This document shows, one piece after another, positions 1-64,000 of a stretch of 64,000 nt of DNA (positions are counted from its first letter, which is position 1; every line of letters starts with the position of its first letter). Source of the stretch: Candidatus Aminicenantota bacterium (GTDB taxonomy: Bacteria > Acidobacteriota > Aminicenantia > Aminicenantales > Aminicenantaceae); the NCBI GenBank assembly GCA_016927475.1, contig JAFGMO010000086.1:1-64000 (forward strand), in the 5' to 3' direction. The position numbers and the translations under genes were made by a program. The notes below the pieces were generated by a model that was not told the DNA's origin, made no database searches, and saw nothing but the letters and a program-made list of their open reading frames with translations.

Positions 1-95
1 CTGCTTTGTTGCAGCCTGTTCGCGGTGCCAAGCACAGCTTCACAGGCTGACGCCTCGCAGCTACGGCAAGCTTGGCTCGTGAATAAAGCAGGTAA
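1..95. repeat. Structured repeat element, copy A
   Basis: This non-coding segment shares blocks with 21709-21837: CTGCTTTGTTGC at the left, TCGCGGTG and AGCTTC inside a hairpin loop, GACGCCTC, CGGCAA, and CTTGGCTCGTGAATAA at the right. A 7-bp stem (AGCCTGT at 13-19, ACAGGCT at 42-48) encloses the conserved loop. The left CTGCTTT can pair with AAAGCAG near the right end, so the copy may be nearly complete, though the window cuts it. No protein is encoded. It could be a MITE-like element or a structured RNA; its function is unknown. Confidence 0.6.
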
Positions 96-110
96 TCATG
101 GTTAATTGTT

Positions 111-716
111 TTACAAAACATATATGGACTCATGAATACGTGAAGGTTTCCCCTCGCAAACTTCATTCACGGCTTGTATCACTCCGGGGGTTTCTTTTTT
201 ATAATCATGCCCGCTAATAACTTTTACCCCGACTTCTTTTGCCCATAATAGATCCCTCATGGTTTCTTCATAAGTGTGGTTTGCATCAAAAAAAACGAGG
301 GAGGGTGGGACGTCATTATAGGTCCTGTAAAATTCATTCTTGTCCATATTCAATAATTGAACGGAATGTTTTTCTGTGGCTTCTTCCAGCAATTTTTTTG
401 TTAGATCATAATGAAGGTTTTTAGAAAACCCGCATGGATTCCAACTGAAATCGTCTACGGATATCAATTTTCGCTGTGGGTCCTTAGAATGTATCATAAT
501 TGTTGTGGAGTATCCAAAAAGAGTACCGATCTCCACGATGGGCCCTGAAAACTTGTGACTTTCTTTAACAAGTTCCATCAAGAAAATACCTTCAGATAGA
601 GAAATGCGAGCTAAAAGAGCGAAAGGATAGAGAATTTCATTGATAAAGTTCTTATATAATTTATTCTTTAATCTGTTATATCCTAATTTTCTGATGATGA
701 ATTTTATCCATTCCAT
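111..716 (-). CDS. Class I SAM-dependent methyltransferase
   Basis: A 201-aa soluble protein with a Rossmann methyltransferase core. The SAM-binding motif I is VEIGTLFGYST at about residue 76, and an acidic stretch LVFFDANHTYEETMRDL near residue 140 resembles Methyltransf_24-type enzymes, where the second Asp and His help bind metal or substrate. SGHDY near residue 168 is a further conserved block of that group. The ATG has an AAAGGA ribosome site about 7 bases upstream. It is the last gene of the minus-strand glycosyltransferase run, so an O- or C-methylation of a glycan is likely. The substrate cannot be read from sequence. Confidence 0.85.
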   Translation of the reverse strand: MEWIKFIIRKLGYNRLKNKLYKNFINEILYPFALLARISLSEGIFLMELVKESHKFSGPIVEIGTLFGYSTTIMIHSKDPQRKLISVDDFSWNPCGFSKNLHYDLTKKLLEEATEKHSVQLLNMDKNEFYRTYNDVPPSLVFFDANHTYEETMRDLLWAKEVGVKVISGHDYKKETPGVIQAVNEVCEGKPSRIHESIYVL

Positions 717-753
717 TTAAACGTCCTTTAGTTTCTTAGATTGAATAACGGTA

Positions 754-1629
754 TCATGTTTCTTTTTTCATTGCCTGTTCATAGCGGTTTATTCGTTTTT
801 TCTGAAACACCAGGACAAGGTTTTTCATGAACAGATGCCCCCACTGGTTTTCCAGGAAAAACCATATCCGGTTGTAGCCGTTGAGGAGGAGTGTGAAAAA
901 TGAAGATTTATTCAAAGAAGGGAAAATTCTGAAAATTTTATTCCCCAGATCCCGAAGGACAAACATGGGTTCCCTGGGGTCTTTCCAGTATTCATCTCCA
1001 AAATGAGTGAATTCATACAGACCGATACGGGAACCCATTTTCTTAAGACGGGAATAGCTGTATTCCGTCTCCCAGCCCAGCGTCCATGATTCTTTTTTCA
1101 TTTGCCTGTGTTTATACAGGGTGTAGCCGGTGAATTTTTGGGGAACACTGACCACCACAAATCCTCCAGGCTTAATGGTTTCTGCCTGATTGAGAAGGAT
1201 TGATACGGGGTTTTTAAAATGCTCCAACAGCCCCTGACTGAAAATGAGATGAGCGGATTCAGGGAACAGCGGTAATTGTTTCACGTCACTGACGAATAAA
1301 TGGATATTCGCATTCACTTCGGAACCGATTTTCCGGGCCACAGTCATCGCATTTCTTGAAAGGTCACTGGCTAAGAACAGGTGAGCCGGTAAGCGGCGTG
1401 AAAGGATGGCCGTATCAATAGCCGTGCCGCTCCCCAATTCCAGTATAAAGGCCGGTGGCTGAAAACGGCCGATGAGACGCTGAAGAATAGAAAGAAAGCG
1501 TCTCCGATCCTTTTCATGAAGATTGACAACAGCCCCATGATCTTCTTTGAGAATCCAGTCTTTCCATATCTTTTCATAATCCTGGATAACTGTGCTGTTT
1601 TTACTCACCTTCCGCTCGCACTTTTTCAA
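754..1629 (-). CDS. Class I SAM-dependent methyltransferase (Methyltransf_11 type)
   Basis: A 291-aa protein with SAM motif I FILELGSGTAIDTA near residue 62, an acidic strand-2 end (LASDLS), motif LIFSQGLLEHF near 130 and IKPGGFVVVSVP near 150, all typical of methyltransferase family 11. The C-terminal third is extra, basic and aromatic. The start shown is TTG at 1629; a GTG at 1608 is an alternative. Either overlaps the 3' end of the upstream glycosyltransferase gene (ends 1601), which argues for translational coupling. Probable role: methylating a sugar or lipid-linked glycan intermediate; the acceptor is unknown. Confidence 0.85.
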   Translation of the reverse strand: MKKCERKVSKNSTVIQDYEKIWKDWILKEDHGAVVNLHEKDRRRFLSILQRLIGRFQPPAFILELGSGTAIDTAILSRRLPAHLFLASDLSRNAMTVARKIGSEVNANIHLFVSDVKQLPLFPESAHLIFSQGLLEHFKNPVSILLNQAETIKPGGFVVVSVPQKFTGYTLYKHRQMKKESWTLGWETEYSYSRLKKMGSRIGLYEFTHFGDEYWKDPREPMFVLRDLGNKIFRIFPSLNKSSFFTLLLNGYNRIWFFLENQWGHLFMKNLVLVFQKKRINRYEQAMKKET

Positions 1630-2797
1630 AAACCTTCATCAACTTTTTCATATGAATATCTTTTGTGAACCGGCGTTCCACAATTAATCGGCCCTTCTTC
1701 CCGAATTTATCAGCCGCCTTTCCATTATTGAGAAGAGTGTCAATCCGGCGGGCCATTTCCGCAACATCTTTTCTGGGAACCAGATATCCCGTAACCCCGT
1801 TCTCCAGCCACTCTGATATGCCTCCGACATCAAAGGCCACCACAGGTTTGCCGTAGGACATGGCTTCTATACCCACTATCCCAAAAGGCTCCGGCCATAT
1901 GGAGGGAACGGCCACCAGGCGTGCCTGCCGGTAATATTTATCCAGGCCGGTCCGGTCTCTCCAGCCGGGCAGGGAAATGCGGGAATCCAGGTTGAGTTGA
2001 CGGGCCATGTTCTGTATGTATTCTCTATCCGGCCCATCCCCGATGATGGAACACTGCCATGGGCAGTCCAGGGAAGCCAGTGCTTTCAGGAGAAAGGGAA
2101 CTCCTTTAGCTGGGACCAAGCGTCCGATAAAAAGAATATGGGGTACCGAGCTTTTTTTTTCAGTTTTCCGGTCCAGTACAGGAAGAGGGGTGAAGTAAGG
2201 GATTATTTCAATCATCTCCTGAGGAATGCCGCTTTTTACAAGCATTGTTTTCATGTAGCGGCTGGCAACGATAAATCTTTTCATGCCGAGGTGGGCTCTC
2301 ATATTATCCAAGCAGGCTTTGACGAGGTTGAAGGATTTTTTCGGATTCCGGGGCATACATCTTTCCGTATAGGCCCTGAGCATGCAGCGGAAGCCGGCGG
2401 TATCCGTACAGATCCGTCCGGATTTGAGAAGAGAACGATGCCCTGCGGGACAGGAAATTTTGTACCCGTGGACATATCGGATGCAGGGCTTCCATTTAGT
2501 CATGGTTTTCAGCACCGAAGGATTGTTTACCTGATGGATGTAAATAAGGTTGGGTTTTTCTTTTTCAATAATTGACTCCAGGATTTTTATTCCCTTGGGA
2601 TTATCGCCGGATTGTAGGTCAAAGGTGTGGGGAATAAGATAGGATTGTCCTTTTATCGAGGATTCCTCCCCGGTTTTACGGCCGTATATTACGGCTTCTT
2701 GATATCCCCTTCTCTCGAGTTCATGGCTTGTTGAAATCAGATACTGCTCCGTTCCACCGACCGGAGCAAAGTACTCATTTACAAGAAGTATTTTCAT
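1601..2797 (-). CDS. Glycosyltransferase family 4 (GT-B fold)
   Basis: A 398-aa protein with the two-Rossmann GT-B layout. The N-terminal acceptor domain begins MKILLVNEYFAPVGGTEQ, with the glycine-rich GGTE loop. The C-terminal donor domain (Glycos_transf_1) begins near residue 220 (HILFIGRLVPAKGV) and carries the EX7E signature in PEPFGIVGIEAMSYGKPVV. These enzymes are retaining transferases using nucleotide sugars at the inner membrane face. ATG overlaps the previous stop by 4 bases (ATGA), so it is coupled to the 2794-4002 gene. Donor and acceptor are unknown. Confidence 0.9.
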   Translation of the reverse strand: MKILLVNEYFAPVGGTEQYLISTSHELERRGYQEAVIYGRKTGEESSIKGQSYLIPHTFDLQSGDNPKGIKILESIIEKEKPNLIYIHQVNNPSVLKTMTKWKPCIRYVHGYKISCPAGHRSLLKSGRICTDTAGFRCMLRAYTERCMPRNPKKSFNLVKACLDNMRAHLGMKRFIVASRYMKTMLVKSGIPQEMIEIIPYFTPLPVLDRKTEKKSSVPHILFIGRLVPAKGVPFLLKALASLDCPWQCSIIGDGPDREYIQNMARQLNLDSRISLPGWRDRTGLDKYYRQARLVAVPSIWPEPFGIVGIEAMSYGKPVVAFDVGGISEWLENGVTGYLVPRKDVAEMARRIDTLLNNGKAADKFGKKGRLIVERRFTKDIHMKKLMKVFEKVRAEGE

Positions 2798-4002
2798 GGG
2801 TCTGTTGCTTTAACTTTTTTCATGATGGAAAGGAGATGACTTATGTGGCGGTCCCAAGAATAGTTTTTTTCGACAAATGTGCGGCATTGATCCCTGAGAC
2901 GGCCGTATTCTGAGGAATAGGGGGGATAGCGGTTTATGGTGGTAAAAATTCCTTCGGCTATTGATGGGGGGAAGGGATTTTTAAACAAAAAACCAGGAAT
3001 AAAATTCCCCAGGATCTCCACAGTCGCTCCCACGGGAGTTCCCAGTACGGGTGTGCCGCAGGCCATGGATTCCACAGTCACCAAACCGAATCCTTCAAGC
3101 TGTAGAGTAGGGAGAATGAAAAAATCGGAGGCGCTGTAATATTGGGAGAGAAGCTCCGACGGGATGTATCCTGTTAGACGAACAACATCACTTAGATTCC
3201 ATTTCCTGATGAGATTTATGAGATGAGTTTTTTCCGGTCCCTCACCTCCAATGGTGAGGTGGATGGGGATTCCTTTTTCTTGGAGAATACGAACACTCCG
3301 GACGAGATTTTCTAAACCCATTCTTGGATCCAGGTTGCGGACAGTCAATAGATGGATTTTCCCTTCAGAAAATCCCAACTTTTTCTTTAGGGAATTCCGG
3401 TCTGGAAAGGGTTTGAATCTATTAAGATCTACACCGCACGGATTTATATTTATGAGGGAGGATGAGATGCCGTGGATACTCCGGATTTTATTTTTCATGA
3501 ACCGGCTGATGGTCATGATTTGAAGGGCTTTTTTCAAGCAGATATGTTCGGCTGTCCGGCGTATAAATGTATGGAATGCCTTCCCAATCGGATTAAAACT
3601 TCTTCTTGAAAGGACATATTCTTCATGGCTTGGGGAAAGATAGACATAAAGAACGGGAGTGCGGACCAGCATTCCCTTAACAAGGAGAAAGAAGCAAGTG
3701 AATGGTTGTTGACAGATCATTAAATCAAAAGGACCATGTTTTCGGAGTCGGCGGAAGATGGATGAAGGTTCTTTCAGTGAAGATGCTGTAAAGCGGTATA
3801 AGCTGCGGGATGGAGCCTTATAGCAGGCTTCATGAACCCCCATGACATTTTTATATACGGTTGGACCCGACCCGCCTTCACGGGTTATGGCATAGACATC
3901 GTATCCCTTTTTAGCGAGATGAACAGATTCCTGGTGCAATACCTGTTCCGCTCCGCTGGACGGAGATTCCATAGGGACATCACTGATAAAAAGTATCCTC
4001 AT
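2794..4002 (-). CDS. Glycosyltransferase family 4 (GT-B fold)
   Basis: A 402-aa GT4-type enzyme. The N-terminus MRILFISDVPMESPSSGAEQ has the small-residue acceptor loop. The donor domain starts near residue 212 (IHLLTVRNLDPRMGLENL) and has the EX7E region EGFGLVTVESMACGTPVL followed by GATVEIL. It overlaps both neighbours by 4 bases (ATGA junctions), so the glycosyltransferase genes and the methyltransferase at 754 form one translationally coupled operon. Probably adds one sugar of a repeating unit; specificity is unknown. Confidence 0.9.
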   Translation of the reverse strand: MRILFISDVPMESPSSGAEQVLHQESVHLAKKGYDVYAITREGGSGPTVYKNVMGVHEACYKAPSRSLYRFTASSLKEPSSIFRRLRKHGPFDLMICQQPFTCFFLLVKGMLVRTPVLYVYLSPSHEEYVLSRRSFNPIGKAFHTFIRRTAEHICLKKALQIMTISRFMKNKIRSIHGISSSLININPCGVDLNRFKPFPDRNSLKKKLGFSEGKIHLLTVRNLDPRMGLENLVRSVRILQEKGIPIHLTIGGEGPEKTHLINLIRKWNLSDVVRLTGYIPSELLSQYYSASDFFILPTLQLEGFGLVTVESMACGTPVLGTPVGATVEILGNFIPGFLFKNPFPPSIAEGIFTTINRYPPYSSEYGRLRDQCRTFVEKNYSWDRHISHLLSIMKKVKATDP

Positions 4003-5117
4003 AGGGTATCCCTTGCCTTGAATTTCTCTTTAATCAATTCTTCAAGGTCTTGAATGTGTTTTTTCCAGGCTTTTTTCCCCTTAAGCGGTTCTGCCCAGCG
4101 AAGTCCTTTTGTGGCAAGATTGTCGTAGATATGTTCTTCTTCCAGTTTATTAAAGGCGTCCCTCCATTTGTTTGGATCTTGAGGAGGGACAAATAGGGCA
4201 TTCCCTCCCGTCGTTTCTTTCAGTATGGGGATTTGGCTGACAATTGCGGGAATCCCACAGGCCATAGCTTCAAGAGGGGGATACCCGTATCCTTCAGCCG
4301 TCGAGGGTTGGGCCAGGCAGAAAGCCCCCCTTATGATAGAAGGAAAATCGGCATCCGGAATGTTTTCGATCCAGGTTGCCCGCGATTGTGGAAATAATGA
4401 AATCCAAGCCCTTTTTTTTTCTCCGGAAGCTCCCACGAAAACCATTTTCCTTGGAATCCGGGATTCTATCTTCAATAAAACTCCCCAATTTTTATGTGGG
4501 AGTCCGTTGCCTATGACAAGAATATAACCTGGTTTCAGGTTGAATTTATTTAGGATTTCACCGTCGGTTTTTGTTCTGCGGGAAGAAAATTTCATGTCCA
4601 GTCCCGGGTATCTGACTCTGGGATTGGCCCCTGAATAACCCGCATATTTTTGTGTTTCTTTCAAACTGTACCGGGAATCAAACCAGGTAAGGGATGCTTT
4701 TTTAAGCGCTTTCTTTAACCTGCGGGTATCGATAAAAGTTTTGAGCCGTTTCCTGTAGGCTGGATGAGTAAGATCAAGGACATCATGAACTGTGTGGACA
4801 GCCGGGCAGTGAATTCCGAATAGGGAGAGTTTTGGATAAGGGCTTATATAGACCTGGAATTCCTGTTTGGAAAGGTGGGAGAGGATTTTTTCAGAATGAA
4901 GGAAAGACCGGGGAAGGATTTTGGTAATGATTTTATGGTTGTTTTTCACTCCGGAAGGTAAATAGGAACAAGAATTGACAGCCAGGACAATTTGTTGGAT
5001 GAAGGAGGAATCGGTTGCAGCCGTTATCAAACCTTCCAGAAAATGGCTTATTCCTGTAACGCGGCTGGCTGTGAATTCCCGGGCGTCAATGAGTATCCGC
5101 ACACTTCTGTAGGTCAT
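3999..5117 (-). CDS. Glycosyltransferase family 4 (GT-B fold)
   Basis: A 372-aa GT4-type protein; it opens with VRILIDAREFTASRVTGISH, which resembles mannosyl- and rhamnosyltransferases of the WbdA/MtfB type. The donor domain begins near residue 200 (PGYILVIGNGLPHKNWGVLL) and the nucleotide-sugar motif is AEGYGYPPLEAMACGIPAIV. I chose ATG at 5117 over the adjacent TTG at 5120. First gene of a four-gene overlapping operon; the 220 bases upstream separate it from a divergent glycosyltransferase and should hold the promoters for both. Confidence 0.88.
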   Translation of the reverse strand: MTYRSVRILIDAREFTASRVTGISHFLEGLITAATDSSFIQQIVLAVNSCSYLPSGVKNNHKIITKILPRSFLHSEKILSHLSKQEFQVYISPYPKLSLFGIHCPAVHTVHDVLDLTHPAYRKRLKTFIDTRRLKKALKKASLTWFDSRYSLKETQKYAGYSGANPRVRYPGLDMKFSSRRTKTDGEILNKFNLKPGYILVIGNGLPHKNWGVLLKIESRIPRKMVFVGASGEKKRAWISLFPQSRATWIENIPDADFPSIIRGAFCLAQPSTAEGYGYPPLEAMACGIPAIVSQIPILKETTGGNALFVPPQDPNKWRDAFNKLEEEHIYDNLATKGLRWAEPLKGKKAWKKHIQDLEELIKEKFKARDTL

Positions 5118-5338
5118 CAAGTTCAGCTAAAAAATTTCCCTCGAAAAATCTTTCAAATTTTATGCAAATAATACCAAAAATAAAGAAAAAAAACCATTTA
5201 TGAAATCCTCCCGGATTCTTCTTCGTTGTCGTCAGTTTGTTCTTGTGGTAAGAAATTTTTTGAAGGATAATGTATAATAAAAAATCTTCGGATTCAATGG
5301 AATATAAATAAGAAAAGGGAATAGCCTCAAGAATTTAA

Positions 5339-6577
5339 ATGAAGAAGAAAAAAAAGGTTCTTCATATCATTACCCGGTTGGACCAGGGAGGATCCGCTAA
5401 GAATACTTTGTTGACGGTTTTAGGAATGGACAAAGCGATCTATGATGTGGTTTTGATAAAGGGTTCCTCTCATGAATCAAAGATGTCCTGGGAAGAACAG
5501 AAGACGGTGGATTCCGGCCTCCATCAAGCTGCACTGAATGGAGTGAGAGTGGTTGATCTTCCTGTTCTCATCCGGCGGATAAATCCTCTTTTTGATATTG
5601 CGGCTTTGGTTTTCTTGTATATCCTTATGCTGAAAGAAAGGCCACGGATTGTTCATACCCATTCATCGAAGGCCGGTCTATTGGGACGGTTTGCTGCAGC
5701 TCTTGCCGGGATCCCGATAATCATACATACGCCTCACGGGCATATTTTTTGGGGATATTTTGGCCCTCTGACAACACATCTTTTTATCCTGCTGGAGAGG
5801 CTGGCGGCACTATGGACGGATAGGTTTGTGGCCCTGACAAACAAGGAAAAAGAAGATTATGTAAAGCTGGGGATAGCTGGTGAAGAAAAGATATCAGTAA
5901 TCCACAGCGGGGTGGAAATTGATCAAATACGAAGATGCCGGTCTGATGATATACAAGCGGTCAGGGGAGAATTGGGAATTCCTAGGGATTTTGTGGTGGT
6001 GGGAACAGTGGGGCGGATTGTCCCGGTCAAAGGGCCGGAATATTTTTTAAAAGCGGCAAGAGAACTGGCTTCTCTCTCTACGGATGTTTTATTTGTTTTT
6101 GTGGGCGACGGGGAACTGCGGGGAGAGTTGGAAAAAAAGGCTCTAGATTGGGGCATAGCCGAGAGAGTTTTTTTTCTGGGATGGAGGGAGGATGTTTTCA
6201 CGGTGATGTCTGTTTTTGACATCTTTGTCCTTCCCTCTTTGAACGAAGGAATGGGGAGGGTATTGGTAGAAGCAATGGCTCTAGGTAAGCCAATTGTTGC
6301 CAGTGATGTGGGAGGCATTCCGGATCTGGTGGTTCATGGGGAAAATGGATTTTTGGTGCCTCCAAAAGATTCTAAACAATTAGCCTCGTGCATCCGGAGA
6401 CTCATCGAAGATAAAAAATGCAGGGAAGAAATGGGACAGAAAGGGAAAAAAAATGCTCAGGATTTCACAATAGGCAAAATGGTCGCCGGAATTGAAGATA
6501 TGTACACGGAATTTTATGCCATAAAAAATAGACAAACTTTCATTAAGTCTGCTCAAGGCTTTAAATTCCGGAAATAG
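5339..6577 (+). CDS. Glycosyltransferase family 4, EPS-type
   Basis: A 412-aa GT4-type transferase. The N-terminal domain begins KVLHIITRLDQGGSAKNTLL and contains THSSKAGLLGR and HTPHGH, both usual in exopolysaccharide and lipopolysaccharide transferases of this subgroup. The donor domain (near 218, VVVGTVGRIVPVKGPEY) has the EX7E motif in NEGMGRVLVEAMALGKPIVA. The ribosome site is weak. A perfect -10 hexamer TATAAT lies at 5273-5278, without a convincing -35. It is transcribed away from the minus-strand operon and is followed by a small membrane-protein gene. Confidence 0.9.
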   Translation: MKKKKKVLHIITRLDQGGSAKNTLLTVLGMDKAIYDVVLIKGSSHESKMSWEEQKTVDSGLHQAALNGVRVVDLPVLIRRINPLFDIAALVFLYILMLKERPRIVHTHSSKAGLLGRFAAALAGIPIIIHTPHGHIFWGYFGPLTTHLFILLERLAALWTDRFVALTNKEKEDYVKLGIAGEEKISVIHSGVEIDQIRRCRSDDIQAVRGELGIPRDFVVVGTVGRIVPVKGPEYFLKAARELASLSTDVLFVFVGDGELRGELEKKALDWGIAERVFFLGWREDVFTVMSVFDIFVLPSLNEGMGRVLVEAMALGKPIVASDVGGIPDLVVHGENGFLVPPKDSKQLASCIRRLIEDKKCREEMGQKGKKNAQDFTIGKMVAGIEDMYTEFYAIKNRQTFIKSAQGFKFRK

Positions 6578-6587
6578 AGTAATGTGA

Positions 6588-6758
6588 ATGATTGAGAAGA
6601 TTCTTATTATCATCCTGGTTATTTTTCCGATCTCCATACTTATGGTCCATTTCTTTATGAGGGTGTTTAAAGGTGAGAAGACCTTGACCCATTACCTGAT
6701 CCTTTTTTGTATTTTATTTGGGATGCTGGTTTTTTTCTTTCTTGTAATGACATACTGA
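6588..6758 (+). CDS. Small two-helix membrane protein (56 aa)
   Basis: A short reading frame starting 10 bases after the glycosyltransferase stop. It encodes two hydrophobic helices (about residues 4-22 and 37-54) joined by a basic loop (RVFKGEKTLTH) and ends VMTY. Composition and position in a possible operon argue it is real, but it has no recognisable family and a poor ribosome site, so it probably relies on coupling to the upstream gene. It might stabilise or anchor a glycosyltransferase; that is inference only. Confidence 0.5.
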   Translation: MIEKILIIILVIFPISILMVHFFMRVFKGEKTLTHYLILFCILFGMLVFFFLVMTY

Positions 6759-6790
6759 AAAAATGGAAGGGGGGCGGGGAAAGGGAACGA

Positions 6791-7873
6791 CTATTTTTTG
6801 GGCTTCTTGCCTTCGACCATAAGGATCACAATGACCACAAAAATGAAAAACCCCTGCGCCAGTTCAAGATAAATCCTTAAGTCGGATCCGGCCTTAAGGT
6901 TTACTCCGCTCAGTCCCAGTCCTATTGCAATCAGGTAGATAAAGAGCACTGCCTGAATTTCGCTGAAGCCTAAACTAACAAGTCGATGATGCAGATGATC
7001 CTTTCCCGTGTATTCGATCCATTCTTTGAAGCTTCTGACCCTGCCATCCCATACCCGTGCAACAGTGATGTAAATCATGTCAAAAATAAACACACTGAGT
7101 AACAAGATAGGCAAACTGAGTGCCACTTTGGGATTATTTTCAGCCCATCCGCCCATTACGGCAATCCCAGCCAAGGTAAAACCAAGGAAAGTGCTCCCCG
7201 CATCCCCAAGGAATATAGTTGCTGGTTTAAAATTAAATTCCAGAAATCCCAGGCAGCTGCCCGCCAGAGCAATGGTCAGGTATCCCAGATAAGTCTGTCC
7301 GGTGATAAATGCCACCAAAAAAAAGGAGAGCGAACCAATGGCAGCCAATCCAGTAGCCAAACCGTCCATGCCGTCAAAAAAATTAACAGCATTGGTGATG
7401 CCCACCACCCAGATGAAAGTGAGGATGATTTCACCTGCATTTCCCCACCATGTATTGGGAAGGAAACTGAGTTTCACTCCACAGAGAACCAGAGTTAAAA
7501 AAGCCCCGGTCTGAGCAAGGAGCTTCCAACTTGCTGGAATTCCTCCTTTAATGTCATCTATCAGCCCGGTAAGAAAGACGATGGTCCCTCCAATGACGAT
7601 CCCTTTTAATTCGATGGAGAAGCTAAAGTTAAGGAAGATGACGGATATATAAGAAAGATATATGGCTGATCCCCCCAGGAGAGGAATAGGATTCTTATGA
7701 ATTTTCCGTTTTTCCGGAATATCCAGCACCTTTAACCGGGTAGCAATATACCTCATGAGAGGAGTGAGGAGAAAAGTGATTAAAAAAGCAAACAGAAAAA
7801 GATAAAGCCATCTCAGTTTTTCTCCTGAGAGGAAAAAATAAATGTTTTCCAGGATGAATGTGATGGTTTTCAT
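6791..7873 (-). CDS. WecA/MraY-family phospho-sugar transferase
   Basis: A 360-aa polytopic membrane protein (about 10-11 helices) of glycosyltransferase family 4 (PF00953), the polyprenyl-phosphate N-acetylhexosamine-1-phosphate transferases. Diagnostic motifs: GLIDDIKG (Mg-binding Asp pair, near 103), NFFDGMDGLATG (near 163), FLGDAGSTFLGF (near 220) and the cytoplasmic HLHHRL (near 294), which is the WecA-type His motif. It would start lipid-linked repeat-unit synthesis on undecaprenyl phosphate. ATG overlaps the aminotransferase stop (ATGA). WecA-like is more likely than MraY because of the glycan context. Confidence 0.92.
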   Translation of the reverse strand: MKTITFILENIYFFLSGEKLRWLYLFLFAFLITFLLTPLMRYIATRLKVLDIPEKRKIHKNPIPLLGGSAIYLSYISVIFLNFSFSIELKGIVIGGTIVFLTGLIDDIKGGIPASWKLLAQTGAFLTLVLCGVKLSFLPNTWWGNAGEIILTFIWVVGITNAVNFFDGMDGLATGLAAIGSLSFFLVAFITGQTYLGYLTIALAGSCLGFLEFNFKPATIFLGDAGSTFLGFTLAGIAVMGGWAENNPKVALSLPILLLSVFIFDMIYITVARVWDGRVRSFKEWIEYTGKDHLHHRLVSLGFSEIQAVLFIYLIAIGLGLSGVNLKAGSDLRIYLELAQGFFIFVVIVILMVEGKKPKK

Positions 7874-8931
7874 TGCTTGTCGGAAAAGATTTCTTTCACT
7901 GCGGCGATTATTCGCATAATTTCATTCGGATCTAAAGAAGGATAAAGGGGAATGGAGATGCATCTGTGCCAGGCCTCTTCGGTATGGGGAAATCCGGAAA
8001 GATGGAGATAATGATGGAGTGGACGGAAGACGGGACGACGGCACATAATATTCATTTTCTGCAGTTTCTTTAAGTAAGGAGACGCTTCACCGGGAGCCAA
8101 GGTGACGAAGCGGTAATAGATATGAATTTTTTCCTCACTCTGGACAGGAAGAATGAGGCTGCAGTCTTTGAATTCACGAAGGAAGCGGCGGGCAATTTTT
8201 CTGCGCCGGTGTATGAAATTATCAAGATGTGAAAGCTGGTTCATGCCCAGGGCTGCCTGAATATCCGTCATTTTATAGTTGTATCTGAGGATATATTTAT
8301 CCTTCTGGTCATAATCTTTCCTATCTTTTATCTTGGATATCAGTTCTCCGGAATCTCCCAAAACCATGCCGCCTTCTCCGCATGTTATTACCTTGGTGGC
8401 ATAAAAGGAAAAGACGGAAAGAATGCCCAAACTTCCCGTTTTATGTTCCCTGTAGCGGCTCCCAACCGCTTGGGCGCAATCCTCGATAACAGGAATCCCG
8501 GTATCCAGAAGCTCATTCATGTCTGCCGGGCATCCGAACATATGGGGGACAATGACAGCTTTGGTCCTGGAAGATAAGGCTCTTTTTACGGCTGGAGCCG
8601 ATATGTTATAAGTCGGGAGATCAATATCTACAACGAGAGGTTGGGCTCCTACAGCGTTTACCGCATTGAGCACGGCTGTACACACAAAAGAAGGAATGAT
8701 GACCTCATCTCCGGCTTTAATATTCAGTGCCAAAAGGGACAAATGCAGGGCGGATGTGCCGGAGCTGACTGCCGCTCCGTATTTTCTACCGAAAGTGCGG
8801 GCAAACTTTTTTTCGAATGCAGAGACTAGAGACCCCTGGGAAATCTGGCCGGACCGGAGTACCTGGGAAACGGACCGGATATCTGAGCTGCTGAGCGACG
8901 GACGCGAATGGGGAATGGTCTGATAATCCAT
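7870..8931 (-). CDS. DegT/DnrJ/EryC1/StrS sugar aminotransferase
   Basis: A 353-aa PLP-dependent aminotransferase. The Schiff-base Lys is in SFYATKVITCGEGG (about residue 181). Other family signatures are SSGTSALHLSLLALNIKAGD, GDEVIIPSFVCTA, VIEDCAQAVGSRY and the C-terminal CISIPLYPSL. Members convert nucleotide-linked keto-sugars to amino-sugars. Its ATG shares one base with the stop of the PIG-L gene (TAATG). It probably makes an amino sugar that the neighbouring transferases use. Confidence 0.93.
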   Translation of the reverse strand: MDYQTIPHSRPSLSSSDIRSVSQVLRSGQISQGSLVSAFEKKFARTFGRKYGAAVSSGTSALHLSLLALNIKAGDEVIIPSFVCTAVLNAVNAVGAQPLVVDIDLPTYNISAPAVKRALSSRTKAVIVPHMFGCPADMNELLDTGIPVIEDCAQAVGSRYREHKTGSLGILSVFSFYATKVITCGEGGMVLGDSGELISKIKDRKDYDQKDKYILRYNYKMTDIQAALGMNQLSHLDNFIHRRRKIARRFLREFKDCSLILPVQSEEKIHIYYRFVTLAPGEASPYLKKLQKMNIMCRRPVFRPLHHYLHLSGFPHTEEAWHRCISIPLYPSLDPNEIMRIIAAVKEIFSDKQ

Positions 8932-9545
8932 TATAGTGTCCGAAGATACCGAAATGCTTTAAAACCTTCTGCATATTTGACTTTTCCCTGAAATCCCCTG
9001 TAATTGGCGATGGCTTTAACACTCTCAACCATATCCAGTTTGGTGGGATAAGTTTTTTTTACCTGAGATGAAAATGCCCGGATCAAGTTTTGTTTTTCTT
9101 CAAGAACGTCCTCGATATCCACAAAAATGTCGGGTTCAAAATGGACGGATGTGTAGTCTTCATAAAAAAATACTTTTTTTATGTAGCGTGTGGCCGCTAA
9201 AGCACAGGAAGCCAGGGTCCGGTGGTCTTGATGGATATCTTCGAAATAATTGACATAGACTTCATCGGGATGGATTTCATCAATAACCTTATCTATGCTA
9301 ATAATGATTTCTCTATCTCTAGGAAGTTCAGTATCCACAAAACCGCCCCAGAATATCCGTTTTACTCCCAATGTCTTCAGCACTTTTTTTTGTTCTTTGA
9401 GTCTGACAGCCGGGTCTCCTCCGTACTCTCCCTTTGTAAGTACCATATAGTAAAGGTTGGCCTGTTTTTTTGAAAGCTTGAGAAAGGTACCGCCGCACCC
9501 GTATTCGATATCGTCAGGGTGGGCTCCCAGAGCCAGTACATTCAT
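8931..9545 (-). CDS. PIG-L family deacetylase (LmbE-like)
   Basis: A 204-aa zinc-dependent N-acetyl-sugar deacetylase. The zinc and catalytic motif is GAHPDDIEYGCGGT at residues 7-20 (His and Asp ligands, catalytic Asp), and the third ligand is in YFEDIHQDHRTL near residue 105. TKGEYGGDPAVRLKEQ is the usual second block. It is coupled to WbqC upstream (1-base spacing) and to the aminotransferase downstream. It probably deacetylates a sugar or glycolipid before further modification. Confidence 0.92.
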   Translation of the reverse strand: MNVLALGAHPDDIEYGCGGTFLKLSKKQANLYYMVLTKGEYGGDPAVRLKEQKKVLKTLGVKRIFWGGFVDTELPRDREIIISIDKVIDEIHPDEVYVNYFEDIHQDHRTLASCALAATRYIKKVFFYEDYTSVHFEPDIFVDIEDVLEEKQNLIRAFSSQVKKTYPTKLDMVESVKAIANYRGFQGKVKYAEGFKAFRYLRTL

Positions 9546-9546
9546 T

Positions 9547-10254
9547 TCATTCTCCGTTTTTTAAAATAGACAGGCTTTTCGGTCCGCAGTTAAACAGAAG
9601 ATCCACTGCCGATATATAGGGAACAAATTCGCCATACAACTGGGGGTATTCGGGGTGATGATAGTCCTGATAAATGACCTCTATCCCTTCCTTATGAAAA
9701 AGAGTCTCGTCCATGTATCGGGCTCCGTTTCTTCCGGAAAGATAGATCTTTGCTTTTAGGTCTCTGCAAATGTCGAGAAGTCTTTTTGTGCTGTCTTCTC
9801 TTGTTTTTATTTCAGAAGACATGAGGAATTGAGTGGAGCTGATACCCAATGCCCGGACCATAAATTTGATGATATGGATGTTGATATCCACCATATAATT
9901 CCAATCCCGGGAATAGGTCTTTTCGAAAAATGGAAAATATTCTTTAAAAAATGGTGATTTGGAATAGTGGGTGACCATTGAATTCAGATGTTTTTTTCCC
10001 CAGGCGGCCGTATTGTTGATTTTAACTTCATTGATTTTCTGGGGAAATTTGTGGAGGACCGGTACCGTAAGCCACTGCCATCCCTGCACTGTTTTTATCC
10101 TGTTGCGGTTCTGCCATTCGTTTTTTTTAAATTGGACATTGTCCAGAAAAACAAAGATATCGCTCTTCTCAATTTTGTCGAAATATCCCAGCCATGGGAG
10201 GTATTGGGGTTGATGAACAGAGACAATCAAATCGTGTTCAAAACTCATTCTCAT
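9547..10254 (-). CDS. WbqC family protein
   Basis: A protein of about 235 aa that matches the WbqC-like family (PF08889) from its first strand: VSVHQPQYLPWLGYFDKI, then DNVQFKKNEWQNRNRI and the C-terminal YISAVDLLFNCGP. WbqC proteins occur in O-antigen and other glycan loci; the biochemical role is not established, though acyl- or amidotransferase roles have been proposed. The start is uncertain (TTG 10269, ATG 10254 or ATG 10248). All overlap the end of the HD-GYP gene. Confidence 0.88.
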   Translation of the reverse strand: MRMSFEHDLIVSVHQPQYLPWLGYFDKIEKSDIFVFLDNVQFKKNEWQNRNRIKTVQGWQWLTVPVLHKFPQKINEVKINNTAAWGKKHLNSMVTHYSKSPFFKEYFPFFEKTYSRDWNYMVDINIHIIKFMVRALGISSTQFLMSSEIKTREDSTKRLLDICRDLKAKIYLSGRNGARYMDETLFHKEGIEVIYQDYHHPEYPQLYGEFVPYISAVDLLFNCGPKSLSILKNGE

Positions 10255-11242
10255 CCAGTGCTTTTTCAATGTAAAGGACCGGAGATTTCTCTAAATCAAT
10301 ATGAATGGGAATTTCTGAGAAGCGGCCTTCTGGATTCCGGATGATTTCAATCACCGGGCGGAGCGGAGCATCCGGATTAACAGAGACCACTTTTCCGATC
10401 TCACCGGAGTTGAGCCTGACGTAACTACCCATAGGATAAAAGGTGATGTAATTTAAAAAGACTTTGAGCAGTTCCGGGGAAAATGAGTCTTTTTCTTCTT
10501 TAACGATATTTTTTACTGCTTCGAAGGGGATGAAACTTTTAATTCTGTAGGGACGGTGATGGGTCATGGCTTCATAGATTTCGGCTATTCCCACAATTTG
10601 GGCACTTTTTGAGATTTCGTTCATACTTTTTCCATCGGGATATCCCCTCCCGTTGATTTTTTCATGATGCTGGTAGATAACTTCAGAAACGGTCTTAGGA
10701 AGTGAGTTGATGTTTTCCAGAAGTTTTAATCCATCAGCGGGATGCTCCCGGATTCGTTCAAATTCCTCCCTGGTCAATTTTCCTGGTTTGGCGATGATTT
10801 CCTGGGGGACGTTGAGCATTCCGATATCATGTACCAGCGCTGAGATGCATAGATCAACAAGCTCTTCTTTTTTGTAGTCCATGGATATCCCCAAGTTAAC
10901 AGCCAGTACAGCCACATTGATGGAATGGGAGAAGAGGTAATCATTTCCATCGCTGTATTGAGTGAAGTTATGGATCAGTGATAGAAATGTCTGGTGTCTG
11001 ATTTGGAGGTTTTCGACGATATTATCTGCGAGGCTTACGATTTCTTTCCCATCTACCGTTTTCCCTCTTTTGATTTCCATCATTATGTGTTTGATACGAA
11101 AAACAGCAAGTTCATAGGCTTTCTGTATGCCCTGATAGCTTTCTGAATTTTCTTTCAATTGGTTCGCTTTGGTCAATATTTTTTCCTTTTCCTGAAGCCG
11201 GCCTTCTTTGGATTTTTTGATCAGTTCCGACAGTCTCACCAT
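10238..11242 (-). CDS. HD-GYP domain protein (c-di-GMP phosphodiesterase type)
   Basis: A 334-aa protein with a helical N-terminus of about 90 residues, then an HD-GYP domain: the HD metal pair HDIGMLNVP, EHPADG, and the signature HHEKINGRGYP near residue 200. The family hydrolyses cyclic di-GMP. A C-terminal 70-residue beta-rich segment (YPMGSYVRLNSGEIGKVV) is typical of this subgroup. No receiver domain is present. It sits between the ATPase and WbqC genes in one operon, which suggests direct second-messenger control of glycan assembly. Confidence 0.9.
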   Translation of the reverse strand: MVRLSELIKKSKEGRLQEKEKILTKANQLKENSESYQGIQKAYELAVFRIKHIMMEIKRGKTVDGKEIVSLADNIVENLQIRHQTFLSLIHNFTQYSDGNDYLFSHSINVAVLAVNLGISMDYKKEELVDLCISALVHDIGMLNVPQEIIAKPGKLTREEFERIREHPADGLKLLENINSLPKTVSEVIYQHHEKINGRGYPDGKSMNEISKSAQIVGIAEIYEAMTHHRPYRIKSFIPFEAVKNIVKEEKDSFSPELLKVFLNYITFYPMGSYVRLNSGEIGKVVSVNPDAPLRPVIEIIRNPEGRFSEIPIHIDLEKSPVLYIEKALDENEF

Positions 11243-11248
11243 TATGAA

Positions 11249-12052
11249 TCAATACTCCAAGTCTAGAATGGCCTTCTTTACGATTTCTCTGTCGACAGTT
11301 TCGGCATTTTTTGCAAATCCAATAAGCAAACAGGTATCACAAACCGTATTAATCCCACGAGGGATTCCCTCTGTGCTTTCCCATATGGAATGAACAGCAT
11401 CTGTGGAAAAGATTTTTCTAGTAGATCCTGCAACATTCAGCCTGTGGGATATATACTGTTCTGTTTCATCCCTGTTCAGTGGGACCAGATGATATCTTGT
11501 TGCCAGCCTCTGCCTTAAAGCTTTGAGCCCATCGATTTTTTCGTTTAATTCGGTCTGTCCTAAAAGAATGAGGGTCATGAGAAACCTGTCATTGAGCTGG
11601 AAATTAAGCAGGAGTCTTAGTTCCTCAAAAGTTGAGATGTTTTTTATGGTGTGGGCTTCATCTATCATGATGACAGTATTCTTATTATTGTTAAGGTTGG
11701 AATAGAGATAGCTGTTGAGGGACTGGAGAAGATGGGATTTGGACCTCCCGTTGTTGCAGGGAAGGTCCAGTTGATGGCAAATTTCCCGCAGGAGTTCTAA
11801 AGGGGGAAGCAGTGGATTGGTCACTACTCCGATTTCATATTTTTCTTGAGGGAGCATTTCGAAGATGAGCCGGCTGATGATGGTCTTGCCGCATCCGTAT
11901 ATACCGGTCAATAGAGCGGCTCCCTTATTTTCTTCGATGGAATAGAGCAGCCGTCTGGTGGCTTCCATATGCTCATTTGAAAGAAAAATAAACCGTGGAT
12001 CCGGAGTGTTTTCAAAAGGTTTCTCTTTTAAGTTCCAATATTGTTTATACAT
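11249..12052 (-). CDS. ExeA/GspA-like AAA ATPase
   Basis: A 267-aa P-loop ATPase. It begins with the ExeA-type block YWNLKEKPFENTPDPRF, followed by Walker A GIYGCGKT (near 47), Walker B VIMIDEAH (near 127) and a sensor region in LLGQTEL. The family includes GspA/ExeA of type II secretion and the ATPase of exosortase-linked polysaccharide loci. There is no C-terminal peptidoglycan-binding domain, which fits the polysaccharide-locus form. First gene of a six-gene minus-strand operon running to 6791. Confidence 0.9.
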   Translation of the reverse strand: MYKQYWNLKEKPFENTPDPRFIFLSNEHMEATRRLLYSIEENKGAALLTGIYGCGKTIISRLIFEMLPQEKYEIGVVTNPLLPPLELLREICHQLDLPCNNGRSKSHLLQSLNSYLYSNLNNNKNTVIMIDEAHTIKNISTFEELRLLLNFQLNDRFLMTLILLGQTELNEKIDGLKALRQRLATRYHLVPLNRDETEQYISHRLNVAGSTRKIFSTDAVHSIWESTEGIPRGINTVCDTCLLIGFAKNAETVDREIVKKAILDLEY

Positions 12053-12270
12053 CTGATCTCGTCGTTAGATATGTATGTTTATTATAAAATGCCATACACA
12101 ACGGTTCAAGGACCTTCTATACTATTCCGCTTTTTAACTTTTTAAATAATGAGCAATATTCATGCCAGATTTACAGTTTATGTTAATGTATTGATTTCAG
12201 GGAAATTAAGAAGATCTATGGGAGGGATAGGTTTAAATATAAAGGATAAGTCGGGAAATTTTCCCTTAAG

Positions 12271-12299
12271 TTGAACACTTGTGTACACTATTTTATACA
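12271..12299 (+). promoter_or_regulatory. Sigma70-like promoter with internal GTGTACAC palindrome
   Basis: TTGAAC (12271-12276), a 17-base spacer, then TATACA (12294-12299): four of six consensus bases in each hexamer with ideal spacing. The palindrome GTGTACAC (12281-12288) fills the spacer and could be an operator. Transcription would start near 12306, which rules out an upstream in-frame ATG at 12281 and supports the downstream start of the PHP-like gene. Confidence 0.5.
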
Positions 12300-12352
12300 C
12301 TTTTCCTGCAGATGAAATCTATTCCTGTTTGAGATTTTACCGGGGAATGATT

Positions 12353-13828
12353 ATGATAATAATCAATATGGGATTCAGGAAAGAAACCAAAAACGTTATT
12401 CTTATACTTATAATAGCGATTGGATTTTATGGAGGTTGCTGTAAGGCGGAGGAATTTGTTCAAGTCCCGGGACTCATTGACATCCGGACCGACTTCAGTG
12501 ACGGTGCCCACACCTTGGATTTTATCATTAGCCTGGCCAGGAAAAGGGGATTTCATGTCCTTTTTATCAATGACCATGACAGGTATGCGTTGGAATACGG
12601 AGTCTGGCCCCTTAGGAATCTCCTGAAAAAAAGAGTGGAAAGGTCTTCCATTAATAAAAAAGGGGCGGAAAGATATCTGGCGATGATTCATCAGGTAGAG
12701 ACTGAGAATCCGGATATGATTCTCATACCGGGATCGGAATCCAGCCCGTTTTATTTCTGGAAAGGAAGCCTTATACGGAGAAATCTGACCGTCTGTAACT
12801 GGGAGAGGCACCTTTTGGTTGTAGGATTGGAGAGGCCCTCGGATTATAAAAATTTGCCTGCTGTTCATAATGACCTTGAAAGCGGAAGAAAACCAGGAGC
12901 TTTGGCTTGGCGTTGGGTTATCATTATAGGAGTGATTCTTGCCTCCGGATATTTTGTGGTGAAGAAAAGGGGTTTTTTACGTTATTTAGGAGTGTTGACG
13001 GCCTTGATAGGCTCCCTTATATTAGTTAATCATTGTATATTGAGGACTCCCCGCTTTAATATTTACCGGGGAGATCCGGGGATCAAACCCTACCAGTCAT
13101 TTATAGACTATGTCATCTCTTATGGAGGAATGGTCTTCTGGAACCACCCGGAGACGCGGTCGGGCCGGGCCAGGTTGGGTCCTGTTTACCGGGATACTCC
13201 TCCTTATCCGGAAGTGCTGCTCGAATCTCATCATTATACCGGATTTTCTGCTCTGTACGGAGATACCACTACCCTCACTGATCCCGGTGGTATATGGGAT
13301 AAAGTTTTATTGGAATACTGTGAAGGACGGAGAAAACGGCCCGTCTGGGGAATATCTTCCGCAGATTTTCATGAGGAGGGAAGCGCAGGTGAAAAACTGG
13401 GGAATTTCCCTACCATATTTCTGGTTCGCGAAATAAGTAAAGCGGAAATCCTTGAGGCCATGAAGCTGGGACGTATGTATGCCTATCGGGGGGATGTAGA
13501 CCTGCCGCCCCTTATTCTGGAGGAGTTTGTGGTTTCGGGAGAAAATTTTTCCCGGAAAGGAATCATGGGAGCTGTGGTGGTGTGTAAAACTTTTCCCAGA
13601 ATCGGGATTAAAGTGACCGAGGATTCCCCGAAGAAGGGAGGTACCGTACACTTGAACATTATCCGTTCAGGAAGAATTTTAAAGACGGCTTCCGGTGACA
13701 CACCCTTAGAAATTGATTTCCAGGATGATATCCTGCGGCCTGGAGAATTAATATATTACCGCCTCGATATACAGGACGGGAGAAAAAGAAGAATTATCTC
13801 AAATCCCGTTTTTGTTGAATTCAAGTAG
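12353..13828 (+). CDS. Membrane PHP-domain-like protein with degenerate metal site
   Basis: About 491 aa. ATG at 12353 has GGGGA seven bases upstream; ATG 12347 is an alternative. A signal or anchor helix precedes residue 30 (IGFYGGCC, a possible lipobox-like Cys). A PHP-like fold follows: LIDIRTDFSDGAHTLDF matches the family opening (DLHVHTxFSDG) but both metal His are replaced (Asp and Arg); FINDHDRYA corresponds to the next block, and WNHPETR and SSADFHEEG to later ones. Two helices (around residues 180-235) interrupt the domain. The C-terminus is a beta domain. PHP proteins are usually phosphoesterases; this one may be inactive or use another ligand set. Confidence 0.7.
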   Translation: MIIINMGFRKETKNVILILIIAIGFYGGCCKAEEFVQVPGLIDIRTDFSDGAHTLDFIISLARKRGFHVLFINDHDRYALEYGVWPLRNLLKKRVERSSINKKGAERYLAMIHQVETENPDMILIPGSESSPFYFWKGSLIRRNLTVCNWERHLLVVGLERPSDYKNLPAVHNDLESGRKPGALAWRWVIIIGVILASGYFVVKKRGFLRYLGVLTALIGSLILVNHCILRTPRFNIYRGDPGIKPYQSFIDYVISYGGMVFWNHPETRSGRARLGPVYRDTPPYPEVLLESHHYTGFSALYGDTTTLTDPGGIWDKVLLEYCEGRRKRPVWGISSADFHEEGSAGEKLGNFPTIFLVREISKAEILEAMKLGRMYAYRGDVDLPPLILEEFVVSGENFSRKGIMGAVVVCKTFPRIGIKVTEDSPKKGGTVHLNIIRSGRILKTASGDTPLEIDFQDDILRPGELIYYRLDIQDGRKRRIISNPVFVEFK

Positions 13829-13860
13829 AGGCCGAAGGAAAAAAGGTAATCCAACAGAGT

Positions 13861-14055
13861 TTATTTTTCTTTTTTCTGGATGATTTCCCTCACTCCCATG
13901 GAAAGGGCAAATAAAAGGATAACTTGAGTGAATTGGACATAAGCCTGGGCTGTAATTCCCAGAATGATCGGCCTCATCAGAATCCGGGTGATGACACCCA
14001 GGATGATACATACGACCGCCGCGATAAGAAAAAGGTCAAGAAGTTTTTTGAACAT
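13861..14055 (-). CDS. Small two-helix membrane protein (64 aa)
   Basis: A short protein with two hydrophobic helices (residues 6-26 and about 36-54) and a basic tail REIIQKKEK. It has a good ribosome site (GGAGG five bases before ATG). It lies downstream of the radical SAM operon, but a probable terminator at 14075-14100 separates them, so it may have its own promoter or be reached by read-through. I do not recognise a family. Nothing about it resembles a RiPP precursor with a cleavable leader. Confidence 0.6.
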   Translation of the reverse strand: MFKKLLDLFLIAAVVCIILGVITRILMRPIILGITAQAYVQFTQVILLFALSMGVREIIQKKEK

Positions 14056-14074
14056 TTTTCCTCCTTATTTCACC

Positions 14075-14100
14075 AAAAAAAGGGGATGCTAAATTTCCCC
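14075..14100 (-). terminator. Rho-independent terminator
   Basis: Read on the minus strand, GGGGA, a 9-base loop, TCCCC, then a run of seven T. The stem is short but the T-tract directly follows, so this is a reasonable intrinsic terminator for the operon ending at 14137. Confidence 0.55.
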
Positions 14101-14136
14101 TGAATGATAAAAACCCTTATCAAGAGAGGTTCCGTG

Positions 14137-15555
14137 TTATCCATTTTGAGTGGATTCATTCATAAAAGAGGAGGGAATTGCATCGTGGGCGGCAAGAAAT
14201 TTTTCTGTGGCCCCCCAAAAATGGGCAATCCTTCGGGCTTCCCTAAAATATTCCCTCATCCGACTCTGAGGGAAATGATTCAGACTAATAACAGGTTCAT
14301 CGAGACGGCTGAATTTTTCCCAGTCCCTGGTCATAATTTTTATGCCGTACTTTTGAGGATCATTATATATGGCTGTCCCGGGATAGGGATTGAATATGGA
14401 TACTTCCTGGGTCATGTTGAGTTCATTTTCCCAGAGATAAACCATGGCTTTTAAACTGGTTTCAGCTGTCTCCGGAGTTTCTCCCGGATGGCCGAACATC
14501 CACAGTGTTCCCGCCTCCAGTCCATGTTTTCTGATTAAGCGGCATTTTTCTATAACCTGTTGAAATGAGATATTTTTATTCATAACCCGAAGAACTTTTT
14601 CCGAGGCGCTTTCTACGGCAATAAGGATTCGGGTGATTCCTGCTTCTTTCATGAGTTGGACATGGTTTTCGGGCAAATGATTGGCGCTGGCAAGAACGGC
14701 GACGGTGCGGCCGCCGAAATCAATTTTTTTCAATTCACCACAGATGGATTGAAAAAAATCTTTGGGAACGTTAAAAATGCTTGCGAGAAATCCGATAAAT
14801 ATGTTTTTGTCGGCATAAGTAGAGACGAGATATTTTATCTCCTTCATGATTTTATCCACAGAGCGAACGCGCATCTTATGGCCCCAGAACCGGCTTTCCA
14901 CACAGTATGAGCAATGGAAGGGACAGCCCCGGGTAAAAGTAAAAAAGAAATTGCTCCGACTCATATATTCAGGATTGACCTGGGAATAGTCCACGGCAGG
15001 GAGCTCTTCTAAATGGCCGGGAGGTCTGTCTTCAGTTCTCACCACAGAGTCTCCTTTTCTGAAAGTCAGTCCTTGGATGTTATCCAGAGATTTTCCTTCC
15101 AAAACATTCCGGGTCACTTCCAGCATGGTCCATTCGCCTTCACCCCTTACAACAACATCCACAGCTTGGCTGTCAGTCAAACATTCCCGGTCCAGGAAAG
15201 TGATGTGGGGTCCCCCGACGACTGTAGTGATACCGGGTTTTGCTTTTTTGCATGTTTCCAGAATTTTCAATGACAGAGGATACTGGCAGGTGTGGGAGCC
15301 GATTCCCACTATTTCCGGATCGGTGTTCCGGATGAGTTGACTGATTCGATGAAAGGGAAAAGGATCTTTTCCCCTGTCAGGAATCCCGTTAAGGAATAAT
15401 TCATCTGAAAAGAATACCTTGACTGAATACCCCTTGGATTGAAGAAATGTGGAGATGGAAAGGATTCCTTCCCCGGCGGTATGGCGGTCGCTGTGAGGAA
15501 GAATCCCCTGGCGCCAGAAAGGCGGTTGGATCAGGACACAATCTTTTTTGTTCAT
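14137..15555 (-). CDS. B12-binding domain radical SAM enzyme
   Basis: A 472-aa protein. Residues about 5-160 form a cobalamin-binding-like domain (VLIQPPFW, VGIGSHTCQYPLSLKI, VVGGPHITF). The radical SAM core carries the cluster motif CPFHCSYC near residue 206 in TRGCPFHCSYC, with later blocks ILIAVESASEKVL and LWMFGHPGE. I chose ATG 15555 because AGAGGA lies just before it and it overlaps the preceding stop by 4 bases (ATGA); a longer frame would run far into the upstream gene. B12-radical SAM enzymes often methylate unactivated carbons. In this operon it could modify a peptide, but the substrate is not visible. Confidence 0.88.
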   Translation of the reverse strand: MNKKDCVLIQPPFWRQGILPHSDRHTAGEGILSISTFLQSKGYSVKVFFSDELFLNGIPDRGKDPFPFHRISQLIRNTDPEIVGIGSHTCQYPLSLKILETCKKAKPGITTVVGGPHITFLDRECLTDSQAVDVVVRGEGEWTMLEVTRNVLEGKSLDNIQGLTFRKGDSVVRTEDRPPGHLEELPAVDYSQVNPEYMSRSNFFFTFTRGCPFHCSYCVESRFWGHKMRVRSVDKIMKEIKYLVSTYADKNIFIGFLASIFNVPKDFFQSICGELKKIDFGGRTVAVLASANHLPENHVQLMKEAGITRILIAVESASEKVLRVMNKNISFQQVIEKCRLIRKHGLEAGTLWMFGHPGETPETAETSLKAMVYLWENELNMTQEVSIFNPYPGTAIYNDPQKYGIKIMTRDWEKFSRLDEPVISLNHFPQSRMREYFREARRIAHFWGATEKFLAAHDAIPSSFMNESTQNG

Positions 15556-16562
15556 ATCCTCTTGTTTGGTGTTTCCTTCTCCACCTGCTTTCGCATGTGC
15601 GCCATCCGGCATGACTCCCGGTCTGGAACAAAAAGTTTCTTCTTTTCCAGCCAAGCCAAACCTTCACATCGGAAGCACCAGTATTTGTATGGGCATTTTA
15701 TGAATGATTGGCAGGGATTTTCGGCGTTTTTTCTGATTTGATGAAGTTCTTTGGAATCTTTCCAAATCGTCTTAAAGCTCTGTTTGAATATGCTTCCCAC
15801 CGGGTAAGGAACATTCAGGCAGGGATGGATATCCCCCTGCGAACTTACTGCGAGCATAACCTTTCCAAAGTCACAGCTGAAGGTTCCGGAAGGATTGATG
15901 CGGGCGGCTTTCTCGTGCTGCATGAAATATTCTCTCATTTGTTTATCAGTCAATCTGTGGTTTAAGGGATTTTTGTTCCCATCGTCCTTAGGAAATATGA
16001 CGGGTGAGAAAATATGCATAATTCCTAAATCTGCAGCGATGTTCTTGATCCGGTTCAATTCAGAGTAATTTTCCTTAAGAACCGGTGTCTTTATAGCAAT
16101 TCCCATTCCAGTGTTTTTTATCTCTCGAATGGCGTTCAAGGTCAGCTCGAATGACCCGGAACATCCTGTGAGTTTATCATGAGTGGATGGTGTGGCCCCC
16201 AACAGGGTTATATCCACCCAATATACTCCGGTCTCTTTGAGCATCCGGGCCTCATCGGCTCCAATCAAGGTCCCGTTGGTGTACAATAATGTGGCAAAGT
16301 TTAGTTTTACGGCATAATCGAGAACATCCCAGATATCCTTTCTCATCATCGGCTCGCCGCCTGTGATACTGAGAAAAAGGGCTCCCAGTTCAGAAGCTTC
16401 CTTCAGTACTTGTTTTATATGGCGAAGACTCAACCTATCCGGAATATTTTTAAGATTATAGCAATGCACGCAGTTCAGGTTGCACAATGTGGTGATTTCG
16501 ATGGAAAGGGAAAAAAGGATGTTTTGATCCACTATGTGTTTGTACAATCCCCCTAAATCCAT
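15552..16562 (-). CDS. Radical SAM/SPASM domain protein
   Basis: A 336-aa enzyme. The 4Fe-4S motif is CNLNCVHC near residue 27; ITGGEPMMR follows near 65 (SAM-binding GGE). The C-terminal SPASM region has at least eight Cys, including CDFG, HPCLN, PCQSFIKCPYKYWCFRC and SCRMA, enough for auxiliary clusters as in peptide maturases. It begins 2 bases after the HPr-kinase-like gene and overlaps the next radical SAM gene by 4. With an adjacent PqqD protein, peptide maturation is the most likely role. Confidence 0.9.
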   Translation of the reverse strand: MDLGGLYKHIVDQNILFSLSIEITTLCNLNCVHCYNLKNIPDRLSLRHIKQVLKEASELGALFLSITGGEPMMRKDIWDVLDYAVKLNFATLLYTNGTLIGADEARMLKETGVYWVDITLLGATPSTHDKLTGCSGSFELTLNAIREIKNTGMGIAIKTPVLKENYSELNRIKNIAADLGIMHIFSPVIFPKDDGNKNPLNHRLTDKQMREYFMQHEKAARINPSGTFSCDFGKVMLAVSSQGDIHPCLNVPYPVGSIFKQSFKTIWKDSKELHQIRKNAENPCQSFIKCPYKYWCFRCEGLAWLEKKKLFVPDRESCRMAHMRKQVEKETPNKRI

Positions 16563-16564
16563 GA

Positions 16565-17374
16565 TTATATGTTCCCCGTGATCTCGTCAAAGACATTATC
16601 TTTTTTTCTGAAATTTAGATTAAAGGCTGGAATTTCTCGGCAGATTTGTTCGACGGCAGTAAATAGATTTTCTATCGTTTCAGTATGTTGAGGATTGGTT
16701 AAGGGAAAAGACGTACAGATGCTGGAAAACAATTTTTTTACTGCGGCCAGTTGGCTGATCGGTGAAGAATTCAATTCTTGTGATTTGGAGATAAAATAGA
16801 TACCCTGAAGGGGAACGGTTCCCGCGTGAGATGAGCTGCCCCAGGGAGTGGAGCAGGCATGCCATGTACCGTTCCTCTTCACCAATCCCACACAATCATC
16901 AGATAAAACTTTTTTCCCCGAATTTTTTGCAAGGGTGCTTTTTCCTCCTTCATTGGGACCGATAAACACGTAGCCTTTCTGTTTGTCAGAAATCCCTGAG
17001 GCATGTACCAGGATTCCTCCGAAATGGGGAAGGATGTACTGAAGAGTGATCCGGAGGAAGTTGCTGAATATATATTGGGCCAGTTCTTTATTGATTAAGG
17101 ACACATCCGGGCCGAATGCATATTTCTTCTTCAGGTCAACTTGACCCATTCTGACAAACATATGCATCATTTTTTCCGGAGTGTCATTAGAGCCGTTTTC
17201 CAGGGAGAACGTGAAGAGATTTTTGTCTTCACAAAAACGAACCAGGAAGTCAGGTTTGGAATTTTTCCTGTAAAGACGAAGCCATTGGTCAAGCAGATGG
17301 TACCCTTTCTTTGTATCCGCCTCTAAGGCTATACTCAGCCCCGTGATCCGGATTAGCAGTTTATTCGTTGACAT
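16565..17374 (-). CDS. HPr-kinase-like P-loop protein
   Basis: A 269-aa protein with a P-loop GPNEGGKST near residue 137, preceded by LVHASGI and followed by LSDDCVGLV, the arrangement of HprK-related kinases found in RiPP clusters. The first 100 residues form a separate beta-rich domain. In the paeninodin lasso-peptide cluster an HprK-type enzyme phosphorylates the precursor, so a precursor-kinase role is plausible; that is inference. It overlaps the end of the PqqD gene by 14 bases. Confidence 0.82.
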   Translation of the reverse strand: MSTNKLLIRITGLSIALEADTKKGYHLLDQWLRLYRKNSKPDFLVRFCEDKNLFTFSLENGSNDTPEKMMHMFVRMGQVDLKKKYAFGPDVSLINKELAQYIFSNFLRITLQYILPHFGGILVHASGISDKQKGYVFIGPNEGGKSTLAKNSGKKVLSDDCVGLVKRNGTWHACSTPWGSSSHAGTVPLQGIYFISKSQELNSSPISQLAAVKKLFSSICTSFPLTNPQHTETIENLFTAVEQICREIPAFNLNFRKKDNVFDEITGNI

Positions 17375-17627
17375 TCAGTAACTCTCTTTGCTGCATTTTC
17401 TCAAGAAATTCCTCAACATCCCTTTTCACTGTACTCCTGTCCGCTTCGAACATGGACAGAACATGTTCTATTATCTGGTCCAATTTCCTTTCATTGTTTA
17501 GGAATTTCCAGATTTCGGTTCCCACTTCATTGAGCACGATAACCTCGTTATCCTTGATTGATACAATGACCGCTTTTTTTTCGATTTCTCTCCACGGGAT
17601 ATGGAATTGCCTCATAAAAGTCATCAT
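17361..17627 (-). CDS. PqqD-like peptide chaperone (RiPP recognition element)
   Basis: An 88-aa winged-helix-type protein. The pattern VIVLNEVGTEIWKFL followed by a helix with MFEADRSTVKRDVEEFLEKM is characteristic of PqqD/RRE proteins, which bind leader peptides and deliver them to maturases. I chose ATG 17627 because it overlaps the stop of the transglutaminase-like gene (ATGATGA); a TTG at 17645 is possible but less likely. The gene order B2-PqqD matches the B2-B1 arrangement of lasso-peptide loci. Confidence 0.88.
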   Translation of the reverse strand: MMTFMRQFHIPWREIEKKAVIVSIKDNEVIVLNEVGTEIWKFLNNERKLDQIIEHVLSMFEADRSTVKRDVEEFLEKMQQRELLNVNE

Positions 17628-18034
17628 AATCTTCTTTCGCGGCAAAAAGGATAGCTGAAAACGGGAAAAAACCTCTGTTTTCGGGGAAGTTTATCCAGCT
17701 GGACCCAGCAGTGTCCCTTCAATTGCTCCTCGATCCAGGCACAACCGAAAATGATTCGGGCATCAATCCCTCTCGAACGGAGTATCCTGCAAACAATAAC
17801 CGAGCGAGTAAGGCAGGACGGTCTAATGCCTATTCTATTCAGAAAAAAAAAACAGAAATTGATATATTTTTTGAGTTTCTTTGTATTACATGATGACCTG
17901 AAGGGAATGATGATGTTTGCCAGTGGGAGCCGTGATTTGTTTGGGGTAAACGAGACGGAAAGGATATCCAAGAAGATGGAAAACAAAAGTTTTATATCTT
18001 TGTAATACAGGCATTTTTTTAGAAAAGAATTCAT
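17624..18034 (-). CDS. Lasso-type B2 transglutaminase-like cysteine protease
   Basis: A 136-aa protein matching the microcin J25-processing (McjB C-terminal, Transglut_core3) family. The catalytic Cys lies in PSCLTRSVIVCRILRSRGI near residue 75 and the His-Asp pair in GHCWVQLD near residue 111. B2 proteins remove the leader peptide from lasso precursors. It is first in a five-gene coupled operon, and its ATG lies only about 6 bases past the predicted transcription start. No asparagine-synthetase-type lasso cyclase is found nearby, so the product may not be a lasso. Confidence 0.85.
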   Translation of the reverse strand: MNSFLKKCLYYKDIKLLFSIFLDILSVSFTPNKSRLPLANIIIPFRSSCNTKKLKKYINFCFFFLNRIGIRPSCLTRSVIVCRILRSRGIDARIIFGCAWIEEQLKGHCWVQLDKLPRKQRFFPVFSYPFCRERRL

Positions 18035-18046
18035 TGCTGTTTTTTA

Positions 18047-18075
18047 ATTCTATAAAACACTCATCTTGGTGTCAA
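18047..18075 (-). promoter_or_regulatory. Sigma70-like promoter of the RiPP-like operon
   Basis: On the minus strand: TTGACA (18075-18070, perfect), 17-base spacer, TAGAAT (18052-18047, five of six). The start codon at 18034 is 12 bases after the -10 box, so the 5' leader would be about 6 bases and has no room for a Shine-Dalgarno site. Confidence 0.65.
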
Positions 18076-18200
18076 TACATTCCGGTTTTCAACCCCTTAG
18101 TCATATTGTTCGAGAATTTGAGTACGGGGCATTCCCTGGACATTCAGGTATCATGAACAATGAATAATATGATAAAATTTTACAAAGATAGAATTTTCAT

Positions 18201-19106
18201 ATGAGCAGAAGATCGATTAAGTATCCGGATTTCCGTAGAAAAATTCTTGATTCAGAAAAAAAGATGTGGATGACAGCAGGATTAAATATCCTGGGATTGG
18301 AAAAATTATCAGATACCATCGGGAAGATGCAGAGAAAGGGCATCCCAGTGATGCTTTTAAAAGGAGCGGCGTTGCTGACGGGGATTTATCAAAATATCAG
18401 CCAAAGACCCATGGAAGATCTGGATATTCTTGTGCGTCCAGGTGACCGAGATAAAGCCAAGGAAATACTGGAAGAAGCGGGATATAAATTGGTGTATTCG
18501 AACCAGGACAATTCTGAAGTTTATGGAAACGATATCCCCGTAAGAATGTATCTGGACCTCCATTGGAGGCTGGTCAACCGGAACAGTCCTTCTCAGAAAT
18601 ATGTATTCAGCCCGGATGAAAAACGGATCTGGCAGAGGGCGGTTCCCATTTCCCTCGGATCCCATACAGTGCTGGAAATGGGAATGGAAGATCTTCTTGT
18701 ATATCTCAGTTTTCATGCCTTGAAGGAAAGGTTTCTTCAGAAGAAATGGCTAAGGGATATCCAATTGATAGTGGCCTCCAGAAAAGAAAAGATAAACTGG
18801 GATAGGTTTTTGAATATTGCCCGGAAGTCCGGAGCGGATAAATTATGTGGTTTTATCATGGAGGGGTTGAAGTTGAAATTTTCTCTCGAAGTTCCCCCTT
18901 CAGTATTGTGTCGGATCAAAAAAAAATATGTTTTTTTTTCATTTGAACGTCAAGTTTTTTGGACTTTTCTGGGGATTCCGTTCTTGCCCAATAGTCTTTT
19001 ATGGCCTCTGGCCATGAACAGGATCCAAAAGCAGTGGCGGTTTTTTGTTCATCTTCTTCCCTATCTCTGGAAGAAAATGAAAGGGGACGTACTAAAAGTA
19101 TATTAA
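18201..19106 (+). CDS. Nucleotidyltransferase family protein (NTP_transf_5)
   Basis: A 301-aa protein of the uncharacterised nucleotidyltransferase family PF14907. The diagnostic block is PVMLLKGAALLTGIYQN then RPMEDLDILV near residue 75, where the Asp pair is the metal site of the polymerase-beta-like fold. These genes recur beside PqqD, B2 and HprK-like genes in RiPP clusters; their reaction is unproven. It is divergent from the operon, 166 bases away. The stop codon lies inside a palindrome (19104-19128) belonging to a dispersed repeat family. Confidence 0.85.
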   Translation: MSRRSIKYPDFRRKILDSEKKMWMTAGLNILGLEKLSDTIGKMQRKGIPVMLLKGAALLTGIYQNISQRPMEDLDILVRPGDRDKAKEILEEAGYKLVYSNQDNSEVYGNDIPVRMYLDLHWRLVNRNSPSQKYVFSPDEKRIWQRAVPISLGSHTVLEMGMEDLLVYLSFHALKERFLQKKWLRDIQLIVASRKEKINWDRFLNIARKSGADKLCGFIMEGLKLKFSLEVPPSVLCRIKKKYVFFSFERQVFWTFLGIPFLPNSLLWPLAMNRIQKQWRFFVHLLPYLWKKMKGDVLKVY

Positions 19107-19128
19107 CCTGCATTATGCATACAGGTTA
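19104..19128. repeat. Palindrome formed from two abutted terminal repeats
   Basis: TAACCTG and CAGGTTA flank a TATGCATA core. Each arm matches the terminal repeat of the element at 21545-21837 (TTAACCTGCATTATTCAT), as though the element's interior had been removed. It also covers the nucleotidyltransferase stop codon and may act as an mRNA hairpin. Confidence 0.5.
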
Positions 19129-19406
19129 TTAGGCTGCTTTCGATTTCGGGGGGGGGCATTCTCAGGTGGGACAATTAGTAAAGCTTTGGAGGGTGGATGT
19201 GCACTGAGCCATGGAGTTCCGGCAGGCCAGGAAAACCCGGTTAATCTTTTCTTGATGTTCGATATCCGGCTTTTCGTATTTTTTCTTTTTCGGGGACTTT
19301 TTCATTTTATTTCTTCTGTATTAAATATAGGCCTCCATTATTTCTTTGTCAATGCCCTCTTTAAGTGGAGATTCTCCAAAAATGGCATGAAGATTATATT
19401 TTCCCA

Positions 19407-19481
19407 TGTCATACTCCGGTTCATCCGGGGTCTCCATTCCAAATACTACCTGGATTACCCGGACAAGCCGGGTGATGAGTG
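19407..19481. repeat. Dispersed palindromic repeat, copy 1
   Basis: Two short stem-loops, one with CCGG on both sides near TGTCATACTCCGG and one reading CCCGGACAAGCCGGG, followed by TGATGA. The ends match 58095-58188 (TGTCATACTC at the left, CCTGGAT and CCGGGTGATGA at the right). This is the general form of the intergenic palindromes common in many bacterial genomes. The rest of 19107-19543 shows no supported gene. Confidence 0.55.
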
Positions 19482-19543
19482 TTTTTAACATATTATTTAG
19501 CGGCAAAATGAAATGGAACATACCATTTTGGCGTACCTTTAAC

Positions 19544-19918
19544 TTATCCCTCTTTCAGGACTTTACGCACCGTATTTATCAATTCATTAGAATCGAACGG
19601 TTTTGCTAAAAAATACTTTCCGGCGATAGAATAATGAATATTACCTGCCTCCTTTTTGTCAAGCAGGCCGGTAACAAATATAATGGGTATATTTGCCGTT
19701 GTTTTATCTTCTTTTAATATTTGAGATATATCCGTGCCGTCTAAACCGGGCATTACGATATCCAATATTATTAAATCCGGTGGTATTTCTTTTGCTTTCT
19801 TAAGTGCGTCATTACCATCTAAAGCTGTACTGACTTCATAGCCAAGGGCGGTGAGCCGGGCAGATATCATTTTTACAATCTGTAATTCATCATCAACGAC
19901 CAAGATCTTTTTAGCCAT
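19544..19918 (-). CDS. Single-domain response regulator (CheY-like)
   Basis: A 124-aa receiver domain: acidic pair in ILVVDDELQ (residues 9-10), phospho-acceptor Asp in LIILDIVMPG near residue 53, Thr in IFVTGLLD and Lys in FLAKPFDS. There is no output domain. It has an AGGAGG ribosome site and follows the histidine kinase gene at 19934 by 15 bases, so it is probably that kinase's partner. Confidence 0.93.
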   Translation of the reverse strand: MAKKILVVDDELQIVKMISARLTALGYEVSTALDGNDALKKAKEIPPDLIILDIVMPGLDGTDISQILKEDKTTANIPIIFVTGLLDKKEAGNIHYSIAGKYFLAKPFDSNELINTVRKVLKEG

Positions 19919-19933
19919 AGCGCAACCTCCTTT

Positions 19934-21529
19934 TTATTTTATCTTTAATACCTTTTCTAATTTCTGCATTAATCCCTCAATATTTTTGGCATCTTCAGGG
20001 ATATTCAATACCACATAATTTATATCTAAATTTATGTTTAAATCTAAGTTTTTTTCCATAATTGTGATAGAAGGAGATAAATTATCCTCAATCCTTTTGC
20101 AAACAGCCTTCCCGCCCGATAAATCGGTCTGGGGCAGCACAATCAAAATTGTTCCTGAACGATAAGGCATAACTATATCCTCTTGCCGGGAAACATACCC
20201 TCTAATAGCATCAGCTACTGTTGACATAACTCTTCCGGTTTCTTTTTCTTCCTGACTGGATTTTATCTTATCCATATTACCAATATTAACTCCAATAAGA
20301 GAAAAATCTTCTTTCTTCCCTTCCTTCTTCATTTTATCAAAAAGATCTTTCATAATTTTTGAACACATACTTTTTGATGCTTCAAATCTGGGTATGATGA
20401 AACTAAAAACACTACCCTTATTAACTTCAGAAGTGATCCAAATTCTTCCTCCATGTAGTTCAACGATATCTTTACTGATAGCTAATCCTAAACCAGTTCC
20501 TCTTTCTCCAGGGCCGGGAGTCCGGCCAAATTGCTGAAACCGGTCAAAAACTTTAGGAATATCATCTCTAGTGATACCTATACCGGTGTCAGAAACGGAA
20601 ATTTCAACGGCATCACCCACCGTTTTGGCCTCTATGGTGATCCTACCCTTTTCCGGGGTGAATTTTATCGCATTTCCAATTAAGTTAGTTAACACTTGCA
20701 TCAATCTGTCTTTATCGCCAAAGATATTAGGCAAAGAATCTCTTAGCTTTGATTCAAAGGTAATTTTTTTTGATTGAGCTTTGATCCCGAATGCCCTGAC
20801 AATATTATTTATCAAATCCGCCGTATCAACTTCTTCTCTTTGTAACTTGAGTTTACCGGATTCAATCCGTGATATGCTCAATAAATCATTTATTATTTTT
20901 GTCAATCTATCCACGCTTTCTAAAACATCTACAAGAATATCGCTTTGCTGCCGGTTAATATCACCGAATATTTTATCGTTGATTAACGAAACGCCTTCTC
21001 GAATAATTGTAAGCGGTGTCCTTAATTCATGGGAAACGGTTGATATAAATTCTGATTTGAGTTTATCTCGTTCTTTAAGCTCTTTATTCTTTTTTTCAAG
21101 CTCGTCATAAAATAATTTGATTGCTTGATCAGTCTTTGTATGTTCCCGTGGCTGAGCTTCAATTTCATTCCCAGTCCCCTTGGAAATTTTTTCTGTTTCC
21201 CAAATATGTTTAAAAACCGTTTCCATTATTTGACCGGTAACCTTTCCGGTAATTGCGACTTTTCCGGAAACATCACGATATAATGTCCTGTATATTTCAT
21301 CATTACCAGTAAGTTCAATTATTAAATCCACGGAATCTTTGTTGATTATTTCGTCCCAGGAATCAACTACTTTTATTCCCAAATCCTTTAAATATTCCCT
21401 TTTTTCTTCTTCATAACCGGTTTTTACAACAGCTTTGACATTTATCTTTTCATTAGAAAATAAAATTTTTGCTAAACTTGCACCTAATTTATTTGCACCG
21501 ACAATAACAATTTCTTTTTTCTTTACCAT
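19934..21529 (-). CDS. Sensor histidine kinase with N-terminal NAD(P)-binding fold and degenerate GGDEF-like tail
   Basis: A 531-aa cytoplasmic protein. Residues 1-115 are a Rossmann fold: IVIVGANKLGASLA is a glycine-rich dinucleotide loop and VDLIIELTGNDEIY follows, as in dehydrogenase NAD-binding domains. A coiled coil (120-160) leads to HisKA (phospho-His in FISTVSHELRTPL near 168) and HATPase_c (NLIGNAIKFT, DTGIGI, GTGLGL). Residues 395-531 look like a GGDEF fold whose active loop is replaced (YRSGTILIVLP where RYGGEEF is expected), so it is probably catalytically dead. AGAGGGA precedes ATG. A redox or nucleotide sensor is implied; I know no standard name for this fusion. Confidence 0.85.
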   Translation of the reverse strand: MVKKKEIVIVGANKLGASLAKILFSNEKINVKAVVKTGYEEEKREYLKDLGIKVVDSWDEIINKDSVDLIIELTGNDEIYRTLYRDVSGKVAITGKVTGQIMETVFKHIWETEKISKGTGNEIEAQPREHTKTDQAIKLFYDELEKKNKELKERDKLKSEFISTVSHELRTPLTIIREGVSLINDKIFGDINRQQSDILVDVLESVDRLTKIINDLLSISRIESGKLKLQREEVDTADLINNIVRAFGIKAQSKKITFESKLRDSLPNIFGDKDRLMQVLTNLIGNAIKFTPEKGRITIEAKTVGDAVEISVSDTGIGITRDDIPKVFDRFQQFGRTPGPGERGTGLGLAISKDIVELHGGRIWITSEVNKGSVFSFIIPRFEASKSMCSKIMKDLFDKMKKEGKKEDFSLIGVNIGNMDKIKSSQEEKETGRVMSTVADAIRGYVSRQEDIVMPYRSGTILIVLPQTDLSGGKAVCKRIEDNLSPSITIMEKNLDLNINLDINYVVLNIPEDAKNIEGLMQKLEKVLKIK

Positions 21530-21544
21530 AATCCCTCTTTATTT

Positions 21545-21837
21545 TTAACCTGCATTATTCATAAATTTGACCGACAACAACAGATAATTTCAATGATATA
21601 TGTCATTTAATAGTGATTTTCCAAAATTGATAATGAAACATTTTTCATGACCGTTTTCAAGAAAATGTCGGTCAAATTACCCTTTCAGGCGAACCGATCT
21701 TACTGCATCTGCTTTGTTGCGATGGACTCGCGGTGAACCAGCAAAGCTTCGTCCATCGACGCCTCACCCCGACCCGACCTACCCCTGCGGCAACCGACCC
21801 GTCCTAGCCCCTTGGCTCGTGAATAATACAGGTTAAT
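21545..21837. repeat. MITE-like element with terminal inverted repeats, copy B
   Basis: TTAACCTGCATTATTCAT (21545-21562) is inverted at 21820-21837 (GTGAATAATACAGGTTAA, 16 of 18 matches). The right half (21709-21837) is homologous to 1-95 and contains a 7-bp stem GATGGAC/GTCCATC around a conserved loop. It encodes no protein and fills the gap between two histidine kinase genes. Either a non-autonomous mobile element or a structured RNA could give this pattern. Confidence 0.6.
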
Positions 21838-21852
21838 AAGGTGTTCACCGGT

Positions 21853-24195
21853 CTACTCTTTTCCCAGAGCCTCGTTCACCTTAAAACCCAGGTCACGCTG
21901 GGAAAAGGGTTTCTGGATGAAGTTTACGTCATCATCGAGTACGCCTCTTTGGGCGATGATACTGTTCATATATCCTGACATAAACAGGCACTTGATAGCG
22001 GGATGGATGGTCTTCAGTTTTTTTGCCAGATCATTGCCATGCATTTCGGGCATGATCACGTCGGTTATGAGCAAATGGATCTCGCCTGCATGCTTTTTGG
22101 CAATACGGACGGCCTCTGTCGGCGAATTGGCGATGAGCGCGGTATAGCCAAGCCTCTCGAGCATTTTTTTGGCCATCTTGAGGATCGATCGTTCATCTTC
22201 CACGAGGAGAATGGTTTCGTGTCCCCTGGGGACGGATACGTTTGTTCTTATGGCCGGAGGACTGATTCCTTTCTCTGATGAGGGTGGCAGGTAGATATTG
22301 AATGTTGTGCCCTGGCCGGGCTCGCTGTAGACCTTGATGAAACCTTTATTCTGTCTGATCATGCCATAAACGGTGGCGAGGCCCAGACCTGTCCCTTTTC
22401 CAACCTCCTTGGTAGTGAAAAACGGCTCGAAGATTTTTTCCTGGGTTTCGCGGTCCATACCGCAACCGTCATCGCTCACGGCCAACAGCACATATTCGCC
22501 GGGAATGAACCCAGGGTGAACGGTGCAATACTTCTTATTAAAGGATTTCTTGCCTGTTTCGATTGTAATCTTGCCGACATTGGGTCCGATGGCATCCCTG
22601 GCGTTGACGCACAGGTTGGCCAGAATCTGGTCGATCTGAGCCGGATCGATGCATAACGGTTCGATGTCCCGGCAGGGTTTCCAGAGCAGGTCGATGTTCT
22701 CGCCGATGATACGATGGAGCATCCTGAGTATCCCTTCCACGGTCTTGTTGAGATCGATCACCATGGGCGCTGCCGCCTGCTGGCGGGCGAAGGCGAGCAA
22801 CTGGCGTGTGAGGTCGGTAGAGCGTTGGGCGGTTTTCAGTATTTCCACTATGCTGTCGCATTGTGGGCTGCCTTCCGGCAGATCGTTCAAGACAAATTCC
22901 GCATTGCCCATAATGATGCTGAGCATGTTGTTGAAATCATGCGCCACCCCCCCCGCCAGCCGGCCGATCGATTCCATCTTCTGGGCCTGGCGGAGTTGTG
23001 CGTCCAACAATCGGTGCTCGGTGATATCCTGCAGCGTACCCCTGAGACCGAAAATTTTTCCCTCTCCGTCCTTTAACGGCACTCCCCTGGCCACAACCTG
23101 CCGGTTTGGTTTATTTTCGCGAATGACTTCCAGTTCAATCTCGTAGGGCTCTCCGGTTTTGCGCGCAGTTTCGACGGCATCCTGGAATTGCCGCCAGGAC
23201 TCGGGTGTGTAGCATTTCTCGTGCCGGGCGAAATCCAGAGCCTTTGTATTTCTCTTGAGACCGATGATGTCGTACATCTCGTCGGACAAGGTGAGCTCGC
23301 CTGTATCGAGATTCCATAACCAGTTGCCGATGCTGGCCAGCCGCTGAGCTTCCTTAAGGCCCTTCTCGCTCTCCCGCAAAGCTTGTTCAGCCTTTTCACG
23401 CTCGATCAGGATCCCGAGTTGCCGGGCGATGTCGTTCACGAGATGACGTTCTTCCCGGAAGAACGGTCCTTCGTCAGCGTCGGTTTTATGTTCCAGGTAA
23501 CAGATTAAAAGGGAGCCTATAACCTCGGAATCGGAACGCGAAGTGGAGATATCCGCTGACAGCGTCCAAGGCGTCTCCTTAAAATTGGCCGTGGCGAATT
23601 CACGGCCCTCAAAGGTGATCCTGGCGCATGTGATCTCAGGGTACTGCATGCCGGGTGGAATCAGGTCCACGGTGGCTTGCAGCGTTTCGTCCAAGGATTT
23701 GTGCGCCCTGACCGCCAGGTTTGATATGTTGAAGAGGCATTTTAGTTCCTTCACCCGCTCGGTCAGGTTCCGGTAATGCCGGTCGCGTTCCTCCTCTGCT
23801 GCCTTGCGCCGGCACCGGTTTTCAGCCTCCCTCATTTCCCGTTCGATGGCGGCGGCCAGGCGTGTAAGATTTTCCTTCAGGAAAAAATCGTGCGCACCGG
23901 CCTTCATGACTTCCACGGCGACGTCCTCGCCGACGACGCCCGAAACGACAATGAATGGCAGATCAAGCCCGCTGTCCTGGAGCACGGCAAGCGCCGCCGG
24001 CGCATCGAAGTGCGGCATCTTGTAGTCCGACAGGATCACGTCCCATTTGCGTTCATGCAGCGCGGCCTTCATGTCCTCGGCCGTCTCCACGCGCAGCCAA
24101 TCGGGATCATAACCGCCGGTCTTCAGCTCCTGAACAGCGAGCAGTGCGTCGTCTTCGGAGTCTTCGACGATCAGCACGCGGAGTGGTTTGCTCAT
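21853..24195 (-). CDS. Hybrid sensor histidine kinase (REC-GAF-PAS-HisKA-HATPase-REC)
   Basis: A 780-aa soluble kinase. Domains: receiver at 5-125 (VEDSEDDA; phospho-Asp in VILSDYKMP), a GAF-like region about 150-275, a PAS about 285-400 ([15 protein letters not shown]), HisKA with the HxFNN-type box [14 protein letters not shown] near 420, HATPase_c ([38 protein letters not shown]), and a C-terminal receiver ([21 protein letters not shown]). No transmembrane segment is seen. It is distinctly GC-rich compared with the genes on either side and is coupled by a 4-base overlap to the response regulator at 24192. Confidence 0.92.
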
Positions 24196-24665
24196 ATTTC
24201 CTCTTGCACTTTTTTCGAAATCGGCTCATTCAGCAGGAGCCAGTAGAGGCCGAGCTGCTTAACGGCCCGGGCGAATTCTTCGAATTCAATCGGTTTACAT
24301 ACATAACTGTTGGCGCCCAGTTCGTATCCGTTGATCAAGTCATTCTCCTCGGATGAGGAGGTGAGGATCACCACCGGCAGGAATTTTGTCCGCTCATCGG
24401 CACGGATCCGGCGCAGCACTTCCAGACCGTCAACCTTGGGGAGCTTCAGATCGAGCAGAACAATGGTCGGTAGACTACCGGCCTTGCGGTCCTTGTATTT
24501 GCCGCGTCCGAATAGGAAATCCAGGGCTTCAGCCCCGTTGCGAACCACGTCGACCTCGTTCCCGATGTGGTTTTCCTCGAGAGCACGTAAGGTAAGTATC
24601 ACGTCGTCATCATTGTCTTCCACCAGTAAAATTCTCTTTTTTTTCATGTCATTTTCTCCTTCCAT
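24192..24665 (-). CDS. Response regulator, Rcp1-like
   Basis: A 157-aa receiver with the long loop of Rcp1-type regulators: LLVEDNDDDV, the insert FLFGRGKYKDRKAGSLP, phospho-Asp in VLLDLKLPKVDG, VILTSSSEE and VCKPIEF. Such proteins partner with kinases whose core resembles bacteriophytochromes. Its start lies inside the end of the upstream kinase gene (21-base overlap), so the three GC-rich genes 21853-27184 are one coupled unit. Confidence 0.93.
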   Translation of the reverse strand: MEGENDMKKKRILLVEDNDDDVILTLRALEENHIGNEVDVVRNGAEALDFLFGRGKYKDRKAGSLPTIVLLDLKLPKVDGLEVLRRIRADERTKFLPVVILTSSSEENDLINGYELGANSYVCKPIEFEEFARAVKQLGLYWLLLNEPISKKVQEEI

Positions 24666-27184
24666 CCGTCTTGTCTGTCCGGGCTGCCGAGTGTGAAGTA
24701 AAACACGGCGCCTTTTCCGACCTTTCCCTTGGCCCAGACCTTACCGCCATGACGGTGGATTATGTTCTGAACCGTGGCCAGACCGATACCCGTCCCCTCA
24801 AACTCTGTCTCAGAATGGAGGCGCTGGAACGGTTGGAAGAGTTTGTCGGCGTAGGTCGTCTCGAATCCTGCGCCGTTGTCCCTCACAAAGTATACCGTTT
24901 CATTGTCCGGAATTTCCGTATTTTTTATTTCGCAATCAACATGAGATAATGTTCCGAACTCGATCCTTGCTTTCTCCTTCTTTTGCGTGAACTTCCAGGC
25001 GTTATCCAGCAGATTCTGTAGTACAAGGGAGAGAAGGTGTGCATCCCCTCCCGCGACAATGCCATCCTCAATGACGAACTCCGCCTGCCGTTGCGGAGCG
25101 ATTTTCCTAAACAATTCAGCGGTTTGGCGGGCCAGTCCGCTCAGATCCACGGTTTCCTGTTTTATCTTGTGCTGTGTCACTCGAGACAGTTTCAGGATGT
25201 CGTCTATAAGAATGCTCATCTTTTGGCTGGCGGTCCTCACGCGCCGGGCAAAGTCCTTGCCCCTTGTGTTCAGTTTGTCTCCGTAATCCTCAAGTAGGAT
25301 CTTGCTGAATCCGTCCATCCCCCGCAGGGGCGCTCGCAAATCGTGTGAGACGGAATAGGCGAATGCCTCCAGCTCCCTGTTGGCGGCTTCGAGCTGGGCC
25401 GCTTTATCTTTGAGATTTTTTTCCGTTCTTTTCAGGTTCGTGATGTCGCTGAATATCAGCAGAAGGTGAGGTTCTTCGTGCAACCGGAACCTGGCGAAGT
25501 GCACATCCATATCGATGTCTTTGCCGAATGTCGTCTTGACCGAGACATTCATCTGCTGGGATTCTCCGCTTTCGAGGCATCGTTCGGCACGGGCAACCAT
25601 GCCCGATTCTTGCCATGACGCGATCTTTCGTAAGTTTTGCCCAAGTACCTGCTCGCGAGTTGCGCCGATAAGATCCGGGGCAAGATCATTGGCCGAAACG
25701 CACTGGCCGTCCTTTTGATAGACAAGGATGCCCACCGGTGCGTTTTTCAGGACATTGTCGGTGAAGGCCTTTGCATCCGTGATCTCCCGGGTCCGCTCTT
25801 CTATTAGCTCTTCGAGATGATCGCGGTGTTTTCTCAATTCCTTTTCGGCCCTATCCCTTTTTAATCTTGCGTCGAGAACCGGCGCTACGGCATCGGCAAT
25901 GGTCTGTAGCATTTTTATATCGTCATCGTTATAATCGGTTTCCTTGTTGGCTACCTGAATAAGACCGATAGAAACGCCCTTATGAACGATCGGCTGTGAG
26001 ACATGCCTGGTTATGGCGATATGACCTTTTGGCGTCAATCGGGAACTCTCGTTAGAGACGATGGTCTTTTGTTCCTTCAGGCAACGGGACCAGGAGCTTT
26101 CTCCCCATTCTTCGCGGGGGAACACTACGTTTTTGTCTTCGGTCCGAGACTGATCCCACATATGCCAGGTCATGGAGGGAACCACGAGCGCCCCGTTTTC
26201 ATCAATGTATCCGAGTGTCCCGAACTCGCTTTTTATCGAGGAAAGAAAGACCTGCATCAACTCATAGTACATCTTGTCGTCGGGAATCGTGAGAAAAACT
26301 TCAGCGATTCTATTTCTTGTTCTGATCTCCTCTTCCGTCCTCTTTCGCTTTGTGATGTCCTTATCCACGCCGCGATAGCCCGTAAGGTTGCCATCCTCAT
26401 CTGTCAAAGGTACACCATTGGTTAGAAGACAAACAAGCTTTCCATCCTTGGAAAGGTTCCAGTTTTCGAGGTCAACGATTGCTTTCTTCTCCGTTGCGAT
26501 ACGCTCGAAAATGCCCGAAACTCTTGCCGCCTCTTCTCCGGGCATCAAATCAAAGGGTGTTTTTCCGATGAGATCTTCGGGAGAATATCCCAGAATTTGT
26601 TCTACCCGCCCGGAGGCAAAGGTGTATTTCCCTTTTGCATCCACCTCCCAAATCCAGTCACCCGAACTGCCTGCGATGTCCTCAAACTTTTTCAAAGAGG
26701 CCATCAGTTCACCCTGAATTTTTTTGTGTTCGGTGAGGTCGTGAACAACAGCAAGCAGATGTGGCTTTTCATTGAATATTATGCCGCTTCCTCTCACTTC
26801 TATATCAAATGACGATCCGTCCTTGTGTATATCAACAGATTCGGCGGAAAAGATATCCCCCTTAGCTACTTTCTTGACGAACTCCTTGAACAAATGTTGG
26901 TAGTCGGGATGGACGATGTCTTTACCGGTTAGCCCGATCATCTCCTCGCGCGAATAGCCGTACATTTTGCATGCGGCGGGGTTGACATCCCTGATAACGC
27001 CGTTCATGTCGAAAATGAGGAACGCATCAGTCGATGCCTCGAATATCCCTCGATACTGCGCCTCCCTATAATGCGGATCGCCATCGCCGGAAGAGCCACC
27101 CTTATCTGAGTGCTCCAGCTCGGCGATACGCATCCGGAGCCGTTCGACTTCCTCTTCAAGCTTCGCCTTGGTCATTTTCTTCAT
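24644..27184 (-). CDS. Multi-PAS/GAF sensor histidine kinase
   Basis: An 846-aa soluble kinase: coiled coil 1-30, PAS about 45-160 (IFEASTDAFLIFDMNGVIRDVN), PAS about 165-285 (GDWIWEVDAKGKYTFAS), GAF about 290-450, coiled coil, PAS about 475-595, HisKA near 630 (FAYSVSHDLRAPLRGMDGFS) and HATPase_c (NLLDNAWKFT, DNGAGF, GTGIGLATVQ). The bacteriophytochrome-like HisKA sequence fits its coupling to an Rcp1-type regulator. No REC domain and no membrane helix, so the signal is probably intracellular. The 240 bases before the next gene show no other gene. Confidence 0.92.
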   Translation of the reverse strand: MKKMTKAKLEEEVERLRMRIAELEHSDKGGSSGDGDPHYREAQYRGIFEASTDAFLIFDMNGVIRDVNPAACKMYGYSREEMIGLTGKDIVHPDYQHLFKEFVKKVAKGDIFSAESVDIHKDGSSFDIEVRGSGIIFNEKPHLLAVVHDLTEHKKIQGELMASLKKFEDIAGSSGDWIWEVDAKGKYTFASGRVEQILGYSPEDLIGKTPFDLMPGEEAARVSGIFERIATEKKAIVDLENWNLSKDGKLVCLLTNGVPLTDEDGNLTGYRGVDKDITKRKRTEEEIRTRNRIAEVFLTIPDDKMYYELMQVFLSSIKSEFGTLGYIDENGALVVPSMTWHMWDQSRTEDKNVVFPREEWGESSWSRCLKEQKTIVSNESSRLTPKGHIAITRHVSQPIVHKGVSIGLIQVANKETDYNDDDIKMLQTIADAVAPVLDARLKRDRAEKELRKHRDHLEELIEERTREITDAKAFTDNVLKNAPVGILVYQKDGQCVSANDLAPDLIGATREQVLGQNLRKIASWQESGMVARAERCLESGESQQMNVSVKTTFGKDIDMDVHFARFRLHEEPHLLLIFSDITNLKRTEKNLKDKAAQLEAANRELEAFAYSVSHDLRAPLRGMDGFSKILLEDYGDKLNTRGKDFARRVRTASQKMSILIDDILKLSRVTQHKIKQETVDLSGLARQTAELFRKIAPQRQAEFVIEDGIVAGGDAHLLSLVLQNLLDNAWKFTQKKEKARIEFGTLSHVDCEIKNTEIPDNETVYFVRDNGAGFETTYADKLFQPFQRLHSETEFEGTGIGLATVQNIIHRHGGKVWAKGKVGKGAVFYFTLGSPDRQDGWKEKMT

Positions 27185-27427
27185 TATACAACCTTATCAA
27201 ACGGGAATAATCTCCGGCGTGTGGAGACATCGTGTCCTAGGGATTTCCAATCCGATCGCTTTTACAAAATATTTCTTTGATGATGGAAGTATCTCTTCTT
27301 CTGGTGAAATAATTCTATCAAACATCCACCCTTTAAACAACGACACAGTCTATTATAATACGCAAAAAAAAAGAATCAACTCAAATTGAAGACGGTTGAG
27401 AAATATCCGTGCCGGATAGGCCCCCCT

Positions 27428-28933
27428 CTATCCTATATAAATAGAATCTTTACCTTCGCTTTTACTCTTATACATTGCATTATCAGCTTTTCTTATCAAA
27501 TCTTCTCCTGAATCTTCTTTATCTAGGGTTGAAATTCCTATGCTTGAAGTTATAGGGTATGCATCTTTATTGTTGGAAAACTTTTTTATCATATTTTTAC
27601 TTTTTTCCTTAAAAATTTCACTTATCCTCATAGCGGCCACCTCAGCCCCTTTGGCCGGTGTTTCAGGCAAAATAACAACAAACTCTTCACCGCCGTATCT
27701 TGCACTAATATCAATATCCGTTTGTTTTTTTACAGCTTTACAATCCGACCTGCGCGTATTTTGTTTTAGTATATCAGCAAGCAGGACAAGAATTTTGTCA
27801 CCTTTCAAATGTCCGAATCTATCATTTATCTGTTTGAAATTATCTATATCAAGTAAGAATAAAGATAAATCTCTTTTATATCTTTTAGAACGGGCCACCT
27901 CTTCTTCAAGCCTCTTCCTGAAATACCTGTAATTGTATAAGCCCGTTAAAGGATCGGTAACGGATAATTTTTCCAGTTCCGTCATTATTTTAGCATTTCT
28001 AATGGCGATACCCATTTGATAAGACAAAATTTTAATTAGTTTGATATTATGTTCCGTATATGCGTTTAATTTCGTACTTTCCGACCCCAGAACTCCTATT
28101 ATTTCATCCTTAAAAAATATTGGTATTGCTAGGCATGATTTAACATCTTTTATTCCGGAAGGAATGTAATAATTGATTTTTGAAACATCCGGTATATTTA
28201 ATGTTTTTTTATTTTTTGCACATAATCCAACCACACCCCTTCCGAAAGGGATTTTTAATCCTTTTTTATCCGGTAAATTTGAAACAGATTTTAAAATGAG
28301 ACTATTATTTTCCCGTAAAAAAATCCCCAGACTATCAAAACTTAAGTGTTCCGTAACAAGATTGACTATTGTGTCAAAAAGCTTTTCCATGTGAACCTGG
28401 CCGGCTATATTCAGTCCGATTTGCTGAAGTAAATCCAGGTCGCGGAATCTCTCCTTTGTTATTTTTAAATTGTTAATTTGGAGAGCTATAAATGAGCTGA
28501 GGATTTTTAGAGTTTTTTCATGCTCTATGGTGAAATTATTTTTAATCAAGGATTCGGTTGTAATAACTCCAAGAAGACGGCCCTCCCTAATAATGGGAAC
28601 TGCAAGCTCGGATTTGACGTTTTTTAGTCCTGATGGAATGTAACCTTCAAATTTTGTTACATCTCCGATATTGACGGCTTCTTTTCTCTCTGCACACAAC
28701 CCCACAACTCCCTGGCCTACGGAAATAGTAATGCCCAAATCGGTTTCAGGAAATTCGGAAAGAGCTTTAAGAATAAGCTCCTTATCTTCTAATAAAAAAA
28801 TGGCACAATTTCCAAGCTCTAAAAGCTCTTTGGTCGTATCTACAATAATATTGAGTGTTTTGTCAAAATCAAAAACATTTTCAATTTCTTCTCCAATCTT
28901 ATGAATTAATTTAATATGTTTGGCTTTTTCCAT
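27428..28933 (-). CDS. GAF-GAF-GGDEF diguanylate cyclase
   Basis: A 501-aa soluble protein. Two GAF domains lie at about 5-155 and 165-320 and share the motif GQGVVGLCAERKE / GRGVVGLCAKNKK, pointing to tandem duplication. The GGDEF domain (about 330-501) begins VTDPLTGLYNYRYF, has the metal Asp in LFLLDIDNFKQINDRFGH and the intact signature RYGGEEFVVILPE. No RxxD inhibitory site is obvious just before the signature (QTDIDISARYGGEEF). It should make cyclic di-GMP in response to a ligand or redox cue. Its base composition is AT-rich. Confidence 0.93.
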   Translation of the reverse strand: MEKAKHIKLIHKIGEEIENVFDFDKTLNIIVDTTKELLELGNCAIFLLEDKELILKALSEFPETDLGITISVGQGVVGLCAERKEAVNIGDVTKFEGYIPSGLKNVKSELAVPIIREGRLLGVITTESLIKNNFTIEHEKTLKILSSFIALQINNLKITKERFRDLDLLQQIGLNIAGQVHMEKLFDTIVNLVTEHLSFDSLGIFLRENNSLILKSVSNLPDKKGLKIPFGRGVVGLCAKNKKTLNIPDVSKINYYIPSGIKDVKSCLAIPIFFKDEIIGVLGSESTKLNAYTEHNIKLIKILSYQMGIAIRNAKIMTELEKLSVTDPLTGLYNYRYFRKRLEEEVARSKRYKRDLSLFLLDIDNFKQINDRFGHLKGDKILVLLADILKQNTRRSDCKAVKKQTDIDISARYGGEEFVVILPETPAKGAEVAAMRISEIFKEKSKNMIKKFSNNKDAYPITSSIGISTLDKEDSGEDLIRKADNAMYKSKSEGKDSIYIG

Positions 28934-28961
28934 GGTAAAAACTTAGAAAAAATAAAAATAA

Positions 28962-29972
28962 TTATTCCCTCGTCGGATAATAGCGATGGATCGCCGAGAT
29001 CAGGTCTCCATCATAAGCGATAACGAGCTCCATCTTGCAGGAGACAAACTGTGAGATCTCTTTCTGAAGCACGGAATTATTCGGCATAGTCGAGGCGATT
29101 ACCATGACTCCATTTCCTCTTAGTTCCACGGGAATCACTTCGTGTTTTAAAACGAACTCCCTGGGGAGAAGGGTTGCTATCTCTGAAGGGATATCAACCG
29201 ATGAAAGATCAATCCAGGGATAATTCAACTGAGAAGACAAAGCGATGCAGATATCGTTGGGAGTCAGGTACTTAAGCTCAACAAGGATCTGTCCCAGCCT
29301 TTTTCCCCGGTTTTCATGCTGGATTTGCAACGCACGTACCAACTGCTCCTTTGTTATATATCCTGCTTCTATGAGGATCTCACCCAGCAATTTCGGGATT
29401 ATTCTCTGTTTTTCCAGGGAATCATCCAGTTGTTTTTTATTGATTATTTCTTCTTCCAGAAGGATGGTCCCGATTTTCTTATTCCTTATCTCGCTTTGTT
29501 GCTTTAAAGCGTGGTCAAGCTGGTTTTCCGTGATTTTTTTCTGATTCATCAGGATTTTTCCTAAGAGTTGGAACTGGTCAACATGTTTTACTTCGCGAGC
29601 ATTGATATAAATCCGTTCGCTTTTATCTGCCGGATTTAAAGGGATCAAGAAAAATCCCGGGTCCGAACGCTTATACCTCATTGTACTCCCGGTGAGAACC
29701 TCCCCATCCAGGAATTCAACGGACAACCTGAAAGTGACGGAGCTGGCGAATTTAGACTGACTGATATTTTCGGTCCTGATCGCAGATTCAGCTCCCGGCT
29801 CGGGCTTCAGGAACAGGATTTTTTTTACGTTATTAAAAAAGACGTGCTGGACCTCAACCTTCCCTTCGTGCGTCTCGATCTGGAGAGGGAAGCTCGGCTT
29901 CTTGAGATTGAAAAAGAGGGCATTTCCCTCGATCTCTCGGTTATCTGAATAAATGACTTTAACTTTTCCCAT
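28962..29972 (-). CDS. MshEN/GspE N-terminal domain repeat protein
   Basis: A 336-aa protein without a P-loop. Residues 1-135 are two beta-rich modules (VIYSDNREIEGNALFFNL; VEFLDGEVLTGSTMRY). From 135 come four repeats of the form LGxILxxxxxITxxQLxxALxxQ (LGKILMNQKKITENQLDHAL, IGTILLEEEIINKKQLDD, LGEILIEAGYITKEQLVRAL, RLGQILVELKYLTPNDICIAL), then a GspE/PilB N-terminal-like domain (LPREFVLKHEVIPVELRG). MshEN modules of this kind bind cyclic di-GMP in MshE. It lies 28 bases upstream of the cyclase gene in the same direction, so it is a good effector candidate. Confidence 0.8.
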   Translation of the reverse strand: MGKVKVIYSDNREIEGNALFFNLKKPSFPLQIETHEGKVEVQHVFFNNVKKILFLKPEPGAESAIRTENISQSKFASSVTFRLSVEFLDGEVLTGSTMRYKRSDPGFFLIPLNPADKSERIYINAREVKHVDQFQLLGKILMNQKKITENQLDHALKQQSEIRNKKIGTILLEEEIINKKQLDDSLEKQRIIPKLLGEILIEAGYITKEQLVRALQIQHENRGKRLGQILVELKYLTPNDICIALSSQLNYPWIDLSSVDIPSEIATLLPREFVLKHEVIPVELRGNGVMVIASTMPNNSVLQKEISQFVSCKMELVIAYDGDLISAIHRYYPTRE

Positions 29973-30231
29973 TTTTACTTTTTATTGCTTGACTTTTTGA
30001 ATCCCGGAGAAAATTCCCGGCCGACGAGAGAATTTGTTCAGAGCCGTCATCCAGGGAAGTAAGATGGATTCAAAACATTATAATTTTCTTTTATAGTATT
30101 TTCTGATTTCAATTCATATTTTCTTAATCTACGCCCTTCCAACATCACCTTAAGCGATATTAAGGAAAGAGCTATAATATGTCAAGGCCTAGATTCAGAC
30201 CTAGATTCAGAGTAGTGGAGTACGGGAAAAA

Positions 30232-30435
30232 TCAATGATGCCGGGGCGATGCGGTGGATCGACGTTTTTCATGGGCAATTCTGTCTATGACTTGGGAGGG
30301 GATATGATCTCGGTCCGGCTCTTTCAAAGAAACCCTTCCAGAATCAAAGTTTCGAATAGTATCCAAGATATTTTTAATCAGCGAATATTCTGTTTTGTGA
30401 GAATAATCTTTTGAATATTGACAAGTTTCAGTGTT
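30232..30435 (-). other. In-frame coding-like extension after the HD-GYP stop
   Basis: After the TAG that ends the HD-GYP regulator (30436-30438) the same frame stays open for 67 codons to TGA at 30232-30234. It encodes a charged, helix-prone peptide (KNILDTIRNFDSGRVSLKEP, then SQVIDRIAHEKRR). It has no ATG. It may be a former C-terminus cut off by a nonsense mutation, or a read-through tail. The rest of 29973-30231 holds only a 12-base tandem duplication (CCTAGATTCAGA) near 30188. Confidence 0.3.
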
Positions 30436-31464
30436 CTAATCGCTAAACTTGAATTTTCTCTTCCTGAAAATCGACAGGCAGGCTTCAACCACTTCCTGGT
30501 CATAGGTTTTGCCCTTGTTTTTCAAGATCTCATCCAATGCCGCATCAATTCCCAGTGCGGGCCGGTAAGGTCTGTATGAGGCCATGGCTTCAACCACATC
30601 CGCGACCGCCATGATTCTTGCTTCCGGGAGAATGACGTCCCTTTTTAGTCCACGCGGGTACCCGCTTCCATCTATCCTTTCATGATGTTGATAGGTGATC
30701 TCGGCAACCGGCCATGGGAAATCAATATCCTTCAGGATATCATAGCCGACTTGGGGGTGTGTTTTTATCAACGCGAACTCAATATCGGTTAGGCGGGTGG
30801 ACTTGCTGAGTATTTCAGCCGGGACGGAAATTTTCCCTAGGTCGTGAATTGTACCGGCCATTTGAATACCCTTGATCTTTTCCGCGGTATATCCCATTTC
30901 CTGGGCAATCGCACTGGCGAGTTTTGCCACCCGCATTTGATGACCGGCCGTATAGGGATCTCTTGACTCAACAGTTTGCGCTATAACCTTAACGACACTT
31001 TCCAAAGCCTCCCGGAGCTTTGCCGTTCTACTTTCTATTTCTTGTTCGAGATTTTGCCGGGTAAGCCGGCTCTCCAATTCCAGCCTTTGCCTTCGAAGTG
31101 CGCTGGAAATATTTATGATCACCTCACTGGGCTTCAAGGGCTTGACGATATATCCGTAGGCTCCAAGCTCGAGGGCTTTCTCCACCACCGCCGGATCATC
31201 AACCGCGCTCACTATAATCACTGCTGTTTTGGGACGAACGCTAATGATATGACTGACAAGATCGATCCCCGATTCACCAGGAAGCCGAATGTCACAGAGG
31301 GCGAGGTCAAAAGCCTTTTCCTTAATAATACGGCGGGCCTCTTCCGCACTGGCTGCGATTATGGATTCCCGCCCAACCTTTTCAACAACGCGCTTTAACA
31401 GGCGTTGTACGAATGCGTCGTCGTCTACTATAAGAATCTTTCCGGAACTCATTTGCTCCTTCAT
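30436..31464 (-). CDS. Response regulator with HD-GYP output (RpfG type)
   Basis: A 342-aa protein: receiver 1-125 (ILIVDDDAF, phospho-Asp in LALCDIRLPGESG, VIIVSAVDD, YIVKPLKP), a coiled linker (130-165), and HD-GYP with HDLGKISVP, THPQVGYDIL and HHERIDGSGYP. All catalytic signature residues are present, so cyclic di-GMP hydrolysis is expected on phosphorylation. A GGAGAGGAA ribosome site precedes ATG 31464. The adjacent kinase at 31579 is the obvious partner. Confidence 0.94.
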   Translation of the reverse strand: MKEQMSSGKILIVDDDAFVQRLLKRVVEKVGRESIIAASAEEARRIIKEKAFDLALCDIRLPGESGIDLVSHIISVRPKTAVIIVSAVDDPAVVEKALELGAYGYIVKPLKPSEVIINISSALRRQRLELESRLTRQNLEQEIESRTAKLREALESVVKVIAQTVESRDPYTAGHQMRVAKLASAIAQEMGYTAEKIKGIQMAGTIHDLGKISVPAEILSKSTRLTDIEFALIKTHPQVGYDILKDIDFPWPVAEITYQHHERIDGSGYPRGLKRDVILPEARIMAVADVVEAMASYRPYRPALGIDAALDEILKNKGKTYDQEVVEACLSIFRKRKFKFSD

Positions 31465-31578
31465 TTCCTCTCCTAATTAAACTGATTTTTGAGACGCGCC
31501 CCCTTTGCATTCGCATTCTCTCCGGCCGCGACTGAGCCTGAATCTCCGGATGACCATCCTGTTTCATGTACGGAATCA

Positions 31579-34500
31579 TCAGGTCTCCAGCACCTCCCTC
31601 ACCTTGCGACCCAGGACCGCGGGTGTGAAAGGCTTGCTTAAAAACGCCACATCCGGGTCCTTAATGACATAATGGTCAATAGCATTGCCGGTGTATCCGG
31701 ATATATACAGTACTTTCATCTCAGGACGGGAGGATTTCAGACGTTTGACCATCTCTTTGCTGCTGATCCCAGGTATGACCACATCCGTTACCAGTAAGTG
31801 GATGGATTCCGGCCGTTTACTTGCCCTTTCAATAGCCTCATCGCCGTTTGAGGCGGCTAGGACCCTATATCCATATCCTTTGAGGCTTCTAACGGCCAAT
31901 TTGCGAACCTGCTCATCGTCCTCTACAACCAGGACGGTTTCCGAACCGGTGAAGACATCCACGTCTTTTTGCTTCGCTTCCGTTCCTGATACAGATTTTT
32001 CAACCCGGGGTAGGTAGATTTTGAATGTGGTCCCTTTCCCGGGCTCGGAGTAGACCCATATATTACCTTTACTCTGCTTTATGATCCCGTAAACTGTTGG
32101 AAGTCCAAGGCCCGCGCCTTTCCCTTTCTTCTTGGTGGAAAAAAATGGTTCAAAAATTTGTGCCTGTACCGCTTTTGTCATCCCCATTCCCGTGTCGCTT
32201 ACGCCTAGCATCACATAATGGCCCGGTTTTACGGCGATATGGTCCCAGGTATACGTGTCATCAAGATACACGTTTTTCGTTTCGATGATTATCTTTCCGC
32301 CTTCCGGCAAGGCATCCCTGGCATTTACCACAAGATTCATGATTACCTGTTCGATCTGGCTCTTGTCGGCTTCAACCCTTCCCAGGCCGGGCGCCAGGAC
32401 TGTTTTTAGTTCAATGTTCTCATCGATCAGACGGCGGAGCATATTTTCCATATCGAACGCGATGTCATTGAGGTTCATAACTTCCGGCTGCAAAACCTGT
32501 TTCCTGCTGAACGCCAAAAGATGTCGAGTCAGGGTGGCGGCCCGTTCTCCGGCTGCCATGATCTCCTCAAGATCCGTTCTCAGCGGGTCATCCTTGGGGA
32601 TATCTGCAAGCATGAGTTCCGTATTTCCGAGTATTGTTGTGAGCAGGTTGTTGAAGTCATGAGCGATGCCGCCTGCTAAATTCCCAATAGACTCCATCTT
32701 TTGGGCCTGGAGGAATTGGGATTCAAGACGCTTTTTCTCTTGCTCGGCAAGCACCTGCTCGGTGATGTTCCGGGAAATAAGAAGAAGTTGCAAAACTTCG
32801 CCTACGTCATTTTTGATGGGCACCGCATAATCATCCCAGTAAGACTCTTCCTTTTTTGTTTTTGATATAGAGTTTTGTATTAAAGCATGTTCGATGCCGC
32901 CTGATTTGATTGCCTTAACGGCGGGACACTCCGGACAGGGCGTATCTCTTCCTGTGAGAAGGTTATAACAGGTCTCCCCCCTAATCTTTTCAGGGATCAC
33001 GCCGAACTCTTTTGTTGTTGTCTTGTTTGCCCAGATGATTCTCATATCCCTGTCAATCAGTATGATTCGGTCTATCGAGGCATCGAGGATTGCTCGCTTC
33101 TGGACCTCGCTTTGTCTCAGCGCTTCCAAGGCCTGTTTGCGGTCGGTTATTTCTAAGGTTGTTTCTATCCCCCCTATGATATTACCGTTTGCATCCCGAA
33201 CAGGATTGCCTCGTATGAACCAAGTCCTCCCGTCTGGAGTGGTCATTTCTGCTTCCTGTAGCTGTCCGGTTTCAATGGCTTTATCTACAGGACATCCTAT
33301 GCAGGGTTCGGTACGCTGCTGCCAGATTTTATAGCAATACCGTCCTGCTAATTGTTCGAGATCCAAACCTATTGATTCTCCCGCAGCCTTATTTGCCCAT
33401 ATAACTTTATGCTCCTTATCATGATAGGCAACCAGTTCCGTCATGCTGGAGAGAATTGCCGCTTTTAGGAGTTCGGCCTTTCTTAGCTCTTCCTCGGCCT
33501 GTTTGCGTTTGGTGATGTCTCTAAATATGCCTACCATAAGATCCCTGCTGCCTATTCGCATTGGTGTTGTAGAAATGCTTACTTCGATTTTCTTTTTATC
33601 TTTAGTAAGAAGTATTGAATCTTTTATTTTCAGTTTGCCCTGTGCCTGTTTTTTGAAGCCCTCCATCGTGTCTTTAACGACTTCTTTTGGATGCAGATCA
33701 TCTGCCTTCATTGAGAGGATCTCTTTTTTTGAATAGCCGGTAATCTTAAGCGCTTCATTATTACAGTCAACCAGTATTCTTGTTTTTTGGTCCGCAACGA
33801 GAATAGGATCAGATGCGCCTTCAAACAAAGACTTGAACTTTTTCTCGCTCTCCCGCAGTGCCTCATCGGCCAGATACTTTCCCCTGGCAAAACCGATAAA
33901 GTCTGCGGTCTTTTCGAGCAGACTAATTTCTTCCTTTGAAATTTTATGCTCGGGCAGCAACACTGCGCTCATGAAACCGATCATTTGGTCTTTTTGCATG
34001 ATTGGAATAATAATGATTCTGTTGTTATCTTTATGATATTCGCATTCAATGCAGAAGGATTCAGAATCTTCAACGATTACACTTTTTTTTGTTTGAAGGC
34101 AATGCTTGATGCATTTGGGTGCTTCTCCCTTTCCCGCAGGGGTGATTTTCCACACTCTTAAATTGTAAACACCAGAATTGGCCATAGGTATGATGTTTCC
34201 GGCATCATCCGGAAGCGAGATTTCGACGTTAATATAATCATGGATTTGTTGCAATGATTTGCAAGCATCCTGTATGAACGTCTGTAAATCACTTTCCTGA
34301 ACGATGCGCTGGTTAACATCGAGTATGGACCATATCAGCGAGGTGAGGTTTTCGATATGTTGCTTCTTATCCTTGTGTTTGGTGATATCTTCAAGTGCCA
34401 GGAGGAGGCATTTTTTTTCAATGGCCAATCTTCTTGTCTTGACACTGAATATTTTTTGCCCAAGCTTCTCTGAGTAATAAGGCAGCTCAAGATTTTCCAG

Positions 34501-34773
34501 GATGTTTTCTGTCCCGAGCAGTTGAGTCAGTTCTGTGCCCAGTTTCTTCCGGGCCTCAGGGAGGATCTTGGTTATCTTCCTCCCTATCACTTCCTCAGGG
34601 CTTTTGCAAAAGGTTCGATAGAAGCAGTCATTGGCTCCCTTTATCCTGAGGTCTTGATCAAGGACAAGCAGACAGTGGGGGATGGTGGCCAGGATATTCT
34701 CCAGGAATTTCCTCTCCTTTGCTGATTCCGCCGGCAGCTTATGCCCGCCAACTCCCACCTGGTTATGTTCCAT
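31579..34773 (-). CDS. PAS/GAF hybrid sensor histidine kinase
   Basis: A 1064-aa soluble hybrid kinase. Domains in order: PAS about 25-135, GAF-like about 150-300, three PAS (about 315-430, 440-555, 565-690), HisKA with GGIAHDFNNLLTTI near 700, HATPase_c (NLVVNARDALP, DTGMGM, GAGLGLPTVYG) and a C-terminal receiver (LVVEDDEQ, LLVTDVVIPGIS). The third and fourth PAS domains each hold a Cys cluster, CYKIWQ..PCIGCPVDKAI and CYNLLTG..PCPECPAVKAI, possibly a metal or redox site. It is followed by the RpfG-type regulator, giving a plausible pair controlling cyclic di-GMP. Confidence 0.93.
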   Translation of the reverse strand: MEHNQVGVGGHKLPAESAKERKFLENILATIPHCLLVLDQDLRIKGANDCFYRTFCKSPEEVIGRKITKILPEARKKLGTELTQLLGTENILENLELPYYSEKLGQKIFSVKTRRLAIEKKCLLLALEDITKHKDKKQHIENLTSLIWSILDVNQRIVQESDLQTFIQDACKSLQQIHDYINVEISLPDDAGNIIPMANSGVYNLRVWKITPAGKGEAPKCIKHCLQTKKSVIVEDSESFCIECEYHKDNNRIIIIPIMQKDQMIGFMSAVLLPEHKISKEEISLLEKTADFIGFARGKYLADEALRESEKKFKSLFEGASDPILVADQKTRILVDCNNEALKITGYSKKEILSMKADDLHPKEVVKDTMEGFKKQAQGKLKIKDSILLTKDKKKIEVSISTTPMRIGSRDLMVGIFRDITKRKQAEEELRKAELLKAAILSSMTELVAYHDKEHKVIWANKAAGESIGLDLEQLAGRYCYKIWQQRTEPCIGCPVDKAIETGQLQEAEMTTPDGRTWFIRGNPVRDANGNIIGGIETTLEITDRKQALEALRQSEVQKRAILDASIDRIILIDRDMRIIWANKTTTKEFGVIPEKIRGETCYNLLTGRDTPCPECPAVKAIKSGGIEHALIQNSISKTKKEESYWDDYAVPIKNDVGEVLQLLLISRNITEQVLAEQEKKRLESQFLQAQKMESIGNLAGGIAHDFNNLLTTILGNTELMLADIPKDDPLRTDLEEIMAAGERAATLTRHLLAFSRKQVLQPEVMNLNDIAFDMENMLRRLIDENIELKTVLAPGLGRVEADKSQIEQVIMNLVVNARDALPEGGKIIIETKNVYLDDTYTWDHIAVKPGHYVMLGVSDTGMGMTKAVQAQIFEPFFSTKKKGKGAGLGLPTVYGIIKQSKGNIWVYSEPGKGTTFKIYLPRVEKSVSGTEAKQKDVDVFTGSETVLVVEDDEQVRKLAVRSLKGYGYRVLAASNGDEAIERASKRPESIHLLVTDVVIPGISSKEMVKRLKSSRPEMKVLYISGYTGNAIDHYVIKDPDVAFLSKPFTPAVLGRKVREVLET

Positions 34774-34961
34774 AATAATCCCTTTTGATAAGAGCTTTTA
34801 TTACTCTATTGAAACGTATGCCGAATGGGGATTTTGTTTCTCTTGACTCATACCTGGAAATGATACGCTCCACCCTTGAGATTGTTGTATTCCGGTATTT
34901 CAGGGTTGTGGACGTTTTTTAATCAACACCACCATGACAATTACTTCAATTTTATATAAAT

Positions 34962-34990
34962 ATAATATATACAGTGAACTTGTGTGTCAA
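34962..34990 (-). promoter_or_regulatory. Sigma70-like promoter for the PAS hybrid kinase
   Basis: On the minus strand TTGACA (34990-34985, perfect), 17-base spacer, TATTAT (34967-34962, five of six). GTGAAC at 34974-34979 inside the spacer is inverted at 35009-35014 (GTTCAC) and could be an operator. The predicted leader before ATG 34773 is about 180 bases. Confidence 0.65.
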
Positions 34991-35245
34991 GCCTGTATAT
35001 ATTTTGTAGTTCACCCAATTTTTTTGTTTTGAGATTTGAGTTTTCTTCTCTGTTGTTGCTCCGTGTGGGGAGCTTCTTTGCCTCGACACCCCTTTTCTTT
35101 CACTGTAAAAATGGTATTTTCCCCTTCATTTTGTCGGCAACTTATGTTTTTTAAATGTGTTATGCGTAACTTGATATAATTTTTTGGGGGATTTCCTCGA
35201 TTGAGGTAAGAAAAAACGGCTCAGTCAAAAAGTACACGGTGGAAT

Positions 35246-35392
35246 TCAGGGGCTGAACACGTCGCTCCGTTCGTTCTTGATGACGCAGTACAGCTTCACG
35301 GGATGCTTTTCCCATCTGGGGCCACCAACCGGGTTTAATCTATCGGTTTTCGAATAAGGCTGGTTAATGATAGAAACGCTGAAGAAGAGGAT
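35246..35392 (-). other. Unidentified coding-like remnant
   Basis: One frame is open from just after TGATGA (35393-35398) to TGA at 35246-35248 and reads like a protein end (RWEKHPVKLYCVIKNERSD near its C-terminus), with no start codon. Its upstream part overlaps the alanine racemase gene end in another frame. I do not recognise the family. The remaining gap 34774-35245 is AT-rich and holds the promoter above but no supported gene. Confidence 0.25.
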
Positions 35393-36563
35393 TCATCAGG
35401 ATGGGCACCTTGTAGACCGAACTCTCTCCCCACTTCGCAACTTCATCAAGAGTGATTTTTTGTCCGTTCTGTTCGCCGAAAAGAACCACCTCATCCCCGA
35501 TACCGATATCAGGATATCCGCTGATATCCGCGTAGGAATGGTTGGCAGACATGTCGGCGATAAGGGAAAAACGTTTGCCGCGGATGAGAACTTCCGCCTT
35601 GTTCACCGCCTGGAAGGGGTAGCCGTCCGAATAACCCAGGGGCAGCGTGGCCAGAAGCATGTCTTTATGGATCTTGTAACGCCCATGGTAGGAAAGAGTC
35701 TGCCCGGGAGACATTTTTTTTATGAGAATGACACGGGTTTTAAAGGACATAACCGGCCTGAGATCCATGTTTGCCAGGGGCTCCAGACCGTAAAGGGCGT
35801 TGCCCGGTCTCACCATGTCCAGGAAGGAACCGGGATAATTGGCTAAGGGAAGGCTGCTGGCTGCGTGCCGGAGACCCGTTGACACCCCCATTTTTTTGGC
35901 TACTGCGGCGATGCGGCACAGCCGTTCGACCTGAATCCGGTCAAAGTCCGTTTCTTCGGTCAGAGTGGTGAAGATGCCCTCGATAGTGATTCCGGGCAGG
36001 GCGGCCGTTTTTTCGATATAATCCAAAGCCTTTTCATGCGGAACTCCCACCCGCCCCAATCCGGTGTCCACTTTGATATGGATCCGGGCCTTTTTGTTCA
36101 GGCTGCGGGATGCGTCCGAGAGATATCTCACGCTGCCGGTGAATACGGATTGGGAGATGCCGAGGTTCACCAGAGTTTCCGCTTCCGTTTCGCTGTAGGG
36201 ACCGAAATTGAGAATTTCTCCTTTGATCCCGTTTTCCCGAAGGGCGGCCGCTTCATGGACCTTAACCACGGCGAAGCGGCCGATGCCGTTTCCCGCCATG
36301 TGTTGAGCGGTTTCCACCAAACCGTGGCCGTAAGCGTTGCACTTGACAACAGCCATAATAGGCCGCCCTTCCACGCGCTTTCGCACCTGCGCAATATTCC
36401 AGGTAAGGTTGGCCGTATCGATCTCCAGCCATGGGTCGAAGGTTTTCACCGTCTTTTTTTGCGGAGCGGGGGATCCCGGTTCTTTTCCCAAATGCCGTGA
36501 TCCCCAAGCCATGGGTGCTGTGCCCATCATAAATACAAAATCTCGCCGTTTTATTTTTTTCAT
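35364..36563 (-). CDS. alr: Alanine racemase with Tat-type signal
   Basis: A 399-aa fold-type III PLP racemase. The PLP Lys is in VVKCNAYGHG near residue 74; other blocks are IKVDTGLGRVG, RHAASS, VRPGNALYG and LPLGYSDGYP. The catalytic-Tyr loop region is GESSVYKVPILM. Residues 1-30 (KKIKRRDFVFMMGTAPMAWG) resemble a twin-arginine signal: paired Arg, a short hydrophobic stretch and small residues. The enzyme may therefore be exported and could be a periplasmic racemase rather than the cytosolic cell-wall enzyme. It appears monocistronic. Confidence 0.9.
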   Translation of the reverse strand: MKKIKRRDFVFMMGTAPMAWGSRHLGKEPGSPAPQKKTVKTFDPWLEIDTANLTWNIAQVRKRVEGRPIMAVVKCNAYGHGLVETAQHMAGNGIGRFAVVKVHEAAALRENGIKGEILNFGPYSETEAETLVNLGISQSVFTGSVRYLSDASRSLNKKARIHIKVDTGLGRVGVPHEKALDYIEKTAALPGITIEGIFTTLTEETDFDRIQVERLCRIAAVAKKMGVSTGLRHAASSLPLANYPGSFLDMVRPGNALYGLEPLANMDLRPVMSFKTRVILIKKMSPGQTLSYHGRYKIHKDMLLATLPLGYSDGYPFQAVNKAEVLIRGKRFSLIADMSANHSYADISGYPDIGIGDEVVLFGEQNGQKITLDEVAKWGESSVYKVPILMNPLLQRFYH

Positions 36564-36729
36564 TATTCACTCCTTATTTTTATCTAAAAAACATCACCAG
36601 CCTTTCTGTCGTTTCAAAGACTAACCTAATACCTGACAATTTCCAATCCCTATTTTTTTCCTGTTCCGAACTTTTTTTTGCCATAAAGCGTAATCTATTA
36701 TGTAACTAATTACTTAATAGGAGAAGATC

Positions 36730-38127
36730 ATGAACAAAAAACACAGTTACTCATGGAAAGGTCGATGCCTCATTCAAATATTGGGAGCATTGATGATTAT
36801 TTTTGTTTTGGTGTCTTTTAGTTGGGGTGGCTTTTCTTCGGCCGTTCAAGAGGAGCCGGAATCAAAAGAATTCCGTCTTGAAAAAAGCACCAAATCGGCG
36901 GTCATCGATTGGGTCAGCGAAAAACTGAACGAAATTTATGTTTTCCCCGAGGTGGCAAAAAAAATAGAAGAAAAGATGCGTGAAAAATTTAAAAACGGAG
37001 AGTATGACGACATCACGGATCCCCGGCGATTTGCCCGTGTCCTCTCGGGAGATATGATGCGGATCGCCCACGATAGACATATGGGACTCCGCTTCAGTCT
37101 TGAACCGTCTTTTCGCGTCGAAAGACTCGATCCCGAAGAGGAGAAAAAACGGCTCGAACAGAAAGTTAAAAGCTGGCGGTATGATAATTTTGGATTTAAA
37201 AAAGCCGAGCGTTTAGCGGGGAACGTCGCATATCTGCGATTTGATGAGTTTGCCGATTCGGTCCATGGCGGTGATACGGCGGTGGCAGCTCTCAACTTTT
37301 TCAGCTTCTGCGATGCCCTGATCATCGATCTTCGCTACAATGGCGGAGGTTATGGAGACATGGTTAAGTTGCTCTCAAGCTATTTTTTTGATGAGGAAAC
37401 ACTCCTTTTGGAACGATATAACCGGAATGAAAATAAAACCTCACAGAGTTGGACCTCTTCCTATATACCCGGAAAACGTTTGAACGAGGTCGACCTTTAT
37501 ATCTTGACCAGAAGGAGAACGTTTTCCGCCGCCGAAGCCTTTGCTTTCGCTCTAAAAAATTTGAAGCGGGCGACGATCGTCGGCGAAAAAACGGGAGGAG
37601 GCGCCCATACGGTGGAATCTTTTCGAAACGAAGAGCTGAAGATGGAACTCAGAGTTCCCAACGCCCGGGCCATGGATCCCAAAACCGGAAAAAACTGGGA
37701 AGGTATCGGTGTACAACCGGATGTGGAATGCCCGCCGGAGAAAGCCCTTGATACTGCTTATCTTCTGGCCTTGGAAAAAATCCATGCGAGAACAGGTCCG
37801 GGGGGAAATCTGAAGGAGTGGCTGGCCTGGCTTATCGATTATAACAAGGTCAAATCTGCGCCTGTTGATGTGGGGGATGCGGTTCTGCAGAGTTACGCGG
37901 GGACCTATGGGCCGGTGAGGATCGTTTTTGAAGAGGGAAGGCTTTGGGTGCTCCAGCCCGGGAGAAAGGATAAAGAGCTCCTGCTGGCTAAAACCGAGGA
38001 TACCTTCATCATCGACGGGGATCCCAATATTCGTATCCGTTTTGAAAAAAATGAGCAGGGAGAGGTTATCGCCGCCCTCGGCTTGTTTTTCGACGGTTCC
38101 AGCGATCGTTACGCCAAGAGAAAGTGA
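36730..38127 (+). CDS. S41 family peptidase (tail-specific/IRBP type)
   Basis: A 465-aa exported protease. Signal helix at about residues 15-38. An N-terminal helical domain (SEKLNEIYVFPEVAKKIEEK) typical of IRBP-like S41 members precedes the catalytic core: LIIDLRYNGGG, nucleophile Ser in TFSAAEAFAFAL near 261, and GEKTGGGAH with the expected Lys near 280. GIGVQPDVECP closes the core. No PDZ is obvious. The last 90 residues form an extra beta domain. AGGAGAAG precedes ATG. It lies upstream of a peptide-maturase pair but has its own terminator-like palindrome and probably acts outside the cell. Confidence 0.92.
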   Translation: MNKKHSYSWKGRCLIQILGALMIIFVLVSFSWGGFSSAVQEEPESKEFRLEKSTKSAVIDWVSEKLNEIYVFPEVAKKIEEKMREKFKNGEYDDITDPRRFARVLSGDMMRIAHDRHMGLRFSLEPSFRVERLDPEEEKKRLEQKVKSWRYDNFGFKKAERLAGNVAYLRFDEFADSVHGGDTAVAALNFFSFCDALIIDLRYNGGGYGDMVKLLSSYFFDEETLLLERYNRNENKTSQSWTSSYIPGKRLNEVDLYILTRRRTFSAAEAFAFALKNLKRATIVGEKTGGGAHTVESFRNEELKMELRVPNARAMDPKTGKNWEGIGVQPDVECPPEKALDTAYLLALEKIHARTGPGGNLKEWLAWLIDYNKVKSAPVDVGDAVLQSYAGTYGPVRIVFEEGRLWVLQPGRKDKELLLAKTEDTFIIDGDPNIRIRFEKNEQGEVIAALGLFFDGSSDRYAKRK

Positions 38128-38133
38128 TATAAA

Positions 38134-38233
38134 CCGGGGACATAACCTTTTAATACCCATTTATCCCATTTTTTACCTGAAATATGCTCTGAAGGGCGAG
38201 GAGAAAAATAAGGGTAATAGGTATTTTGTCCCG
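38134..38233. repeat. Imperfect long inverted repeat (REP/RAYT-like)
   Basis: Left arm 38134-38158 (CCGGGGACATAACC, then TTTTAATACCC); right arm 38212-38233 (GGGTAATAGGTATTTTGTCCCG) followed by TTTTTCTT. The GGGGACA...TGTCCC form is typical of REP-like elements in many genomes. The T-run after the right arm could also terminate the peptidase transcript. Confidence 0.5.
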
Positions 38234-38242
38234 TTTTTCTTA

Positions 38243-38271
38243 TTGACCTAACGCTTCGAGTATATTAATAT
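38243..38271 (+). promoter_or_regulatory. Sigma70-like promoter for the peptide/maturase unit
   Basis: TTGACC (38243-38248, five of six), 17-base spacer, TAATAT (38266-38271, four of six). It would start transcription near 38278, about 50 bases before the 112-aa peptide gene, so that gene and the radical SAM gene form their own unit. Confidence 0.5.
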
Positions 38272-38327
38272 TTATTCACTTTTGTTGGATTTTTTTCAAA
38301 AGCACAGGAGGAAAAAGGAGGGATTTT

Positions 38328-38666
38328 ATGGCCGATTACAAAAAACCCATCGATGAGATCATCCAAATCAATCCGCCCAAGGACGGGCCTGACCTGAAGA
38401 TACCCGGACTTCATCCGCTGTTTTGGATGGGTCTTCAGTTCATAAAAAAGGTCCCCATCAATAAATTTCCGAATCTAGAAGATCGGGAAAAATGGGAAGG
38501 TTTCCAGAAGTGCGCGACAGAGGCGCAGGAGCTGGGGATCGATCTGCTTCAGGCGATTGTAAAGCCCATACCGGATGTTGACAGACCGAGAATCCCGTGC
38601 TTGAACCAGCCGATCGATGAGATCATCGATCCCCCCGGTCCTATTGTAGATCCTATAAAAAAATAA
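38328..38666 (+). CDS. Candidate RiPP precursor with repeated PIDEII motif
   Basis: A 112-aa protein of no family I recognise, with a very strong ribosome site (GGAGG repeated at 38307-38322). The segment KKPIDEIIQINPPK near the N-terminus is echoed at the C-terminus as NQPIDEIIDPPGPIVDPIKK; the DNA repeats too (38346-38365 and 38610-38629). Between lie a hydrophobic stretch (LHPLFWMGLQFIKKV) and a helical region with Cys (KCATEA). There is no signal peptide. Directly downstream is a radical SAM/SPASM gene, so a ribosomally made, post-translationally modified peptide is the best reading, with the Pro/Asp/Ile-rich tail as possible core. That role is inference. Confidence 0.65.
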   Translation: MADYKKPIDEIIQINPPKDGPDLKIPGLHPLFWMGLQFIKKVPINKFPNLEDREKWEGFQKCATEAQELGIDLLQAIVKPIPDVDRPRIPCLNQPIDEIIDPPGPIVDPIKK

Positions 38667-38676
38667 AAAAAAGCAC

Positions 38677-38697
38677 GAAATCCGCCGGCGGGATTTC
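38677..38697 (+). promoter_or_regulatory. Intercistronic hairpin
   Basis: GAAATCC and GGATTTC pair around a GCCGGCG loop, 11 bases after the peptide stop. No T-run follows, so it could partly attenuate or stabilise the mRNA, which is common between an abundant precursor gene and its enzyme gene. Confidence 0.45.
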
Positions 38698-38735
38698 TGC
38701 CGCAACGTTTTAACCATTGTAAATGAGTGTTTGGA

Positions 38736-39812
38736 ATGGAGGTCGATCTCTCCGGCTTTACTATCATTCTGACTACGGACTGTAATTTTCACTGCACCTA
38801 TTGCTACCAGCCGCGTTCCAAGCTTTACCTGAATCAGGATGCGGCTTTAAAAGCGGTCGGTTTTTTCTTTCCCTTTTTTAGCGACGGTTGCTTTGTCAGT
38901 TTTTACGGAGGGGAACCCCTGCTGGCTTTTGACACCATACGCAAGGTAACGGCCCATGTAGAAAGTTTGAGCAGGAAGACCGGAAAAAACGTTCGATTTT
39001 CCATCACCACCAACGGTAGCCTCATTACGGAAGAAATAATCGACTATCTGGATGCCCATCGGTTTTATGTGATGCTCAGCTTCGACGGTCCGGCTCAGGA
39101 TGAGGGCCGCCAAAAAGGAAGCGGTAAAAACCTTGTTAGTGTATTGGACCGAATGCTTGAGCGTTCCGGTATCGAGACGGCGACAAGCAGTGTTTTTACA
39201 CCGGAAACGGCGGAATATCTGGTGCCGGCGGCCCGCTTTTTTATGGAAAGGGGAGTTCCCCGGATCGATCTTACCTATTCTTCGCTTTCCGTCTGGGAGG
39301 AAAAGGACCTCGTTCGTCTTGAAAAATCCCTGGCCTCCTTACGGCCCCATGTGTTGGCCCGCTACCGGACAACGGGAGAGATTCCCGTCAGCCATTTTGC
39401 CAGGGGGGAAGGCTCCAAGGTCTTCAGCTGTTCAGCGGGTTTGCATCAACTAGCGCTTTCTCCGGAAGGAGATCTCTGGGGCTGCTGCTATTTTTACGAC
39501 CTGGCCCGCAGGGAAAGCGATTCTCTCTCGAAAAGCTCCTACTCATTCGGCAGCCTGGATTCTTTTATAGCCAATCCCGAAAAAACCTATCGCAAAACCA
39601 CCCCGGAATACACCCATCTCGATATGGAACATTTTTTCACGCGGGAAGGTCCCTGTATGATGTGTCCTGATATCGGGGGATGTGCCGTCTGTCCGGCTTA
39701 TGCGGCCTTTAAGAGCTCGATTCTGGGCATGATTCCCTTTCATACCTGCCGCATTCGGAAAATCCTTTGCGCACAGGTAAGAAAGTTCTGGGAAGAGGCA
39801 AGAGGGATTTAA
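38736..39812 (+). CDS. Radical SAM/SPASM peptide maturase
   Basis: About 358 aa. The radical SAM Cys motif CNFHCTYC is near residue 18, followed by FYGGEPLLAFDTI and SITTNGSLIT. The SPASM end carries CSAGLHQLALSPEGDLWGCC, then CMMCPDIGGCAVC and CRIRKILC, enough ligands for two auxiliary clusters, as in anaerobic sulfatase-maturase-like peptide enzymes. It has no RRE domain, so recognition of the substrate may be intrinsic. ATG 38736 is chosen; GTG 38727 is in frame. It follows the PIDEII peptide gene by about 70 bases in the same direction. Confidence 0.88.
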   Translation: MEVDLSGFTIILTTDCNFHCTYCYQPRSKLYLNQDAALKAVGFFFPFFSDGCFVSFYGGEPLLAFDTIRKVTAHVESLSRKTGKNVRFSITTNGSLITEEIIDYLDAHRFYVMLSFDGPAQDEGRQKGSGKNLVSVLDRMLERSGIETATSSVFTPETAEYLVPAARFFMERGVPRIDLTYSSLSVWEEKDLVRLEKSLASLRPHVLARYRTTGEIPVSHFARGEGSKVFSCSAGLHQLALSPEGDLWGCCYFYDLARRESDSLSKSSYSFGSLDSFIANPEKTYRKTTPEYTHLDMEHFFTREGPCMMCPDIGGCAVCPAYAAFKSSILGMIPFHTCRIRKILCAQVRKFWEEARGI

Positions 39813-39823
39813 GGCTGAACCGT

Positions 39824-39976
39824 TCATGCCGTCGGGTCGGACGGCTTTAGAATAGGAAAACGAAAAAAATCCGTATCCCGCGTTTGAAAAACTTTTAGAC
39901 CGTGTTCCCGCATCAGAACAGCCGCCTGCGCATCAAGCAGCATATTTCCGCTCATTGCAGGGATTTCAAAAAAACA
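39824..39976 (-). pseudogene. VapC-type PIN domain toxin, C-terminal fragment
   Basis: The frame ends with a 43-residue stretch after ATG 39955 that matches the end of PIN-domain toxins: LLDAQAAVLMREHGLKVF, then TRDTDFFRFPILK, preceded by EIPAMSGN. This is the third and fourth acidic-residue part of VapC. An in-frame TAA lies just upstream and the N-terminal three quarters, including the first catalytic Asp, is absent. No antitoxin gene is adjacent. It is probably a remnant. Confidence 0.65.
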
Positions 39977-40066
39977 TTTTTATTTTTAAGGAAACTTTTT
40001 TTCGCCGGTCTGCGTATATCATAATGAATAACTTTTATAACATAAAAGAAATAAAGGAAAAATTTC

Positions 40067-40390
40067 ATGAATTACCTGACGCGAAAAGAGGAAATGATCC
40101 TGTTAACCATCCTCAAGCTGAGAGGGCAGGCCGGACTCGTCCAAATTCGGAAAGAGCTTATCGCCTTGACCGGAGAAGAATGGACGGTGGGAAACGTCTA
40201 TGTTCCCCTGGACAGGATGAGCAAACACGGCTACCTGAGTGTTTATATCGGGAAGCCGACCTCCCGCCGCGGAGGCAAGGCCGTCAAATACTACAGGCTG
40301 ACCTCTGAAGCGAAAAAGGCTCTGGCTGAGTGTAAAAAAATCCACGAAACGGTCTGGACCGGTATTCGGGATACCGCCTTGGAGGAATAG
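40067..40390 (+). CDS. PadR-family transcriptional regulator
   Basis: A 107-aa winged-helix protein: LTRKEEMILLTILKLRGQAG, the recognition part EEWTVGNVYVPLDRMSKHGYL and the wing RGGKAVKYYRLTSEAKKAL. GGAAAAATTTC precedes ATG. It lies 12 bases upstream of a MacB/FtsX permease, an arrangement very common in Acidobacteria-like genomes, where PadR is presumed to repress the permease operon. Confidence 0.92.
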   Translation: MNYLTRKEEMILLTILKLRGQAGLVQIRKELIALTGEEWTVGNVYVPLDRMSKHGYLSVYIGKPTSRRGGKAVKYYRLTSEAKKALAECKKIHETVWTGIRDTALEE

Positions 40391-40402
40391 GAAGGGGGAT
40401 TC

Positions 40403-43024
40403 ATGTCCGGGAATTTTCGCCATCCTCCGAAACTCGCCAACTGGGTGGTAGAACATTTTTTGCCGGCGTCGGAACGTCCCTTCCTTAACGGAGATTTTGA
40501 CGAGATTTACAATGATATCTTCGATGAAAAGGGACATGGGGCGGCTTTTCGGTGGTATTGGGCTCAAATTGCCCGTTCTCTTCCCCAAATTTTTTTCCAA
40601 TATTTATCATGGAGTGTGATCATGTTTAAAAATTATCTCAAAACGACATTACGTAATCTTCAAAGGCATAAGGGATATTCCCTTCTGAACATCGCCGGCC
40701 TTGCGGTCGGGATGGCCTGTTTTGTGCTGATTCTTCTTTATGTCCGGTATGAATTCAGTTATGAAGAGAATAATCACCAAGCCTCACATGTCTACCATAT
40801 TTATGTCGAACACACCAAGACGGATGAGATTTACAGGGTTCGATCCACGCCCGTCCCTCTGGTTGAAGCTCTCCATGATGAAGTTCCGGGAATCGAAAGC
40901 TATACCCGGATTGATTCATTTCCCAAAACCCTGGTCAGCGCCGAAAACAAGAAGTTTTATGAAACGGGAATGGTCTGTGTCGATCCCGGTGTTTTTGACG
41001 TTTTTGGATTCCGGCTCCTTTTAGGAGATAAAAAAACGGCCCTGGAAAAAGTCAATACGGCGGTGGTGACGGAACAGATTGCTGAAAAATATTTCGGAAA
41101 GGAAAATCCCGTCGGAAAAAACCTCGTACTGGGTTCTTCACTGCCGATTATGGTCACGGGCGTCATCATAAATCACCCTCCCAACACGGACATTGATCCC
41201 GACATCCTGGTTTCCTTCAAAACGGCTGAAGAGCTGAGCGGCGAGGATTACACGAACAACTGGTTGAGCCAGGTCCTCCAGTCTTACATCCTTGTTCCCG
41301 GCGAAGACTCCATCGAAAACCTGGAAGACAAAATTGAGGCCTGTTTCAGCAAATACAGGGCCAAAGAAGGAGACGATAGAATATTGAGAGTCGAGCGTCT
41401 CAGCCGAATCCATCTCTTTTCCGTTTTTGGAGAGGGGAACTTTAGGACCATTCAAATATTCCTGGGAGTGGGTTTTCTTATTCTATTGACCGCCTGTATC
41501 AACTTTATGAACCTGGCAACGGCCCGTTCGGCCGGCCGGGCCAGGGAAGTCGGCATGAGGAAGGTGGTCGGGGCCCGAAGAAAGCAGCTTATCACCCAGT
41601 TTTTAGGGGAAAGTTTCATTTCCGCCGTCCTGTCCCTTGTTTTGGCTTTGATGCTTGTCGCCGCCTTGATTCCCGCTGTAAAGAACATCACCGGGCAGGC
41701 CATTCGATTCGATCAAATAGGACAACCGGCCATAATGCTCGGTCTTTTGGGCGCCCTTATACTGACGGGCCTTCTGTCCGGCAGCTACCCGGCCCTTTTT
41801 CTCTCCGCCTTTCAGCCGGCTCCCGTGCTTAGAGGGATGGTAAAGAGCGGGAAAAAAGGAGCCGGATTTCGAAAAATCCTGGTCGTTTCCCAGTTCTGCA
41901 TTTCCATAATCCTGATCATATCCACCTTTATATTTACCCGGCAGATACATTTTATGAGAAACAAATCCCTCGGTTTTACCAGGGATCAGATCGTGGTCGT
42001 GCAAAATCAGGGAAGAACTCTGCGAAACGTTGAACCTTTAAAACAGGCGCTGAAGGAAAATCCCAATATTTTAAGCGTGACGAGTTCTATGATGCTGCCT
42101 CACAGGATTTCGATGTACAACGATGTTACCTGGGAAGGGGCGCCTGCTGACGAAAACATCGCCATTCAGCATAACACGGTCGACTATGATTTTCTTGAAA
42201 CTTTTCAGATTCCCCTTATCGCGGGCCGGAATTTTTCCCCGGACATCCCTTCCGATAAAAGGGGTGCCACCCGCGATCCGAAAAACGCCGGAAATATTAT
42301 CCTCAATGAAGAAGCGGTCAAAAGGTTCGGCTGGGAAAATCCCATCGGGAGAAAAGTGATTCAGGTTTTCGGGGAGCTGCGGATAACCTACACGGTCATC
42401 GGCGTTGTCAGGGATTTTCATTATTCCAGCCTTAAAAATCCTATCGGTCCCTTAAAGATATTTCTCAACAACCGAAGTCCGCTTGGTTACATCTCGGTCA
42501 GAATAAAACCTCAAAATGTTCAGGAAACGCTGGCTTTTATGGAAAAAGAGTGGCAACAAATCAATACCGGCTATCCGTTCGAGCACTATTTTTATGATTC
42601 TGTTTTTGAGCGGCAGTACCAGAGCGAAAAGAGCCTTCAAACCCTTTTCGGGTATTTCAGTTTTCTTGCCGTGTTCATTGCCTGCCTCGGGCTGTTCGGC
42701 CTAGCCTCCTTCGCCGCTGAGAGGCGGACCAAAGAAGTCGGTATCAGGAAGGTGTTCGGTGCTTCCAGCCGTGAAGTTGTTTTCCTTCTCACCAAAGATT
42801 TTTCCAAATGGGTACTTCTGGCAAATATTATCGCCTGGCCCGTTGCCTTTTATGCCATGAGCCGCTGGCTCGGCGGTTTTGCTTACCATATCGATATTTT
42901 AAGGAACTGGCACGTGTTTTTTGTATCAGGGGTTCTGGCCCTGGTCATTGCCTGGATTACGGTCGGTTATCAAGCCGCCAAAGCAGCAGTTAATAATCCT
43001 GTCAACTCGCTCAGGAATGAATGA
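40403..43024 (+). CDS. ABC transporter permease with N-terminal prefix domain (MacB/FtsX type)
   Basis: An 873-aa protein. Residues 1-75 form the permease prefix domain seen in PadR-linked permeases (LANWVVEHFLPASERPFLNGDFDE). Then two FtsX units follow, each with a MacB periplasmic domain: first helix near 90 (SLLNIAGLAVGMACFVLILLY), three helices at about 350-475 (INFMNLATARSAGRAREVGMRKVVGA), a second pair opening near 495, and a final set near 755-865 (FAAERRTKEVGIRKVFGAS). No ATPase gene adjoins, which fits the orphan duplicated permeases. Substrate unknown; such proteins export peptides or lipoproteins or act as mechanotransmission machines. Confidence 0.9.
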   Translation: MSGNFRHPPKLANWVVEHFLPASERPFLNGDFDEIYNDIFDEKGHGAAFRWYWAQIARSLPQIFFQYLSWSVIMFKNYLKTTLRNLQRHKGYSLLNIAGLAVGMACFVLILLYVRYEFSYEENNHQASHVYHIYVEHTKTDEIYRVRSTPVPLVEALHDEVPGIESYTRIDSFPKTLVSAENKKFYETGMVCVDPGVFDVFGFRLLLGDKKTALEKVNTAVVTEQIAEKYFGKENPVGKNLVLGSSLPIMVTGVIINHPPNTDIDPDILVSFKTAEELSGEDYTNNWLSQVLQSYILVPGEDSIENLEDKIEACFSKYRAKEGDDRILRVERLSRIHLFSVFGEGNFRTIQIFLGVGFLILLTACINFMNLATARSAGRAREVGMRKVVGARRKQLITQFLGESFISAVLSLVLALMLVAALIPAVKNITGQAIRFDQIGQPAIMLGLLGALILTGLLSGSYPALFLSAFQPAPVLRGMVKSGKKGAGFRKILVVSQFCISIILIISTFIFTRQIHFMRNKSLGFTRDQIVVVQNQGRTLRNVEPLKQALKENPNILSVTSSMMLPHRISMYNDVTWEGAPADENIAIQHNTVDYDFLETFQIPLIAGRNFSPDIPSDKRGATRDPKNAGNIILNEEAVKRFGWENPIGRKVIQVFGELRITYTVIGVVRDFHYSSLKNPIGPLKIFLNNRSPLGYISVRIKPQNVQETLAFMEKEWQQINTGYPFEHYFYDSVFERQYQSEKSLQTLFGYFSFLAVFIACLGLFGLASFAAERRTKEVGIRKVFGASSREVVFLLTKDFSKWVLLANIIAWPVAFYAMSRWLGGFAYHIDILRNWHVFFVSGVLALVIAWITVGYQAAKAAVNNPVNSLRNE

Positions 43025-43065
43025 TGAAGTGTATAATGGATAATGAAGTTTAAAACTGCATTATC

Positions 43066-46000
43066 TTAACGCCCCAGCTTTTCCATGGCGGCGATAATTT
43101 CCGGTGGAATATCAGATCCGGCAGCATTCCAGGTTTTGAGCAGTGCTTCAAAATGGTCGGCCGCCTTGCTTTTATTCCCCTTGTCCCACTGTATTTGTCC
43201 CAGCCGGTAAAAAGCCTGCCCCAGCTTGTCTCCGAAGCGAAGCTTGCCGGTGGTAAGTTTGGTGATTTTCTCGTATTTCGTTGCGGCCTTCTCAACCATG
43301 CCGTTTTCAAGATAAGCCGAGGCCAAAGAATCCAAATAAAGGATATGCCGGTCGGCCTTTGTGTGCTCACTGTCCAAGAGAGAGCAGGCTTTCTCAAAAT
43401 ATTCGATGGCCTCTTTCGGCCTGTCTTCGGACCTGGCTATCTCTCCCATCAGGTGGTGATAATGGCGCATCTGTTTGGGTATTTCGTTTTTTTCGACCTC
43501 TTGCTCGATCCTTTGGGCTGCATGACGTGCGTCCTCTATCCTTCCCATTCTAACGTAGACCAAGCCCCTTAGGTGATGGGAAAATATCGTATAGTCCGAA
43601 ACACCGCATTCCATGGCCCTCTCGACGGTCCGGCCGGCGCTTTCCAGCGCTTGTTCCAGCTTGTTTTCCTGAAGCAGTTGGTAAGTTCGCATCATATTGA
43701 AATTATATAATCCCGGTTTGAATCCGTATTTTTGCGAGAAAGTGAGCCCCTGCTCGATGGTCTTAAGCATTTCCGTTGTATTTTTTTGGGTCAGGTAGAG
43801 ATAAAACTGCCAGTGCAGACCCATGTACCTCATCAAAAAATCTTTGCCTTCAGCCATTTTTTGATACACCTTCTCCGCGGCCGGGTAGTCGTCCATCGCC
43901 TGGAAGGAATTCCCCATGAGTTCAAGAATGGTTCGGTCGTTCGGGGCCGCTTCATGAGCGTTCTCGAGCTCTTTCCGTGTTTCTTCGAAACGCCTTTGGC
44001 AGAGATAGGCCATGGCCAACTGAATATAGTAGAATGTAGGTTCAACGAATATGTCTTTTTTTGAAAGCAAAAGGTTTCTTGCCTTTTCATATTCTCCCAG
44101 GGCCATATGACAGTAAGCGATATTGGCGATGGCCAAGCCCTGATTGGGATCGACAGCGATGATCTTTTCAAACTGTTCCCGGGCTTTTTCCCATTCTTCG
44201 ACGCCCCGGTACCAGGAGCCGAGCAGGCCGAGGGTTTCCAGATCGTCGGGATAAATCTCCAGGAGTTTTGTGTAAGCCGCAATGGTCTCCTTGACCGTCA
44301 CTGCAACGAGTCCCTGAATAAGGTAATAATCCCTTTCTGAAACCCTGTTGAGAAAGGATTGGGCTTTGGCCAGCCATTTATCCTGCTCGTCATATTTACC
44401 CAGGTATGCGCAGTTTATGGACATCATCCTGTAGGCGTTGGCGAACTCCTGGTCCAGATTAACGGCCTCTTCCAGTTCCGTGTTGCTCTCCTGATATTTT
44501 CCCTGGTTGTGAAATATTTTTGCTGTGACGAAATGCCTTAAAGCTTCTGGGGAACTGGTTGTGATCTCCATGACATCCTGGTCGATATCCTGGTAGATCT
44601 CATCCTGGCTGAGGTTGAAGTCCTCTTTGATCTCGCGCGTCAAGGTGTCGACAATGAGGAAAATGCCGTTTCCTCCCGTACCCGCGGCTGTTTCTTTTCC
44701 CGTTATCTCCATGTTTTTTATGTCGTGAAGAAAGGTGTTCACCTGAAGGGAATCGCTGCTTCCACTGAAATTTCCGGAAAGGATGTAATCGGCATGACAG
44801 GCTTGGGCGATTTTTTTGAGCTCATTGGTGGAATATGTTTCCGCTTCCAAAAGATTAAAGTCCCGAAGGACGGTATAGATTTTGTCCGTACTCATGACAC
44901 GGATATACCGTGACTGAAGAAGGTCGGAGATGAGAAGATCCGGCAGGGACCTTTTGAGATAATCGAGATTCGGATCCCCGGTGTTATTCGCCAGATACAC
45001 CACGGCAAGAGCCTTTCGAATGCCCTTGGAGACAAGGGACGAAGGGCCTCTGTTTGTCAAATAGATTAAGATTGCGGCCGCAATCAAAAGAAAAAAAAGA
45101 AGTCCGGCGAATGCAGGACGGCGGAGCAGCCGGGTGAAACGGGCCGTCTTGGAGAGAGGTTTATGTTTCTCCAGTACTTCCAGGATTTCAGCCGTGCTTT
45201 GAAAACGTTTGGCCGGGTCCTTTTCCAGACAGCGGCGAATGATGTTTTCCAGAAAGGGGGGGATTTGAGGAAATAGTTTGGACGGAGCCGCCGCTGTTTC
45301 TTGGATGTGCTTGTCCATCACCTCCCGGCTCGATTTTCCCTCGAAAACCGTTCGTCCCGTTACCATCTCGTAGATGACGGTTCCCAGAGAATAGATGTCC
45401 GTCCGGGGGTCGAGTTTTTTCCCCTCCGCCTGTTCCGGGGACATGTACATCGGTGTTCCCGACCTTTTTTTGTCTTGTTCCGATTCAGTGGTGTATATGG
45501 CCCGGGCCAGCCCGAAATCCATGACATAAACATGGCCGCTGTTGTCGACCATGATGTTCGAGGGTTTGAAGTCCGTGTGAATGATTCCTTTTTTATGGGC
45601 GGCATCCAGCGCTTGGCACATCTGCCGGGTCATTTCGATTGTTTTCGCAGCGCTCAATCTGCCTGCTGATCGAATGACTTCATCAAGGCTGTGGCCCTTG
45701 ATGAATTCCATGGAAAGATATTTGATATCATCCGATTCGCCGAGGTCATGAATACGGATTACATTTTCGTGGGAAATGGACCGTGCAGTCAGGGTTTCTT
45801 TCTTAAATCTGTCAATGAAGGCCGGATGGGCCGCATAACGGGGATGGATGAATTTCAGGGCAACGGTGATATTGAGCTTCGTGTCTTCGGCTTTGTAAAC
45901 CCAGCCCATGCCTCCACGGCCTATCTCCTCGATGATGCGGTAGCGGTCGTCGAAGATCTCTCCGGCGCTGAACCGGTATTTTTGATAGGAGGCTTCGCTT

Positions 46001-46131
46001 TTTTCAGGTCCGGAAGTGAGAGTTGCTTCAGCGTCATCAAGAGACGAGCCGCATTTACTGCAGAAAAAAGAGCCCTTCTCATTCAGAGTAAAACACTGTT
46101 TGCATTGAAGAAATTCCTGCTTACTCCCCAC
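43066..46131 (-). CDS. Zinc-ribbon Ser/Thr protein kinase with TPR repeats
   Basis: A 1021-aa membrane kinase starting at GTG 46131. A zinc ribbon (CKQC...CSKC, residues 10-27) precedes the kinase domain at about 62-330: Gly-loop IGRGGMGWVYKAE, Lys in VALKFIH, catalytic loop IIHTDFKPSNIMV, VMDFGLAR and the activation-end GTPMYMSPEQAEG. The loop has HTD where HRD is usual. One helix at about 345-365 (GLLFFLLIAAAILIYL) leads to an external region with at least ten TPR-like helical repeats (VDLDQEFANAYRM; AVDPNQGLAIANIAYCHMAL). Probably a protein-interaction-driven sensor. Confidence 0.92.
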   Translation of the reverse strand: MGSKQEFLQCKQCFTLNEKGSFFCSKCGSSLDDAEATLTSGPEKSEASYQKYRFSAGEIFDDRYRIIEEIGRGGMGWVYKAEDTKLNITVALKFIHPRYAAHPAFIDRFKKETLTARSISHENVIRIHDLGESDDIKYLSMEFIKGHSLDEVIRSAGRLSAAKTIEMTRQMCQALDAAHKKGIIHTDFKPSNIMVDNSGHVYVMDFGLARAIYTTESEQDKKRSGTPMYMSPEQAEGKKLDPRTDIYSLGTVIYEMVTGRTVFEGKSSREVMDKHIQETAAAPSKLFPQIPPFLENIIRRCLEKDPAKRFQSTAEILEVLEKHKPLSKTARFTRLLRRPAFAGLLFFLLIAAAILIYLTNRGPSSLVSKGIRKALAVVYLANNTGDPNLDYLKRSLPDLLISDLLQSRYIRVMSTDKIYTVLRDFNLLEAETYSTNELKKIAQACHADYILSGNFSGSSDSLQVNTFLHDIKNMEITGKETAAGTGGNGIFLIVDTLTREIKEDFNLSQDEIYQDIDQDVMEITTSSPEALRHFVTAKIFHNQGKYQESNTELEEAVNLDQEFANAYRMMSINCAYLGKYDEQDKWLAKAQSFLNRVSERDYYLIQGLVAVTVKETIAAYTKLLEIYPDDLETLGLLGSWYRGVEEWEKAREQFEKIIAVDPNQGLAIANIAYCHMALGEYEKARNLLLSKKDIFVEPTFYYIQLAMAYLCQRRFEETRKELENAHEAAPNDRTILELMGNSFQAMDDYPAAEKVYQKMAEGKDFLMRYMGLHWQFYLYLTQKNTTEMLKTIEQGLTFSQKYGFKPGLYNFNMMRTYQLLQENKLEQALESAGRTVERAMECGVSDYTIFSHHLRGLVYVRMGRIEDARHAAQRIEQEVEKNEIPKQMRHYHHLMGEIARSEDRPKEAIEYFEKACSLLDSEHTKADRHILYLDSLASAYLENGMVEKAATKYEKITKLTTGKLRFGDKLGQAFYRLGQIQWDKGNKSKAADHFEALLKTWNAAGSDIPPEIIAAMEKLGR

Positions 46132-46137
46132 GCCTAT

Positions 46138-46166
46138 AATATATAAACATGCTTTATTGAAGTCAA
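46138..46166 (-). promoter_or_regulatory. Sigma70-like promoter giving a leaderless kinase mRNA
   Basis: On the minus strand TTGACT (46166-46161, five of six), 17-base spacer, TATATT (46143-46138, five of six), then six bases (ATAGGC) and the GTG start at 46131. The expected transcription start coincides with the start codon. Confidence 0.6.
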
Positions 46167-46181
46167 TGCAGGAAATAATAG

Positions 46182-46664
46182 GCCGTTATCCTTCATTATT
46201 CGTACCGCTGTTTATTTTTCACATTATTTTAACCCATAATTCTCACATTAAATTGAAAACCCTGAAAACCCAGCTTGGCTGACTTATGTTATTGATAATA
46301 ATATATATATTATTTTTGCTTAGGGAGAGATTTTTATTAAAATTGATTTTTTTGCTCTTTTTTGGAGTTTAATAAATTTCATCTCTCTATAAAAGTATGC
46401 AATAGCCGTTCTTGTTTTACTCGTAATGCATCCTTTTTCTTAGTGAGAGATATCTTAAAATGGATTATTTTGCCCATAATTCAGTTTTAATGAAAACCTT
46501 CCAGAGGAGTGCGAATACTGTCTCTTTCTTTTCCAGTAATAGAAATCCCCTAAGCTGAAGCGACAGAGAAGCGACAACGTCGGCGCGTCCGGCAGGGCCG
46601 AGACGAATTCCTGGAGAAAGCGCTGGAGATAGCCAAGCACTGATAATCATCATTTCTTTTTCTT
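46182..46664. other. Long intergenic region between kinase genes, first part
   Basis: AT-rich and without a supported gene. A locally GC-rich patch at 46554-46643 has a short frame ending RRVRQGRDEFLEKALEIAKH, which resembles a TetR-type regulator N-terminus but stops at once. It is probably chance or a fragment. Confidence 0.4.
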
Positions 46665-46768
46665 TTCATTCAGAGTGAAACACTGTTTGCACTGATGAAA
46701 CTCTTGCTTATTTCCCACGGCTATTGCATATAAACACGCCACATTGAAGCAAACGCTGGAAATGATAG
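46665..46768 (-). pseudogene. Decayed duplicate of the 1021-aa kinase gene 5' end
   Basis: This segment aligns with 46077-46181 over about 100 bases and covers the promoter and the first 21 codons. The frame would read VGNKQEFHQCKQCFTLNE, matching the zinc-ribbon start of the kinase, then runs into Lys codons and TGA. Its -35 and -10 boxes are mutated (TTGCTT, TATGCA). No kinase body follows, so a partial duplication or a lost paralogue is indicated. Confidence 0.65.
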
Positions 46769-47026
46769 TCTGCGTGGAATCTTGAATGATATAGATTAAA
46801 AAACAGAATTGTTTGACTCCTCATGTTTTCCTTGATACATTTAGGGCAAGAGAACGGGGAATAGAATTTAGGATGAAGGTTTCACTCGTTTTTTCGCATT
46901 TTCGCTTCTCCTCGAATGTGATTCCAAATTTGTTTTTAAGTCTCTTAATTCAGTGCGGCCTTTTTTTAGCCTGCCTTTTTCACCATACGAATCGTGCAGG
47001 TTATATATAAAGAGGAGGGAAACAAC

Positions 47027-47323
47027 ATGTATGCCCGCTTAACAAGGATTCATGTCGATACGGCAGACGTGGATAGAACCGTAAAATTATATAAACAATA
47101 CGTGGTTCCTGCGGCCAAGTCGCAAAAAGGATTTTTAGGTATTTCGCTCATGGCGGATAAAAAATCAGGGAAGGGGATATCTCTTACTTTTTGGGAGAGT
47201 GAGGATGATGCCCTGGCCAACGAAGCGAATCAATATTACCAGGAGCAACTGGTTAAATTTATGAGTTTTTTCAAAACACCTCCTATTCGGGAAGGATACG
47301 AAATCCTTGTCAAGGAAGAGTAA
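47027..47323 (+). CDS. ABM-like dimeric alpha-beta barrel protein
   Basis: A 98-aa protein: YARLTRIHVDTADVDRTVKLY, then SQKGFLGISLMADKKSGKGISLTFWESEDDALA, the pattern of antibiotic-biosynthesis-monooxygenase-fold proteins. These are often small quinol or haem-related monooxygenases or are uncharacterised. GAGGAGG precedes ATG 47027, which decides the start over an upstream in-frame GTG at 46994. It lies 26 bases before a kinase gene. Confidence 0.75.
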   Translation: MYARLTRIHVDTADVDRTVKLYKQYVVPAAKSQKGFLGISLMADKKSGKGISLTFWESEDDALANEANQYYQEQLVKFMSFFKTPPIREGYEILVKEE

Positions 47324-47349
47324 AAAACCTCTCCGGCTGGGCTACAATT

Positions 47350-48558
47350 GTGAAGTGCCCTAAATGTCAGCAGAACAATCCTGATAATTTATGTTTTTGT
47401 GCGAACTGCGGGGAACAATTGGATATAGATCCCACCATTATTCAAAAAACTATTGAAAAAAAGATGGCCAAGCGTATGGTGATCGCCGGAAGGTATGAAG
47501 TGCTTGAACGGCTGGGAAGCGGCAGAATGGGTACGGTCTACCGGGTGCTGGACAAAAAATTCGATGAAGAGGTTGCCCTGAAACTCCTTCGCCCCGAGGT
47601 GGCTGGTGATGAAGACATGATCGAACGTCTTCGAAATGAACTAAAAACCGCCCGAAAGATAATCCATCCCAACGTCACACGTATGTATGAATTTGGAGAG
47701 GAGCAAGGAAGGTTTACCATCACCATGGAATATGTTCCCGGCGAAGATCTAAAAAGCTATATTCGACGGTCGAGGATTCTTCCCATACAAAAAGCCGTAG
47801 ATATCGCCTGCCAGATTTGCCGGGGGCTGATAGAAGCCCACCGTCTTAGAATAACTCACAATGATATTAAACCCCGGAACATCATGATCGATAATGAAGG
47901 AAATGCCAAGATTTTGGATTTTGGGATAGCCCCCTCGATCGGAAACAAGAAAGGTTTTGTGGATAAAGGAGGGGTTATCGGAACACCGGAATACCTATCT
48001 CCTGAACAGATTGAGGGAAAAGAGGCCGATCAAAGGTCGAATATATACTCCCTGGGTGCTGTTCTCTTCGAGATGGTTACGGGAAAGCCGCCTTTTGAGG
48101 GGGACACGGCTCTCAGCCCGGCCATAAAACAGAAACAATCGCCTCTTCAGAACCCAAGGGATTTGAACCGGGAAGTTCCTGAAGGGCTCAGCCGGTTGAT
48201 CTTAAAATGTTTGGAAAAAAGCAGAGATAAGAGGTATGCTTCGGTCAAAGAATTTTTGGCCGAACTGCAACCTTATTCCGGGTTCAAGATGCCGGCTGAG
48301 ATCCTTCTCAAATTAAAAGATGTTGGACGAAAAGCCCCTACGCGTCCTTTCCGTCTAAAGACGATTATTGTTATTATTATTTTTGGAGCTCTTTTTATAG
48401 CAGCCGCCTATTTTTTTGTCAGCCTAAAGTTGAAGACTCAAAGATTAAATCCCGCTGTTAAAACAGGGATCGGGCAGGCATCGATAGCCAGTTCAAAAGG
48501 CGATCTGACAGAGAATAAGCTCTATCAGCCGTTCGAAGGACAAAGTCAACGGCGTTAA
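47350..48558 (+). CDS. Zinc-ribbon Ser/Thr protein kinase, membrane-anchored
   Basis: A 402-aa kinase from GTG 47350. Zinc ribbon CPKC...CANC (residues 3-20); kinase domain about 46-310 with GSGRMGTVYRV, Lys in VALKLLR, catalytic loop ITHNDIKPRNIMI, LDFGIAP and GTPEYLSPEQIEG. The HRD Arg is Asn (HND). A helix at about 337-357 (TIIVIIIFGALFIAAAYFFV) anchors it, with only about 45 residues outside. Related to the 1021-aa kinase in domain layout but lacking TPRs. It may share a transcript with the ABM-like gene. Confidence 0.92.
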   Translation: MKCPKCQQNNPDNLCFCANCGEQLDIDPTIIQKTIEKKMAKRMVIAGRYEVLERLGSGRMGTVYRVLDKKFDEEVALKLLRPEVAGDEDMIERLRNELKTARKIIHPNVTRMYEFGEEQGRFTITMEYVPGEDLKSYIRRSRILPIQKAVDIACQICRGLIEAHRLRITHNDIKPRNIMIDNEGNAKILDFGIAPSIGNKKGFVDKGGVIGTPEYLSPEQIEGKEADQRSNIYSLGAVLFEMVTGKPPFEGDTALSPAIKQKQSPLQNPRDLNREVPEGLSRLILKCLEKSRDKRYASVKEFLAELQPYSGFKMPAEILLKLKDVGRKAPTRPFRLKTIIVIIIFGALFIAAAYFFVSLKLKTQRLNPAVKTGIGQASIASSKGDLTENKLYQPFEGQSQRR

Positions 48559-48598
48559 TGTATTACTCCAGAAATCCTTAGTATTGATAAAAGAGATA

Positions 48599-48769
48599 TC
48601 AGGCCTTTTCGAGATTTTTGAGAAAAAATCCTAATAAAGAGATGCTGATAGCGGCCAGAACGACAAAAATCACGCTGATGGAGGCATCCTCGGAAATATT
48701 TTTCACCTTAAGCATGACCACCATGGCGGCAAGGGCGATGGCCAAATCGATGACATGGACCGGATTCAG
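48599..48769 (-). CDS. Small two-helix membrane protein (56 aa), CTG start
   Basis: A frame with two hydrophobic helices (VHVIDLAIALAAMVVML and ISVIFVVLAAISISLLGFFL), a polar loop (KVKNISEDAS) and a basic tail KNLEKA. There is no ATG at the expected position; CTG at 48769 has AAGGGA about 9 bases upstream. Codon choice and hydrophobicity look genuine, but no family is recognised. It sits between convergent kinase and exported-protein genes. Confidence 0.4.
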   Translation of the reverse strand: MNPVHVIDLAIALAAMVVMLKVKNISEDASISVIFVVLAAISISLLGFFLKNLEKA

Positions 48770-48899
48770 TGGAAAAATCCCTTATCCATTATTCTATAGA
48801 AGCCGATCCAAAATCTCGAAATCTTCGAAAAATGATCTGGAAATTCGCTTTGCTTAAAGAGATGTCTCAGCTGAACGGTTAAGATCAAAACTATTTCTG

Positions 48900-51800
48900 T
48901 CAGGCTTTCTTTTTCCTTCTCAAGACCAACAACACGCCGCCCGTCAATAATATCACGATGAGAGCAGTAAAAAGGACAATGGTGCCTATGCTGATGGCTC
49001 CCTTTTTTTCAGACGGGCTGGGAGCGGCGACATCTTCTGACACACCAGCCGGAATGCTTGTATCTATATTAAAAGTCCAATCCAAAATTCTTGTATTCCC
49101 GTCGTTATCCTCAACTGAGAAAGAGGCCTTATGCTTTCCATCCGACATGGGGTTGTCGGGTTTGTACCAGACGATTGTGGAAGTTTTGGTGACTTTCTCC
49201 GTTACGTCCACACCGTCTATTAAAAATTTCACGGACTCAAAATTGATGCCGGATTCTTGATCAGCCAGACCGACGCTGATGATGGGCAAGGTATTCCCTG
49301 TAGGCTGGTCAGGCGCTGGCTGCGGTTCATTCGTCTCTGGGGGAACGGTGTCCCCTCCGGGTATAATCAAGGTGATTTCGGCTGTGTTGTTGCCATAGTC
49401 GGCTTCCTCAAAGGTTTTGTCGGGATTGACCTGGACACTCAGCCTGTGCTCCCCGGGCGAAGCTTTCCATGGAAACCGGACTGCGGCGTTTGTCACGATG
49501 GCAGGGATATGTTCTCTCCCAGCCTCGGCATCGTTATCCATAAAGACCACTTCGACGTTCTCAAGCCGCGGCACACCGGCATTGTAGATAACGGCCTCAA
49601 GGGTAATGTTTTCTGCGGGAGAAGGTGTGGGATTTGAGAGAATGAGGCTGTTTGTAAAAACGGCCCCGTCCGCTGACTCCCAATTGAGGTGTTTGATGGT
49701 TCTGACGATTTCATCCGCCTCGTTTTGACTGGAAGCGATCACCGGGACTTCCAGAGACGTCAGCCTGTAAAGGAGCTTCATACCGCTGCTGAGGAGATAA
49801 TGTCCGCCGTTAAGATGTGTTGTTCTCAGTGAAATGGTATTGCTTGATGCTTCATTGTCTCCGAAATGCAAATAATCGGGATTGACATCGAAGGTATATT
49901 GGCCTTCCGGTATGGTGTCGGTCAACCGGCCCACCAAATTTTGATTGACAAGGATGTCGATGGAATGTTCCCTGTATGTATGCCGCGGCCAGGGCAAACT
50001 AAAATCGAGAATCAGTTTTGCCTCCGCCAGGTTGGGGATGCCGTCGATATGACTCCTGCGGGGAAGCTCAAATTCTTCAAGGTTGATGTTTTGTTCTTTG
50101 ACCAAGGCTTTAAATCCCTTTTTCACGGAGCGGATATCCTCGCTTTCTTTTGATGCGATATCAAGATGTCCCCTTCGTACTTCGATGACGGTGTTGTCTT
50201 CGCTGACACTGATCCTGAAGGCGGCGTCGATATTCCTGAATGCATCGGCGCCTTTAAACCGGATTTCAGCCTGCGGCGTATGGGCTAAAAAATCGCCGGC
50301 CGTTATATGCCACAAGGAACTTCCTTGGTAAATATCCACCTCTTGGAAGAATTCCGGATTGTCCCGGCTCTGAAGGATCTTCAAATGTCCTGATTCTCCC
50401 ATTTCAGCCCATGATCCCCCCCAGGCCATCAATGTCCTGCTGTCCTGTCCCGTCCTGATCTCTCCCGATTTGATAGTCTTTGGTTCCAGCGGTTCCCAGC
50501 CGGACCCGCTTCTGAAATCCACGTCGCCGTCCGGAATCAAAAAGATGGGATCGTCCTCTAATTGCCTCATTTCCAGGTCATGCTGGCGCATTTTCCAGTC
50601 GTTCCATATTTTTTCATAATAAGAGGCTTTGTCCCAATCGGCATCCTTCATGGCCTCTGTCATTTTGAGGCGGGTATAGGCAACCATAGCCGCACAGGTG
50701 TTGACATCTGCGGTTTTGATGAGGCTTATCCCGATACCGGTCAAGCTGGTGGGATCAGGGTCCGTGGCGATACCTTCTGCAATGGTGACTAAGATGGTTT
50801 TGATCTGTTCTTCGGTCAGATCTTCAGCGCTGATTTCACCGCCGTTATTTAAAATTTCGTCGACCTCAGGGTCATTGGTGCAGTACTCGGTATCCCCATC
50901 CCGCTCGACGGTTGCGCTGATAACGGGGCTGGGCGGGTCGCCGTAATAAATATCTGCGCCTTCGGGCATGGTGAAGGTTACCGGTAGTTCCTTGACGGTT
51001 CCGCCTCCTGCGGCAAAGATTTTACCGCTCAGCTTCCCGCCTGGTGCATGCTCTGAGAATTTTCCGAGAATCGGCGCCGCCTGGAACTCCATCACGCGGT
51101 TTTTTCTCAGGTTTGTGTGGCGTATGGAGGGAGAAAAACAGACGACCGGTTTCAGGTTATCGTCCGGCTCGATGGTGAAATCCGTAACGGCATCCCCCAG
51201 GTTGACGATTTTGATGGTTTTAGCCAGCGTGTGGGGATCACTTCCGGTTTCCTCCAGTGTGTATTTGATTTTAGGGAAGCATACATGAAGGTTCAGGCCG
51301 GCATAATCCTGGATGTCTTCATCCCCCTTGCTGCTGAGGTGAAGCAGGAGGCTGTAATCTTCTGAGGCGGCATCCTGGGAATGGACTGCGAGTGAAACAT
51401 GTTTTATCTCTTTCGGCCTGAGTGCGATGGTTTGATCCATCGATCCTGCCCCGACAAATCCGACCGCAAGGTCTTCCGGTGGAAAAGAAACGCTGAGTAA
51501 AAGTTCACGGGGTTCTCCGGCCATATTTTTGACCGCAATACTGACTTGCTGGTCATAATCCCGCTGAATATCAAATGAATAAGATCGTTTGTCGAAGATA
51601 ATGCCGCTGTCGATAAAAATTTTTCTGATGTCACTGGTTATGGTTTTCCGTCCAAACTGAGTCCTGACGTAATATTGATAAGCTGTATCGGGTCTGAGAT
51701 TTTTTGTCAAAATCTTGTGGGACTTTCCGTCATCTCCTTTTAAAACCGTGTAATCCGTTTCATCTTCCGCCTTGAGGAATAATTCGCCTTTTCCTTTGGA

Positions 51801-52871
51801 GGTGGTTTTCCAGGAAAAGAGAACGTCTCCTGATCCTAGGCGGGCATTGTTCTGCGGAGAAAGATGACGGATTTGAGGTTCTTGGAGGACGGCAACTTGT
51901 TTTGCGGCCTCCCGTGTTATCCCCGTCTTGTTGGACGTTGCCTGGACAATCACTCTATATGTATGGCCGGCCGCATCCTCCGGAACAGTGACCTTGAGGG
52001 GTATTTCCGCTTCCTCTCCGGCCAGCAATTTGTGCGAGGTGTCCAGAGATATCAAGGAGGAATCAAGTCCTGAGGCATCCAATGTAAATGTATCTGAAAT
52101 TTTTTGCCTGTTTCTTAGACGGATCATACAGGTTGCGGTCTCTCCCGCCGCCACTTCAGTTGCGGTTGAGGGAATATTGATGAAAAAATCAGATGCGATC
52201 ATATCCGGTTTACCCCGGACTATAACATTGTCCCAGGCTTGATTATCTTGCAGGTAGAGATAGAGCCCCGCTTTTCCCGAGGGAAATCCCGGGTTTTCCA
52301 TAACCGTTTTTATTTCTCCGTTGATAAAGGCCATGAATTTATTGCCTTGGACATCAACTTTGACGTGCAGGTTTTCTCCCGGTTGATGTCCCAGGATTTC
52401 CTTTCCAAATTCAGCGCCCCATCCCCTGTTTTTTCTTAACTTCCAGTAAATGTCATTGTGGGAGGGCCGGATAACCAAGACCACGCAGTTGTTGTGATCC
52501 TGGGCCCGGCATAATATGCCGCCGTCTTTGCTGTTAATAAAATCAGCTTCGATACTGTAATCTTTCCAGTCCGGATTGCCCACTGTGGAAAACCGGTAGC
52601 TTCCTTTGAGAGCTTTGTAAAGCCCGTCCTCGATAAACCATTCCCCGGCCTCATTGCCGAAGTCCGGAGCCGTGCCGTCGTCAAAGTTTTCTTCGAATAT
52701 TAGGGCGGAATTTCCGGAGGTTTCCTTTACAGGAGAATTTTGGGGCAAAGCTTCGGATAGATTTCTTCCGGACCGGGCACTTCCCGTAATGGATGTAAAG
52801 CCCAAAACGAATACAAGCAATATACCCAAGGCTGGGATTAGAAGCACAGACGGATTAAGGTTTTTCTTCAT
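48900..52871 (-). CDS. Large exported FecR/CARDB multidomain protein
   Basis: A 1323-aa protein with a signal peptide (about 1-30) and a C-terminal helix plus RRKKK stop-transfer (about 1295-1323), so anchored with most of it outside. Domains seen: a laminin-G/DUF1080-like sandwich (55-215), a CARDB-like module (225-330, FFINIPSTATEVAAGET), a fibronectin-III-like module (335-420), further beta modules to about 640, a helical stretch (660-770), a FecR-like domain (790-950), a PEGA-like segment near 990 (INQNLVGRLTDTIPEGQYTF), a CARDB domain (about 1085-1190, GNNTAEITL) and a final Ig-like domain. Probably a surface or cell-envelope scaffold; the ligand is unknown. Confidence 0.8.
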   Translation of the reverse strand: MKKNLNPSVLLIPALGILLVFVLGFTSITGSARSGRNLSEALPQNSPVKETSGNSALIFEENFDDGTAPDFGNEAGEWFIEDGLYKALKGSYRFSTVGNPDWKDYSIEADFINSKDGGILCRAQDHNNCVVLVIRPSHNDIYWKLRKNRGWGAEFGKEILGHQPGENLHVKVDVQGNKFMAFINGEIKTVMENPGFPSGKAGLYLYLQDNQAWDNVIVRGKPDMIASDFFINIPSTATEVAAGETATCMIRLRNRQKISDTFTLDASGLDSSLISLDTSHKLLAGEEAEIPLKVTVPEDAAGHTYRVIVQATSNKTGITREAAKQVAVLQEPQIRHLSPQNNARLGSGDVLFSWKTTSKGKGELFLKAEDETDYTVLKGDDGKSHKILTKNLRPDTAYQYYVRTQFGRKTITSDIRKIFIDSGIIFDKRSYSFDIQRDYDQQVSIAVKNMAGEPRELLLSVSFPPEDLAVGFVGAGSMDQTIALRPKEIKHVSLAVHSQDAASEDYSLLLHLSSKGDEDIQDYAGLNLHVCFPKIKYTLEETGSDPHTLAKTIKIVNLGDAVTDFTIEPDDNLKPVVCFSPSIRHTNLRKNRVMEFQAAPILGKFSEHAPGGKLSGKIFAAGGGTVKELPVTFTMPEGADIYYGDPPSPVISATVERDGDTEYCTNDPEVDEILNNGGEISAEDLTEEQIKTILVTIAEGIATDPDPTSLTGIGISLIKTADVNTCAAMVAYTRLKMTEAMKDADWDKASYYEKIWNDWKMRQHDLEMRQLEDDPIFLIPDGDVDFRSGSGWEPLEPKTIKSGEIRTGQDSRTLMAWGGSWAEMGESGHLKILQSRDNPEFFQEVDIYQGSSLWHITAGDFLAHTPQAEIRFKGADAFRNIDAAFRISVSEDNTVIEVRRGHLDIASKESEDIRSVKKGFKALVKEQNINLEEFELPRRSHIDGIPNLAEAKLILDFSLPWPRHTYREHSIDILVNQNLVGRLTDTIPEGQYTFDVNPDYLHFGDNEASSNTISLRTTHLNGGHYLLSSGMKLLYRLTSLEVPVIASSQNEADEIVRTIKHLNWESADGAVFTNSLILSNPTPSPAENITLEAVIYNAGVPRLENVEVVFMDNDAEAGREHIPAIVTNAAVRFPWKASPGEHRLSVQVNPDKTFEEADYGNNTAEITLIIPGGDTVPPETNEPQPAPDQPTGNTLPIISVGLADQESGINFESVKFLIDGVDVTEKVTKTSTIVWYKPDNPMSDGKHKASFSVEDNDGNTRILDWTFNIDTSIPAGVSEDVAAPSPSEKKGAISIGTIVLFTALIVILLTGGVLLVLRRKKKA

Positions 52872-53294
52872 AAAATACGCCTCCTTTTAATCCATTCATA
52901 TTTTTGGTCACTTCCTCTTTGGTCTCGTAACACCTCCCTCATCTCTTTCCTTCGTTTCGCTGTAAAAATGTGAGGATAAAATAGCACACCAGGGATGGAA
53001 TGGTCAAAGATTCAAAAAATAGAGCTATGCAAGTGTGCCCTCAACTTGGTTTAAGGATCGTAAAGATGTATGGGACAGTTGATGATATTTTTCTGTTAGA
53101 ATCAAATTTTCAAGCCAAAAATCCATTCTAAGTATAATACTCCAGGGAACAAAATTTTTATCTTGTTTATTTATAAAGATATATCTCAGCCAATCCGGTA
53201 TGCTTTCGGTATGCTTTATGCTTTTATGAGAGAGGAGCCGTGAGGGGAGCGTCATATTGATGAAGGCCGGAATAAAGAGATGATGTGCCTGAGC
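52872..53294. other. Intergenic region without a supported gene
   Basis: A GGAGG-type site for the exported protein lies at the left edge. A minus-strand frame covers much of it, but it runs through the toxin-antitoxin promoter and lacks a ribosome site, so I do not call it. Confidence 0.4.
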
Positions 53295-53333
53295 TTGACA
53301 ACACACAAAATATGTGTATAATATGTGTATAAT
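53295..53333 (+). promoter_or_regulatory. Consensus promoter with tandem 11-bp repeats before the toxin-antitoxin genes
   Basis: TTGACA (53295-53300), 16-base spacer, TATAAT (53317-53322): both hexamers perfect. ATATGTGTATA occurs twice in tandem (53310-53320, 53321-53331), covering the -10 box and creating a second TATAAT at 53328-53333. The repeat is a likely operator for autoregulation by the RHH antitoxin. Confidence 0.75.
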
Positions 53334-53355
53334 CAGATGTTCGCGGGAGGAAAAC

Positions 53356-53580
53356 ATGCAGGTTAGGCACAATATTACTCTGGATGAGGAGATATCCCAA
53401 GAACTGGCAGCTTTAGCCAAAGAACTGGGGGAGAAAAAAAGTTATATTATAGAGAAGGCTCTTACTGCCTATTTTGATCTTCTTGATTTGAAGCTGGCAA
53501 AAAAAAGGCTTCAAGATTTGGAGAGTGGGCAGGATAAAGTGATCGATGCGGATGAGGTTTGGAAAATTCTGGACTTATAG
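53356..53580 (+). CDS. Ribbon-helix-helix antitoxin
   Basis: A 74-aa protein. The N-terminal VRHNITLDEEISQELAALAK with KKSYIIEKAL is an RHH (CopG/RelB-type) DNA-binding fold; the C-terminus (LESGQDKVIDADEVWKILDL) is the usual toxin-binding tail. GGAGG stands before ATG 53356. Two bases separate its stop from the toxin start. Confidence 0.88.
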   Translation: MQVRHNITLDEEISQELAALAKELGEKKSYIIEKALTAYFDLLDLKLAKKRLQDLESGQDKVIDADEVWKILDL

Positions 53581-53582
53581 GG

Positions 53583-53861
53583 ATGTACAAACTGAAGTTC
53601 TTGGGAAAAGCGCTCGATGATTTGAAGCGGATCGATAGGGCCCAACAGAAAATCATTAAAGCAAAATTGATGATGCTTGCCAAAAATCCGGAAGCGCTCA
53701 AAAATAATATAAAAAGGATAGGAAGAGCGGAGGATCATCTGTATAGGTTAAGAACAGGAAATTACAGAGTGATTTTCAAAAAAGACAAAGATCAATTTGT
53801 CATTATTATAGTCAGAATCGGTCACAGGAAAGAAATCTACGTGAAAGTAAATATGCCCTAA
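53583..53861 (+). CDS. RelE/ParE-superfamily toxin
   Basis: A 92-aa protein: YKLKFLGKALDDLKRIDR, HLYRLRTGNYRVIFKKDKDQFVIIIVRIGHRKEIY. The YRLRTGNYRVIF and HRKEIY blocks are characteristic of RelE/ParE toxins with an intact C-terminal basic cluster. It acts as an mRNA interferase or gyrase inhibitor depending on subfamily; the GHRKEIY end favours RelE-type. It forms an operon with the antitoxin. Confidence 0.9.
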   Translation: MYKLKFLGKALDDLKRIDRAQQKIIKAKLMMLAKNPEALKNNIKRIGRAEDHLYRLRTGNYRVIFKKDKDQFVIIIVRIGHRKEIYVKVNMP

Positions 53862-53985
53862 GACTTCATCCGTCAGACAAGCTGCCAAATCCCTATATCT
53901 GTTTGGGGCCGGCTGCCAAACCGGTCTGCAGGTCAACTTTATGGGGGGGAAGTGCGTATCTTTTATCCAGGAACAGGAAAGGCCT

Positions 53986-56322
53986 ATGATAAAGCATTAT
54001 CTCAAGACCGCTGTGCGGAATATTTTTCGTCACAAGGGACATTCCCTGATCAATATATTCGGTTTGGCCGTTGGGATGGCCGGGTGCCTTCTCATCCTGC
54101 TATGGGTAAAGGATGAGCTGAGCTATGACCGTTTTTTTGATCATGCCAAGAGTATGTTTCGAGTCGTCCAGACGCTGGAATATTCCGGCCGGACGGAATA
54201 TTCCGTCTCCACTCCCGGCGCCCTCGGCCCCGCGCTGAAGGAAAAATTTCCCGATGTCGTGGCTTCCAGCCGTTTTTTCAATACCGGCTGGTCCATCCAA
54301 TACGGGGAAAAAATTTTCAGCCCTTTGGGCTCGCTGGCCGATCCCGGCATGTTAATGATATTGTCTCTGAATTTTATAAAGGGCGGCCTTGAAGATGCCC
54401 TTGACGACCCCTTATCCGTTGCCCTCACTCAAGAGACGGCGGCTAAAATTTTTGGGGAGGAAGAACCGCTGGGCAAGGTCCTCAAAATTGACAATGCCGT
54501 TGACTGCACCGTCACGGGTGTGTTTGAAAAACTGCCACGCAACTCATCCTTTGAGTTCGACTATATTGTTCCTTTTTCGATCCTTAGGCACCGGGGTTTA
54601 AATATCGAAACCTGGAAGCAAAATCCCTTTTTAGAAACCTATGTTTTGCTTCGTGAGGGGGCTCAAGCAAAGGATTTTATCGGGAAAGCCGGTGGTTTTG
54701 TCCAAAAACATGATCCCAAGTCCACCTCCCGTCTTTTTCTGCAGCCGGTGACGGATATCCATCTCCATCGCCTGCATGGTGGAGGGCCTATTATATACAT
54801 ATACATTTTTTCATCGATCGCCGCCCTCATCCTGCTCATAGCCTGTATCAATTTTATGAATCTGTCCACAGCCAAAGCCGGCGGAAGGGCAAAAGAAATC
54901 GGTATGAGAAAAGTGGTGGGCGGACAAAGATGGGATGTCATCAAGCAGTTTTTCGGCGAATCTTTTTTGTTAACCTTTACGGCCCTCATCCTGGCCCTTT
55001 TGACCGTCGTTTTCCTGATGCCTGTTTTTAACCGCCTCTCCGGAAAAATGCTTACGGCGGAAGCCGTGTTCGACCTAAGTATTCTCAGCTTAATTTTAGG
55101 GATGACAATCCTCACCGGGTTACTTGCAGGAAGTTATCCCGCCCTTTATCTTTCCTCTTTTCGACCGGTTCAGGTTCTCAAAGGACGGCTGAAAGGGAAC
55201 GCGGGCAAGTCCTTTCGAAGGGTTCTGGTCATTGTCCAGTTCACACTGTCCATTATGCTCATTATCTGCACATCGGTTGTTTACAGACAGCTGGCTTTTG
55301 TTCAGAGCAAACCTTTGGGATTCAATAAGGAGCTTCTTCTTCATGCCCGAATGGCCAAAGGAAGTCCGGAATACGAACCGGTTCGAAATGAGCTGCTGCG
55401 TGATCCCCGGATCGTCGGCGTCACCGCCGTGGACAGTCCGCCTTCTTACCGCGGTGAATCCGTATCCGGCCTCACTTGGGAAGGGAAAACCTCGACGGAG
55501 GAAGGTAAAATGTCCCTCCGTAAGGTTGACTATGACTTTTTTAAAACATACGAGATGGAAATTTTTAAAGGCCGGGTTTTTTCCCGGCAAGTCTCTTCCG
55601 ACCGGACCAAGGCGGTTATCATCAACGAAGCGGCCGCCGGAGTTTTGGGTATGGAAAATCCGGTCGGGAAGTGGATCCGTTTCGACGGCCAGGACCTGAC
55701 GATTATCGGTGTGGTCAGAGATTTTCACTTTCGCTCCTTTTATGAAAAGATCGAACCCCTGCTTATTACCCTGCGTCCGAAGGAATGTCTGTATGTCGGT
55801 GTCAGGATAATGCCGGAAGATGTTCCGGGGGCGATTGCTCTGCTCGAGTCCCTTTGGAAACGGCTGGACCCGGGTTATGAGTTCGAGTACGAGTTTCTGG
55901 ACGACCGGATGGGGAGAATGTACCGTGCCGAACAGAGAATGAGCAAGCTCTTGAGCTATTTCACCGGTCTGGCGGTTATCATTTCCTGCCTGGGGCTCCT
56001 TGGATTGGCTTCATTTATAGCCGAAAAAAGAACGAAAGAGATCGGGATCCGGAAAGCTCTTGGTTCAACGATACCGGCGATTGTGGTGCTCCTTTCTAAG
56101 GATTTTGTCAAATGGGTTATGCTGGCTAATCTTTTTGCCTGGCCGGGGGCCTTTTTTGTGATGCGTTTTTGGCTCCAAAGGTTTTCCTACCGTGCCGGTA
56201 TGACTTTATGGCTTTTTGTTCTTTCAGCCATCTTGTCTCTGTCTGTCGCTTTGCTGACCGTTTTTTATCAAGCCTTGAAGGCGGCGGCCGCCAATCCGAT
56301 CGATGCGTTGCGCTATGAGTGA
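53986..56322 (+). CDS. ABC transporter permease (MacB/FtsX type)
   Basis: A 778-aa duplicated FtsX permease. ATG 53986 is preceded by AGGAAAGG, so an upstream in-frame ATG at 53941 is not needed; without it the N-terminus MIKHYLKTAVRNIFRHKGHSL matches the core start of the permease at 40622 in the 40403 gene. Helix groups are near residues 20-40, 275-395, 410-430 and 660-775, with INFMNLSTAKAGGRAKEIGMRKVVGG and IAEKRTKEIGIRKALGS marking each FtsX unit. It lacks the prefix domain and an adjacent PadR gene. Confidence 0.9.
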   Translation: MIKHYLKTAVRNIFRHKGHSLINIFGLAVGMAGCLLILLWVKDELSYDRFFDHAKSMFRVVQTLEYSGRTEYSVSTPGALGPALKEKFPDVVASSRFFNTGWSIQYGEKIFSPLGSLADPGMLMILSLNFIKGGLEDALDDPLSVALTQETAAKIFGEEEPLGKVLKIDNAVDCTVTGVFEKLPRNSSFEFDYIVPFSILRHRGLNIETWKQNPFLETYVLLREGAQAKDFIGKAGGFVQKHDPKSTSRLFLQPVTDIHLHRLHGGGPIIYIYIFSSIAALILLIACINFMNLSTAKAGGRAKEIGMRKVVGGQRWDVIKQFFGESFLLTFTALILALLTVVFLMPVFNRLSGKMLTAEAVFDLSILSLILGMTILTGLLAGSYPALYLSSFRPVQVLKGRLKGNAGKSFRRVLVIVQFTLSIMLIICTSVVYRQLAFVQSKPLGFNKELLLHARMAKGSPEYEPVRNELLRDPRIVGVTAVDSPPSYRGESVSGLTWEGKTSTEEGKMSLRKVDYDFFKTYEMEIFKGRVFSRQVSSDRTKAVIINEAAAGVLGMENPVGKWIRFDGQDLTIIGVVRDFHFRSFYEKIEPLLITLRPKECLYVGVRIMPEDVPGAIALLESLWKRLDPGYEFEYEFLDDRMGRMYRAEQRMSKLLSYFTGLAVIISCLGLLGLASFIAEKRTKEIGIRKALGSTIPAIVVLLSKDFVKWVMLANLFAWPGAFFVMRFWLQRFSYRAGMTLWLFVLSAILSLSVALLTVFYQALKAAAANPIDALRYE

Positions 56323-56523
56323 AGGAAATTAGGGTTACCCATTAGGATTTGCTGATATCGAAAATCGAAAATGGGATCGCACCATGCTATCTTGTTGATA
56401 ACAAATCATATCCTTGAGATTTAGGTGTGATTTTTCGGTTTGATCGGATCATTTTTCAACCAAGGTTCATCACAATAATAAGTATCTTTGCCCTGGCATT
56501 ATACTGATTCAGGAATCTTAAGT

Positions 56524-56557
56524 CGTCATTGCGAGGACGAAGGCCGAAGCAATCCCC
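56524..56557. repeat. Dispersed-repeat-like sequence
   Basis: CGTCATTGCGAGGACGAAGG continuing to CCGAAGCAATCCCC resembles the widespread intergenic repeat of the CATTGCGAG...GAAGCAATC form known from many bacterial genomes. Only one copy is in this window. The gap 56323-56617 has nothing else I can support. Confidence 0.4.
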
Positions 56558-56617
56558 TGCGCAGATGCGCGGTTTAGCGGATGATGTATGACGCCTTGAT
56601 TCATAAGGTCGCCATGT

Positions 56618-57118
56618 TCATGTGTTTTCTTTTTTTTTAGCCTCCCGGCTGTGATAAAGAAACGAGGCCGTAAGGGAGATAACGGCTCCAAATGTTATGA
56701 GCCAGGGTGCCCAAGGGAGAGGATTTTTCCACCTCCAAGCCTGAGGAAAAAAACCTGACTCTTCCCATTTCCAATAAATGGCCAAACCAACGACAACAAA
56801 AAAAGCAAATCGATATGCCTTCAGCCAGGCAAGTTTGATTCGTTCATCATTAACGGCAACAACCAAATATGAGTTTTTTTTTAGCTTATACCTGTATAAC
56901 CAATACCATATGATTGAAATGATTATAACAAGCAACCAGAAATATAATCCCAATTTAGGATAAATATAGTTCTTTTGCGTCCAATTAAACCCTCGGTTAA
57001 CATAAAGATGGAAAAAACGGGGAAACAGAAACAGAATAAATGATATACCGGTTCCGGTTAAAACAAATAGAAAAATATTCCTGCGGACTCTGTTCATCTT
57101 TTCTATTTTATCTTCCAT
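56618..57118 (-). CDS. Four-helix membrane protein paired with XRE regulator
   Basis: A 166-aa protein with four hydrophobic segments (about 15-33, 53-75, 102-118, 139-155). Blocks IEKMNRVRRNIFLFVL and WLKAYRFAFF are shared with the interrupted paralogue at 57355-57846. The family is unknown to me; small membrane proteins next to XRE regulators often modulate the regulator or act as immunity-like partners. It starts 1 base after the XRE stop. Confidence 0.75.
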   Translation of the reverse strand: MEDKIEKMNRVRRNIFLFVLTGTGISFILFLFPRFFHLYVNRGFNWTQKNYIYPKLGLYFWLLVIIISIIWYWLYRYKLKKNSYLVVAVNDERIKLAWLKAYRFAFFVVVGLAIYWKWEESGFFPQAWRWKNPLPWAPWLITFGAVISLTASFLYHSREAKKKENT

Positions 57119-57119
57119 C

Positions 57120-57362
57120 TCACCCTCCTTTTGTCTCTTTATCCATATGATTTTCTGTATCTAAGTAAAACACTTCTTCAAAAGGCACATCAAATACCCG
57201 GGCGATTTTTAGAGCAAGAACGGTTGAAGGAACCCAACGGCCCCGCTCAACCAGGTTTATGGTCGTCCGCGTGACGCCAACTAATAGAGAGAGTTGTTCT
57301 TGAGTTAAGTTGTTTTTTGCCCTATGAACCTTTATGGTATTTTTTAAGATATTTTTACTCAT
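57120..57362 (-). CDS. XRE-family HTH regulator
   Basis: An 80-aa protein with the lambda-Cro helix-turn-helix: IKVHRAKNNLTQEQLSLLVG, VTRTTINLVERGRWVPSTV and ALKIARVFDVPFEEVF. A short acidic tail (YLDTENHMDKETKGG) follows. It overlaps the upstream membrane-protein frame by 8 bases. Together with the inverted repeat at 57912-57926 it suggests autoregulation of the three-gene unit. Confidence 0.92.
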   Translation of the reverse strand: MSKNILKNTIKVHRAKNNLTQEQLSLLVGVTRTTINLVERGRWVPSTVLALKIARVFDVPFEEVFYLDTENHMDKETKGG

Positions 57363-57846
57363 TTTTAGCTTCCCGGTTGAAATAGAGGAACGATCCGACC
57401 CATGTGATTATGGCTACCCACAATACTGTAAAGGGCCCATTTGGGATGGTAATTTTTAGTGTAAATAATTCATGAGAAAAAAAAGAATCGAACCATTTAT
57501 AAATGATGGCCATACCAACGGTGGGGAAGAATGCGAACCGGTAAGCCTTAAGCCAGTTCATTTTAATTCATTCATCGTAAACAGCCCATTTCACATGTGG
57601 ATTTTTTTTGAGCTTCACTTTGTACATCCAGAATTGTGTCAAAAAAAATATGCTTGTTAGAAACCATAAGATAACAGCAACATCAAAAAACCGATTGCTC
57701 AACTTGAAAATGAACCTAGGTGCATTATGAAAGATTGAATAAAGAGAAGGATAGATAAGGAAACAGAAGGCAATAGATGTCCCAATCAAAACGACAAAAA
57801 GGAATTTTTTTCGTATACGATTCATCTTTTCTATGGGGCCTCCCAT
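57355..57846 (-). pseudogene. Paralogous four-helix membrane protein interrupted by TGA
   Basis: A 163-codon frame related along its whole length to the protein at 56618-57118. After 92 residues (ending WAVYDE) there is TGA at 57568-57570, then the same frame continues IKMNWLKAYRFAFF. The intact paralogue reads AVNDERIKLAWLKAYRFAFF, so TGA stands where CGA (Arg) is expected, a single C-to-T change. The second half could be translated from ATG 57561. Strong GGAGG before ATG 57846. Either a young pseudogene or two separately translated halves. Confidence 0.7.
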
Positions 57847-57899
57847 CAGAACCTCCTTGAATGATTAATGCTGATTAATGTCAATTTTACTTAATATAA

Positions 57900-57926
57900 A
57901 TTATAGTATACTTAACATTTTGTTAA
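57900..57926 (-). promoter_or_regulatory. Promoter with TTAACA-TTT-TGTTAA operator
   Basis: A perfect -10 TATAAT lies at 57905-57900 on the minus strand. Upstream, a perfect 15-bp palindrome (57912-57926) covers the -35 region (TTAACA, 15-base spacing). It is a natural operator for the XRE regulator two genes downstream. Confidence 0.55.
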
Positions 57927-58094
57927 GGAGAATATAATTTCATTTCGTTATTTTTTTGGATGCAATCGTCTTATCTGATTATTTCATCGTATGAATTTTT
58001 TATTAGCAGCCACACCCATGAACAATGAAAATGATTCGCCTTTATTTTTTAGGTGATGATGAAGGTTAATGAGATCGGCATTTAAAGATATTTC

Positions 58095-58188
58095 TGTCAT
58101 ACTCAGGCTTGTCCTGAGTATCCAATTCTCGATATGATAATTATCGTCAATCATCCTGGATCACCCGGATAAACCGGGTGATGACTGT
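58095..58188. repeat. Dispersed palindromic repeat, copy 2
   Basis: Two stem-loops: ACTCAGGCTTGTCCTGAGT at the left and CACCCGGATAAACCGGGTG at the right. Ends match the copy at 19407-19481. The rest of 57847-58318 is AT-rich with no supported gene apart from the promoter above. Confidence 0.55.
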
Positions 58189-58318
58189 TGTTATTTTCTA
58201 GGGAATAATACAGGATACAATTATGGGGAATATCTTTTCTGCGACAATGATTACGATGTCTTTCGGGCCGCAGCGGGGGACATTGTTAAGTGAAGCCGGA
58301 GAATAGTGGGAGGGATGA

Positions 58319-58978
58319 ATGATACAAGATGGCCATAAGCGTTTGGTGTTGATATTGACATTTTTTTTCCTCTTAATCTTTCCCTTTTTGGGAGAAGGAT
58401 TTCTTAAAACCGAAAACAATTCTCCAGTAAGCATGACGTCGGATAAGGAAAGCAATCCTGATAACATAGCGTCAAAAATACTGGCGCGCCATCCCGGGAC
58501 GAAAGCCTTGGCTTTGGCCGTTCCGGCTTTTTTTCGCGAACAGATGTCCCGGGAACGGAATGCCGCCGGTTCACACGTATGCACGATCGGTGATTATGCC
58601 CGTTTTCTTAAAGCCGTGATTGCCGGTGACGGATTGAGTGAAAAAATTCACTCGGAAATGCTTCATCCATATGTAAAGATGACGGCCGGAGCCCTTTTCG
58701 GACCTCAAGCCGATGAACCGGGCCGATGGGTTGAAGGCGGGGAGCCTTACTGGTGTCTGGGATGGATTTATTTTCGGAGTTTGTTGGGCGAGAGCTATTT
58801 TCATGTTGGTGCTGAGGAGGGCTTTGAGAATTTTGCCGTGTTTTTTCCGAAGCGGCAAGCGGGGCTTGTCGTTTTTGCCAGCGGCCCCTCACCTTCCGGA
58901 GCGGCCGGCGATGCTGTTAAGATTTTTTTTGGCGATACGGGGATACCCTTTGCCTGGATGGGCTATCAAGCGCCATAG
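58319..58978 (+). CDS. Truncated beta-lactamase-fold (class C-like) protein
   Basis: A 219-aa protein with an N-terminal signal helix (9-27). From about residue 88 it matches the C-terminal part of serine beta-lactamase-like proteins: GSHVCTIGDYARFLKAV, YWCLGWIYF, and the third active-site box YFHVGAEEGF (HxG), then GLVVFAS. The SxxK nucleophile and YxN boxes are absent because the first two thirds of the domain are missing. It may be a remnant given a new signal sequence, or a non-catalytic binding protein. Confidence 0.6.
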   Translation: MIQDGHKRLVLILTFFFLLIFPFLGEGFLKTENNSPVSMTSDKESNPDNIASKILARHPGTKALALAVPAFFREQMSRERNAAGSHVCTIGDYARFLKAVIAGDGLSEKIHSEMLHPYVKMTAGALFGPQADEPGRWVEGGEPYWCLGWIYFRSLLGESYFHVGAEEGFENFAVFFPKRQAGLVVFASGPSPSGAAGDAVKIFFGDTGIPFAWMGYQAP

Positions 58979-59058
58979 GGAGCATTCGTAATAAAAAGCT
59001 GTTCAAAATAAAAGGGAAGGGAAAATAAAGCCCTAAAGAAGTAAACACAAACTCCTTT

Positions 59059-60003
59059 TTATTGTTTTCCGCTGTGTGTTTTCAGATGTTCCATAGAGCC
59101 GTAGAGCCGGTTGAGTTTTTTGAATTCTTCCTTGCTGAAAAAAAGGCACTTCCCCTCGCCGAAAGCCTTGGCCGTTTCGATCACGAAGCGCGCCGCGGCT
59201 TCGATGTCTTCAAGCTGGACGGCGCCCGTAGCGCACCCGGGAACGGGAACTTCGGAAGTAACGGCCACGCCCACTACCGGAGCTCCCGTTGCTGTGGCCG
59301 GCTGCATGATGCTGTTGATGTGAAAAATATCATTGCCGTAAGGGGTGATGTCCTGGGTGGTTATGGGCAGAACAACCGGAAGCCTTCCGGTGACGGCCTG
59401 CATGATATCCAGAAGGTCCTCGCTCACCCTTAGGATGTATCCGTCCTTGACCGTCGGCGATAAAGCGAAGCCGCGGTGATTGATGATGCGGTTTCCCCTG
59501 GTTGTGTCGATGGATAGGATAGCGTCCATCCGTTCATCGACCAGATATTTGTTCATGGCGGGAATCGAAACCGGCGATCCCATGAAGGGAACGGGTTCGT
59601 GAGGAATAACCGGGGCGTCCGGACAAATATGGGTCGTGATCAAAACATCCCCTTGAAGGTGGTCTCCTTTTTTTCGCATGTCCGCGATCTTGCAGGCTGA
59701 GGACAGGGCGGTGACGGCGCCGTCTGCGTCGGAGACAAGACCGGTTTTATGGGGCCGGGCGCCAATGCCTCCAAGCTGCCCGATGATCCCCAGAGTCGGG
59801 GCCTCTCCCCCGTTTTTTCGGCCCGATATTCCGCCGATATGGATTTTTATAAAAAGGGTTTTCCCCTTTTTTTCTTCTGCGGGCTGGAGAATCATTTCCT
59901 TTTCGTTTATGCCCCATCCCATAAAAAAATCCTTGAGCATATTCTTGGGGATATTCGGGGAATCCAACAGATCGCATACGTCGATGACCTGCTTCATGAT
60001 CAT
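59059..60003 (-). CDS. DUF1177 family protein
   Basis: A 314-aa soluble protein of the DUF1177 family: IDVCDLLDSPNIPKNMLKDFF at the start, LGIIGQLGGIGARPHKTGLVSDADGA, TTHICPDAPVIPHEPVPFMGSPV and LPITTQDITPYGNDIFHIN. Its function is not established; the His and Asp content of the TTHICPDAP and SDADGA blocks would suit a metal-dependent hydrolase. It overlaps the NCS1 permease stop by 4 bases, which ties it to import of a purine, pyrimidine, hydantoin or related compound. Confidence 0.85.
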   Translation of the reverse strand: MIMKQVIDVCDLLDSPNIPKNMLKDFFMGWGINEKEMILQPAEEKKGKTLFIKIHIGGISGRKNGGEAPTLGIIGQLGGIGARPHKTGLVSDADGAVTALSSACKIADMRKKGDHLQGDVLITTHICPDAPVIPHEPVPFMGSPVSIPAMNKYLVDERMDAILSIDTTRGNRIINHRGFALSPTVKDGYILRVSEDLLDIMQAVTGRLPVVLPITTQDITPYGNDIFHINSIMQPATATGAPVVGVAVTSEVPVPGCATGAVQLEDIEAAARFVIETAKAFGEGKCLFFSKEEFKKLNRLYGSMEHLKTHSGKQ

Positions 60004-61313
60004 GATTCCTCCTTGTCCGGAAAGATTTTTTGTATCAAATAATAAAGGCCGATGGAAGTGATGATGCCGTTAAAGGCGAACACGGAAAAAGGGAAAACCT
60101 TTATGGTGAAGGGATGCCCGGAAGTTGTCCATCCGACAACAAAGGACACGGCATAGGCACCAAGCGCTTTGATGTTCACCAGAGGTATTTTTCGTTTGGT
60201 CAGGTCGGCCTTTTTCAGTCTTTTCAAAAGATAAAAATCGCAGAGGAAAATACCTCCGATGGGGCCGATGCTTACGGTCAGGATAACGAGAAAAAGCTCG
60301 AGCCTTTCCAGAATACCCAGAGCGGCCAGAACAGAGGCGGCAAGGCCGGCGGCGATGGTCATCTTCCATCTTTTGATGCGGAAGATGTTATTCAGCGCCA
60401 GCACCGATGAGTAAAGGTTGCTGTCGTTTGTTGTCCACTGGGCGAAAAGAAGGACGATAAATCCGGCGATTCCCAGACCGAGATAGCGGCCGTCGATAAC
60501 CAGTTCCGGAAGGCTCTCGTGGTAGAGGCCGGTGTTCATGGCCAGGACCGACCCGACGATATGCAAAAAAGCGCTGGCGGTCATGGCGATGGTGGCGGCC
60601 AGGAAGATATCCTTAAAGCGCGGCCTGGCGTAGCGGAAGATGTCCGCGCTTGTCGTTGCTCCGACGATGAAACCGCCGGCTACGATGGAAGCGGCGGCGC
60701 CGATGGTGACGGGATAAGGATCGGGCTGGTGGCTGAGGGCCAGCGCCGTCAGTTTTTCAGGCGGGAGAAAGTGAAAGCCCATTTTAATCATACCGAAGAG
60801 AAAAACGGCGATCATGAAGGGGGAGGCGATCCAGCTCAGGGTGCTCAGTCCCCGTATACCGAAAATCGCGGGGATCATCATCAGCACCCCGCAGATAAAG
60901 GCAAAAAGAGGCAGGTGGAAATCCGTTTTGAAGGTGAACTGGACGGTTCTGGCGAAAAAGGCGGCCTGAACACCGAACCAGCCGATAAGGGAAAGGGCAA
61001 TGGATAAGGAGATAATGACGGCTCCGGCCCGTCCGAAAGAATGGTTGGCGATAAGCGGGGTGGAAAATCCGGTTTTGGCGCCGATGTATCCCGTAAATCC
61101 CATCATGACAATAAGGATCACTTCACCGAGAATGTAGCAGAGGATAACGTGGGAGATTTTGCCCAGTCCCAGTCCGACTATCATCCCCCGGAAGATGGCG
61201 GACATGACGACGGCGATGCCGATCCATATTACGGCCAGGTCAAACCAGGCCCGGCGTTTGTGCTGGGGAACGCTCTCCAGGGAAAAATCTTCCAATGTCT
61301 GGGAGGTTTTCAT
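60000..61313 (-). CDS. NCS1-family nucleobase/allantoin-type permease (CodB-like)
   Basis: A 437-aa transporter with about 12 helices. Family signs: the N-terminal LESVPQHKRRAWFDLAVIWIG, GFTGYIGAKTGFSTPLIANHSFGRAG, LIGWFGVQAAFFA and NLYSSVLALNNI. It resembles cytosine permease CodB in length and motifs. Substrate cannot be set from sequence; the coupled DUF1177 gene probably acts on what it imports. Confidence 0.9.
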   Translation of the reverse strand: MKTSQTLEDFSLESVPQHKRRAWFDLAVIWIGIAVVMSAIFRGMIVGLGLGKISHVILCYILGEVILIVMMGFTGYIGAKTGFSTPLIANHSFGRAGAVIISLSIALSLIGWFGVQAAFFARTVQFTFKTDFHLPLFAFICGVLMMIPAIFGIRGLSTLSWIASPFMIAVFLFGMIKMGFHFLPPEKLTALALSHQPDPYPVTIGAAASIVAGGFIVGATTSADIFRYARPRFKDIFLAATIAMTASAFLHIVGSVLAMNTGLYHESLPELVIDGRYLGLGIAGFIVLLFAQWTTNDSNLYSSVLALNNIFRIKRWKMTIAAGLAASVLAALGILERLELFLVILTVSIGPIGGIFLCDFYLLKRLKKADLTKRKIPLVNIKALGAYAVSFVVGWTTSGHPFTIKVFPFSVFAFNGIITSIGLYYLIQKIFPDKEES

Positions 61314-61504
61314 ATCTGTTTGGTTTTTTTAGCATATTCATTGTCTGCCATGCTGTCAATTTTTTTGTGCCTCGGCTATTAGACATGGTTGTTTTAAATA
61401 TAATTCTGATAAAAGAAAGGCTGTTTTTTCACTTTGACTCTCTTATGACGGGGAAAAAGATAGATGCGGTACAGGAACCATGATCCGGTACGTTTTGGAG
61501 TTTA

Positions 61505-62104
61505 TTAAAGAAAAAGAATATAGGTCAGCGCGCCGCCGAGAACCGTGCCGTTCGCCCTGTCTTTGGCGAAAAGGGGAACATAAAACAGTTTCAGCCCGAG
61601 CATGCTGCGCGTTTTTTCGTTTCGCAAAAAGGCCAGACCGAATTTCCAGCTTATAAAGGGCCCGGCGGCGAAAAATGATTCTCCCCTGTTATCGAGGTCC
61701 GATTTATAATCCGGCCCGTAGTGGAGACTTACGCCCAGGCCGGGGCCGGTGATAAAAGCCCGTCTTTCGTTCCATTTTTTCCTGAATTCAAGGGTAAATT
61801 CCGGTTCGAACTGCAGCATGTCGAATCTGACGCCGAAAAGGATGGGACGCATGACGGGAAGGTTAAAAGTGAGGGAATATTTAGATGATAGGGAATATTT
61901 GGTGACCAACATGATGTCGGCGATCGGGCCTCCTTTAACGCCGGCCGCGCTGCCCACACACATTCTGAGATTGTCATACCTTCCGCCGGCCATAAAAAGA
62001 ACGCCGAAGGAAAGATCTCCTTTTTTAGGGGATTCTGCCGAGGCTGCGGTGGTCAAAAAAATAAAAATTCCGATTATGGCTGCGCTTCTTTTCATGATAG
62101 ACAC
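61505..62104 (-). CDS. Exported beta-barrel-like protein
   Basis: A 199-aa protein with a signal peptide (cleavage likely after AASA near 23). The rest alternates polar and aromatic residues in about eight strands (YSLTFNLPVMRPILFGVRF, PEFTLEFRKKW, GLGVSLHYGPDY, FISWKFGLAFL, LGLKLFYVPLF) and ends in a hydrophobic strand LTYILFL, as outer-membrane barrels do. No family is recognised. Monocistronic. Confidence 0.65.
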   Translation of the reverse strand: MSIMKRSAAIIGIFIFLTTAASAESPKKGDLSFGVLFMAGGRYDNLRMCVGSAAGVKGGPIADIMLVTKYSLSSKYSLTFNLPVMRPILFGVRFDMLQFEPEFTLEFRKKWNERRAFITGPGLGVSLHYGPDYKSDLDNRGESFFAAGPFISWKFGLAFLRNEKTRSMLGLKLFYVPLFAKDRANGTVLGGALTYILFL

Positions 62105-62238
62105 CTTTTCCTTTTAAAGGTTTATTGCATTTTAAAATATTATTTATAAGTATTCTAATTTTCTAATATTATAATGAAAATGTCAAGTGATACAGAGGGT
62201 AATGTTGGAAATCAATGACATTGCTTCGCGTGCTCAAA

Positions 62239-62583
62239 CTATTTTAAATCGACACGGTCGCCGTGGCTTTTGGGGGAAGAAATCACCAGGAATTCAAGGA
62301 GGTCCGGGCCTTCATTTCGCAGTTGGTGAGCTTTCCCGGCCGGAACATACAGTCCTTCCCGAGGTCTCAGCGTGTGAACGATTCCTTCCACTTCCAAAGT
62401 GGCTTCCCCTGACAAGCAGAAAAAATATTGATTGGAACGCCGGTGGAAATGTTTGACTTCTTGTTTTCCCGAAGGAACTTTCTCCTGAATGACGCTCATG
62501 TTTTCGGTTTTTACCAGGTGCCAGCCGTCGCAGCCGTCACCCCAGGTGTAATGTTCCGCAATTATTTTTGATGATTTCATCAT
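62239..62583 (-). CDS. Cupin-domain protein
   Basis: A 114-aa small cupin. Motif 1 is KHFHRRSNQYFFCLSGEATLE (two His, Gln where Glu is usual) and motif 2 is PREGLYVPAGKAHQLRN. Likely binds a metal ion; reaction unknown. Begins ATGATG at 62583. Confidence 0.88.
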   Translation of the reverse strand: MMKSSKIIAEHYTWGDGCDGWHLVKTENMSVIQEKVPSGKQEVKHFHRRSNQYFFCLSGEATLEVEGIVHTLRPREGLYVPAGKAHQLRNEGPDLLEFLVISSPKSHGDRVDLK

Positions 62584-62701
62584 CCTAGTATATCATCATT
62601 AAGAGAAATCTAAAGAGTGCAAATCAGCGCAGTTTATAAAGAACCTTTTTATCGACGAAGCGTATAATTGATATCAGGCAATAAAGAAGGCAATAAAAAA
62701 T

Positions 62702-62721
62702 AAACCTGCATTACCATGCAG
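62702..62721. repeat. Short palindrome resembling the TTAACCTGCATTAT repeat
   Basis: AAACCTGCATTA continues into CTGCAT-TACC-ATGCAG, a 6-bp stem. It shares the AACCTGCATTA core with 19103 and 21545 and may be a solo end of that element family. Confidence 0.35.
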
Positions 62722-62742
62722 ACAACATGATGGAGGGAATTC

Positions 62743-63870
62743 ATGTTTTATCAAAAACCAACCGGAAGAATTATTGAAATCATATTCGCTTTTTTTTGCC
62801 TGGCAGGGGTATTGTCTTTTACCGTTTTGAACCTAGATGCACGGCAAGAACCGGCCAGGGAATCGGCCGCGGTAATTTTAAAGAAAGCGCTTGAAGAGAC
62901 AGGCATTGACGGGGCCAGGGCAACATTTTTTCTTCTGAAAACAAATAGGGGACAGTATTCTTTTGTTGAAAGGGAATTTTTGGATCTGGGAAATGCCCTT
63001 ATTAAGGACGGCCGGCCGCAGGAAGCGGTGTCTATCTTGGAAATGGCCTCTGAGGTTTTCTCAGATTCGCCGAACATATACAGGTTTCAGGCTGTTGCCA
63101 TGTATGCGGCGGGATTTGGTGAAAAAAGTCTCGAGCCCCTGAAAAAAATGAGGTCGATTCAATTCGATTCCATATTGGCGGACTTCATGAAAAAAAACGA
63201 AGGCAGGCTTTCATCAACGGCTGAAGATGTCATCGAAAAATACATCGGGGCCACCGGAGGAAAAGAAGCCTTGCGGGCCGTCAAAACGATGGTCGTTGTT
63301 TTCAGCCTGGAGAGTACGGCCGGCCGGCAGGAACGAATGGTTCGTATGTATAAACGGCCCCTTTATTACCGCGCGGGCCCTGAAAACGGCAGCCGGTTCA
63401 CGGCCACGGACGGAAAAACCGTCTGGATGGTCAGCGAAAAGGGCTGGGAAAAAATGGAGGAAAATGCCGCCGCGTATATTCGTTTTGCCAGCATCGACGA
63501 CTGGTTTCTTGATTACACCTCACAAGGGATATCCTACACGTTTATCGGATTGGAATGCCTTGATTTCAGTCCCGTTTATCATCTCCGCAGAACGTTTTCG
63601 GACGGCTTTTTTCAGGACCTCTATTTCTCGGCGGCGACGAACCTTCTGAGAGAGGTGAGATCCGACTATATTCAGTATCAACCTTTCATGAAGTCCTACC
63701 GGTCTCTCTGGAACTACCGGGAAGTCGAAAGAATTAAGATTCCTTATGTTTTCATCAGGAACGTCGGTTCTTTGGGGCCCCCTCACGGTGGAGTCATCGA
63801 GGAAGTCAAAATCAACGTTCCCCTAGATGATACGTTGTTTATTCCTCCCAATCACGAGTCCGGGAGCTGA
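62743..63870 (+). CDS. Exported LolA-like protein with TPR-type N-terminus
   Basis: A 375-aa protein with a signal peptide (about 1-30, ending LDARQEP). Residues 40-155 are helical and TPR-like (LIKDGRPQEAVSILEMASEVF). From about 165, EKYIGATGGKEALRAVKTMVV opens a domain related to outer-membrane-lipoprotein-sorting (LolA-like) folds: TDGKTVWMVSEKGWEKM, YHLRRTFSDGFFQDLYFSAAT, and IPYVFIRNV. GGAGGG precedes ATG. Likely periplasmic; binds a hydrophobic ligand if the fold assignment is right. Confidence 0.75.
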   Translation: MFYQKPTGRIIEIIFAFFCLAGVLSFTVLNLDARQEPARESAAVILKKALEETGIDGARATFFLLKTNRGQYSFVEREFLDLGNALIKDGRPQEAVSILEMASEVFSDSPNIYRFQAVAMYAAGFGEKSLEPLKKMRSIQFDSILADFMKKNEGRLSSTAEDVIEKYIGATGGKEALRAVKTMVVVFSLESTAGRQERMVRMYKRPLYYRAGPENGSRFTATDGKTVWMVSEKGWEKMEENAAAYIRFASIDDWFLDYTSQGISYTFIGLECLDFSPVYHLRRTFSDGFFQDLYFSAATNLLREVRSDYIQYQPFMKSYRSLWNYREVERIKIPYVFIRNVGSLGPPHGGVIEEVKINVPLDDTLFIPPNHESGS

Positions 63871-64000
63871 AATAATTCCTCCACGGTTACTGCCAGGACT
63901 TTAGCCATTTTCAAGGCAAGATAGGTCGAGGGGATATATTTTCCTTTTTCAACCGTGTTGATGGTTTTCCGGGTCACACCCACCAGTTCGGCCAGTTGTT
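63852..64000 (-). CDS. XRE-family HTH regulator, partial at window end
   Basis: The C-terminal 48 residues of a Cro-type regulator: QLAELVGVTRKTINTVEKGK, YIPSTYLALKMAKVLAVTVE, ELFQLPDS. Closely similar in type to the 80-aa XRE protein at 57120. Its 3' end overlaps the end of the convergent LolA-like gene by 19 bases. The start lies beyond the window. Confidence 0.88.
   Translation of the reverse strand, partial: QLAELVGVTRKTINTVEKGKYIPSTYLALKMAKVLAVTVEELFQLPDS

Follow-up and report, generated by a model that had tools for sequence, protein, structure and literature searches.

The 64,000-nucleotide stretch of DNA analyzed here (the window) encodes a 112-aa peptide followed by a radical SAM/SPASM enzyme. 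Comparison with related loci leads us to propose that it carries one copy of a three-part Aminicenantes cassette, in which a precursor peptide and a radical SAM/SPASM enzyme would be joined by a single-span membrane receptor. That the first two parts are a precursor-plus-maturase pair is highly likely for the family, and somewhat less so for this exact window peptide. With modest confidence, we also favor a model in which the modified peptide is a ligand or bound regulator of the co-encoded receptor and the cassette serves peptide signaling. The features on which these proposals rest are listed in Table 1.

Table 1. Features of the window and of related loci (L numbers carry their own coordinates)
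Feature	Position	Strand	Basis or remark
Putative sigma-70-type promoter TTGACC-17-TAATAT	38243..38271	+	Consensus 9/12; weak
Precursor peptide gene, 112 aa	38328..38666	+	Strong Shine-Dalgarno; ORF listing
Leader, residues 1-78	38328..38561	+	Predicted helices 30-39 and 50-68 (low-confidence model)
PIDEII DNA repeat, copy 1, in leader	38346..38363	+	18 nt, 94% identity to copy 2
Putative core KPIPDVDRPRIPCLNQPIDEIIDPPGPIVDPIKK	38562..38663	+	Alignment A3 and Cys-position statistics
Cys91 codon, predicted modification site	38598..38600	+	A3, Cys statistics; analogy to CteB, PapB
PIDEII DNA repeat, copy 2, in core	38610..38627	+	18 nt, 94% identity to copy 1
Radical SAM/SPASM maturase	38736..39812	+	Pfam, homologue alignment, AlphaFold, PDB fold match
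Zinc-ribbon Ser/Thr kinase-TM-TPR receptor, 1021 aa	43066..46131	-	Pfam Pkinase and TPR
Predicted TM helix of receptor kinase, residues 340-358	45058..45114	-	Kyte-Doolittle mean 2.74, 19 residues
Receptor and precursor without adjacent rSAM	L246 2484-4505; L247 2141-4160		G005 and G029
Reg_prop/Y_Y_Y receptors	L058 764-3559; L059 313-4518 and 7199-11257; L060 1668-4454		Adjoin precursor-rSAM pair

A first-pass annotation had described a peptide ORF of no recognized family with a strong ribosome site, followed by a SPASM radical SAM gene, and all of these are present where it placed them. The 112-aa ORF is preceded by the ribosome site AGGAGGAAAAAGGAGGG, matched no family in Pfam or NCBIfam, and found only itself in a BLAST search of 60 relatives. 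The peptide reads PIDEII at residues 7-12 and again at 95-100 and, as also reported, the DNA of the motif is repeated too. Of the control signals claimed for the gene, the promoter does match the sigma-70 consensus, but since the region contains 3 promoter-like sites versus 1.2 in shuffled sequences, we rate it as plausible only. The hairpin described between the two genes (38673-38700) did not hold up, as its folding was within chance (z -0.6 versus shuffles) and it has no T-run on the plus strand; it was dropped as a candidate terminator or attenuator.

The radical SAM ORF extends from a GTG at 38727 to 39812, with an alternative ATG at 38736. The ATG is the more likely start, since relatives begin M-E-[LF]-S. 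The protein scored 50.5 bits against Pfam Radical_SAM (cut-off 29.5). Its CxxxCxxC motif (C19, C23, C26) and SPASM-type cysteines (C235, C253, C310, C313, C319, C322, C341) were invariant in 12 homologues, ten residues in all; the spacing of the final SPASM Cys pair is x2, versus the usual x3. An AlphaFold model (mean pLDDT 91.6) had its best PDB match in CteB (5why, E 3.5e-21), which was also the best PDB sequence match. The maturase begins directly with its radical SAM core, which leaves no space for a recognition domain at the N-terminus.

Sequence comparison places the maturase in an unnamed family of Aminicenantes and some other Acidobacteriota. Homologues at 32-44% identity are present in many relatives, and those with names belong to Candidatus Aminicenantes and unclassified Acidobacteriota. 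A search of genome contigs with the single maturase sequence gave no matches and an alignment-based search was needed. With that alignment (A1), family members turned up in 23 of the 94 genomes searched for the order, covering 17 of 35 genera, and in 26 of the 396 searched for the phylum, with the last six more remote. A search of viral contigs returned generic radical SAM enzymes alone, at no more than 35% identity.

We examined 48 loci, 42 of which form the core family. In two of these 42, the contig ends before the peptide position. At 38 of the 40 usable loci, a peptide gene of 63-130 aa with a Shine-Dalgarno site adjoins the enzyme gene, where the precursor ORFs were chosen by ribosome site and position and some choices may be wrong. 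Unlike the peptide genes, the enzyme genes of the family mostly lack a Shine-Dalgarno site, as expected if the substrate must exceed the enzyme. The peptide is encoded on the same strand as the enzyme except at four loci (L061, L174, L175, and L179), where it is divergent and lies between receptor and enzyme. Homologues without an adjacent peptide, which the first-pass annotation had said would count against the pairing, were confined to two usable loci. One is L055, whose genome has a second enzyme copy, L059, with a peptide. The other, L032 (G010:C36), is the closest homologue of the window enzyme (44% identity) and has neither a precursor nor a TPR receptor next to it. By eye, the neighbors of L032 are an acetyltransferase-like protein and a membrane-fusion/FtsX-like pair.

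Most peptides of the family show purifying selection, with dN/dS of 0.11-0.49 in 10 of the 11 pairs for which the ratio was computable; the nearest pair, G056/G052, had a dN/dS of 1.41 at a dS of only 0.05. In roughly half of the 12 related pairs compared, the core evolves faster than the leader; in the others the rates are equal or reversed. The window peptide itself has no close relative. In two pairs, core identity was 7-14% and leader identity 70-74%. Of 45 precursors, 43 have their last Cys at a distance of 5-25 residues from the C-terminus, compared with a mean of 18.3 and a maximum of 29 in 2000 shuffling trials. Around this Cys, 33 representative cores gave the consensus C-P-G-x-[RK]-P-[I/R]-[I/V], in which 18 of the cores have Pro at +5 and 20 have I or V at +7; the commonest +4 residues in family cores are R, I, and K. 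Two precursors repeat the core: that of L054 (about 346-709) contains GCEGGKPVIK in six near-identical tandem cores with short spacers, and that of G053 has two core copies ending RISPMP. No NCBIfam or Pfam family covered the precursors tested.

Alignment A3, which includes the window peptide, has C91 and P95 as its sole invariant residues apart from M1. The window peptide has two cysteines in total, one of them in the core, and its tail (...RPRIP-C-LNQ-PIDEII...) agrees with the family consensus, with Pro at +4. Since the tail fits the consensus around the C-terminal Cys, the 'PI' of PIDEII is, as aligned, the element common to family cores. As a word, PIDEII occurs in this genome only, and its N-terminal copy is peculiar to the window peptide. 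The expectation that a PIDEII peptide would always precede the enzyme therefore fails; what family cores have in common is a C-terminal Cys with P-[I/R/V]-[I/V] after it.

Homology between the window leader and the leaders of relatives is tentative. A local similarity between FIKKVPINKFPNLEDREKWE in the window leader and FINTVPINPELPDCKDWE in the G061 precursor was equaled in 4 of 1000 shuffles, uncorrected and as one among 42 comparisons. Profiles of the relatives' precursors, built with the window peptide left out, did not recover it above shuffles, and a match of the A3 profile was discounted, as the window peptide is itself part of A3. In a low-confidence model, the predicted helices of the window leader resemble the two-helix leaders of relatives; the single-sequence fold had a pLDDT of 49 and is not taken as strong evidence. 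Nevertheless, because relatives of the enzyme nearly always adjoin such a peptide, family peptides mostly show purifying selection, and the core evolves faster in about half of the pairs, the window peptide is very probably the substrate of its own enzyme, with the tail as core. This much of the first-pass proposal is supported by the 38 of 40 loci; PIDEII as its hallmark is limited to one genome. Cys91 is the predicted modification site, by analogy with the thioether-forming relatives CteB and PapB.

A profile of the precursors found with HTH-TPR proteins (A2) gave 15 strong matches in the order, 12 of them next to the enzyme. At the G023 match, the contig stops at the first codons of the enzyme. 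In G005 and G029, a precursor and an HTH-TPR protein occur without an adjacent rSAM gene, and a family rSAM is encoded elsewhere in both genomes. Therefore, the peptide stays with the receptor even where the enzyme is not adjacent, an arrangement that suggests modification in trans in these two genomes. The genome of the window has a second cassette, L051 4767-7900 (G000:C103:123766-126890), which consists of an HTH-TM-TPR protein, a 64-aa precursor ending PCPPSTEIIMGGG, and an rSAM enzyme.

The third part of the cassette, a co-conserved membrane receptor, was missed in the first-pass annotation and alters the likely function. A kinase-TPR or HTH-TPR protein is encoded at 34 of the 42 core-family loci. 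At L058, L059, and L060, single-TM Reg_prop/Y_Y_Y receptors take the place of the TPR receptors; their outputs are SpoIIE, a hybrid histidine kinase-AraC, or AraC. Five of the six remote loci encode, upstream, a single-TM protein that matches the kinase domain. In the TPR receptors checked, the TM helix lies between output and sensor. The sensor halves of the two TPR receptor types align by profile (99.7%, E 1.2e-26), although TPR repeats align easily. In the three genomes tested (G000, G012, and G041), the sole full-length HTH-TPR protein adjoins the rSAM gene.

The window kinase is convergent, as in relatives, yet lies 3.2 kb from the rSAM gene, with a PadR regulator and a MacB/FtsX permease (40067-43024) in between. 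This segment is apparently an insertion relative to related loci. In a tree, the window kinase is sister to the rSAM-adjacent G061 kinase (support 99/95, 42% identity), whereas five paralogues from its own genome form a separate clade (100/100). Because the tree groups it with an rSAM-linked kinase and not with its paralogues, we take the kinase at 43066-46131 as the cassette partner. The window kinase has 29 matches in its own genome; the 28 other kinase loci have no family rSAM within flanks of about 1.5 kb and no convincing precursor. The gene at 47350-48558, beside that for the receptor kinase, encodes another zinc-ribbon Ser/Thr kinase, one that lacks a TPR domain.

Other neighbors were considered and set aside. 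PadR and the FtsX permease were dropped as cassette members, as they were not seen in that place beside relatives, and we do not claim the upstream S41 protease as a leader protease, as it was not seen next to relatives. Genes for an exporter, a protease, a recognition domain, or immunity are not conserved in the cassette across loci. Elsewhere in the window, 35364-36563 encodes an alanine racemase whose N-terminal KRRDF motif resembles a twin-arginine export signal.

We also observed that eight HTH-TPR type rSAM genes from at least five genera (L043, L044, L046, L047, L048, L050, L168, and L169) have a -1 shift at a run of T8 or T9 at about codon 45. The run lies just before the L-P...FYGGEP segment, at one identical place in all eight, and is retained even in the GC-rich G044 copy. 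Unshifted homologues almost all have T6 or fewer there, the exception being L058, with T8 in frame. The pattern resembles programmed slippage, either in transcription or on the ribosome, although assembly error is formally possible; a comparison case has been described (PMC5009743). The window rSAM gene needs no frameshift.

In the model that we favor, the precursor would comprise a helical leader and a short C-terminal core with one key Cys. The leader would bind the enzyme, which would modify the core at Cys91, most likely through a thioether to a nearby downstream residue. CteB and PapB, the nearest structures and families of the enzyme, form thioethers and by analogy count for this chemistry; the enzyme could instead form carbon-carbon links, epimerize, or decarboxylate. 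The leader would then be removed and the product exported from the cytoplasm, and the mature peptide would act on the receptor's TPR domain, which lies outside the membrane, with the signal passing to the kinase inside. A signal/receptor function for the cassette is put forward tentatively, and the receptors could serve to control production instead of sensing the product. Slightly more tentative still is a broader reading, in which rSAM-modified peptides are ligands of single-span receptors whose outputs are exchangeable (Ser/Thr kinase, helix-turn-helix, SpoIIE phosphatase, and histidine kinase/AraC) and slippage sets enzyme output in some lineages.

Several alternatives bear on these proposals. 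The pair might make a secreted RiPP, antimicrobial or other, with the receptor sensing only stress or product to control production or immunity. The layout of precursor and rSAM/SPASM enzyme is the one usual for sactipeptide and ranthipeptide clusters, the family cores vary, and the window has an FtsX-type permease downstream. However, a dedicated exporter or immunity gene is not conserved, the minimal HTH-TPR operon contains receptor, precursor, and enzyme only, and the PadR-FtsX pair was not seen in that place beside the relatives examined. We consider this alternative unlikely.

It is less probable again that the peptide becomes a redox cofactor, by a logic like that of PQQ or mycofactocin, or stays inside the cell as a structural or regulatory subunit of the receptor, even though each receptor has a single copy, no exporter was seen, and the HTH-TPR type seems to have receptor and precursor on one transcript. 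In cofactor precursors the core residues are retained, whereas here, in two pairs, the cores had diverged far more than the leaders; this variability disfavors a PQQ-like cofactor. We give equally little weight to the idea that the window peptide is a chance neighbor, unrelated to the family precursors, and that the enzyme acts on another substrate. Its failure to match the relatives' profiles, its unusual length of 112 aa, N-terminal PIDEII, and Pro-rich tail, and the lack of a peptide beside the closest homologue (G010) all fit this idea. Set against them are features that match relatives, namely its position, its strong ribosome site, a middle part that is helical, and P-I after the C-terminal Cys, and its local match to the precursor of G061, whose kinase is the sister of the window kinase.

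Literature searches, with subscription journals and preprints largely uncovered, found nothing on Aminicenantes RiPPs or on the pairing of an rSAM enzyme and peptide with a receptor kinase. Among known rSAM/SPASM families, the best-scoring was that of the PapB ranthipeptides (NF047865), in which PapB thioether-links Cys-containing precursors (PMC9413430). Scores against this family were 121.8 bits for the window enzyme, 130.1 for the G010 homologue, and 159.9 for the second copy in the same genome, all below the curated cut-off of 340 bits. The PapB cross-link motif is CX3D/E (PMC9413430), whereas the window core reads C-L-N-Q-P-I-D and the +4 residue of the family is mostly R, I, or K. Also unlike PapB, the window enzyme has no spare N-terminal domain for a recognition element and comes with a receptor gene. 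With the SCIFF maturase CteB (PDB 5wgg, 5why), the window enzyme has the SPASM auxiliary-cluster cysteines in common. Their identity is 19-20%, and the match starts at CteB residue 97, as the window enzyme starts at the radical SAM core. Its score against SCIFF TIGR03974 was 74.5 bits (cut-off 425), and the SCIFF substrate has six Cys, while family substrates have one core Cys or repeated cores.

A small peptide gene beside a TPR-containing regulator, as in most relatives, recalls the RRNPP quorum-sensing pairs, in which the TPR domain is bound by the mature peptide. RRNPP receptors are cytosolic TPR proteins of 250-500 aa encoded next to a propeptide that is exported by Sec or PptAB (PMC10075063). 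The window receptor, in contrast, has 1021 aa and a TM helix and lies 3.2 kb away; family receptors in general have about 600-1400 aa, span the membrane, carry exchangeable outputs, and accompany a precursor with its own rSAM enzyme. In the Rgg-linked RaS-RiPPs of streptococci, an rSAM enzyme is likewise present alongside peptide and regulator. The receptors of L059 and L060 resemble the Reg_prop/Y_Y_Y hybrid two-component receptors, with a single-span sensor and an AraC or histidine-kinase output. Such receptors are known mainly as polysaccharide sensors; those of L059 and L060 differ in adjoining a precursor-rSAM pair.

By the features tested, we class the cassette as a probable rSAM/SPASM RiPP system outside PapB, SCIFF, and RRNPP, and no described family matches it. 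Because the maturase family comes with a precursor signature of its own, searches can find further members. Acidobacteriota have many orphan Ser/Thr kinase-TPR receptors, most of them with unknown signals; if the signaling reading is true, it offers a ligand-receptor pair that can be tested for these and ties radical SAM peptide chemistry to membrane signaling rather than to antibiotics. If proven, it would represent a class of peptide communication new to biology, in a lineage that is uncultivated.
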